A stretch of DNA of 33,755 nt from a virus, in IMG/VR virus record IMGVR_UViG_3300009504_000019, positions 1 to 33,755 of that record. The stretch is one strand, 5' to 3'. Within the stretch, counting starts at the first letter, position 1, and each line of letters starts with the position of its first letter. A program made the translations under genes and the position numbers. Below the pieces are notes generated by a model, which was not told where the DNA came from, did no database searches, and saw only the letters and a program-made list of their open reading frames with translations. Shown in pieces: positions 1 through 33,755 of the stretch.

Positions 1-1
1 G

Positions 2-871
2 CAATTGAACGGTGAAACCATTTCTATTGGAACTACCGGCTACGTCCTTGACGGCAAACACCGACTCGCCGCCTTAGTGCTCGCTGCCCAAGAGTGGCAA
101 CGGAATCCAGAACGGTATCCGTATTGGTCAGAAGAGCCTACGTTGGAAGCCATTTTGATTCTAGGAATTGAAGAGTCCGCCGAAATGGTTAGCACCATAG
201 GCGTCGGCAAGCCCCGGACCCTAGCCGATTCGATCTATGCATCTGGCCTATTTGACGACGTAAAGCGGTCCGAGGCGACCAAACTTAGCCGCATCCTAGA
301 ACATGCTGTGCGTCTGTTGTGGGATCGTACAGGAGCCCGGCAAGATGCCTATAACCCAAGGATCAGCCACTCAGAAGCGTTCTACTTTATTGAACGCCAT
401 CCAACTCTAATCCATTGTATCCGTACAGTCTTTCTGGAAGAAGGGGATCAGGATCGCCGGGTCAGTCGTTGGTTGCCGTTGGGCTATACCGCCGGACTGT
501 TGTATCTGATGTCCACCTGTGACACCAAAATAGAAGCGTATCTAGAGGCCGCCGAGCCTGCCGAATCTTATTTGGGTGATTTGGTAAGCATGGATAAGGC
601 TGAAGAATTCTTAGCCTGTATGGCCGACAAGGGCGAAGAGTTTAAACCATTGCGTCAAGTAATCCAGAAGCTTGAAAACAATGGCAATACCAATCCGGAA
701 GAGCGGATGGTTGCAGTCATCAAAGCCTGGAACCTTTTCTTTCAGGGAAAACCGCTAACGGTCAAAGCCTTGGAAGTGAAAGTAGAAACGGTAGAGGGGC
801 GTCGTCTTTTAGTTGAAGACCCGGTTGTGGGTGGTATTGACCAAGGATCAGATCAAAATGCTGAAGTATGA
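2..871 (+). CDS. ParB/sulfiredoxin-fold protein, N-terminus missing
   Basis: The reading frame is open to the left edge of the window, so the true start lies outside; the first possible start codon (TTG at 5) is probably an internal Leu. Near the visible N-terminus the motif VLDGKHRLAAL matches the conserved dGxHRxxA signature of the ParB N-terminal nuclease domain, which occurs in many phage proteins that are not plasmid partition factors. The remaining roughly 250 residues look alpha-helical and contain no second motif I recognise. The gene overlaps the next start by 14 bases, so it begins a rightward early operon that ends with a helicase. A role in DNA metabolism or in control of early genes is inference. 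Confident about the fold, not about the function. Confidence 0.6.
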   Translation, partial: QLNGETISIGTTGYVLDGKHRLAALVLAAQEWQRNPERYPYWSEEPTLEAILILGIEESAEMVSTIGVGKPRTLADSIYASGLFDDVKRSEATKLSRILEHAVRLLWDRTGARQDAYNPRISHSEAFYFIERHPTLIHCIRTVFLEEGDQDRRVSRWLPLGYTAGLLYLMSTCDTKIEAYLEAAEPAESYLGDLVSMDKAEEFLACMADKGEEFKPLRQVIQKLENNGNTNPEERMVAVIKAWNLFFQGKPLTVKALEVKVETVEGRRLLVEDPVVGGIDQGSDQNAEV

Positions 872-1202
872 AGAACTCCGAAATCGTGAATTAGAACCAT
901 TCCCGCATATGGCAAAGTGGAATTCTTACAATCCGATTCGAATTGAAGAAGGCCTGCCTTATGAGATGTTTATTCACAAAGATGGAATCACGATCTACCT
1001 GTGTGAAGGAATGGACGAATCTACTTGGTACGAAGCTTCTATTAACGGACTGACTATTCAAGCCGGATTGCGGTGGTTGACGTCTGTTAAAGAAACTGTA
1101 ACTCTTGGCAGTCTGTTAGATATTTATCCCATGAAATCCTGGGAGACCGGGCTGTGGGTTCGTTACTTTGAATTCATATTTACTAACCGTGGATACGTGT
1201 GA
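858..1202 (+). CDS. hypothetical protein, 114 aa
   Basis: I do not recognise this protein. The frame is open from 813, but the ATG at 858 is preceded at a good distance by AAGGA (843-847) and overlaps the end of the upstream gene by 14 bases, which suggests translational coupling. The product (MLKYEELRNRELEPF...) has many aromatic and acidic residues, no membrane segment and no Cys cluster. Its stop codon shares a base with the next start (TGATG). It belongs to the small-gene early cluster of the rightward block. Confidence 0.6.
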   Translation: MLKYEELRNRELEPFPHMAKWNSYNPIRIEEGLPYEMFIHKDGITIYLCEGMDESTWYEASINGLTIQAGLRWLTSVKETVTLGSLLDIYPMKSWETGLWVRYFEFIFTNRGYV

Positions 1203-1438
1203 TGCCGAAGCCTGTTAGAGAAGTGAAACGGATTGTGGTCCGTTATCAACTAAAGCGAGTAGACGACCAACTGTGGGCTCAAGCGTTTGACGTTGGCAAC
1301 CAAAGATTCATAGAGGCTGATTTCTTTGGCGATTCATGTTTAGAAGTCCGAGCTGAGTGTACCCGGCGGGTCAATAATTGCTTTACAAATGAAACTACAA
1401 AATATAACAAAAAGGGGCTTGCCACTAAACGGTCATAA
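1202..1438 (+). CDS. hypothetical protein, 78 aa
   Basis: This is a small basic protein of unknown function. The ATG at 1202 overlaps the upstream stop as TGATG; a GTG three bases earlier is also possible. The N-terminal half (KPVREVKRIVVRYQLKRV) is strongly basic, and the middle reads like a short beta-sheet domain (QLWAQAFDVGNQRFIEADFF). It could bind nucleic acid, but nothing shows this directly. It is followed by a 58-base spacer containing two copies of GGTCAG and a T-rich run. Confidence 0.55.
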   Translation: MPKPVREVKRIVVRYQLKRVDDQLWAQAFDVGNQRFIEADFFGDSCLEVRAECTRRVNNCFTNETTKYNKKGLATKRS

Positions 1439-1496
1439 GTTATATTAAGGGGGTCAGGCCGGTTAGTCTGGTCAGTTTGTTTCTAACACAGAGAGA

Positions 1497-1754
1497 ATGA
1501 AAATGCTGGATAGAGCATACACAATCCATCGAGACGATCAACTTACTCATTGCTACAGTGGGTTCAATGCCAACCCTATCGGAGCTTTCTTTGAGTTGCG
1601 AGTTCTTGAGTTTGGTCCTTTCTATTGTACTGAAAAAGAGTTGTCCTTAGCGATCATGGAATTGGTGCGGTATGCCGCCGATCAATATGATCGAGAAGAT
1701 GCGACGGTTCAAGTTTTGCCGCTTCAACCGGCAAGGGACACGATTGAGTTTTGA
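1497..1754 (+). CDS. hypothetical protein, 85 aa
   Basis: This is an unrecognised small protein. The start at 1497 follows a purine-rich GAGAG site; a second in-frame ATG lies at 1503. The sequence (MLDRAYTIHRDDQLTHCY...) is mixed alpha/beta with no transmembrane segment or known motif. It is the fourth gene of the rightward early cluster. Right after its stop there is a run of TTTG repeats (about 1755-1783) leading to the next ribosome binding site. Confidence 0.5.
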   Translation: MKMLDRAYTIHRDDQLTHCYSGFNANPIGAFFELRVLEFGPFYCTEKELSLAIMELVRYAADQYDREDATVQVLPLQPARDTIEF

Positions 1755-1783
1755 GTTTGTTTGTTTGTTTGTTCTGTTTGAAA
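1755..1783 (+). repeat. TTTG tandem repeat in spacer
   Basis: Immediately after the stop of the 85-residue gene the spacer consists of repeated TTTG units (GTTTGTTTGTTTGTTTG, then CTGTTTG). Similar GTTTGTTT strings occur at 1477-1483 and around 2418-2438, each just upstream of a ribosome binding site. The copy number is small, so this is a simple-sequence tract. A role in opening the ribosome binding site is possible. Confidence 0.45.
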
Positions 1784-1800
1784 CCTGTAAGGAGTTTAAA

Positions 1801-2109
1801 ATGGTTGGTCTTCCGAATGAAGTGAAAACACATATGGTCGGGTTGCTTTGCTGTAGCCTGAAAACCCCGGATTACTGTGTGCCCTCTGTCATTCTCTATT
1901 TGGCCTGTGATTGCGACGCGAAAGTTTACAACCTTGTTACCGCATTGTTGAGCTGTGCGGAGTTGGCCGTTGTAACTGAAAACACGATCACCCTGACTCC
2001 ACGTGGAGTAGAGTTGGCTACCGAGTTGGATGCCGTTCGCAAAGAACTTTTGGCTAAGAAAAAAGCTGAAGAGAAAGCCGAAACCTACCCGGCTCCGTCA
2101 GTTAACTAA
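1801..2109 (+). CDS. hypothetical protein, 102 aa, possibly winged-helix-like
   Basis: The frame is open from 1672, but the ATG at 1801 has an excellent Shine-Dalgarno (TAAGGAG, 1788-1794) six bases upstream and avoids a long overlap with the previous gene, so I take it as the start. The middle of the protein (VPSVILYLACDCDAKVYNLVTALLSCAELAVVTENTITLTPRGVELATEL) alternates helices and a short beta wing in the way small winged-helix proteins do. This suggests a DNA-binding or regulatory role, but the similarity is only a pattern. The C-terminus is a Lys/Glu-rich tail. The gene is followed by a two-hairpin element. Confidence 0.55.
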   Translation: MVGLPNEVKTHMVGLLCCSLKTPDYCVPSVILYLACDCDAKVYNLVTALLSCAELAVVTENTITLTPRGVELATELDAVRKELLAKKKAEEKAETYPAPSVN

Positions 2110-2127
2110 GTGCCATGAGGCCGGGGT

Positions 2128-2174
2128 GGAACCGATCCGTTATTCGGTTCCGTTTGGTGGCTACGCAAGCCACT
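2128..2174 (+). promoter_or_regulatory. two adjacent RNA hairpins in an intergenic spacer
   Basis: In the 101-base gap before the 72-residue gene there is a perfect 8-bp inverted repeat, GGAACCGA (2128-2135) with TCGGTTCC (2144-2151) around an 8-base loop. It is followed closely by GTGGC (2157-2161) with GCCAC (2169-2173), extendable by a G-U pair. No U-run follows either stem, so a simple intrinsic terminator is unlikely. A processing site, an attenuator or a protein-binding RNA element fits better. Confidence 0.45.
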
Positions 2175-2210
2175 CAGTTAGAACGTTGTTATTGAGTGTA
2201 GGACGCCAGT

Positions 2211-2429
2211 ATGAAAAGTATCCATCGCTACGATTCGGCATACGCTAAAGGGTTGGCCAACGGTTGGAAACCCAATACTTACCGGATCGTCAGCAAGAAC
2301 GGCGGTTATGCCCTTGAAGAACAGGGCATCAGTATGCCAAACGGTGATTTGATTTGGAAGCAGGTTGCCTGGAGTTGGCAAAAAGAAGACATGGACGCTG
2401 CCTTGAAATTGCGAACCGTGTTTGTTTGA
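2211..2429 (+). CDS. hypothetical protein, 72 aa
   Basis: This is a small protein of unknown function that starts at an ATG preceded by TAGGA. The product (MKSIHRYDSAYAKGLANGWKP...) has the composition of a compact soluble domain with several Trp residues and no Cys. It sits between the two-hairpin element and the helicase gene. Its end is followed by a T-rich spacer and then the helicase ribosome binding site, so it is probably cotranscribed with the helicase. Confidence 0.55.
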   Translation: MKSIHRYDSAYAKGLANGWKPNTYRIVSKNGGYALEEQGISMPNGDLIWKQVAWSWQKEDMDAALKLRTVFV

Positions 2430-2469
2430 GTTGTTTGTTTTTCATTCTCAATGTAAAGAAGAGATAGTC

Positions 2470-4029
2470 ATGACCAGTACACTTTCCCAGCGTCGCAAGC
2501 AATTAAAGAAGACCAGCAACGATCCGGCCCACTTGGTTGTGATTGCTAGGGCTGGAACCGGCAAGACGACCACGTTGGTTGAGGGGCTTAAGATCGTACA
2601 GGGCTTAGAGCCTGCCATTGTGCCGTCCGTTCAGCAAGAGGCCATTTGGTCCGAGTTGGCCAAGTCCAAAGGTGTCGGCTCGGTATGCTTTGCGGCATTC
2701 AATAAGTCTATCCAACTAGAACTTCAGAATCGAGTGCCTAAAGGTGTCCGGGCTGTGACCATGCATGGGCTTGGATTTGGGGCAGTTGGGCAGTCCTTTA
2801 AGCTGAACCGTAAGGATGCCGTGAATGGTTACAAGAGCCACATAATCGTTGAAGAAATCACCGGCAAAGATATCCGTAGTTTGGACATCTTGATGGTTAA
2901 TGCCGTTACTAAGTTGGTCGGGCTGTGTAAAGCCAACTTGACCACCCCGGACTACGACACCCTCATGGAATTGGCCGGTCAATATGATATTGAATTGAAC
3001 GGTTCTTCTTCTGAGATCTTTGAGCTTGTTGAAAAGGTTTTGGACATCTCGAAGAACCAAGTCAATCGCCATGGATTCATTGATTTCAATGATATGATTT
3101 GGTTGCCGGTTATCCATGGCTTGCCTGTGTTCCGTTACGACCTGTTGTTAATTGACGAGGCCCAAGACTTAAACCGTTGTCAACAGGCCTTAGCCCTTAA
3201 AGCCGGTAAGCGGATTGTCCTGTGTGGCGACCCTTGTCAAGCTATCTATGGTTTTGCCGGAGCCGATTCCAAGTCCTTGGATCGCATGCAAGAAGTCTTG
3301 GGTGCAACCGACGAAGGTTGTCAAACGTTGCCGCTAACCGTGACTCGGCGTTGTGGTAAGAAGATTGTAGCTGAGGCTCAAAAGTTGGTACCCGATTTTG
3401 AAGCCCATGAATCCACCGGAGAAGGTAAAGTTTTGACCGTTACCAAGGAAGGCAAAGGGCAGGTGGTTCCGGCTTACCGGGATACGGTAAACGATAAGGA
3501 TATGATTCTATGCCGCACCAATGCCCCTCTAGTTAGCGAGTGTTTCAAACTCATTAGGGCTGGACGCAAAGCCAACATTCAAGGGCGAGACGTTGGCAAA
3601 GGTTTGATCAATATGGTTGAACGTTTCAAAGCCCGTAACATTACGCAACTGTCTGAGAAGTTAGAAGCTTGGTACAACACTGAATTTGAAAAGGAGAACA
3701 AAAAGAAATTCCCTTGTGAGGCCCGTCTTATTGCCGTGTCTGATAAGCGTGATTGTTTAGATTGCTTCATTAAAGAGGCAAAGAACCTGCCCGATGTCAC
3801 CAAACGTATTCAGGAGATTTTCAGCGACGAATCTAAAGGCGGTATCCTGCTCAGCTCTATCCATCAAGCCAAGGGCTTAGAGGCAGAACGGGTCTTCTTT
3901 CTTATGCTTAAAGAGGCACCCATTCCGCATCCAATGGCCAAGACCAGTATGGCCAAAGAGCAAGAGTACAATCTGCTCTACGTTGGTATTACCCGAGCCA
4001 GTAAAGAGCTTGTGTACGTTACCAACTAA
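2470..4029 (+). CDS. superfamily 1 DNA helicase, UvrD/PcrA-like
   Basis: This is an ATP-dependent DNA-unwinding enzyme of superfamily 1A. From the ATG at 2470 the protein is 519 residues. Walker A is RAGTGKTTT at 27-35, the Walker B DEAQ motif (LLIDEAQDLN) lies near 230, motif III is GDPCQAIYGFAGAD near 253, motif V is SIHQAKGLEAERVFF near 461, and motif VI is LLYVGITRAS near 503. These are the expected motifs in the expected order. The protein is shorter than bacterial UvrD (about 720 residues), as is common in phages. The frame opens at 2422, but that start would overlap the previous gene and has a poorer ribosome site. Likely roles are replication or recombination of the phage genome. It is the largest gene of the rightward block. 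Confidence 0.93.
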   Translation: MTSTLSQRRKQLKKTSNDPAHLVVIARAGTGKTTTLVEGLKIVQGLEPAIVPSVQQEAIWSELAKSKGVGSVCFAAFNKSIQLELQNRVPKGVRAVTMHGLGFGAVGQSFKLNRKDAVNGYKSHIIVEEITGKDIRSLDILMVNAVTKLVGLCKANLTTPDYDTLMELAGQYDIELNGSSSEIFELVEKVLDISKNQVNRHGFIDFNDMIWLPVIHGLPVFRYDLLLIDEAQDLNRCQQALALKAGKRIVLCGDPCQAIYGFAGADSKSLDRMQEVLGATDEGCQTLPLTVTRRCGKKIVAEAQKLVPDFEAHESTGEGKVLTVTKEGKGQVVPAYRDTVNDKDMILCRTNAPLVSECFKLIRAGRKANIQGRDVGKGLINMVERFKARNITQLSEKLEAWYNTEFEKENKKKFPCEARLIAVSDKRDCLDCFIKEAKNLPDVTKRIQEIFSDESKGGILLSSIHQAKGLEAERVFFLMLKEAPIPHPMAKTSMAKEQEYNLLYVGITRASKELVYVTN

Positions 4030-4042
4030 TTCTCTCCCACGG

Positions 4043-4113
4043 CTCTCCTAGGTGTCCTTTGGCGGGGTAAATGGCCAACGTGTCGCCTACCTAGTCGGAG
4101 GACCCTAGGAGAG
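4043..4113 (+). promoter_or_regulatory. long imperfect hairpin between helicase and HTH genes
   Basis: CTCTCCTAGGTGTCCT (4043-4058) pairs with AGGACCCTAGGAGAG (4099-4113) with a single bulge. The enclosed 40 bases contain shorter inverted pairs (TTGGC with GCCAA; GGCG with CGCC). Little U-rich sequence follows. It lies in the 124-base gap before the small regulator gene, so it may be a terminator or processing stem for the helicase transcript, or an operator or structured leader for the regulator. Confidence 0.5.
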
Positions 4114-4153
4114 AGTTTATGTCTGTTCTAATTACCCTTTAAAGGCATCAGTT

Positions 4154-4417
4154 ATGACCCCTACACAAAAGAAGCGACTAGAAGAAGAGTTGCGGCAAGA
4201 CACAGTGATTTTGCTTGACATCATTTGGGCTATGTCAGAACAAGAATCTATGGAATCGTTGGCCCAACGTTCTGGCCTTTCGGTGGCAACTTTGTATCGC
4301 TTGTGGGGTGGCATCTGGAGCCGACCCCAATTTCTTACGATCCAGAAATTGGCCTTAGCCGTTGGCCTAGAAATTCGGCTTGCCAAAGACGGTATCCGGG
4401 CTTCATTAGCTGACTAG
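4154..4417 (+). CDS. small helix-turn-helix DNA-binding protein
   Basis: This 87-residue protein contains a likely helix-turn-helix: SMESLAQRSGLSVATLYRLW (about residues 34-53), followed by a third helix rich in hydrophobics (LTIQKLALAVGLEIRL). The arrangement resembles Cro/XRE-type phage regulators. AAAGG precedes the start by about ten bases. It is the last rightward gene, directly before the strong terminator, and is separated from the helicase by a long hairpin that could be its operator. It may control the early or late switch; the target is not known. Confidence 0.65.
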   Translation: MTPTQKKRLEEELRQDTVILLDIIWAMSEQESMESLAQRSGLSVATLYRLWGGIWSRPQFLTIQKLALAVGLEIRLAKDGIRASLAD

Positions 4418-4438
4418 CTTACAGGCACAAATCTAATA

Positions 4439-4469
4439 AGACAGGCTCAGTGATGGGCTTGTCTTTTTT
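4439..4469 (+). terminator. intrinsic terminator of the rightward block, at the convergence point
   Basis: The stem AGACAGGC (4439-4446) pairs with GCTTGTCT (4457-4464) with one G-U wobble around a 10-base loop. It is followed by a T-run (T4464-T4469). This is a classic rho-independent terminator for rightward transcription. The left-running FkbM-like gene ends inside it (stop at 4449-4447). Read leftward the same stem is followed only by TATTAGATTT, so it may work weakly in that direction too. Confidence 0.85.
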
Positions 4470-5097
4470 CGTTTATAGGCGTGAACTCTACATCAAACCT
4501 ATTCAACCTATGGACCTGATACCCTTTTCCTGAAAGAAAGGCTATGAGTAGATTCAGGTAGTCTTGCCGGTCGCCATATTCAATAGTCAAGAATCTGAAG
4601 GTTGTAACGTTCCAGTCGATGCCTTTCAATGCTTCTAACTCTGCCCCTTCAATATCAATAGAAGCGTAGTCAAAGTCGTGGCGTCCAGGTCCTAATAGAT
4701 AGGCCAAGGTTGCCGGGCGAACCTTATAGACGTTTCTTGTTTTGAATTCTTTGGCAAAGTAATCCGCGTTATGAGGCAGTCCAGCAATCCGACTAAGCAG
4801 GTTGTCGCCGTTGCCGGGGTACTCGTATTCGACGTCCTGTGTAGAGCTCCAGACGACGGCTTCTAAGGTTACCGAGTTGGGGCGGTTGCGGTGGCAAGCC
4901 ATAGCTAAGACAGGATTAGCCTCTACCAAAATGCCGGACCACCCAAGCTCTTGTTCTAGGGTTAACGTGTTAGAGGTTTCTATGCCATCGTAGGCACCAA
5001 CTTCAAGAAAGTATCCTGGACCTACAAAGTCTTTCCAGGTCGGTAGAATGCTTTCAATAAAGTATTTATCTTGTTCAATTTGGCTGTGGTATTTCAT
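4447..5097 (-). CDS. FkbM-type SAM-dependent methyltransferase
   Basis: The N-terminus has the FkbM-family layout: SQIEQDKYF, then FLEVGAYDG (30-38, the SAM-binding motif I), then SNTLTLEQELGWSGILVEANP (42-62). Asp-containing YASIDIEGAELEAL later in the protein is also typical. Family members transfer methyl groups to oxygen on sugars or other small molecules, and they are frequent in polysaccharide and glycan clusters. At 216 residues it is a complete, stand-alone domain. Its start overlaps the phosphoribosyltransferase-HAD gene by 4 bases (ATGA). As the last gene of the leftward operon it probably caps or decorates the glycan built by its neighbours; the acceptor is unknown. Confidence 0.85.
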   Translation of the reverse strand: MKYHSQIEQDKYFIESILPTWKDFVGPGYFLEVGAYDGIETSNTLTLEQELGWSGILVEANPVLAMACHRNRPNSVTLEAVVWSSTQDVEYEYPGNGDNLLSRIAGLPHNADYFAKEFKTRNVYKVRPATLAYLLGPGRHDFDYASIDIEGAELEALKGIDWNVTTFRFLTIEYGDRQDYLNLLIAFLSGKGYQVHRLNRFDVEFTPINEKRQAHH

Positions 5098-5996
5098 GGA
5101 ATAAATACTTTCTTAGCGTTGGGGCACATAACAGGGATATTTCCCACCTTAGCAATTTGTGGAGCCTGTCGGGGATCGCTCTCAACATAGAGCTGGAGGT
5201 TGAGTTGTTTGCAGACAGAACCTTTCCATTCACCCATAAGATGTTTTCTACGTTCTGCTAAGGATTCCCATGGACCCATAACTAACTTACGAAATTGAAT
5301 TTTATGGGTAGCTAACCAAGCCTCTGTCTGTGGCCGATACTTTTCTAACCGAGCGGTGATAATGGCCCCGCATACACCACCCCGATATAAGTAGAGCGGT
5401 GGAGTGGTTGTAAGGAATTGTAAATAACGTTCGCCGTCATCGTCTGCTTCACGACTGCAGTCTGGACAGAATAAACCGTCTATATCAAATCCGGTTGGAT
5501 ACTTGCATAATAGATTTGAACCGAACATATGCCACATAAAATAATGAGGCAAAGGTAAATCTATGGCTACAAGATCTACGCTAGAAGCTCCAGTAGGAGT
5601 GGAGTAGACAGCGGCGGTTCCTATGATTCTTGGATCTGGAGTGGCAGAGACTGCTCGTTTAATAGACCAACCGCTGTTGATAGAATCCTCAATGACAACA
5701 ATCTTAGTATGAGGATAGTTGATATAAGAACGGACTCGGCGTCCTCCACCTAACTTGTTGAGTTCGCCTTCGTAGCATTCATAAAGAGGTAGTCCAAGAT
5801 TGGTAGCCACATGACTCGCCGCTAACATGCCACTTCGGGGCACACCTGCGATGGCGTCACATTGTGGCCAACGTTGGGCAATTAATCCGGCGAGCTTAAT
5901 AGAGTCTCTGGCTAGATCTTGGTTATCTAGAATCTGAACTCCATTTAATTGGGTAGCACGAAGACGACGAGGAACAACACGGTTGACAGGAATCAT
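5094..5996 (-). CDS. phosphoribosyltransferase-HAD phosphatase fusion
   Basis: Two domains are visible in 300 residues. Residues about 30-150 form a type I phosphoribosyltransferase with the PRPP loop VIEDSINSG (101-109) and an upstream IAGVPRSGM segment. Residues about 165-300 form a HAD-superfamily phosphatase: motif I FDIDG (D171, D173), motif II Thr in IITAR (T214), and motif IV ESDPRQA (D274). Such pairing suits transfer of a 5-phosphoribosyl group from PRPP followed by removal of the phosphate. That two-step logic is established for ribofuranose in some bacterial polysaccharides and for ribosylation in butirosin biosynthesis. Its position between UDP-galactopyranose mutase and a methyltransferase supports a sugar role. 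Nucleotide salvage is the alternative. It overlaps both neighbours by 4 bases. Confidence 0.75.
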   Translation of the reverse strand: MIPVNRVVPRRLRATQLNGVQILDNQDLARDSIKLAGLIAQRWPQCDAIAGVPRSGMLAASHVATNLGLPLYECYEGELNKLGGGRRVRSYINYPHTKIVVIEDSINSGWSIKRAVSATPDPRIIGTAAVYSTPTGASSVDLVAIDLPLPHYFMWHMFGSNLLCKYPTGFDIDGLFCPDCSREADDDGERYLQFLTTTPPLYLYRGGVCGAIITARLEKYRPQTEAWLATHKIQFRKLVMGPWESLAERRKHLMGEWKGSVCKQLNLQLYVESDPRQAPQIAKVGNIPVMCPNAKKVFIP

Positions 5997-7108
5997 ATTG
6001 AAATCCGGGGGGAAGATTCTACAAACCTAGAACAGAAACCTAATGCTGCCCCAATGGCTTGGTCCATATCATAGTAACGATAATTTCCAAGCCTACCACC
6101 TAGATAAACGTCGTCGTCTGATTCAATCAGAACTCGGTATTTCTTATGAAGAATTAGATTTCGTTTAGTTGCTATGGGATAGAAAGGTTCTAGGCCCCGA
6201 TACCATTGTTGAGGAATTTCCTTAGTGACAATTGTTTTGTCTCTTTGGAGTTTTAAGAAATGGCTGTGCTCTATGCTTCTAGTATGTGAAGTAAGAAGAT
6301 CGCAAGAATTGATAATAGCGTTGCCTTGTAGATTTGAAACGTTGTGCGTTGTATGTTCAAACCTTAAAGAGCGGTATTCCAATTCGCCAAATCTGTAATC
6401 TAAGAATTCATCTGGAGGTCCGGTATAGATGAGATGCCGAGCCCCTTTCTTCCAGGAAGTCTTATCAAATGATTCGTTGAGCTTGATAGTTATCTTTGGG
6501 TGGTACAGCATATTCTCAACCATCGCCGTGTATCCATATAGAGGAACACCTTGGTAGAGGGCTGAGTAGTAGTTGTCGTCGTACGTTAATCGGATTGGTA
6601 TTCTTTTTAGAATTGAGGCCGGTAAGGTTCTTGGTTCACAGCCCCATTGTTTCTTCGTGTACCCATAGATCAAGGTTAGGTAGAGTTCGGGGCCTAAAGT
6701 AGCTAAGGCCCACTCTTCGAGGTTTTGGGGATCTTGGATGTTTAACCTCTCCCGCTTTAGTCGCTCTGTGGCTTCCTGTGGCGTCCGAACGCCCCATAGC
6801 TCGTACAAAGTATGGAGGTTAATGGGGAGAGAGAACAGGCGATTCCTGTAGACTGCTTTAACCCGGTTAACAAAAGGGCTAAAGGTTGCAAATTGGTTAA
6901 CATAGGCCCAAACCTTTTCACTATTGGTATGGAAAACATGGGGACCGTATTCATGGACCTGGATGCCATCCTGATTTGAGGTATGGCAATTTCCGGCAAG
7001 ATGGCTTCGGCGGTCAATAATAAGAACCGATTGTCCGGCCTGAGCTAACTGTTGGGCACACGTAGCTCCGTAGATTCCGGTACCAACAATCATCCAATCA
7101 TATCTCAT
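5993..7108 (-). CDS. glf: UDP-galactopyranose mutase
   Basis: This flavoenzyme interconverts UDP-galactopyranose and UDP-galactofuranose, the donor for galactofuranose in glycans. All family landmarks are present. The FAD-binding GTGIYGA motif is at the N-terminus, followed by VHEYGPHVFHT, the PINLHTLYELWG segment, YGYTKKQWG, the GYTAMVENML helix, GELEYRSLRFE and the C-terminal GRLGNYRYYDMDQAIGAAL. The length (371 residues) is the usual bacterial one, and no key region is missing, so the enzyme is probably active in the cytoplasm. It overlaps its upstream and downstream genes by 4 bases each. The base composition around it is AT-rich compared with the capsid and fibre genes, which hints at separate acquisition. 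Confidence 0.95.
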   Translation of the reverse strand: MRYDWMIVGTGIYGATCAQQLAQAGQSVLIIDRRSHLAGNCHTSNQDGIQVHEYGPHVFHTNSEKVWAYVNQFATFSPFVNRVKAVYRNRLFSLPINLHTLYELWGVRTPQEATERLKRERLNIQDPQNLEEWALATLGPELYLTLIYGYTKKQWGCEPRTLPASILKRIPIRLTYDDNYYSALYQGVPLYGYTAMVENMLYHPKITIKLNESFDKTSWKKGARHLIYTGPPDEFLDYRFGELEYRSLRFEHTTHNVSNLQGNAIINSCDLLTSHTRSIEHSHFLKLQRDKTIVTKEIPQQWYRGLEPFYPIATKRNLILHKKYRVLIESDDDVYLGGRLGNYRYYDMDQAIGAALGFCSRFVESSPRISI

Positions 7109-7992
7109 TTAATCTTTCCTGGATAAATAGCTGGACCCATTAGAATCGCATGCCACATTCCTTCTATGGACCAAGCGTCAATCGGAGTAGTGAATTGTTT
7201 GTATTCTGGTCCTTGGCTGTCTAGTGCCACAAGTAACCGAACGTAGAATTCTCTTGAGCGATGCAAAATGTTTTCTTTTGGAATTGCCCACATTGCTCCG
7301 TATCCAAAGTAGTAAGGAACCGGCAAAGGGCAATCAAACACTTCTTCCCAAGCTTCTTCAAACCAACGTAAGTTTGATTTGGGATTCCGAGAACCAAAAT
7401 GCATAAAGAGTCCATAGCGAATTTCATAGGGACCAACCTTAATGACTAAGTCCTTATCCTTAATATTCTGTTTTGGAAAGTGTGGACTGTAGTAAGGAGT
7501 TAGACTTGTCGGAATCGTATGTTTGAGTTGGAGTAGTCCAAACAAATCAGGGGCGTGGAATAAGGCATTGCCCTGAACGGTAAAGGTTACGTCGGCCAAA
7601 GAATCATAGTTCTCAACTATATGAGTTAAGAAGGCATGGGCTTCTCGTCCAACGTTGGGCAGTTGAGTAACGTGTACTCGTGGGTCGCCGATGTCTTGGT
7701 AGTCGTTACCTTTGTTGTAGATGGTAATGCGATCTATGTTTCTTGGGGTACCTAAGATCCAAGTCAAAGATTCGTTGTATCGTGCAACTACTAATTCTGC
7801 TTTAAGGTTTGGTCTAATATGTTTTCCTTGATTTTTACTTTTGATTTCAGCTTCTTCTTGTTGAAGATCGATTTTGAGTAAGTCTAAAGCAGGTTGAAAA
7901 CAATCTATTGGAAAGTTTGAAGTAGTCCGATCCATAAGGATTTTATCGTCTATTAGTTCAAATCGAACTGTCATTGTTTTGAGGGGTTTCAT
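7105..7992 (-). CDS. DUF3431 family protein, glycosyltransferase-like
   Basis: Family features are the N-terminal VVARYNESLTWI, then ITIYNKG, then LPNVGREAHAFLTHIVENY and TFTVQGNALFH. These match DUF3431, a domain widespread in polysaccharide clusters and predicted to be glycosyltransferase-like; its reaction is not established to my knowledge. The protein is 295 residues and appears soluble. The start is uncertain: ATG at 7992 overlaps the upstream gene by 35 bases, and ATG at 7974 overlaps by 17; neither has a clear Shine-Dalgarno. Its end overlaps the mutase start by 4 bases. In this operon it probably adds a sugar to the same glycan as its neighbours. Confidence 0.75.
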   Translation of the reverse strand: MKPLKTMTVRFELIDDKILMDRTTSNFPIDCFQPALDLLKIDLQQEEAEIKSKNQGKHIRPNLKAELVVARYNESLTWILGTPRNIDRITIYNKGNDYQDIGDPRVHVTQLPNVGREAHAFLTHIVENYDSLADVTFTVQGNALFHAPDLFGLLQLKHTIPTSLTPYYSPHFPKQNIKDKDLVIKVGPYEIRYGLFMHFGSRNPKSNLRWFEEAWEEVFDCPLPVPYYFGYGAMWAIPKENILHRSREFYVRLLVALDSQGPEYKQFTTPIDAWSIEGMWHAILMGPAIYPGKIK

Positions 7993-9157
7993 TTAGATTT
8001 TCTGAAGGAAGGGCTTCACCGCAAAACCATACAACATAATCAAGTTGAGGCATCCGAATTTTACGGAGTTTATTTGTAGGAATATCAGCGTCAGTAATTT
8101 CACACCAATCCCATTGTTTTCTTAAGATATTGTTTTTGAATACTTGTAAGTTTGGGGCATAGTCGTGAGCCATAACAATATCGCCCGGTTTTGCGATGTT
8201 TGCTATGATTTTTATTTCTTTTCGTTTATTGCCGCCATCACAAAGAATAAGGGTTCTGCCAGGACTAGTAATGAATTCTGTGGTATCTGGTAGGTTGTCT
8301 TTGGTCAATGGGTCTGTGACTTTCCAGTCTATATTGAATTTGGTTAGAACGTTTCGTTTTGGACAAGGTTTGATGTCGTGGGTTCTGATTGGGATATCGG
8401 GAGCTAGGTCCCGTAGCATTAAAGTGAATCCGCCTCCGGCTGTACCAATTTCAAGAATTCGTATGGGTGGGTATTTGGCAAGTAGATTGATGAAAGCGGA
8501 TTGAACTTTAGGATGTTGTTGAATTGGTAGCCCGCGATAGATTCCCCGTCCTCTGCGGATCTTAGTCATGACTATTCCATTGGATCGCCAATGTTCTTTG
8601 GATGCTTTTGTATGCCAAAAGTGAAAGAGAGGTCCGGCTAATCTAATATGAGGAATCCGAGAAAGAAATTCGTTGTCTTCAAATCCCCATCCTTTAAAAC
8701 TTTCATTCATTTGATATTTGAGAAATAGATCAGATCGGACAATCCACATGCCTCCTGGAGCGGGTTTAGTTCTTCGATTTCGAAACATACGACCAGAGGG
8801 CCGAGCCTTTGGTGAAGTCTTTAGAACCTTAGTAGATTCTATAGATGTCATTCTACAGACACTATTATGTGGAATATAAAGAAAATCATACTGTTCAGCT
8901 AACCGGATTGCATGTCGTAAAGACCAATCGCAAATGAAAACGTCTGCGTCGGCGATCACACAAATATGATTCGGAAATTGTTCAATTGCAGTATTGAGGA
9001 TTTTTGATTTGTTAAATGGTCCTATTGTTTTGTCTGTTTCTATGTGAACTGCTTCTGCTCCAAAGCGGTGGGTGTAATATTTCACTAACCATTCAAATCC
9101 AGCTTTGCGATCAGGACTAGGACGCCAAGGAATAATGATTTTAACAGGTAATGTCAT
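7958..9157 (-). CDS. glycosyltransferase (GT-A) fused to a SAM methyltransferase
   Basis: The N-terminal half is a GT-A glycosyltransferase: an IIIPWRP start, the metal-binding D-x-D in ADADVF (D70, D72), then GGMWIVRSDLF (135-145) and GWGFEDNEF (156-164). That order is typical of galactosyl- and hexosaminyltransferases of the chondroitin-polymerase/GT7 C-terminal type. The second half (about 215-399) is a class I methyltransferase with motif I LEIGTAGGGF (235-244), an acidic ILCDGGN strand (304-310) and MAHDYAP (329-335), as in cephalosporin-hydroxylase-like or Methyltransf_24 proteins. One polypeptide could add a sugar and methylate it. The start overlaps the previous gene by 4 bases. Confidence 0.82.
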   Translation of the reverse strand: MTLPVKIIIPWRPSPDRKAGFEWLVKYYTHRFGAEAVHIETDKTIGPFNKSKILNTAIEQFPNHICVIADADVFICDWSLRHAIRLAEQYDFLYIPHNSVCRMTSIESTKVLKTSPKARPSGRMFRNRRTKPAPGGMWIVRSDLFLKYQMNESFKGWGFEDNEFLSRIPHIRLAGPLFHFWHTKASKEHWRSNGIVMTKIRRGRGIYRGLPIQQHPKVQSAFINLLAKYPPIRILEIGTAGGGFTLMLRDLAPDIPIRTHDIKPCPKRNVLTKFNIDWKVTDPLTKDNLPDTTEFITSPGRTLILCDGGNKRKEIKIIANIAKPGDIVMAHDYAPNLQVFKNNILRKQWDWCEITDADIPTNKLRKIRMPQLDYVVWFCGEALPSENLNETPQNNDSSI

Positions 9158-10377
9158 TTTTCTACTGAACTTGGTTTATTGAATTGTTCTTGTAAGAAGG
9201 TTTCTACTGCCCCTTTGTATTGTGAATCTGTATGATTCAAAACTTTATGAGGCGTCTTAATTATTTTGTGCTTACTAGCTACTCGTAAGTAGCGTCGTCC
9301 CCAATCTTCTGCGATACCTGAAAGATTGGAATTAAGATACAAACATTCCCAATTTCTATACTGACCAGTCATTAGGTTTAAATCTTTTACCATTTGTAGA
9401 AAAGATTCAGAAATAATAGGTTGAGGCAGATGAGAAGCGAAGTCATATGTGGGTCTGTTGTTAGTAAATAGCCACCGATAGGCATGGAGGCGTGTCTTGC
9501 CCCACGCATTCTTAGGCTTCCACTTTTTGAAACGTTCTTGGCTTACATGTCGGACGTATTTGGGAACAGTTGCTTCTTGAACTGTAAATGGTTTGATCCA
9601 ATAGATATCATCCATCATCCAGACGTACTGTTCTAACTGATTTGCCGCTGTTAGAAGCTTATGATAACAGTCTCGGAAAGCATGAAACTCTTGCCGTTTG
9701 ATTCTTGGGCAATGGATCATTTCTCCGACGTACCAATCAGGCTGATCTCCAACCACAAGTATCCGAGCGTTTGGATGGTGGTGTAAGACAGACCGGATAG
9801 AGTATTTAAGCTCATCGCCTACGGCTCCACCTGCCCAATACGTCCATACAAAGGGCCAATGTTTAATTCCTACGGCATCTCGAGTTTGGTATTCGTGAAT
9901 TGCCCTAAAGATTCCTAGTTCAACCTGCTCTTGGGTAACTTCTGGAAACTTTTTACGAATTGAGTTATAGAACCAACGAGTTAATTTGTCTTTATTTTCT
10001 AAACACTTAGCATCAGTCCAACGATTCATCGCTGATATGTAATCTTTACAGGCACATCCATCCTCTGGATTAGCCCAAGCGTTATTCTTGACAAGGATAT
10101 TTCCAATACCGTCCTTAGCTAAATCTATTGAAATATCTCTTTGCAATTCTTCAACTTCTTTTAATCTTTCTTGTATATTCTCTGGATAAAGATGTTGATA
10201 AGGTTGTCCTAGCTTTTGTAAAGTGATTCTAGCGAGACCAATCGTCACAAGGTTTTCAGTTTGTGGATTTGGTTGCTCTTTGCAAGCCTTACAGGATTGG
10301 GAATTGGTCGGAATAGATTGTTTGGCAAGAAGAGTAGCTACGGAACAATTTCCGTCAGTTAAATGAGGGCAAGGCAT
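9154..10377 (-). CDS. glycosyltransferase-like protein with Cys-rich N-terminal domains
   Basis: Three parts are seen in 407 residues. Residues 1-35 hold a small Cys cluster (C3, C11, C29, C32) that could bind a metal ion. Residues about 98-145 carry a second Cys motif (GCACKDYISAMNRW, then C125), a short domain I believe recurs in phage and environmental bacterial proteins. From about 172 on the sequence resembles capsular-polysaccharide or stealth-type glycosyltransferases: FVWTYWAGGAVGDELKYSIRSVLHHHP, ILVVGDQPDW, then WMMDDIYWIKPF with the acidic pair D256/D257. It probably transfers a sugar or sugar phosphate. It directly follows the Ser-rich protein gene with a 36-base gap and heads the sugar block. 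Confidence 0.65.
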   Translation of the reverse strand: MPCPHLTDGNCSVATLLAKQSIPTNSQSCKACKEQPNPQTENLVTIGLARITLQKLGQPYQHLYPENIQERLKEVEELQRDISIDLAKDGIGNILVKNNAWANPEDGCACKDYISAMNRWTDAKCLENKDKLTRWFYNSIRKKFPEVTQEQVELGIFRAIHEYQTRDAVGIKHWPFVWTYWAGGAVGDELKYSIRSVLHHHPNARILVVGDQPDWYVGEMIHCPRIKRQEFHAFRDCYHKLLTAANQLEQYVWMMDDIYWIKPFTVQEATVPKYVRHVSQERFKKWKPKNAWGKTRLHAYRWLFTNNRPTYDFASHLPQPIISESFLQMVKDLNLMTGQYRNWECLYLNSNLSGIAEDWGRRYLRVASKHKIIKTPHKVLNHTDSQYKGAVETFLQEQFNKPSSVEK

Positions 10378-10413
10378 GATAATAGTTAGATCATCGGGGG
10401 AAGAATCAGTTAA

Positions 10414-11253
10414 CTAGAGTCCGCAAGTGTTTATGATTTGTATCCAATTGGTACCATCATATTCATATACACAATCTCCCGGACAAGTTGTAAGTGTAAT
10501 GTCATGGTTACAGAAAGCTGTAAAGATTTGACCTGGAAAAATACCGGCTCCAGGGGCACCCGCACACTTACAATCTGGATCGGGTGGTTCTGATGGTGTT
10601 GAATATGAACTTGAGTAGCTTGCTGATTCTGAAGAAAAAGAAATAGATTGGCTTAAAGATTCGCTAGAGGAAGTGCTTTGGGAAACACTAGAAGAAACAC
10701 TTTGAGATTGGCTAGATGAAACGCTTTCGGAAATACTAGAAGAGGGGATAGATTCGCTATAACTAATAGACGGATCACTATATGAAATTGATTCACTTAA
10801 AGACTCACTTAAAGAACTGCTAACAGATTCACTTATAGATTCACTTAAAGAACTACTAACAGACTGGCTTTCTGAACTGCTGACAGATTCACTTAAAGAA
10901 CTACTTATAGATTCACTAGAAGAAACACTTTTGGATTCACTAGAACTTAATGATTCACTAAGAGAACTACTTAATGATTCACTAAGAGAACTACTTAATG
11001 ACTCACTTGACGATACCGAAACACTAAGTGATTCGCTTGACGACAAGCTACTACTCGGTTCGCTCGACGAATACGACGATGAGACACTAAGGGATTCTGA
11101 CGAAGATTGTGACTCTGAACTGCTTTGCGAACTCGAGGAACTGCTAAAGGAACTGGAGGAGCTACTACTACTTGACGAAGAACTGCTACTACTAGAAGAG
11201 CTGCTTCCCAGACAACAGGTACAATCCCCTGAGCGTGGACCATGCCATCCCAT
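10414..11253 (-). CDS. Ser-rich mucin-like virion protein with Cys-rich ends
   Basis: This 279-residue protein begins with a short Cys-containing segment (GDCTCCLG), then a nearly pure poly-Ser stretch, and then about 150 residues of SES, SQS and SVSSS repeats. It ends in a 55-residue domain with six Cys residues (CKCAG, then TAFC, TTC, GDC, NTC) that probably forms disulphides or binds metal. The Ser tract resembles glycosylated Ser-rich repeat adhesins and mucins, although such tracts also act as plain linkers in phage tail proteins. The start directly abuts the stop of the upstream tail gene (TAAATG), so it belongs to the tail-tip group. The next genes downstream are all sugar enzymes, which makes it a natural candidate for O-glycosylation. 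Confidence 0.7.
   Translation of the reverse strand: MGWHGPRSGDCTCCLGSSSSSSSSSSSSSSSSSSSFSSSSSSQSSSESQSSSESLSVSSSYSSSEPSSSLSSSESLSVSVSSSESLSSSLSESLSSSLSESLSSSESKSVSSSESISSSLSESVSSSESQSVSSSLSESISESVSSSLSESLSESISYSDPSISYSESIPSSSISESVSSSQSQSVSSSVSQSTSSSESLSQSISFSSESASYSSSYSTPSEPPDPDCKCAGAPGAGIFPGQIFTAFCNHDITLTTCPGDCVYEYDGTNWIQIINTCGL
10420..11220 (-). repeat. low-complexity Ser codon tract
   Basis: Within the Ser-rich gene the DNA is a degenerate triplet repeat of AGT, AGC and TCN codons, with regularly placed GAA (Glu) and CAA/CAG (Gln) codons. Mixed use of two unrelated Ser codon families shows that protein composition, not DNA slippage alone, has been kept. The 5' end (about 11150-11215) is the purest part and is likely to vary in length between relatives. 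The C-terminal Cys domain lies outside the tract. Confidence 0.7.
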
Positions 11254-11889
11254 TTAGATACCTTTGGGGCAGGGGGCTTGTATTGCATAGTATTTTCCGT
11301 CTTGGAGATTACATAAACCCTTGTCTTCTTCTAGTAAACCAATAGCCCATCCGCTTGGATCATATAGATTGTAAGGATCCTCTCCTACTTGATCTCCAAA
11401 CACTTCTCCATTGAGTTTGTAAATTTCTGCTAAGGCTACCCCTTCGCCCATATCTTCAACCAATTTGAATCCGAAGATTACATCGGAGGTTGGAATAAAG
11501 AAATACTGACCATGTTGAAGAGTAATCCAGACCTTAGTACTGTCTTCGATATACTGATTTGTGAAATCATGGGCTAGACGATACTGTGGAGGGTCGTAAG
11601 GTACGACAGATAGGGATTGCTGCCCCACTGCTTCGGCATAAACCGGACGACCTAATTTGACCCAGAAAGTATTAGCTGGACGATCTGGATAAAGGGCTGA
11701 ACTTTCAATTTCCGAAATGGGGTCGTAGCCGACTGTAATTCCGGCTCGTACGTCTTTGGCTGAAACCGAAGAATAATTACGGATTGCCTGTGCTACCGCT
11801 TGGTCAATTAAAGCGGGAACCCGATTTCGCCATTGTTGGAGTTCTCGTATGGCCTTTTCTGACCAAATAAAGCCTTCGTTACGTGTCAT
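11254..11889 (-). CDS. tail-tip or tail-associated protein, 211 aa
   Basis: The family is unknown to me, but the place is clear: it lies between the tape-measure cluster and the Ser-rich protein, in the usual position of distal tail genes. The N-terminal 50 residues are helical (IRELQQWRNRVPALIDQAVAQAIRNY); the rest is beta-rich with many aromatic residues. It overlaps its upstream neighbour by 4 bases (ATGA) and abuts the Ser-rich gene. Two Cys near the end (C-x6-C-like spacing) are not a known motif. A structural role in the baseplate or tail tip is inferred from the context only. Confidence 0.5.
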   Translation of the reverse strand: MTRNEGFIWSEKAIRELQQWRNRVPALIDQAVAQAIRNYSSVSAKDVRAGITVGYDPISEIESSALYPDRPANTFWVKLGRPVYAEAVGQQSLSVVPYDPPQYRLAHDFTNQYIEDSTKVWITLQHGQYFFIPTSDVIFGFKLVEDMGEGVALAEIYKLNGEVFGDQVGEDPYNLYDPSGWAIGLLEEDKGLCNLQDGKYYAIQAPCPKGI

Positions 11890-12845
11890 GAAAACGGTCC
11901 AGGTAATGTAGTGGGCATTCCGGGGATACCAGCAAAATCAATCTCTCGTTCTACCTTGAAAATATTCCACTTCATATCACCAGTGTTTTCTGTGCCGTCA
12001 CAACTGAGTCTAACTGGTTCATTTAAAGGTACGTCATTATCGCCTGCTTTGGCTTCCTTAGAGGCAATGACTCCGGCTACCTTTAGAGGGGCTTTACCCT
12101 CATTAGGAAGAACAGTGTACCATCCTTCTAGACCGGCTAAATCAGATCCAGTACAAATGTTCGTTGTTGGATTTTTGACTCGTCTAATATGAAACTCGAA
12201 ATCGTTTTTGACGTAAGCCAACGGACCAGCGTAGGCTACACTCCATCGCCAAGAAGCGAGCTTAGCTTGTCGCTTTTCTAAGCCCCAAATTGCTACCTCA
12301 TTAACCTTACCAATCATTTGAGCTCGGAGCCCTAGATTGATGGTTGGAGTGTTATAGCTAATGGAGAGGCCGTCAGTGTTAGATTGGACTGTGGGTGGCT
12401 GTGGGTAGGGTTCGCCTGCCGTGTTAGCTATGGGAGCGTCATCCACGTCTCTAAATACGCTCTCGGTCTCTCCGATAAACGACCCGGCTATAACCGGAGG
12501 GTCACTTACCGGGTTGGACCTAGGATCTCCTTGGGATCTCTCCGACGTTGCTGTTGACCAAGTAACCGTGACCTGCCACTTAATACACTTCTCGAGTCCG
12601 CTGCCAAGATCATATAGAATTTGTTCTTGGGGGTCGGCAGAGGCACCATCTACAAAAGACCAAAGGTCGTATTCACCATACCAGTAATAGGCATTTCCAA
12701 AACCTGGAATTCCAGGGGCGTTCATTACTGCTAAAGAACCTTCAGCCAAAGAAGCAATGACTTGAAAGGTTGCTTTATACGTCCGATTGAATTTCTTATC
12801 TACACCACCAGAAGTCTTGAGTGGCTTAGCTATTCCGACAGTCAT
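11886..12845 (-). CDS. tail-tip or baseplate structural protein, 319 aa
   Basis: The gene follows the tape-measure gene at 10 bases, the usual place of distal tail and baseplate hub proteins. The product is beta-rich and full of Gly, Pro and aromatic residues (PGIPGFGNAYYWYGEYDLW), with no signal peptide and no membrane segment. I do not recognise the family. Its end overlaps the next gene by 4 bases, so the two proteins are probably made together and may form one tail-tip complex. The exact role cannot be read from the sequence. Confidence 0.55.
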   Translation of the reverse strand: MTVGIAKPLKTSGGVDKKFNRTYKATFQVIASLAEGSLAVMNAPGIPGFGNAYYWYGEYDLWSFVDGASADPQEQILYDLGSGLEKCIKWQVTVTWSTATSERSQGDPRSNPVSDPPVIAGSFIGETESVFRDVDDAPIANTAGEPYPQPPTVQSNTDGLSISYNTPTINLGLRAQMIGKVNEVAIWGLEKRQAKLASWRWSVAYAGPLAYVKNDFEFHIRRVKNPTTNICTGSDLAGLEGWYTVLPNEGKAPLKVAGVIASKEAKAGDNDVPLNEPVRLSCDGTENTGDMKWNIFKVEREIDFAGIPGMPTTLPGPFS

Positions 12846-12855
12846 AGGTTACTCT

Positions 12856-15363
12856 TTAGATGGTGTCAAGATCATCGGCGACAGCAAGTTGCAAAACATT
12901 AGGATTCGGTTGATTCCTTAATCGCTCTGCAAGCAATTCTAATACACCAAGAAGCTTGGTTTCTGTTTCCTTAGTACGACTCCGTCCTTCTGCTTCTGTA
13001 GCTTTTCTGGCTTCTACTTTGGCTAAAGCAGGATCAGCTCCCTGCTCATTGACCATAATGTTTTCGCGAGCCTTACTTCTCATACCAATTAGATCTTCTT
13101 CAAGGCCTTCTCGTCCAATTCCGAACTCTGACATCTGAGGTCCGTTCATGGCCATCCAAAAAGCGTTAGCTTCTTGGGTAGCCTCCTGGAGGCCTTTGTT
13201 AAGTGCGTCGATTCCGGCTTCAAATGTTTCGGGTTTAATTAAACCTTTGTCAAGGAGGTCTTGAAGTTCTTGGGCTTGGTCAATCGCCTTATCGGTTTTC
13301 GAACGGTACTGTTCGTCTAAGGCCTTCCCACGGTCGATTTCTCTCTGAGCCTCTGCGGCCGCCTGTTTGGCCTCTTCCCGTTTCTGTTGGATTGCCCTAA
13401 TCTGTTCATCAAAGAACCTAGCTGCCTCTATAAGTTGAGGGTCCACTCCCTCTTGTTCCATCTTCCAGATTTCATTATTCTTTTCGCCATCTGGATCCTC
13501 TTCCTGTGCCATAAACTTAAAGCGTTCTTGCAAAGAGCTTAGGTAATCCCTGTTCTTTTGATGAGCAGCTTCTTCTTTCTTAATACGCTCGTCAATAGTT
13601 TTATTGATTTCTTCTTGTTCTCTGCGTTCTTGTTTGATAAGATCAATCTGTTCTTGGTACATTTTGGATTCTTCTATAACGGCGGGGTCTACCCCTTCCC
13701 GTTCAAGATCCCAAATCTTACGATCCTTTTCGCCCTTTGGATCGTTCTCTTGTACCATAAAATCCAAAGTATCTTTGAGGGACTTTAAATGATCGTCACC
13801 TTTCTTTTTAAGCTTCTCTTGAGCTTCAATTTGTTTTTCTAATTCACGGTTGATAGCTTCTTGGGCATCTCGTTCAGCCTTTTTAGTTGCTGCGGTTTTC
13901 TCTGCCTCAAATCTAGCCGCTTCCATCTTAGTTAGAATTTCTTCTGCGGTCTTGGCTTCAAAACCATCTAACATCATAGCGGTACCAGCGGCAAACTCTC
14001 CCATTGAGAATCTAGCTGCCCCGATGATAACCTTATTGATGTCAATGAAGAGACCCAATAAGACAACGGCAAGATCTACCACAAATCGGATCTGTTCTTT
14101 AAACTCTCCGGCCGGAGGAATCCATTCAAGAACATAGTCAGCGATGACTTGTACCAATGGGGCAAACTCTGCCGCGAGTTGCGTAAACCAACCACCCAAG
14201 GCGTCAGTCACCTTACTCATAGAATCGTTGGCTGATTGGATCGCTTCTGCTTGAGCGTCCGTAATGGTTAAGCCATAACGTTGAGCCCATTCTTCGGCTT
14301 CTCGAAGGGCCTCGGCTTGACTTGTAAGGGCAAGAACAACTTCTTTAGAATTTTGACCAAAGATAGTTTGGGCTATGCGAGCTCGGTCAGCGTGACTGCC
14401 ATAGTTTTCCATGGCTTTAGCAACGGCTCTAAATTGCTCCGTAGGAGACATAGAAGCCATCTGTTGAGCACTTAGGCCAAGGTCTTTAAATGCTTTCGCT
14501 GCCTTACCGCCACTCTCAGCCGCTTGGCCTACCGTCCTTTGAAGACGTTGTAATGCCGCCTCTGCCTTAGAGGCATCCATACCGGCTACTTCTTTAAGAG
14601 CATGGGAGAGTGACTGCAAATCAGTAACACTTTCTCCCATCGCCGCTGCTCGTTTGGCTACGCGATCTAATGAATCAAATTCTCCAACGAGCCTTTTGAT
14701 TCCTTGGTACATCGCATAGATTGGTCCAAGAGTAACCGTTAGGGCTCCTGCGATAAGTAGAATGATAGGTAAGAGTGAACCACTTGCTGCTACAAAGGCT
14801 TTAACAGAACCCACCAAACCACTTATCGTTCTTGAGACAGATCCAATAGGTCCGGGAAGACGGCTCATTCCACCAGATAGGTTATCCCATACCTGTTCAT
14901 TCTTCTTAACCTTTTCATGAGCCTCATTAACTTCTTCTACCGTCTTGGTATAAGATTCTACAGTCTTTTCTAAACCTGCCATAGATCGGCGAGATTTGCC
15001 AAAGATACTTTCCATCAATTCTTGTTGACGGATTTGTTCTTCGGTCATACCAACTGTGGAATTCGTTTGTTCTTCTAAAGCCTTTTCAGCTTCAACAACC
15101 TTATCAACTTCGGCGGCGATGCCCTTATTGCTTTCTGTCAGTTCCTCCATTGCCTTTCTGGCACCTGCCAAAATATCAATCTGGCTATCTTGAGCTTCTG
15201 AATATTCTACGACCGAAGCAGTCGTTTCTTCGATAGTTTGCTTTAATCCTTTTTGAAGCTCATTGAAACGTTCTATTCCTCTTTCTGCTTCTTCTGCAGA
15301 TAATTCAAAATCACTAAGATCTCCGACCAATTGGACGACTAGTTTCTCGATTACGTTTTCCAC
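12856..15363 (-). CDS. tail tape-measure protein
   Basis: This is the longest gene of the window (835 residues), placed directly after the tail chaperones. It is mostly helical and Glu/Lys/Gln-rich, with two hydrophobic stretches (about 190-215 and 425-447) in a coiled-coil background, as expected for a protein that sets tail length and travels through the tail tube. At about 0.15 nm per residue it predicts a tail of roughly 125 nm. The start is a GTG preceded by AAAGGGA, and it overlaps the chaperone frame by 50 bases. Residues 523-582 and 604-663 are an internal duplication. No muralytic domain is visible inside it. Confidence 0.9.
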   Translation of the reverse strand: MENVIEKLVVQLVGDLSDFELSAEEAERGIERFNELQKGLKQTIEETTASVVEYSEAQDSQIDILAGARKAMEELTESNKGIAAEVDKVVEAEKALEEQTNSTVGMTEEQIRQQELMESIFGKSRRSMAGLEKTVESYTKTVEEVNEAHEKVKKNEQVWDNLSGGMSRLPGPIGSVSRTISGLVGSVKAFVAASGSLLPIILLIAGALTVTLGPIYAMYQGIKRLVGEFDSLDRVAKRAAAMGESVTDLQSLSHALKEVAGMDASKAEAALQRLQRTVGQAAESGGKAAKAFKDLGLSAQQMASMSPTEQFRAVAKAMENYGSHADRARIAQTIFGQNSKEVVLALTSQAEALREAEEWAQRYGLTITDAQAEAIQSANDSMSKVTDALGGWFTQLAAEFAPLVQVIADYVLEWIPPAGEFKEQIRFVVDLAVVLLGLFIDINKVIIGAARFSMGEFAAGTAMMLDGFEAKTAEEILTKMEAARFEAEKTAATKKAERDAQEAINRELEKQIEAQEKLKKKGDDHLKSLKDTLDFMVQENDPKGEKDRKIWDLEREGVDPAVIEESKMYQEQIDLIKQERREQEEINKTIDERIKKEEAAHQKNRDYLSSLQERFKFMAQEEDPDGEKNNEIWKMEQEGVDPQLIEAARFFDEQIRAIQQKREEAKQAAAEAQREIDRGKALDEQYRSKTDKAIDQAQELQDLLDKGLIKPETFEAGIDALNKGLQEATQEANAFWMAMNGPQMSEFGIGREGLEEDLIGMRSKARENIMVNEQGADPALAKVEARKATEAEGRSRTKETETKLLGVLELLAERLRNQPNPNVLQLAVADDLDTI
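13375..13797 (-). repeat. internal duplication in the tape-measure gene
   Basis: Two 60-residue copies, about 81 residues apart, share the framework LKDTLDFMVQENDPKGEK / LQERFKFMAQEEDPDGEK and IWDLEREGVDPAVIE / IWKMEQEGVDPQLIE. The first copy is at 13618-13797 and the second at 13375-13554. The duplicated helices would lengthen the tail by about 12 nm if extended, so this may be a past change in tail length. Confidence 0.8.
14690..14800 (-). other. hydrophobic segment in tape measure
   Basis: Residues about 190-220 of the tape-measure protein (AFVAASGSLLPIILLIAGAL and following) are long and hydrophobic enough to span a membrane. Tape-measure proteins of siphoviruses often have such segments, which may insert in the host inner membrane during DNA injection. 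A second, shorter segment lies at about residues 425-447. Confidence 0.5.
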
Positions 15364-15652
15364 TTGTCTGTCCCTTTAGATTGATCGCACTTGTCCAGAT
15401 TGCTTTGCTGCGTTCCCAAGCTGACTTAGATTCTTCCTCTTTAGATTTTGGAGTGCTAAACACAAAATCTATTAAGAAAGATTTGATCGTCTTTTTCTTA
15501 CGACCCTCAGTATCTTCTAATACACAAGAAACTTCTCTAGCGATTTGTGCTAGATACCAATCTTGTTTTGTTTGTCGATTCCATTCTTCATTAAAGTAAG
15601 CCACCCACAAGAGATATTCCCTGTGGGTGGTTTCTTCCATCGTCTGAGCCAA
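15314..15652 (-). CDS. tail assembly chaperone, frameshifted second part (T-like)
   Basis: This 112-residue frame (TTG at 15652; ATG possible at 15640) lies between the G-like chaperone and the tape measure. REYLLWVAYFNEEW and DWYLAQIAREV resemble the conserved end of the lambda G-T type tail chaperones. The same frame is open upstream to 15745, past the end of the G-like gene, and reads VSQFSIWLRIAENTGRG in between, which looks like natural protein. I therefore think it is made mainly as a -1 frameshift fusion to the 160-residue gene, not from the weak TTG. The last 50 bases overlap the tape-measure start. Confidence 0.7.
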   Translation of the reverse strand: MAQTMEETTHREYLLWVAYFNEEWNRQTKQDWYLAQIAREVSCVLEDTEGRKKKTIKSFLIDFVFSTPKSKEEESKSAWERSKAIWTSAINLKGQTSGKRNRETSRPIGRRS

Positions 15653-15699
15653 TCCGCGACCGGTATTTTCTGCTATCCGTAACCAAATCGAAAATTGGC

Positions 15700-16182
15700 T
15701 TACTGCTCCTTTAGCGTCACTGCCTTCAATTCTTTTTGGAGATCCTTATATTTGTCCTCTGAAAGAGAGGCTACCCACGTCTTGAACTCCTCGGTGTTAA
15801 TAGGACAACCGGGTTCTTTGAGTAGGTCAGTCAATACCTTTTGAGGCGTTGTGGTCTCTTCCAAGAAGCTTATTTGTTTAGCTGCCACAAATAGGCGTTG
15901 GACCAGTTTGTCGTTCCAGGACTCTACGACAGACTGTGGGACCGCTTTACCGGCCTCGGTGGTAATACACATAGACACAAGAAGCGGAGCTAAGTCGGCA
16001 ACGTTCTTAAGGCCTTCAACCTTACCATTAGCACCATAGATAACCCGACTGATCCGTTCGTTTTGAAACTTCTTAGCGGTGGCCCCACTTGCTTCTTTCA
16101 GGAAGTATTTGGTGCCGTCCACTTCGAATGGAATTTCAATAGGTTCTAGGTCTGAAAAATCAAGAACAGGAATCTCTCGCAT
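15700..16182 (-). CDS. tail assembly chaperone (G-like)
   Basis: This 160-residue protein lies between the tail tube gene and the tape measure, the invariant place of tail assembly chaperones. The N-terminus is a short beta region (LEPIEIPFEVDGTKYFLKEAS), as in many such proteins; the rest is helical. It is thought to coat the tape-measure protein during tail assembly and not to be part of the finished virion. Its last codons overlap an open -1 frame that continues into the T-like part. The upstream 50-base gap contains a C-rich pyrimidine tract. Confidence 0.72.
   Translation of the reverse strand: MREIPVLDFSDLEPIEIPFEVDGTKYFLKEASGATAKKFQNERISRVIYGANGKVEGLKNVADLAPLLVSMCITTEAGKAVPQSVVESWNDKLVQRLFVAAKQISFLEETTTPQKVLTDLLKEPGCPINTEEFKTWVASLSEDKYKDLQKELKAVTLKEQ
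15732..15739 (-). promoter_or_regulatory. candidate -1 ribosomal frameshift site
   Basis: Near the end of the 160-residue chaperone gene the coding strand reads CCAAAAAG, with zero-frame codons CAA AAA G. A slip of one base back puts the ribosome in the frame of the T-like part, open from 15745. The A-site AAA re-pairs perfectly, the P-site only partly, so the site is not a textbook heptamer. A Shine-Dalgarno-like AAAGGAG lies further downstream (about 15706-15712), with no start codon at a proper distance. Confidence 0.4.
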
Positions 16183-16232
16183 AATACTTACTTTTTGAAT
16201 CTTTGGGGGGAGGGGAACTAATGAAACAGATC

Positions 16233-16694
16233 TTATGAGCCAGAAGCCGGAGTATAAACTGGAGCGACTTCTGCCCCTTCGAATTCGTTGGTAGGAACGA
16301 TGGTAACCGTAACTTCGGGCTGTGTGCCTTCGGCTAAGGCATTAGGCTCTACCGTCTTAAGGAATCCGACAAAATCATAAGTTGATCCATCTGGCCAATG
16401 GAGGGTGATCCACTGTACCACGTTGATCATCGCAAGGATCCCTTCAAACATAGCGGGATCGTATGCTGCCGTTACCTGGATCGGCGTCAAAGTCTTAAGA
16501 CTTCGGGGAGCCGACGTCCTCCACTCTTCATTATGTTGAGTGGTGATATCAATAGCATCGCCACCTTCAATACCCGGTGGCTTGACTGTCTTTTCCCAGA
16601 GGCCGATTGCACTATCTTCGGCAAAGGCGATAAGGCATTGGTACCCGTCGGTCAACTTAAGACCAACCGGAACGACGCGAGCAGTAGTGACCAT
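16233..16694 (-). CDS. major tail tube protein
   Basis: At 153 residues, placed after the tail terminator and before the chaperones, this fits a siphovirus tail tube protein. GGDAIDITTQHNEEWRTSAPRSL and the following beta-rich body match the pattern I know from tail tube families, in which a conserved region near GGDxIDxTT forms the inner beta-barrel and its loop. There is no Ig-like C-terminal extension. Hexameric rings of this protein would stack around the tape measure. It starts 10 bases after the terminator gene. The family match is from memory, not from a profile search. Confidence 0.75.
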   Translation of the reverse strand: MVTTARVVPVGLKLTDGYQCLIAFAEDSAIGLWEKTVKPPGIEGGDAIDITTQHNEEWRTSAPRSLKTLTPIQVTAAYDPAMFEGILAMINVVQWITLHWPDGSTYDFVGFLKTVEPNALAEGTQPEVTVTIVPTNEFEGAEVAPVYTPASGS

Positions 16695-16704
16695 TTATTT
16701 GTCC

Positions 16705-17148
16705 TTATGACACAAGGCGGATGGAAGCGATAACGTTCAAACTGTATACGAAAAGAACTTCTTCGGGTTGTTCTTTTCCGACTCTTATGATTGGGCTTGA
16801 GCTTGTGATTGCGTCAATAATATACTGGATATCCTCAATGAATACTATCTTTCTCCAATAAGCATTTGTCTCAGTCAGTAGTTTGTTGGCTTTTTGATAA
16901 CCTTCTTGCTGACTTGGATGTCTTATTAGAAATTGAATTCCATAGTGTTCTTGGGCTTCCCCATCAACATGAGTTTTTCCTCTAACAAATCCAGTTGTAT
17001 CTAAGACCGTGATATTGGCTGTGTTAGTGGGCTGATTGTTGTTCACATAAACAGGCCATCCGGCTACTCCGGGGGCATCGCCTAACAGATCGTCTATTAG
17101 AGCCTGTTGGATAATTTCAGCCGGACTGTTAAAGAGCTCTCCGCTCAT
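16705..17148 (-). CDS. tail terminator / tail completion protein
   Basis: The protein of 147 residues has WPVYVNNNQP followed by ITVLDTTGFVRGKTHVDGEAQEHYGIQFLIRH. This resembles the phage minor capsid/tail terminator family (PF12691-like), whose members close the tail tube at the head end. The neighbours support this: a gp10-like protein just upstream (one base gap) and the tail tube gene just downstream. No membrane segment or signal peptide is present. Confidence 0.72.
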   Translation of the reverse strand: MSGELFNSPAEIIQQALIDDLLGDAPGVAGWPVYVNNNQPTNTANITVLDTTGFVRGKTHVDGEAQEHYGIQFLIRHPSQQEGYQKANKLLTETNAYWRKIVFIEDIQYIIDAITSSSPIIRVGKEQPEEVLFVYSLNVIASIRLVS

Positions 17149-17149
17149 G

Positions 17150-17494
17150 TTACTTCTTTGAGTATTTGGATTTGATAAGGTTGCCCATTTCCTTAGACAA
17201 TTCTCTGGCAGGTTGTTCTAGAAATTTGGGTTGGCCCACTTTAAAGGGTCCAGGCATTTCATGGACATAGATCCCATAGAATTGGGTGAATCCTACGGTA
17301 TATTGAACTTTGTTTGGATTCTCAAGATTGTCTTTTCTAGTGAATCCGCTGGCTCGTAATGCCCCCGTATCAACTGGAGCCAACTTTTGGGCCTCTGCTT
17401 GAAGAACATTAGCTGCAAGCAACAGGCCTTCTTCTAGATTTGATTTGAGTCGTTCTTTAACGACTGCCATAGAGGCTTTGAATTTAGCGGTCAT
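17150..17494 (-). CDS. HK97 gp10-like neck/tail completion protein
   Basis: The start at 17494 overlaps the upstream stop by 4 bases (ATGA); the longer frame to 17509 adds only five residues. The 114-residue protein carries the signature of the HK97 gp10 family: APVDTGALRASGF in the middle, FYGIYVHE, and PKFLEQPARE near the C-terminus. These proteins sit at the head-tail joint and are needed for tail completion. It is the third of four consecutive neck genes, all tightly coupled. Confidence 0.85.
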   Translation of the reverse strand: MTAKFKASMAVVKERLKSNLEEGLLLAANVLQAEAQKLAPVDTGALRASGFTRKDNLENPNKVQYTVGFTQFYGIYVHEMPGPFKVGQPKFLEQPARELSKEMGNLIKSKYSKK

Positions 17495-17820
17495 ATACCT
17501 GCGATCCAAAGTTTTTCGGAATTATCTACGTCTTGAAAAGAAGATACATTCTTAATCTTAGTTTCATTAGAAGGGGTAGTTGGTCGGTCAGCATAATTTC
17601 CTAACCATAACCATCCTTCTTCTACTACTTCTACGGCAAGGAAAACCCTAGTAGAAATCTCAAAGGTTTTGCCACTCGGATTGGTCATTACGGCTCGTTT
17701 GTTTTCCCATTGGCATTTGAGCTCCTCGGGAGTCCCTGGAGAAATAGACCCAAACTTATCAATGTCTCCGGGTGGCCAATAAACGCATCGTTGTTTTAAG
17801 AGCCCATGTAAGATATTCAT
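17491..17820 (-). CDS. head closure / head-tail adaptor protein
   Basis: The frame is open further upstream, but that part overlaps the connector gene; the ATG at 17820 overlaps the connector stop as ATGA, and from there the protein is 109 residues. YWPPGDIDKFG followed by EELKCQWENKRAVM and a beta-barrel-like body resembles head-closure proteins of the SPP1 gp16 type. Such proteins bind under the connector and act as a stopper for the packaged genome. Its place between the connector and the gp10-like gene fits. Confidence 0.7.
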   Translation of the reverse strand: MNILHGLLKQRCVYWPPGDIDKFGSISPGTPEELKCQWENKRAVMTNPSGKTFEISTRVFLAVEVVEEGWLWLGNYADRPTTPSNETKIKNVSSFQDVDNSEKLWIAGI

Positions 17821-18191
17821 CTGTCGGTTCCTAACCATGTTAGGGATACAGGGCCTTCTAGGATACCTACCAAACAACGGCTCGTATCTAACTGGATCGC
17901 TGTAAGTCCGTAGGAACTGTCCGAGAGCCTGCCTTGGCCTTGTGGACGAGTGTACGACGTATTCGCTCCTGCGATGCTTTTGGAGGCTATAGAGACCCCT
18001 GTAGTAACTCCGGCCATATACGCAAAATGGGCGGACAGATACCGTTCGATTAACTCCAAGCGAGCGTCGTCTAAGGTTGCACAAGCGGCAAGATCATTGA
18101 CAAACACATGGGCTGTTTCCATGTAAGCGTCAACGTTAATAGTTTCGTCAATTTGAGCTACCGCTCGGACCTGACTAGCTGTTGTCCGCAT
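17817..18191 (-). CDS. head-tail connector (adaptor) protein
   Basis: I take the ATG at 18191, which has GAAGGG six bases upstream, in preference to the longer frame from 18221; it overlaps the end of the previous gene by 17 bases. The 124-residue protein is helical in its first 80 residues, with VRAVAQIDETINVDAYMETAHVFV and a long helix (ARLELIERYLSAHFAYM), as in DUF4054/gp6-like connectors. The segment GRLSDSSYGLTAIQLDTSR is typical of that group. It marks the start of the neck cluster. It should form the ring below the portal. Confidence 0.72.
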   Translation of the reverse strand: MRTTASQVRAVAQIDETINVDAYMETAHVFVNDLAACATLDDARLELIERYLSAHFAYMAGVTTGVSIASKSIAGANTSYTRPQGQGRLSDSSYGLTAIQLDTSRCLVGILEGPVSLTWLGTDR

Positions 18192-18855
18192 TTGATGCCC
18201 TTCGCACTTCAAGCGTGCCATTAAGAATAAGAGTTCGAGGTTCTAAAGACCATAGAGTCCAGTTACGTGTTCCAGGTGTTTGAGTAACGTCTACAACATG
18301 TGGAAACGAAACAAGATTGCTGTCTTCACCGGAAACAGTCAGACTGTCATTATCGTAGACATAGGCGTCGGTACCGCTGGCCCGTTCCATCACCAATTCT
18401 AAGGTCTTACCACTTAGATCATAAGGAGTGCTTCCATCGTCTTGGAAAACTGAAATGACTTGGATAATTTCTTCCTGCTCATAAACTACTAATTCCGTCA
18501 TATCATTTCTTCTAGGAGTACGTCCCTGTCCTGGAAGAATTGTAACTTGTACTGCGGGTGGCGGAGTTGTGATCACTGTGTAGATTAGATTGCTGGGCGA
18601 TCCTAGTATTTGGACACTAGGTGTTGAACTTTCCCAGGAGAATGATAAGGCATAACCATTCGTTTCTTCTTGAGTTAGTTCAAATACATACTCACCAGTG
18701 GTACCAATTTCTGTACCCACAGGATTATCTAGCGGTTCTCTAGGCCCACCATCCTTAGATAGTGAGACTGTGATATTCGCCACGTCGCCGCTAACACGAC
18801 CTTGAGAGTTGAATGCAATCCCGTGAACTTGTTGGCCGGGTTGATTATATTTCAT
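18175..18855 (-). CDS. beta-sandwich virion protein, BppU-like
   Basis: Two beta domains are likely in 226 residues. The first (about 1-95) starts MKYNQPGQQVHGIAFNSQGR and contains a strand-rich body ending in YTVITTPPP. The second (about 118-226) has the features of the immunoglobulin-like N-terminal domain of the baseplate upper protein BppU: DLSGKTLELVM, then a central acidic loop and a closing NGTLEVRRAS. A role in attaching fibres or receptor-binding proteins to the particle is likely. It lies between the long repeat protein and the neck genes, not in the usual baseplate position. Confidence 0.6.
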   Translation of the reverse strand: MKYNQPGQQVHGIAFNSQGRVSGDVANITVSLSKDGGPREPLDNPVGTEIGTTGEYVFELTQEETNGYALSFSWESSTPSVQILGSPSNLIYTVITTPPPAVQVTILPGQGRTPRRNDMTELVVYEQEEIIQVISVFQDDGSTPYDLSGKTLELVMERASGTDAYVYDNDSLTVSGEDSNLVSFPHVVDVTQTPGTRNWTLWSLEPRTLILNGTLEVRRASNADNS

Positions 18856-18857
18856 GA

Positions 18858-20942
18858 TTAACCAGCAAGATAATAATAGTATTGCAACATCAATCCACCC
18901 GGTCCTGGTGTAACACCGACACCGTTAAGTAATCCTACGGCACCAATACTTCCTCCTCCAGAACGTTGAGAAAGCCCAGAACCTACAATTACACCAACAG
19001 CATCAATTAAACCTGATCCGCTGGATATTCGACTACCAACACCTACCAGGGCACCTACAACATCAATTGATCCTGAACCAGAATATTGAGTCGTACCCGA
19101 ACCAGATAGTATTCCAATAGCAAGGATCGAACCAGAACCCTTGTATGGAGTATTACTTACACCATTTAAGGAACCGACAGCATTGATATTTCCGGAACCG
19201 GATTGCTTTGAGGAGCCAGTACCGGCAAGCGATCCAACTGCATTGATAGTACCAAAACCGCTGGAACTTCCACCGCCAATACCAACAATCGATCCGACTG
19301 CGTTGATCGACCCACTACCATTTCTCTGGGTGAGTCCAACCCCTGTTAGTGCTCCGATAGCGTCGATCGAACCGGACCCAGATCGTTGGGTCAGTCCTAC
19401 GCCTGTCAACGTAGCAACTGCGGTGATTGTCCCTATGCCACCGCCAGTTGAATTACCAACACCGAATAACGTACCAATCGCATCGATAGTACCTGAACCG
19501 CTTCGGACAGTGCTTCCGACTCCCGTGAGCGTTCCTACTGCGTTTACATTGCCGGACCCACTTCGAGTAGTGGAACCCGTTCCAGTGAGCGTAGCAACCG
19601 CATTAATCGATCCATAACCGGAAGCAGGTGGAACTACCTCTGGTGCCTGCCCAACACCTGTTAAGGAAGCGACTGCGTTAATCGTCCCTGAACCGGATTG
19701 ATTAGCTAAGCCTACCCCTGTGATCGTAGCAACGGCGGATACCGTTCCCGATCCTCTCTGGGAGGAGAGGCCTGCACCCGTGATCGTTGCGATTGCGTTG
19801 ATCGAGCCAGAGCCAGACTGATTGGCTAAGCCCACTCCTGTCAGAGTAGCAATCGCATTGATTGAGCCGCTTCCAGATCGGACTGATAGGCCGAAACCTA
19901 TAATACTCCCAATCGCGTCAATCGAACCTGAACCGGATCGTTCTGTTGAACCGACACCAGTTAAGGTGCCGATTGCAGTAATCGTTCCTGAACCGCTCTT
20001 ATCGTTATTTGTAATCGCATAGACGGTATGATAAACGTCTTGATAGACTGTATCATAAACCGTCTCTGGATAAGGTTTGCTTCCTGTTCCTGCTAAGGTT
20101 GCTACAGCATTGATCGACCCACTACCAGCCTGAGTTGACAACCCAGAACCAGTTAATGAAGCAACCGCATTGATAGTACCGAAACCTTCTTTGGCAGAGA
20201 CTACTGGCGACTCGCCTGTCCCAGTCAAAGAGCCAATCGCATTGATCGACCCGCTACCCGATTGCGTTGCTAAGCCGGAGCCAACTAAAAAACCAATAGC
20301 GTTAATGGTCCCATTACCACTACGGGTTGATTCCCCTGAGCCTGATAACGTAGCAACAGCATTGACCGAACCGAAACCCTCATTAGGTTCGGCGGATACA
20401 GGAGCTTCACCTACCCCTGTTAGCGTCCCCACTCCATTGATACTACCGGAACCAGAGCGACTATCGTTGTAATCAGCATTCCATTCAATGGCCCCGACTT
20501 CAAGACTGGATCGGTTAGCCGGACCACCGCTACCTACACCGCCTTGTACCAATACTTCAACATCGGCACCCATATCCGATGCTAGAAGATTAGCATTAAA
20601 CGTGCCGGATAAAACAACTCCAGTCGTACTGCTTACTGTGGTTGATCCAACCAGCGTGGCAATCGATGTTCCATTTTCCCATAACTCGATTACCGCTGTG
20701 CAGTTGGTCGATAGATTGGTCTTACGAACCAACACCCTAACTTCCTGCAACCCGGCACCTAGGTTAAGGTGGCCGGGTGGATCAGCCATAGCAACCCGAA
20801 CTGAGGTTGCGTTATTATTCGTCGGACTAGCCTGTAACCACAAGCTATCCGGTGAATCTGGATCGTCCTGAATATCCGTAACGCTACCAGTCAAGCCGGA
20901 GCTTGCAATGATAGACGTTGGGGATAAACGGATGATTGGCAT
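18858..20942 (-). CDS. virion protein with 24 tandem 20-residue Gly-rich repeats
   Basis: The first about 160 residues form a beta-rich domain (VIELWENGTSIATLVGSTTV..., ending AIEWNADYN), of a kind I have seen at the start of phage tail or fibre proteins. From residue 163 to about 679 the chain consists of about 24 repeats near the consensus SGSGSINAVGTLTGVG plus four linker residues, so each unit takes 60 bases. Alternating hydrophobic and Gly residues suggest stacked beta strands, as in a solenoid or fibre shaft. One unit is followed by a Tyr-rich insertion. The tail (GGLMLQYYYYLAG) is aromatic. No signal peptide. It is probably a fibre or decoration protein; no enzymatic motif is seen. Confidence 0.7.
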   Translation of the reverse strand: MPIIRLSPTSIIASSGLTGSVTDIQDDPDSPDSLWLQASPTNNNATSVRVAMADPPGHLNLGAGLQEVRVLVRKTNLSTNCTAVIELWENGTSIATLVGSTTVSSTTGVVLSGTFNANLLASDMGADVEVLVQGGVGSGGPANRSSLEVGAIEWNADYNDSRSGSGSINGVGTLTGVGEAPVSAEPNEGFGSVNAVATLSGSGESTRSGNGTINAIGFLVGSGLATQSGSGSINAIGSLTGTGESPVVSAKEGFGTINAVASLTGSGLSTQAGSGSINAVATLAGTGSKPYPETVYDTVYQDVYHTVYAITNNDKSGSGTITAIGTLTGVGSTERSGSGSIDAIGSIIGFGLSVRSGSGSINAIATLTGVGLANQSGSGSINAIATITGAGLSSQRGSGTVSAVATITGVGLANQSGSGTINAVASLTGVGQAPEVVPPASGYGSINAVATLTGTGSTTRSGSGNVNAVGTLTGVGSTVRSGSGTIDAIGTLFGVGNSTGGGIGTITAVATLTGVGLTQRSGSGSIDAIGALTGVGLTQRNGSGSINAVGSIVGIGGGSSSGFGTINAVGSLAGTGSSKQSGSGNINAVGSLNGVSNTPYKGSGSILAIGILSGSGTTQYSGSGSIDVVGALVGVGSRISSGSGLIDAVGVIVGSGLSQRSGGGSIGAVGLLNGVGVTPGPGGLMLQYYYYLAG
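18906..20456 (-). repeat. about 24 tandem 60-bp coding repeats
   Basis: The units code for 20 residues each and stay in frame. Four of them are longer at the end (about 5-25 extra residues), with non-repeat linkers such as PEVVPPAS or the Tyr-rich insert at 20014-20067. The DNA copies differ strongly in synonymous positions while the Gly, Ile/Val, Ala and Leu positions are kept, so the repeats are old or have been diversified under protein-level selection. Confidence 0.85.
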
Positions 20943-20948
20943 AACTTA

Positions 20949-21296
20949 TCAGCTATCCGAAAGGGTCAACGTCGTACCAACTGCAAGGCTAAACTCACCT
21001 GCGGAGTTTGCTGTGGTGTCACCGGAAGTGATCGCTTCCGAGCCACGGAAAACCGTTCCAGCATTGGTCCAGACGCTGAAGTGCGTTACAGATTGATTAG
21101 CGTCCAATCCTGTAACGAGGACGGCACTGGATAAGGCCCGAGACGATGAGGACGCTGCGGCAAACGTCGCTGCTGACAATCCGGCTCCCAGAGCGTTATC
21201 GGTTCCAGCGGCTCCAGGTGCTCCTGAGTGGAGTCGGATTCGATCGAACACAACGGCATCAAGCATCGCGTTCTTAGTGGCTTCTACAAATGGCAT
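20949..21296 (-). CDS. small virion structural protein, 115 aa
   Basis: This is a Ala/Ser/Thr-rich, beta-type protein (VFDRIRLHSGAPGAAGTDNALGAGLS..., GEFSLAVGTTLTLSDS). I have seen similar short proteins next to tail-fibre genes in environmental phages, but I cannot name a family. It starts with a clean ATG and ends 6 bases before the repeat protein. No Cys, no membrane segment. A structural role in the particle is the best guess from composition and neighbours. Confidence 0.5.
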   Translation of the reverse strand: MPFVEATKNAMLDAVVFDRIRLHSGAPGAAGTDNALGAGLSAATFAAASSSSRALSSAVLVTGLDANQSVTHFSVWTNAGTVFRGSEAITSGDTTANSAGEFSLAVGTTLTLSDS

Positions 21297-21306
21297 AATA
21301 CATTTC

Positions 21307-22521
21307 CTATGGTGATGGAGTAATAGTTACAGATACTGATTCGGAGGTATCGTCGTTGGTATGAGTATAAGGAACTCCGGTGCGAAGTGCATTATCGGTA
21401 TTGGATTTGATGGTGGCTACGTCTTCGGCCTTGACGCCGGTCCATCTTGCGGTGCGATAAATCTTGATCGTATCGCCAGCGGCAGGAGTGAACCCGAAAG
21501 GTTCGTCAGGCGTGATAGTCATATACCCTGTGTCCAGGTCTTCGATGTGCGAAGCAATCCACCGGACCTGCTCATTGCCGTTTGTGATGTCTGTAATGAC
21601 CATCAGGCAATTTCTGAGGTAATGCGGAATCAGCAACTCGCTAGATGATGTCGAGACCAGAACAGATGCGGACGAACCAGATAGTACCGTTGCGATTGCG
21701 ATAACATCTTTGGCGAGAAGTTCAGTCACGATGCCTTCAATTTCGCCACTCGCCAATTCGGCCCTGACACCGGTGCCTGTGATGGTCCCGCTTCCTGCAC
21801 CGAGGACCTTACCAATCAGATTACCAGTCAGGTTAATATTGAAACCCGATCCGTCAGCTTTTATGGTGATGTACTCCAGATAATCAAGATCGCTCATCTG
21901 TACCAGATCAGCGGTGTCGGAAACTATGCTGATGGGTACTTGGCCAGGAGATGATGACGAGTCGACCGCGAACTTAGTAGCGATCACATGACCTAAAAAG
22001 GTTGCATATCCCTCGACAGGTATATCTCGGGTGCCGTCGATGCCGAGACGATGGCGAACCTGATTCCAGACCGTGTTACTAAGGTTGGCAAGTTCGGTTG
22101 TAAGCTCATCTCTAACAGCAAGAGCAATCGCCTCTTCTAAAGCACTAGCCGATAACGCCTCTGCTCCAAGTTCTTGAACAACTGCTACTAATGGAATAGT
22201 CGCCCCAGTGTGTTCTACTGGGGAGAGTTTTACTGTTCCAGGCGTTGCCGATGCAGTTGTGATAATCGTAATCGAAGTTGGAATACAACCCGTTTTTGAC
22301 GCAATCAAGATAAACGAAGTGTAATTCGTTTCGGCTTGTGTTGGCGTGTATAATACGATTCCATCTGTACTGTAGGCTATCGTACCTGCCCCATCGGCTT
22401 CAGATACACCGATTGGCTTGATACGAACCGTAACGCCGGAAGTTTGGATTGTGCCATCGGCTGTTAATAGAACAACACCGATTGCGATTGGCTCCGGTGA
22501 TGCTGCGTTTCTTGGATACAT
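21307..22521 (-). CDS. virion or fibre structural protein, 404 aa
   Basis: The first about 100 residues look like an Ig-like beta domain (TSGVTVRIKPIGVSE..., TNYTSFILIASKTG). A helical middle follows (about 120-160, ALEEAIALAVRDELTTELANLSN), of the kind that forms trimeric coiled coils. The C-terminal half is again beta-rich. This alternation is typical for fibre proteins. It lies between the beta-helix protein and the small 115-residue protein with gaps of 3 and 10 bases. Family unknown. Confidence 0.5.
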   Translation of the reverse strand: MYPRNAASPEPIAIGVVLLTADGTIQTSGVTVRIKPIGVSEADGAGTIAYSTDGIVLYTPTQAETNYTSFILIASKTGCIPTSITIITTASATPGTVKLSPVEHTGATIPLVAVVQELGAEALSASALEEAIALAVRDELTTELANLSNTVWNQVRHRLGIDGTRDIPVEGYATFLGHVIATKFAVDSSSSPGQVPISIVSDTADLVQMSDLDYLEYITIKADGSGFNINLTGNLIGKVLGAGSGTITGTGVRAELASGEIEGIVTELLAKDVIAIATVLSGSSASVLVSTSSSELLIPHYLRNCLMVITDITNGNEQVRWIASHIEDLDTGYMTITPDEPFGFTPAAGDTIKIYRTARWTGVKAEDVATIKSNTDNALRTGVPYTHTNDDTSESVSVTITPSP

Positions 22522-22524
22522 AAT

Positions 22525-23880
22525 TTACCTGAGCATTCTTGCCGGTTGGCTGATATAGAAACCACCGCCACCGCCAGACGGAATAGGGTCAAGCCATTGT
22601 CGGAATGGGGCTAGATTTGTATTCGGGGTTTCTGGTAAAGCAAATACAGATTCTCGAAGCAGAGCACCACCGCCTGCCGTGTTATTGATGTTAAAGTCAC
22701 CCGCTGCGGCATCGACGAATGGGTCGGCAGTGAGGGTGATGTCTTCAGGATGCGGATCGAGGTTTGATCTGTTGCCAGAAGAATTGTTAAAAAAAGCGTT
22801 TCTCTTACAAGAGTCCCAACGAGGCTTAGAGGCAGAAAAGTTAATCCCAAAGCCCCCGCTATTTACTATGATATTGTTTTCTACAATTGAGTTTCGAGCT
22901 ATAACTGACGTTTCAAACAATATCCCAGAATCGGACGCATCATAGATTACGTTATTAGCTATGGTGTGATGTGAGGACAGGGAATGAGCTAGTCTTATCC
23001 CTTTACAAATGCTATTTATAATTCTTGGAGAACGGTATCTTTGTACGGTTATCAACCCCTGTACTACACAGTTGATAACAGCAGCCGGGTTTGCTTCAAC
23101 ACCTGTGTTGCCAAAACTAAGGCCACCGGTCATAAAACAATCTATGAAGCTCAACCCCATCGAAATGTTGTTTACTACAGAAAGAATCGACCCACCGCCC
23201 ACAGAGTTGTCTAAAATACAATTGCGTACTTCGCTTTCGCCACTGCCGCCGTTAATCCTCAAGCACTGAGGGGATACCGAGCCTGCTGCGGTTTGAAGAT
23301 GTAGATTTTCTAATACCACAAATCCGGCATTAAGTGAAACCACAAACGCCACTGCCCCGCCAAACGTCGCGGACAGAATAGGCTTTTCGCTCGATGAACT
23401 AAAGATCCTAACCGGACCATCTGTTGTGTTGCCACCTATGCTGATCTGAGTGTTACTGAGATCACCCCCGTCATCGGAGTTTGCCAGGTAGGTTGTGCCG
23501 GTGTGCTCTATGTCCACTGACCAACCGGCCTTTATATCCGTCCTATTTAAGAACCTACTTGTCCCTGTTGCCCAATTGCGGCGTTTGCCTCCAATTGCCC
23601 AAATTACATCCGACTCAGTATTTGAAAAATTGTCATCACAGGTAACCTGCGTGCTACTATCAACGCTAGCGATGATTGAAAACTTGCGTCCTGATAAACT
23701 ATCTACAAACAGCAAATCTCCTGCGGTCACGCCAGCCGTATCAATTCCGGTCACAACTGCCGACGCCGAAGTTGTCGATGCCCCAGAACCAAACACAGCC
23801 GTAGCCGGACCTAGACCGCTGGCCTGAGTATCGGACCCGGTTGAGTTATTGAAGATAATTGGTCCGTTTGGTGCCGTCAT
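22525..23880 (-). CDS. right-handed parallel beta-helix protein, tailspike-like
   Basis: The middle of this 451-residue protein is a chain of short strands with Asn and Val/Ile ladders (VVLENLHLQT, SEVRNCILDNS, AVINCVVQGL, PRIINSICKG, HTIANNVIYD, NSIVENNIIVNSGG). This is the hallmark of a right-handed parallel beta-helix, as in tailspikes and pectate-lyase-like domains. N-terminal about 100 residues form a separate beta domain (GSDTQASGLGPATAV). The C-terminus is Gly-rich (PSGGGGGFYISQPARML). Tailspikes of this fold bind or cleave host surface sugars; the active-site residues cannot be picked out here. The start shares one base with the previous stop. Confidence 0.72.
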   Translation of the reverse strand: MTAPNGPIIFNNSTGSDTQASGLGPATAVFGSGASTTSASAVVTGIDTAGVTAGDLLFVDSLSGRKFSIIASVDSSTQVTCDDNFSNTESDVIWAIGGKRRNWATGTSRFLNRTDIKAGWSVDIEHTGTTYLANSDDGGDLSNTQISIGGNTTDGPVRIFSSSSEKPILSATFGGAVAFVVSLNAGFVVLENLHLQTAAGSVSPQCLRINGGSGESEVRNCILDNSVGGGSILSVVNNISMGLSFIDCFMTGGLSFGNTGVEANPAAVINCVVQGLITVQRYRSPRIINSICKGIRLAHSLSSHHTIANNVIYDASDSGILFETSVIARNSIVENNIIVNSGGFGINFSASKPRWDSCKRNAFFNNSSGNRSNLDPHPEDITLTADPFVDAAAGDFNINNTAGGGALLRESVFALPETPNTNLAPFRQWLDPIPSGGGGGFYISQPARMLR

Positions 23881-24197
23881 CAGCTCACCCGATTGCCGTT
23901 AACCTGCCACTTGTAAAGCACTTCGACGCGGCCTTGCGTCATAAACGTTTGAAAGTCCGTCATCAGCGTGACGAGATTAAACACGTCGCCGCCTGTTGCA
24001 ATGGTACGTCCATCGGTTGCCGACCCGTCTAGGATCGGATTGGTTGACCCGCCATCGTTGATGACGGTGCCAAGGTCGCGTGCCAAGTATTCTTGGTAAG
24101 CCGCATCAACGCGAATCTTTAACGCAACGAATCTGTCAGCAATTTGCCGAAGTTCATCGTTTGCAAACTCGACTAGCTGTGGGTTATCTAAACTCAT
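23880..24197 (-). CDS. hypothetical virion-associated protein, 105 aa
   Basis: A helical N-terminal half (FANDELRQIADRFVALKIRVDAAYQEYLARDL) is followed by a Gly/Asp-rich loop and a second helical part (VFNLVTLMTDFQTFMTQGRVEVLYKW). I do not recognise the family. It overlaps its upstream neighbour by 4 bases and its downstream neighbour by 1 base, so it is translationally coupled between the propeller-like and the beta-helix proteins. It may link or chaperone these fibre components. Confidence 0.45.
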   Translation of the reverse strand: MSLDNPQLVEFANDELRQIADRFVALKIRVDAAYQEYLARDLGTVINDGGSTNPILDGSATDGRTIATGGDVFNLVTLMTDFQTFMTQGRVEVLYKWQVNGNRVS

Positions 24198-25414
24198 TGT
24201 GATACCTCAAAAACCTTAATTATTGACCCCGTGTTATACATCCCAACCTTCCAGGCATTCGCCGCAAGTAAGCAAACCTTGCCGTCTGTCGCCATTTCGT
24301 GCCCGTGAATCTTTCCATGCGGCCAAGGCTCAAACGCGACCTGATTAAATGCCTGCGAGTCGTAAGTGTAAAGCCAATTCTCGACCATGCCTCTTTCGGC
24401 GAAGCATTCGGATTGCAGGTTGTAGTCGAGTCGCCCGGTGCCAAGTCGAACCCAATAGCACAAGCCACTTGGCAACCAGACACCGCCGCTATTAACCGCA
24501 TCAGATGCCCATCGCCCCTCGCCGTTTCGTGGCACAAGACCGACCCATGAATCGCTCGGCACTGTGTAATTGTCGGGCCGCTTCTCTCGTTTATTCCAAT
24601 CGAGTGTGCCGTGGTTTGCTTGGCTCAATAAAACCGTTCCGTCCATCTTGGCACACGTCGGACCCGATACGGACCCTTGCCCCGACTCATAGCCGCCGCA
24701 CCCGATCAAGTTTTCCGCATGGCCTTTGATAAATCCGCCGCCGAAGCTTGGCATACCAAGGCTCGGTTTGTGCGTGATGATTTCGCTAGTCGCTAAAACC
24801 TTTCCAAATAGCGTCAGCGGTCCCGGCGATGTGTCGTAGTGAACGCGATTCGACACCCACAAAACGCCGTCAGCAAAACGCAAACCACCGGCATACCCGC
24901 GACCCCAGAAGTTTTGGTGGGTTGCGATACGCTTTAGGATTGGCCAACCGCTGACTTCTTGACCGCTGCCAATCTCCGGCAATTCGTATTCATGGATTTC
25001 GGTTTTCTGCGAGTGCCCACCGGAATAGGCCCGACGATTAACCCAGTCGATCGCCAGTCCGCCGCGTGCAAACTCTTGTGGGATTCGCCAACCACCGATC
25101 AATTCAAAGTCCGCAGCGGTGATGCGTCCCGTTGGAGTTGGCGGAACAACCGGATCGGGATCAACGATGACTGGCGGTTCTGGTTCCGGTTCCGGTTCAA
25201 TCGGCGGCACAACCACGGGTGCATTTACCAGATCGACCCGCACATGATAGTCATGATCGTAATAGACCGACGACGCCGGATTGGCCCGTTTCAGCTTACC
25301 CGCTGATTCGCTCGCCTCACGTTCGGCGATGTGCTTAGACCGTTCTTCGCCATCGACGAAGACCCGGTAGTAGCCTTGGCCAATGGCGGTTAGTTCGATG
25401 TGTTGATTTGTCAT
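24194..25414 (-). CDS. two-domain protein with Pro/Glu linker, propeller-like C-terminus
   Basis: The N-terminal about 65 residues (YYRVFVDGEERSKHIAE..., YYDHDYHVRVDL) look like a small beta domain. An acidic Pro-rich linker follows (PPIEPEPEPEPPVIVDPDP, about residues 75-93). The remaining about 300 residues have repeated Gly/Trp/Asp-rich strands (GLAIDWVNRRAYSGGHS, GLRFADGVLWVSNR, MATDGKVCLLAAN) that suggest a beta-propeller, perhaps a binding module. No catalytic motif is recognised. The region is more GC-rich than the genes to its left and right in the operon (see finding), which suggests a different history. Confidence 0.45.
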   Translation of the reverse strand: MTNQHIELTAIGQGYYRVFVDGEERSKHIAEREASESAGKLKRANPASSVYYDHDYHVRVDLVNAPVVVPPIEPEPEPEPPVIVDPDPVVPPTPTGRITAADFELIGGWRIPQEFARGGLAIDWVNRRAYSGGHSQKTEIHEYELPEIGSGQEVSGWPILKRIATHQNFWGRGYAGGLRFADGVLWVSNRVHYDTSPGPLTLFGKVLATSEIITHKPSLGMPSFGGGFIKGHAENLIGCGGYESGQGSVSGPTCAKMDGTVLLSQANHGTLDWNKREKRPDNYTVPSDSWVGLVPRNGEGRWASDAVNSGGVWLPSGLCYWVRLGTGRLDYNLQSECFAERGMVENWLYTYDSQAFNQVAFEPWPHGKIHGHEMATDGKVCLLAANAWKVGMYNTGSIIKVFEVSQ

Positions 25415-25466
25415 TATCGCTTTTCAACCGCTTCTTCGAGGCGGTCTTTCTCTGGAGGGAGGGTCT

Positions 25467-25766
25467 TTAGCGTCGTAGGCCTAGAGTGATGATTCGCTCT
25501 GCTGCCTCTGCAGAATTAGAAACGAGTCGTCCGTACGCTGCTTTGAATACGTCCGCCGGAACTGCATACGTCCCGTTAACCGCAATGCTAATAGGCGAAC
25601 CAACGTTGGTCCAGTTTGTTTGGTCGTTGCTGAATTGAGGTTGGATAGACGTACCTGTAATGGCCGATGGGATGCTAAACGATCCTTCGATTGCACCACC
25701 GGCATCAAAGGCTTCGCTGTCTGTTCCTGCCGCTGCGATTTTGCGAGTTGTAATAAGAACGGTCAT
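25467..25766 (-). CDS. small beta-rich virion protein, 99 aa
   Basis: The sequence (SFSIPSAITGTSIQPQFSNDQTNWTNVG..., ADVFKAAYGRLVSNSAEAAERIITLGLRR) looks like a single beta-sandwich domain, reminiscent of small structural or binding domains next to phage fibres. The start has AAAGG upstream. No Cys and no signal sequence. The gene stands free of overlaps, with gaps of 38 and 52 bases, and the downstream gap contains a short hairpin (ACCGC with GCGGT). Confidence 0.5.
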   Translation of the reverse strand: MTVLITTRKIAAAGTDSEAFDAGGAIEGSFSIPSAITGTSIQPQFSNDQTNWTNVGSPISIAVNGTYAVPADVFKAAYGRLVSNSAEAAERIITLGLRR

Positions 25767-25804
25767 AATTCATGCCTTTGGATTGTCTTGAATTGTTTAT
25801 GTGA

Positions 25805-26143
25805 TTATTGAAGTGGAATTGACATCGTTCTTTTTTCTTTAGCGTCTTCCAATGTCTTTTTTATGGCTTGAGCATGAATCTGTGGAACAATAGATTCTAA
25901 ATGAGTCTGTTTAGAAGTTGCGGCATGAGCGATCACAAAAGCTTCTATATTTGACAACCTTTGTGAAATCACCTTTAGTTCTTCCGAAACTTCTGATCGC
26001 AAAACTCTTACATCTGAAATCAATACATCGGCCGGAATAGTTGATTTCGTGATAATAATGATTTGCAAAATAATCACTAAGCAACAGGCCCCCACAATTG
26101 CACTAGAAGCCATCATTAAGTCATGGAACGTAGCAGGTCTCAT
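25805..26143 (-). CDS. single-span membrane protein with coiled coil, 112 aa
   Basis: Residues 12-32 form one clear transmembrane helix (SSAIVGACCLVIILQIIII). The following 70 residues are charged and helical with heptad-like spacing (VRVLRSEVSEELKVISQRLSNIEAFV), probably a coiled coil. There is no lipobox. The gene overlaps the other membrane-protein gene by 4 bases. The pair lies behind two protease genes and a secreted protein gene, so a holin- or spanin-like function is possible, but there is no family match. Confidence 0.55.
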   Translation of the reverse strand: MRPATFHDLMMASSAIVGACCLVIILQIIIITKSTIPADVLISDVRVLRSEVSEELKVISQRLSNIEAFVIAHAATSKQTHLESIVPQIHAQAIKKTLEDAKEKRTMSIPLQ

Positions 26144-26430
26144 GGAACGTGTACCTTCTTCACTACTGAATCGAGGATGGTGGCTGTTCTTTCCATTGAA
26201 CGACTTACGTTTTCCATGGCTGACGAAACCGACCGTAAACTTTCTACTACTTTTTCATTCTTTTCAAAGTCAACTTTTTGCCTGTCTAGCTGTGGTCCAA
26301 CAATTGTGAACCAAATCAATAAAAGACTTGCGACTCCAAAAGCATATGGTCCATAAACGGTTGCCAAGAGTTGGAATAGTTTGCCTGCCATGTGGTCTTC
26401 TTTTCCATCTTCAAGTTGTCCGAATGACAT
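26140..26430 (-). CDS. single-span membrane protein with coiled coil, 96 aa
   Basis: About 25 soluble N-terminal residues are followed by one transmembrane helix (YAFGVASLLLIWFTIVG, about 29-45) and a C-terminal helix with heptad-type spacing (KNEKVVESLRSVSSAMENVSRSMERTATIL). The architecture matches the neighbouring 112-residue protein, although the sequences are not obviously related. Its ATG shares one base with the stop of the secreted PKD-thioredoxin-like gene. Candidates are a holin, a spanin subunit or an inner-membrane anchor for the neighbouring proteins. Confidence 0.55.
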   Translation of the reverse strand: MSFGQLEDGKEDHMAGKLFQLLATVYGPYAFGVASLLLIWFTIVGPQLDRQKVDFEKNEKVVESLRSVSSAMENVSRSMERTATILDSVVKKVHVP

Positions 26431-27335
26431 TACTTTCTCATCTTCAAAACTAAGGAGCAGAAATCGTCATAAGACAGAAAGCCTTCATGCAAAACTGTCT
26501 TACCGTCTGTTGCAATTTCTACAGAAGGAGAAGGTAGTGTAGTCGTTGGCTGTGGATTGATACACCAACCCAAGGCTAATAATCTTGGGGCGACTTCTTC
26601 TTTCCAACGTTCACATGGAGGGCAGTTATCCCGAACGTATAAGATGATAGAAGAAGTAGATTGTACGATGTTAGGATCCAACCCTTCAATGATTTGTTTA
26701 ACTGCCTCGGTATAAGGAAGCTGAGCAGATTCAATAGCAGAATTTACAGGTACTCGCCAGAAGGTTAGCCAATTCTTATCTTGATCTTTTCGTTTCAATA
26801 AGACGTTACCTATGGCCTCTTGAACGCTCGCTGGCGTCTTCTCTGGAAGAGATAATAAGGCCTGTCTCATCTGTTCTGCGGTTGCCGGGTCGTCCATATA
26901 GTTGGTAGCCGCTCGGACTGCCTTAAAGATCGTCCTGTTCGCTTCTGGCGGAGGGTTAGGCTGTGTCGGCGGATTGGGCTCGGTAGGTGGTACCGGAGAC
27001 GTAGGAGGAGGATTTGGAGACGTAGGCGGGGTCCCTATCTGAACGTTGTGCCGTACCTGTGCGATGGCGGCATTGGTATCGGCCACAATCAGTTGAAAGG
27101 TATAGACACCAGGGGTACCAATGGCAAAGACAATCCGTTCGTCAATTACCAGATACCGGCCTTCAGCTTTAGGGTCTACAACCCACAAACGGTTATCTCC
27201 AATAGATTCTGAACTGTCAAGAATCACCAGATCGCCCATATTGGCTTTCTCGGGTGCCTTAATAACAGCTAGAACTTCTGCGTTTAATAACGTTGGCAAC
27301 AGGGCCAGAATACTAAGGATTAGAAATCGCATCAT
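26430..27335 (-). CDS. secreted PKD-like and thioredoxin-like protein
   Basis: The ATG at 27335 overlaps the subtilisin stop as ATGA, and from there the 301-residue protein begins with a signal peptide (MMRFLILSILALLPTLLNA, likely cut after A19). Residues about 22-100 resemble a PKD or Ig-like domain (GDLVILDSSES, then GVYTFQLIVAD). A Pro-rich linker spans 102-131. A helical part follows, and then a thioredoxin-like domain with a C-P-P-C motif (C238, C241) after the strand IILYVRDN. It should act outside the cytoplasm. Possible roles are redox help for Cys-rich virion proteins or binding at the cell envelope. It is unusual in a late phage operon. Confidence 0.65.
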   Translation of the reverse strand: MMRFLILSILALLPTLLNAEVLAVIKAPEKANMGDLVILDSSESIGDNRLWVVDPKAEGRYLVIDERIVFAIGTPGVYTFQLIVADTNAAIAQVRHNVQIGTPPTSPNPPPTSPVPPTEPNPPTQPNPPPEANRTIFKAVRAATNYMDDPATAEQMRQALLSLPEKTPASVQEAIGNVLLKRKDQDKNWLTFWRVPVNSAIESAQLPYTEAVKQIIEGLDPNIVQSTSSIILYVRDNCPPCERWKEEVAPRLLALGWCINPQPTTTLPSPSVEIATDGKTVLHEGFLSYDDFCSLVLKMRK

Positions 27336-28270
27336 ACAAACTTTAGTTCGGGTTGAGTGAGTTCTTGAACGATCTTTCCGTAGTGAGGAATTCCTACACC
27401 CCAAATCGGATCGTGTCCATCAGGGCCTTTGTCTATGGCATTCTTTTTCCACCATGGACGCCAATCTTCAATTCCATTAAGACGAGCCATACCTGCCCGA
27501 GCCATACCCGAGCGAACGTTAGCACAAAGACCCGCAAGGAATGGACAAGACATACTTGTACCACTCATTGTCTTAGTGCCGTTCAGATTGATATTAGAAG
27601 TAGAAACAATAGCTGCCCCCGGAGTGACGATATCCATTTCACGTCCGGCTGAACTAAATGAAGCGATAGCGTCATTGCGATCACAGGCTCCTGAGCATCC
27701 ACATAAGAGATACCGGGCTGGATGGCCGATCGTATTGGTGGGTAAACGTTGTCCGGCATTTCCAGCCGAGGCTACGCAAAGAACCTTATGCTGATTGGCA
27801 TACTCTAGGGCTCGCAGCATAGGCTCGTATTCTCCACCGCCCCCAAGGCTCATAGAGATAATCGTTGCCCCTTCATCAACAGCATACCGGACTCCATTAG
27901 CGATTCCTGAAGAAGAGCCGCTGCCTCGGTTGCTAAGCACTTTCACATTGATGAGTTGAGCCTTAAGAGCTGCTCCAATGCCCTCACGACCAAGAGCGGT
28001 TCCCGCACAATGGGTACCATGTCCATGCCCATCTCGAGGAGATTCGCCACTAATGAAGGAACGTTCCTTAATAGGTGTTGGAAGCCACTTATGAGGATTG
28101 ACTCCAGTATCAAGGATAGCGATAGTTTCACCTTCGCCACCAAACCGGTCCCAAATTGTATCCCAGATTGCTTTGGGGAAATGATAAACCTCTGGAGCGG
28201 CCTGTAGGAAAAACTTATCACCCGGTTCTACTATAAGATCGGGCGGAAGATGCCAAATAGGATCGATCAT
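27332..28270 (-). CDS. subtilisin-family (S8) serine protease
   Basis: The full triad is visible: D54 in AILDTGVNP, H87 in GHGTHCAG and S239 in GTSMSCP; N171 in SAGNAG is the oxyanion residue. I choose the ATG at 28270, which overlaps the stop of the metalloprotease gene by 4 bases; the longer frame adds 21 residues of unlikely sequence. The 312-residue protein has no signal peptide and a short N-terminal segment before the catalytic domain. It lies well downstream of the capsid genes and is not of the usual prohead protease fold, so host entry, lysis or virion maturation are the options. Confidence 0.92.
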   Translation of the reverse strand: MIDPIWHLPPDLIVEPGDKFFLQAAPEVYHFPKAIWDTIWDRFGGEGETIAILDTGVNPHKWLPTPIKERSFISGESPRDGHGHGTHCAGTALGREGIGAALKAQLINVKVLSNRGSGSSSGIANGVRYAVDEGATIISMSLGGGGEYEPMLRALEYANQHKVLCVASAGNAGQRLPTNTIGHPARYLLCGCSGACDRNDAIASFSSAGREMDIVTPGAAIVSTSNINLNGTKTMSGTSMSCPFLAGLCANVRSGMARAGMARLNGIEDWRPWWKKNAIDKGPDGHDPIWGVGIPHYGKIVQELTQPELKFV

Positions 28271-29034
28271 TGTTGTTCCGGTTGTGGAATGGACCAGATA
28301 GGAGCGGTGATAATGGGCTGTCCGCTGAACCAAGGTTTAAGATACTTGTAAGAAGGATCTGTGAGCCAAATGTTCGGGGTGAAAGGGCTGTTCAATAGGG
28401 TCGGATTCATAACGCCCCCGCGACTATGTCCTAGACCCATATTGTGTCCAAATTCATGGCCCATTAGTTGAGCCAATTGATTGATCAGTTTTTCTAAACT
28501 GAAACTTGAACCATAACGATTGTCATACTTAGCCCAAATCTGTTGACCACACTTGGGGCCTCGGGGCACAATGGCAAGTCCGATCCAACCGGACCCACGT
28601 TGCCAAGTGACAATCGTATTGGCTTTTCGTTTTTCCTTAGTTTCAAAGAAAGCGATTCCAACGTTGACATAAGCTTCTTGAACTTTTCGCCAAGCTTCCT
28701 CAAAAGCATTTTCCCAATGATTCGGCATGCCTGTTCGGGTAAAGTAAACCGCGAACGCATGATTATTAGGGAACTCAGGATGGCAACCCGAAGGCCACGA
28801 CCCTGAGCCCGTTGCATCAATAGAAGTAGGTAGGATGTCGGGACACCTACATCTATCGATGTTGAAAGCTTCCTCTAGTGGTACAGAATCACTAAGATTC
28901 ATATACCAACGATAAGAGGCAATAGCCCCGTCTACCCGATCGTCGTGTATTGAAAGGGTTGATACCTCCGACCACTCAACATTCTGTAAGTGTCCATAAC
29001 GAATCAACTTTCTAATAATGAGTTCACGATCCAT
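28267..29034 (-). CDS. matrixin-like zinc metalloprotease with cysteine switch
   Basis: This 255-residue protein carries the metzincin zinc site HEFGHNMGLGH (193-203; H193, H197 and H203 bind zinc, E194 is the base) and a Met-turn in GGVMNP (M209). Upstream, residues 61-67 read RCRCPDI, which matches the RCGxPD cysteine switch that keeps matrix metalloproteases latent. The first about 60 residues resemble the small helical prodomain of that family (AIASYRWYMNL). So the enzyme is probably made as a zymogen. There is no signal peptide. AAAGG lies eight bases before the start. It forms a two-gene unit with the subtilisin by a 4-base overlap. Substrate unknown. Confidence 0.85.
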   Translation of the reverse strand: MDRELIIRKLIRYGHLQNVEWSEVSTLSIHDDRVDGAIASYRWYMNLSDSVPLEEAFNIDRCRCPDILPTSIDATGSGSWPSGCHPEFPNNHAFAVYFTRTGMPNHWENAFEEAWRKVQEAYVNVGIAFFETKEKRKANTIVTWQRGSGWIGLAIVPRGPKCGQQIWAKYDNRYGSSFSLEKLINQLAQLMGHEFGHNMGLGHSRGGVMNPTLLNSPFTPNIWLTDPSYKYLKPWFSGQPIITAPIWSIPQPEQQ

Positions 29035-29051
29035 CGGGATAGCCTTTGGGC

Positions 29052-29294
29052 TTAGACTTGCGGAGTGTTCCGGCGAATGAAGAACATAATGATTGCAGCG
29101 ATATGCTCAACCAATTCTTCCCACGCACCAAACCGAGCAGAAACTTCGCCTGGAGTGGCAAGAATTTCTTCAACCGCATCTTGTACGGTTTCGCGTACCA
29201 CTTCTTCTTGACCGTCTTGGTCAGCGGGAACTGCTTTGTTGTTGAGCTTCGAAATGATATCCATAATCAAACGAAGCAGGATGATCCATTGCAT
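29052..29294 (-). CDS. small hypothetical protein with hydrophobic ends, 80 aa
   Basis: The frame is open to 29342, but that TTG lies inside a hairpin; the ATG at 29294 has AAAGG about six bases upstream, so I use it. The protein starts with a hydrophobic helix (MQWIILLRLIMDIISKL), has an acidic middle, and ends with another hydrophobic segment (VEHIAAIIMFFIRR). It may bind a membrane. I do not recognise the family. It is the first gene of the protease block and lies behind a terminator-like stem, so its expression may differ from that of the capsid genes. Confidence 0.5.
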   Translation of the reverse strand: MQWIILLRLIMDIISKLNNKAVPADQDGQEEVVRETVQDAVEEILATPGEVSARFGAWEELVEHIAAIIMFFIRRNTPQV

Positions 29295-29337
29295 AACAAA
29301 CCTTTCAATAGGGAGGGATAGAAAAAGAGGAGAGGAA

Positions 29338-29374
29338 GTCAACAGGGGGCAACCGTAGTCACACCCCTGTCGAC
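29338..29374 (-). terminator. strong hairpin between capsid-side and protease-side genes
   Basis: On the leftward transcript GTCGACAGGGG (29374-29364) pairs with CCCCTGTTGAC (29348-29338) with one mismatch or wobble. About 15 bases later comes a short T5 run inside a pyrimidine-rich stretch. It is not a perfect intrinsic terminator, but partial termination or transcript processing here would separate capsid gene dosage from the protease block. Confidence 0.45.
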
Positions 29375-29392
29375 AACCCTCCCCCCGGATGC

Positions 29393-29746
29393 CTAGATCT
29401 GGTCGGCTTCTAAGAACCGAGCCACAATCTGGTCTTTAGTATGGCAACCCGACAGATCCAACTCTTCTGCCTCTGCCTTAGTAATCAACGCCTTCTTGTC
29501 CAATTCCATAAGGGCAGTTCTCAAGTCTTCTTCGGTTTCTTGAACGACGTCAATGCGAAGAAACTTAGGAGGCGTTGATGGAAACTTAGCCGCGAGATCA
29601 ACAGTGGTTTCAATCACTTCTCCTCGTTTGACATTGTATCCGGGCTTAACAATACGTCGGGCTCCGTTGGGAAGCGGTTCCCCATACGTTGGGCCTACGC
29701 GATGAGACCCTCTTAGAACTTGAAACTTATAAGTCTTTGTCATCAT
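29393..29746 (-). CDS. hypothetical capsid-proximal protein, 117 aa
   Basis: Two parts are visible. A basic N-terminal beta region (YKFQVLRGSHRVGPTYGEPLPNGARRI) is followed by a C-terminal helical part (TKAEAEELDLSGCHTKDQIVARFLEAD) that resembles small SAP/HeH-type helix-loop-helix folds. It directly follows the major capsid gene, the usual place for head completion or decoration proteins. Its start is ATGATG with AGGA upstream. The family is unknown to me. Confidence 0.5.
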   Translation of the reverse strand: MMTKTYKFQVLRGSHRVGPTYGEPLPNGARRIVKPGYNVKRGEVIETTVDLAAKFPSTPPKFLRIDVVQETEEDLRTALMELDKKALITKAEAEELDLSGCHTKDQIVARFLEADQI

Positions 29747-29790
29747 TAGAATCCTAATAAAACAAACCGGGAGGAGGGGGAAGAACCGGA

Positions 29791-30924
29791 TCAGCTAGTG
29801 GTGCCTTGCAGAATTCCGCAATTACCATAGAAGTCCGACCGCAACTGCGGAACGTGAATACACATAACCTTGAAATTCAAACGCATACCGCCTTGAGTTT
29901 CCCATTGGACAGTGGTCATATTCAAACCATTAACTGCCCGAGCAACGTCGGAGGTCATTTGAATCAGCAAGAACGTGAACGGATTGGGCAACAGGTCCAA
30001 CCGCTTTACGTCTCGCACATCTTCAATTTCTCGAAGACGGTTACGAAGCGTCTTAGTGGGTGCAACCGCTCCCGACGACTCGAGACGATAATAATCCGCG
30101 TCCAAATAACGCGACCAATCCGGGCTGTGATAAACCATGAAAGGCCCGTAGAACTTGTTCTCACGGAGAGCCTCAATGGCATCCAGCATGTCGTCCAACG
30201 TTGCAGCGGGATCCCATCCAACGGCGGTCGGAGCAGTGAAGTCCGTCTTGGTCAAGCGATCCGGGAAATTCTTGTAACCATAAACCTGTGGCCCACGACC
30301 ATAGATATCGGTCGCATTCTTCGGATCCAAGATGGGACCAGTAACCGAGCCAATCGTGGTCTTCTCAACCATTTCAGCAACCCGGCGACCCGCTGCTTCA
30401 GCCATACTGGAATCGATCGGCGTTCCCATTTTCCGGCTAATCGCCAAACGACGACTCGCAAAGAAAAAGTCAACGTGAGTGATCGGCAACGGCAAACCTT
30501 CAAGCTGGAATACGGGAGCATCGTTGCGTCCCTGTACCAAGCCATCAAAGCTAACCATAGCTTCGCCAGGATCGCTCATGCTCTCGTGCTCGAGAACCAT
30601 GGATGCCATACCGTTAAAGCCACCATACGTCCCACTAAGATTGCCCAAGTCCGTCCAGGCATTCAAGCGTTCTCGAGCGGCCTTGATCACCGTAGTATCA
30701 AAGGTTGCCCACTCGTCTTTTCGCAGGGTTGCAGCATTCACCGACATAACCTGTCCACCGGCATTGGTCACAAACGAGCGACCCCGGTTTCGGCCTTCGG
30801 TTTCCACATAGGGACGCAACAGACCGACGTCCATATTGTGGGCCATCAAACGCTCGGCCACACCACCAAAACAATTTCCGTTCGCGATGACGTCAGTGCT
30901 CACCGCTCCGATTCCACTTTCCAT
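29791..30924 (-). CDS. major capsid protein, HK97/encapsulin-like fold
   Basis: At 377 residues, placed after the maturation, scaffold-like and decoration-like genes, this is the expected position and size for the major capsid protein. The sequence has the encapsulin-like series: GLPLPITHVDFFFASRRLAI, then a helix with RRVAEMVEKTTIG, then DDMLDAIEALRENKFYGPFMVYHSPDW, and a beta-rich C-terminal domain (TTVQWETQGGMRLNFKVMCIHVPQL). It would form the icosahedral shell. The start follows AGAGAG at a fair distance. A 44-base spacer with a C-rich tract follows the stop. Confidence 0.85.
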   Translation of the reverse strand: MESGIGAVSTDVIANGNCFGGVAERLMAHNMDVGLLRPYVETEGRNRGRSFVTNAGGQVMSVNAATLRKDEWATFDTTVIKAARERLNAWTDLGNLSGTYGGFNGMASMVLEHESMSDPGEAMVSFDGLVQGRNDAPVFQLEGLPLPITHVDFFFASRRLAISRKMGTPIDSSMAEAAGRRVAEMVEKTTIGSVTGPILDPKNATDIYGRGPQVYGYKNFPDRLTKTDFTAPTAVGWDPAATLDDMLDAIEALRENKFYGPFMVYHSPDWSRYLDADYYRLESSGAVAPTKTLRNRLREIEDVRDVKRLDLLPNPFTFLLIQMTSDVARAVNGLNMTTVQWETQGGMRLNFKVMCIHVPQLRSDFYGNCGILQGTTS

Positions 30925-30977
30925 AATAAATCTCTCTGTGATTCTGTGTAAGGTTTTCTGAAGAAGAGGGTCTAGGA

Positions 30978-31442
30978 TTAGACGCGTTTCACCCGGACAA
31001 GGGTATCCGCTGCCAAGGCACCACCCGTAGATTCTTGGACTTCAAACGGTTCCATTTCAACGGTACCGGTCGTCTTAATCCATAATCCCGTACTGGCGTC
31101 ATTGATGAGCAGGTCACCAATTACAAGGTTTTCGCCCGAGGTAACCAAGACCAGCAACTCGTCGCCATGTTCCGGCATGTAGTAGCGAACGGTACCACCT
31201 TCGGCATAAGGGTCCGTTACCGTTTTGCCTAAGAGGTAGTCCTCCATAGCGATCCGTACCAAGCCTCGGTGTCCGTCAACGGTACCACCGATACCCACTA
31301 CAAATTCGCCATCCGTGTTCTTTTGGATTCCCATACCCGGATAGATATAAGGATCGCCAAGACCGTCATACTCATTAACGATCACACCTTCTTCAATGTG
31401 ACCAACTCCCTTGAGAACGATGGTCTGAAAATCAGTTGCCAT
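30978..31442 (-). CDS. capsid decoration-like protein, 154 aa
   Basis: The protein is beta-rich and acidic, with a hinge-like central segment (MEDYLLGKTVTDPYAEGGTVRYYMPEHGDELLVLVTSGENLVIGDLLIND). The pattern of a small barrel with GDLL and VRVKRV near the end is what I know from head decoration and stabilisation proteins, in the invariant place just before the major capsid gene. AAGGT lies about nine bases before the start. It probably coats or cements the capsid surface. Confidence 0.65.
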   Translation of the reverse strand: MATDFQTIVLKGVGHIEEGVIVNEYDGLGDPYIYPGMGIQKNTDGEFVVGIGGTVDGHRGLVRIAMEDYLLGKTVTDPYAEGGTVRYYMPEHGDELLVLVTSGENLVIGDLLINDASTGLWIKTTGTVEMEPFEVQESTGGALAADTLVRVKRV

Positions 31443-31482
31443 GTTTTTCTACCTTAATTGATTGTTGTGAAAATTCCAATAA

Positions 31483-31500
31483 CTACTTCAACAGAAGCAG
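31483..31500 (-). terminator. weak hairpin after the scaffold-like gene
   Basis: Two bases after the stop of the scaffold-like gene the leftward transcript has CTGCTTC (31500-31494) pairing with GAAGTAG (31489-31483) around a 4-base loop, with one G-U pair. TTATTGG follows. The stem is short and the U-run poor, so it may only stabilise mRNA ends and not terminate. It separates the scaffold-like gene from the decoration and capsid genes. Confidence 0.35.
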
Positions 31501-31502
31501 TC

Positions 31503-32048
31503 TTATTTGCGAGTCATATACTCAGCACCCGGAAGCGGCAAAGGCTTCACGTCGGCTGAGCGATTAACAACAGGGGCTCCACCGGCTCCCATGAAATCAT
31601 AGTTTCCCGAAGAGCTGTTGACGGTTGCCATAGCGGCAAAGGCCTTAAGATCTTCCAGCGAACGAGAGCCCAATTCTTCCGCAGACAATGGACAATTTTC
31701 ATTGGCCACAATCGTAGAAATCAATTGCTCACGTTGTTCGGCTTCAACCTTTTGGGCATTGGCCACTAGACGACGCAATTCCGGAGGAGCTTGTGCCATC
31801 CACTCGTTCGCCGACATCTTCTTCGGATACTTCTTGGCAACTGCCATTTCCTCTTCGTCGTCTTCTTCCATTTGGGCTTTAGCCAATTGCGGAGGCATAG
31901 CGTTATTGACCAGATCGTCCAACTTATCGGGCTCGGCCAGAGCGACCAATTGGTTGTCCGTAAGGTTTTCCAAAACGTCTTCGGAGAAGTCGCTATTGGT
32001 GGTAATCTGGTCTACAAGGGCTTGACGTTGTTCGGCAGAAAATGCCAT
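31503..32048 (-). CDS. scaffold-like head assembly protein with internal repeat
   Basis: The 181-residue protein has two related helical units: AEQRQALVDQITTNSDFSED (residues 5-24 and on) and AEQREQLISTIVANENCPLS (about 102-121 and on), each followed by a second helix ending in LVALAEPD or LKAFAAMA. Such short helix pairs are common in proteins or protein tails next to DUF2213 capsid maturation proteins. An acidic stretch (EEDDEEEM) lies between the units, as in scaffold proteins. The start follows AAGGA. It probably guides shell assembly with the upstream protein. Confidence 0.6.
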   Translation of the reverse strand: MAFSAEQRQALVDQITTNSDFSEDVLENLTDNQLVALAEPDKLDDLVNNAMPPQLAKAQMEEDDEEEMAVAKKYPKKMSANEWMAQAPPELRRLVANAQKVEAEQREQLISTIVANENCPLSAEELGSRSLEDLKAFAAMATVNSSSGNYDFMGAGGAPVVNRSADVKPLPLPGAEYMTRK

Positions 32049-32110
32049 AATTCATTCCTTAGAGTTGGGGTTACTGAAATCTGACTTTATAAGTTTATCT
32101 AAAATGAAGC

Positions 32111-33755
32111 TTATTCCATCTTAGATTTGAAAGAGGAAACAGGCATGGTTGCTTTCTTAATCTTCCCACCTGGAAGCTTATATGAAACGGTTACTAAGTC
32201 GGGTCCACCAGAACCTTTCTTATAATCTTCAATCTTGGCAGAGACAGTACCATTAGTAGATTTGAATTTAACCGTTTTGCCAACGGAGATAGGTTTCTTT
32301 GGGGTAGAATCTACCTTGGCAGTTTTTGAGTCTGTAGCTTGGAATTGAGCTTTAATTGACGCAGAAACAAGTTGTTGCATCTTGGCTTGTTTATCGCCAG
32401 ATTTGATCTGCGTTTCTTTAGTAGGAGTTGATTTGTCTGCGGTTGAAGCCTTTTCTAAATAGGCTCTCTTATACTCATAGAAAGAACCTACGTCACCTTT
32501 TGTACTATCACTCTTATAATCTTTCAAAATCTTAATTTTGAGAGCATCATCTATATCTGCTTTGCCTGGAGTTTCTTTTGTAATGGATTGTCCAGGTTTA
32601 AGCCCTGCTTCTTTCTCGGCGTCTCTTAGTGCCTTAGTGCCACCGGAAGTCGCTGCTTCGGGAGACTCGGGCTTTGTGGATTGGAAGTCGGTTTTCTTAA
32701 CTTTAAAAGAACCCTGAGCACTTCCTCCGCTAGATTTTCCACCTATATCACGAATATGATCATGTAATGTAGAGTCAGAGACCCCTTCAACAAAGAACCC
32801 ACCATCCGTAGCTCCAGTGAGAACCCCAACTGTTTTTCCGTCTTTTATGATCGAGTGGTATCCGGATGAATCTTCTTTAATTGAATACCCTTTGGGCAGT
32901 CCCTTACTGAATTCAGATTCTTGGGAAGATAGAGCACTTTGAGACTTGGACTTTTCGGTAACAGGTTTGTCTAACTCAGATACATCGTCAGGCCAAGCTT
33001 CTTTAGAAAACTTAGAAGCCTTTACTGATTTTTGAAAGTTTGCTGCGTCCTGTTCGGTTTGAAATATAAACTCCGAACCCTTATCAGTCGGTGAACCAAA
33101 CTTGCCTCCATGCTTTTCTGCTAACTTAGCAATCTCATTCTGTGCCGCCTTGCTTGGTCCTTTGCCGTCTTCTCGCAAGTGAACTCCATGGGTAAAGCTC
33201 TTACCGGTAGCCTTATCTCCAGAAGCTCCTTTGCCGGTACCTTTCTTCAGGACTTTACCTTTGGGACCACCTGCTCGGACTTCACCGCTGCCACTAATAA
33301 AGATTCGGGATCCATCTTCGGTTGTACGCCAAACACCTTCAGCGTTGACGGTAGGTTGAAAGCTCCAATCAGTCATAATGAATTCGTTGTTAACAGTTTT
33401 CTGAAAAGAAGACTTACACTTCTGGCACTCGCCGTGACACTTACAAGGTTCCATTTCCAAACTCCACTCACTAAATGACAGCGTAGTACCAGACTTTTCA
33501 TAGGCCTTAACTAAAGCCTTCATCTCATTAACCGCAAGCCCACATCCGTCGTCAAGCGAGCAAGCCCCTTTGGCGGTAGGCAATAGAGCTAGGTGGTCTG
33601 GAGCAAAATTGGTTGCTCGGTGGGTGTACTCTTTGCCTCTATAAGATCCACGCTCGGGTTGATTTTCTGTGCCAAGCCCTGTACTGACTTCGATTTTATC
33701 GCCGCGTTCAGTACGATTGGCCAATGCCGGATTCACAGCCCTGAGCTTCTCAATA
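32111..33755 (-). CDS. DUF2213-like capsid maturation protein, N-terminus missing
   Basis: The frame runs to the right edge of the window; the GTG at 33736 is probably an internal Val, since the codons upstream (I-E-K-L-R-A) are open. KIEVSTGLGTENQPERGSYRG and HLALLPTAKGACSLDDGCG match DUF2213, a phage family found next to capsid genes and thought to act in head maturation. After that, a Cys cluster (C98, C100, C104 and C107, counted from 33736), an EGVWRTTEDGSRIFI segment and about 390 residues of Ser/Lys/Thr-rich linker and small beta modules follow. That long extension is unusual. The catalytic part, if any, lies partly outside the window. Confidence 0.65.
   Translation of the reverse strand, partial: IEKLRAVNPALANRTERGDKIEVSTGLGTENQPERGSYRGKEYTHRATNFAPDHLALLPTAKGACSLDDGCGLAVNEMKALVKAYEKSGTTLSFSEWSLEMEPCKCHGECQKCKSSFQKTVNNEFIMTDWSFQPTVNAEGVWRTTEDGSRIFISGSGEVRAGGPKGKVLKKGTGKGASGDKATGKSFTHGVHLREDGKGPSKAAQNEIAKLAEKHGGKFGSPTDKGSEFIFQTEQDAANFQKSVKASKFSKEAWPDDVSELDKPVTEKSKSQSALSSQESEFSKGLPKGYSIKEDSSGYHSIIKDGKTVGVLTGATDGGFFVEGVSDSTLHDHIRDIGGKSSGGSAQGSFKVKKTDFQSTKPESPEAATSGGTKALRDAEKEAGLKPGQSITKETPGKADIDDALKIKILKDYKSDSTKGDVGSFYEYKRAYLEKASTADKSTPTKETQIKSGDKQAKMQQLVSASIKAQFQATDSKTAKVDSTPKKPISVGKTVKFKSTNGTVSAKIEDYKKGSGGPDLVTVSYKLPGGKIKKATMPVSSFKSKME

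Follow-up and report, generated by a model that had tools for sequence, protein, structure and literature searches.

A serine-rich tail-region protein and its CysN-transferase partner: a probable self-glycosylation locus in a phage of likely planctomycete hosts

Which molecule is modified by a set of sugar enzymes that is encoded just behind the tail genes of a phage, next to the gene of a protein made up largely of serine? The window analysed here, a linear virus record of 33,755 bases, poses this question by its layout. Along its minus strand, capsid genes are followed by a tape-measure gene, two tail-position genes, a gene for a Ser-rich protein and finally genes for six sugar enzymes (Table 1). 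The tape-measure gene anchors the locus in the tail module. An earlier note, made from the letters of the sequence, had listed the Ser-rich gene and the six enzymes; each was confirmed at its given position, on the minus strand. The dense packing it described was found as well: four junctions (FkbM/phosphoribosyltransferase, phosphoribosyltransferase/mutase, mutase/DUF3431 and galactosyltransferase-methyltransferase/CysN-transferase) overlap by 4 bp and one (DUF3431/galactosyltransferase-methyltransferase) by 35 bp, and a single gap of 36 bp separates the CysN-transferase from the Ser-rich gene. On its upstream side, the Ser-rich gene directly abuts the gene for a 211-aa protein, and the nearby tape-measure gene together with tail synteny in relatives backs the description of this neighbour as a tail gene. 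We consider it probable that the products of this locus glycosylate an appendage of the phage's own tail, with a serine stalk as the acceptor, the CysN domain as the docking part and the downstream enzymes as chain builders.

Table 1. Features of the tail and sugar locus in the window
Feature	Coordinates	Strand	Basis
Tail tape-measure protein, 835 aa	12856..15363	-	phrog_9483 1.8e-26
319-aa tail protein	11886..12845	-	position and synteny
211-aa distal-tail protein	11254..11889	-	synteny; weak BLAST to fused prophage protein
Ser-rich protein, 279 aa, proposed acceptor	10414..11253	-	sequence
Ser-rich stalk, residues 17-222	10588..11205	-	sequence; Ser codon mixing
Cys-clamped module, residues 223-279: CKCAGAPGAGIFPGQIFTAFC + CVYEYDGTNWIQIINTC	10417..10587	-	regex family test
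CysN-transferase, 407 aa	9154..10377	-	relatives L002-L005, L008, L009
CysN domain, residues 1-165	9883..10377	-	alignment of 17
Stealth-like catalytic half, residues 166-407	9157..9882	-	bridged via L333
GalT-type glycosyltransferase and putative methyltransferase fusion, 399 aa	7958..9157	-	phrog_1721 7e-16
DUF3431 protein, 295 aa, probable transferase	7105..7992	-	PF11913 1.3e-13
UDP-galactopyranose mutase (UGM), 371 aa	5993..7108	-	TIGR00031 4e-107
Phosphoribosyltransferase-HAD-like protein, 300 aa	5094..5996	-	PF00156 at cut-off; phrog_415 5e-4
FkbM-family methyltransferase, 216 aa	4447..5097	-	PF05050 1.5e-16

The proposed acceptor and its place in the tail

The Ser-rich protein, with 134 serines in 279 residues, consists of a short N-terminus with cysteines, the serine stalk and a Cys-clamped C-terminal module. 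All six serine codons are in use (73 TCN and 61 AGY), and the two codon classes switch 29 times inside SS pairs, which indicates that selection acts on the encoded protein and that the tract is no product of DNA-repeat slippage. A few tandem repeats of 12-36 bp lie within the gene, at 10676-11007. Its sequence holds neither an LPxTG anchor nor a hydrophobic N-terminal stretch, and peptide seeds from the full protein gave no confirmed viral relatives. Among the Ser-rich proteins of related loci, the make-up of the tract varies freely (SSSS, SSG, SSSSEP, PSSSS) and the serine content is kept.

Serine richness is a poor guide by itself. Searching viral sequences for poly-AGY returned mostly out-of-frame repeats; a scan for mixed serine codons yielded 59 true Ser-rich loci that served as a control. 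The poly-Ser ORFs of this control adjoin baseplate, cement and capsid genes, and of 55 neighbours at most 3 resemble glycosyltransferases. Poly-Ser virion proteins are thus common without sugar genes nearby, and the abundance of serine alone does not imply glycosylation. What is predictive is the Cys module together with CysN. Two Cys motifs were first read from 14 Ser-rich proteins that are partnered with CysN: a Cys-clamped hairpin (C-x-[YFW]...W...C; regex matches in 10 of the 14) and a PGE motif (C...G-x-[YF]-x-G-[EQ]...C; in 9 of the 14). The test of the motifs consists not of these 14 but of 82 other phage Ser-rich ORFs, none of which carries either the hairpin or the PGE motif, and of shuffled sequences, which match the two at 3.5% and 0.4%, respectively. 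Judged by these patterns, the CysN-partnered Ser proteins can be taken as a defined family with a Cys module of its own.

The position of the tract in the particle is suggested by prophages of planctomycete genomes. In three of them (L355, L358, L356), a tape-measure gene and a tail protein gene are followed by a gene in which the Ser tract is fused to a further tail protein, the one encoded ahead of the Ser gene in other loci. Such a fusion is strong evidence that the tract and the tail protein belong together physically. The domain in question makes up residues 1-180 in the prophage poly-Ser proteins and likewise in L394's Ser-rich protein, and exists as a separate 223-257-aa protein ahead of the Ser-rich gene in L004, L376 and L393. 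Matches of the tail-domain profile range from E 1e-24 to 1e-32, and the homologues in L004, L393 and L376 match the fused prophage protein at 1e-12 to 1e-25 in BLAST and at 1e-29 to 1e-32 with the profile. The 211-aa gene of the window resembles the fused protein weakly (E 0.002, from a very small database), and its location suggests that it is the positional counterpart of the part fused to the Ser tract in prophages. The 319-aa tail protein had no match in searches of Pfam- and phrog-type families and no confirmed viral relatives with peptide seeds; proteins of 260-303 aa occupy its position in L004, L005, L355, L358 and L376.

Recurrence of the acceptor-transferase pair

The relatives of the CysN-transferase (L002-L005, L008, L009; 34-48% identity) come from four viral contigs, from Blastopirellula marina DSM 3645 and from Ca. 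Laterigemmans baculatus. The latter two point to planctomycete hosts, and the window phage probably infects planctomycete bacteria too. A Ser-rich ORF with cysteines at its ends abuts the transferase gene in L002, L003, L004 and L005; the B. marina prophage (L008) has two Ser-rich ORFs 0.5-2 kb upstream, and the Laterigemmans copy of the transferase is broken and without a Ser-rich ORF. A search across the phylum found the full-length protein in 1 of 392 sampled planctomycete genomes, a rarity that rules out a housekeeping gene of the host. In the order to which B. marina belongs, 396 genomes were searched, and many of them contain the N-terminal half alone, of about 190 aa. All 12 stretches read around such a lone CysN (L343-L354) have a long Ser-rich ORF in front of it, and since they come from related species we count them as one group. 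The large ORF that comes next on that strand is the same type throughout these stretches; in L355, where it was scanned, it encodes a GT25 domain and a sulfotransferase. Longer regions look like prophages, with a tape measure, a 263-aa tail protein, a poly-Ser protein of 775-948 aa, CysN, GT25-sulfotransferase and GT2.

A scan that carried no serine information was built from the CysN alignment (C-x-H-x5-C-x17-C-x2-C-x5-P-x3-N). Viral contigs gave 38 matches; of the 33 that were in frame, every one scored as a CysN protein. When the window, L005 and the prophage group are added, these members form 17 clusters at 70% identity, which share ancestry and hence represent fewer independent cases than 17, although their CysN sequences have no more than ~19-34% identity to that of the window and the neighbouring transferase differs among them. 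In 13 of the 17, a Ser-rich ORF (at least 22 Ser in 40 residues) abuts CysN at distances of -186 to +37 bp; the background is 8 of 988 ORFs, in viral loci chosen for another reason. Two more clusters have a comparable neighbour: L375, whose abutting ORF lies just under the threshold (21 of 40), and L382, where 182 bp separate CysN from a Ser/Thr-rich ORF. The Ser-rich ORF of L364 and that of the L370 group lie 2.5-3.7 kb upstream. According to the earlier note, the idea of a dedicated acceptor should be given up if most relatives had the sugar genes without the Ser-rich gene. As far as the transferase module is concerned, these counts speak for the idea.

The enzyme itself is not constant. CysN is fused to a Stealth-like transferase in the window and L002-L005 and to GT9 in L394; it is associated with GT25 in L364, L369, L373 and L380, stands beside GT25-sulfotransferase in L355 and L375 and beside Mannosyl_trans3 with FkbM in L376 and L393, and in the L392 group has an extra part without family match. 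GT25 transferases of the collagen/LPS type thus follow CysN in several relatives, and the window uses the Stealth-like type instead. The transferase changes while the Ser-rich/CysN pair stays, and it is either fused to CysN or encoded directly after it.

The downstream enzymes and the CysN-transferase

The gene and family assignments made in the earlier note all hold, with the HAD and methyltransferase halves as weak points. The mutase is confidently predicted as a UDP-galactopyranose mutase equivalog, by a score of 358 against the 304-bit cut-off of TIGR00031 and by an end-to-end alignment with its best PDB match (1i8t, 6e-118). In the fused protein, a galactosyltransferase match is joined to a SAM-methyltransferase half with weak matches (PF13489 0.016; PDB TrmI 0.011). 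The phosphoribosyltransferase half reaches 5.3e-06 with Pribosyltran, and the C-terminus following it has a weak HAD/PNK-like match. Similarity searches of DNA and protein against named phages gave no match for the block. The suggestion that the six genes form a complete sugar block is not supported for the block as a unit, for what recurs is the CysN-transferase and, in three relatives (L002, L005, L008), a GalT homologue as the next gene. FkbM is present in three other clusters with different transferases, and UGM, DUF3431 and the phosphoribosyltransferase-HAD protein were not met in CysN relatives. The conserved part comprises the acceptor and the CysN-transferase only.

These genes raise the main rival, which was already named as such in the earlier note: the block may alter the LPS or capsule of the host for superinfection exclusion, and stand beside the Ser-rich tail gene by chance of late expression. 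UGM, GalT, FkbM and DUF3431 are indeed typical of surface-polysaccharide loci, and relatives carry PS_pyruv_trans and Capsule_synth-like genes. However, no flippase, polymerase, GtrA/GtrB, Wzx, Wzy or any membrane protein was found in the block, and a sequence check revealed no transmembrane stretch in its six enzymes. This is what one expects of enzymes with a cytosolic protein substrate, and it speaks against a classical surface-polysaccharide locus; the block also differs in these respects from serotype-converting gtr and O-antigen loci. The late tail position, and the firm linkage of transferase and Ser-rich gene in phages of diverse kinds, further disfavor modification of the host surface, which we regard as unlikely.

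What, then, is the CysN-transferase? Its sole family match is phrog_7999 (6e-8). An alignment of 17 CysN domains, ~19-34% identical to that of the window, has C3, C11, C29, C32, P38, N42, G92, C108 and C110 as invariant residues. The structure model of CysN (pLDDT 88.6) is mainly helical and has no matching solved fold in PDB; the model of the full protein is poor (pLDDT 58). The catalytic half carries the motifs GDELKYSIRS and WMMDDIYW. Directly, the window protein does not reach the curated Stealth CR2 cut-off (13.6 vs 39.4 bits), and its profile finds PDB 7s6n at 0.044 only. The same profile matches L333 at 8.5e-7, and L333 is a Stealth_CR2 protein (PF11380; 5.3e-10, 39.9 vs 39.4 bits) that matches GlcNAc-1-phosphotransferase structures. 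By homology through this intermediate, the catalytic half can be classed as Stealth-like, and transferase activity is predicted. With Stealth and GNPTAB (PDB 7s6n, 7dxi) it shares, via bridging relatives, the CR2-type DELKYSIRS...DD pattern; unlike them, it lies under the Pfam cut-off and is fused to CysN. The transferase half alone also matched a protein that lies in an unrelated setting in Microbacterium phage Cece (24%).

We propose that CysN is an acceptor-recognition adaptor. Its second half also occurs as a stand-alone domain, often without an obvious transferase; a profile of this half found 282 loci, and Ser/Thr-rich neighbours in 8 of 80 led us to reject it as a marker of the system. 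The proteins beside it contain 7.9% Cys, as opposed to 1.7% in other ORFs, and are mostly not Ser-rich, so the main client of CysN may be the Cys module. Since this half follows Cys-rich proteins in many phages that have no Ser tract, CysN could be imagined as a chaperone that assists assembly or disulfide formation of Cys-clamped virion modules, with transferases that act elsewhere or only on the Cys-rich part. We find this improbable, because the full CysN, with its first four-Cys half, nearly always has a transferase as well as a Ser-rich partner next to it, and because fusions join it to two transferase folds that are unrelated.

A possible model and its relation to known systems

In the model of self-glycosylation that we favor, the Ser-rich protein would be a disordered, mucin-like stalk at the distal tail, closed by small Cys-clamped modules. 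During assembly of particles in the host cytosol, CysN would hold the attached transferase on this protein by recognising its Cys module (or the Ser stalk), and the transferase would place the first sugar, or sugar-1-phosphate, on serines. GalT and DUF3431 might then extend or cap the chain, the mutase supplying UDP-galactofuranose, and FkbM and the fused methyltransferase might methylate it. The finished glycan would shield or solubilise the stalk, or adjust how it binds the host surface. What the sequences show directly is the genes, the conserved sequence of acceptor, CysN and transferase, the prophage fusion and the partner-specific Cys module; we infer that the serines are the acceptor sites, and likewise in which order the reactions run and how the phage would gain. 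The conserved pairing and the prophage tail fusion reinforce the earlier view of an acceptor with its modifiers next to it. A bolder version, which we offer tentatively and with somewhat less than even confidence, is modular mucin-type glycosylation of distal-tail proteins in planctomycete phages, where CysN, as a new kind of domain for acceptor recognition, would connect exchangeable transferases to a single viral mucin scaffold. Stealth-type enzymes can transfer sugar-1-phosphate, and because the transferase of the window is Stealth-like, glycosylation may start here with a Ser-linked sugar-1-phosphate. This ability, and the existence of poly-Ser tails without glycosyltransferase neighbours, would also suit a stalk with a non-sugar modification (e.g. 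phosphate) or none, the sugar genes modifying another virion protein, but the block has no kinase and the Ser-rich gene abuts the transferase in order, so we hold this very unlikely.

The self-glycosylation that we propose from genes has its closest likeness in mycobacteriophages. According to Freeman et al. 2023, as cited in PMC12363180 and PMC10955285, glycosyltransferases encoded by Che8, Corndog and Myrna modify capsid and tail proteins of these phages. As in that case, transferases of a phage would act on its own proteins. In the locus studied here, their genes lie in or next to the structural module, and across relatives the transferase gene is linked to that of its proposed acceptor. 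The acceptors described in those citing accounts are ordinary capsid and tail-tube proteins, whereas here we see a dedicated Ser-rich stalk, the CysN adaptor and interchangeable transferases. The resemblance to loci of Ser-rich repeat adhesins (accessory Sec, GtfA/GtfB; e.g. PsrP, PMC5526788), noticed earlier, is true in so far as a long Ser-rich protein gene likewise lies beside presumed transferases. It is an analogy only, and membership in these systems is rejected: Pfam and NCBIfam gave no match to GtfA/GtfB or SecA2/SecY2 among the block genes, LPxTG is absent, and the window gene is located in a tail region.

The open-access literature yielded no account of a Ser-rich phage protein that is coupled with transferases, and neither the stalk family nor CysN, nor the swapping of transferases, appears to have been described there. 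The pairing returns in many phages that are only distantly related, and this suggests a viral "mucin" system not described so far. If our assumptions are true, the locus represents virus-encoded, mucin-like glycosylation in which the acceptor can be recognised and the adaptor domain lacks a Pfam name. A sequence signature for glycosylated phage tails in metagenomes would follow and, possibly, a means of directing O-glycosylation to Ser stalks in E. coli. Phages of planctomycetes are little known, and the system would offer a concrete test of whether tail glycans shield their particles or shape host binding.

A stand-alone domain related to CysN

The second half of CysN, the Cys-rich N-terminal domain of the window's transferase, has a homologous stand-alone counterpart in 282 viral loci, L130-L209 among them. 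Its signature reads G-x-GT-x-L...C-x-C...MDxxGxxWC...IVxWLxEEA, and the representatives tested matched no Pfam family above cut-off. The domain is usually directly preceded by the gene of a Cys-rich protein (7.9% Cys).

In three of these loci (L143, L146, L162) several large ORFs downstream of the domain resemble glycosyltransferases when read by eye (IFIQIASYRDPQL). In two large phages (L022, L030) it adjoins Thr-rich (TTTTTPAP) proteins, and an FGE-like protein, judged by eye, comes after them; L022 also carries a GT2-like ORF downstream, again by eye. This arrangement is perhaps a Thr version of the Ser-rich/CysN idea.

Other putative structural and peptidase genes

The 694-residue repeat protein of the window is possibly a fibre. 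The subtilase and metallopeptidase genes are adjacent and overlapping, and sit within the structural region. In L395, a CysN-bearing relative, a subtilase-like ORF was recognized by eye (300-1295), and a similar secreted-looking protein is encoded next after it.

Putative structural and peptidase genes of the window
Feature	Position	Evidence
694-aa protein	18858-20942	degenerate SGSGSINAIGTLTGVG repeat throughout (sequence); no family match
Subtilase	27332-28333	PF00082 2.5e-38
Matrixin-like metallopeptidase	28267-29034	
Major capsid candidate	29791-30924	DUF6260; encapsulin (Linocin_M18 2e-07)

Poly-Ser proteins and a sulfotransferase fusion

Phage virion proteins commonly bear pure poly-Ser C-terminal tails, as seen in the loci of the mixed-codon Ser scan (L210-L329); these lie in baseplate, cement and capsid neighbourhoods with no sugar genes close by.

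Downstream of the poly-Ser/CysN pair, the planctomycete prophage L355 and the CysN-bearing locus L375 encode a GT25-sulfotransferase fusion; the glycan may be sulfated in prophages of that group.
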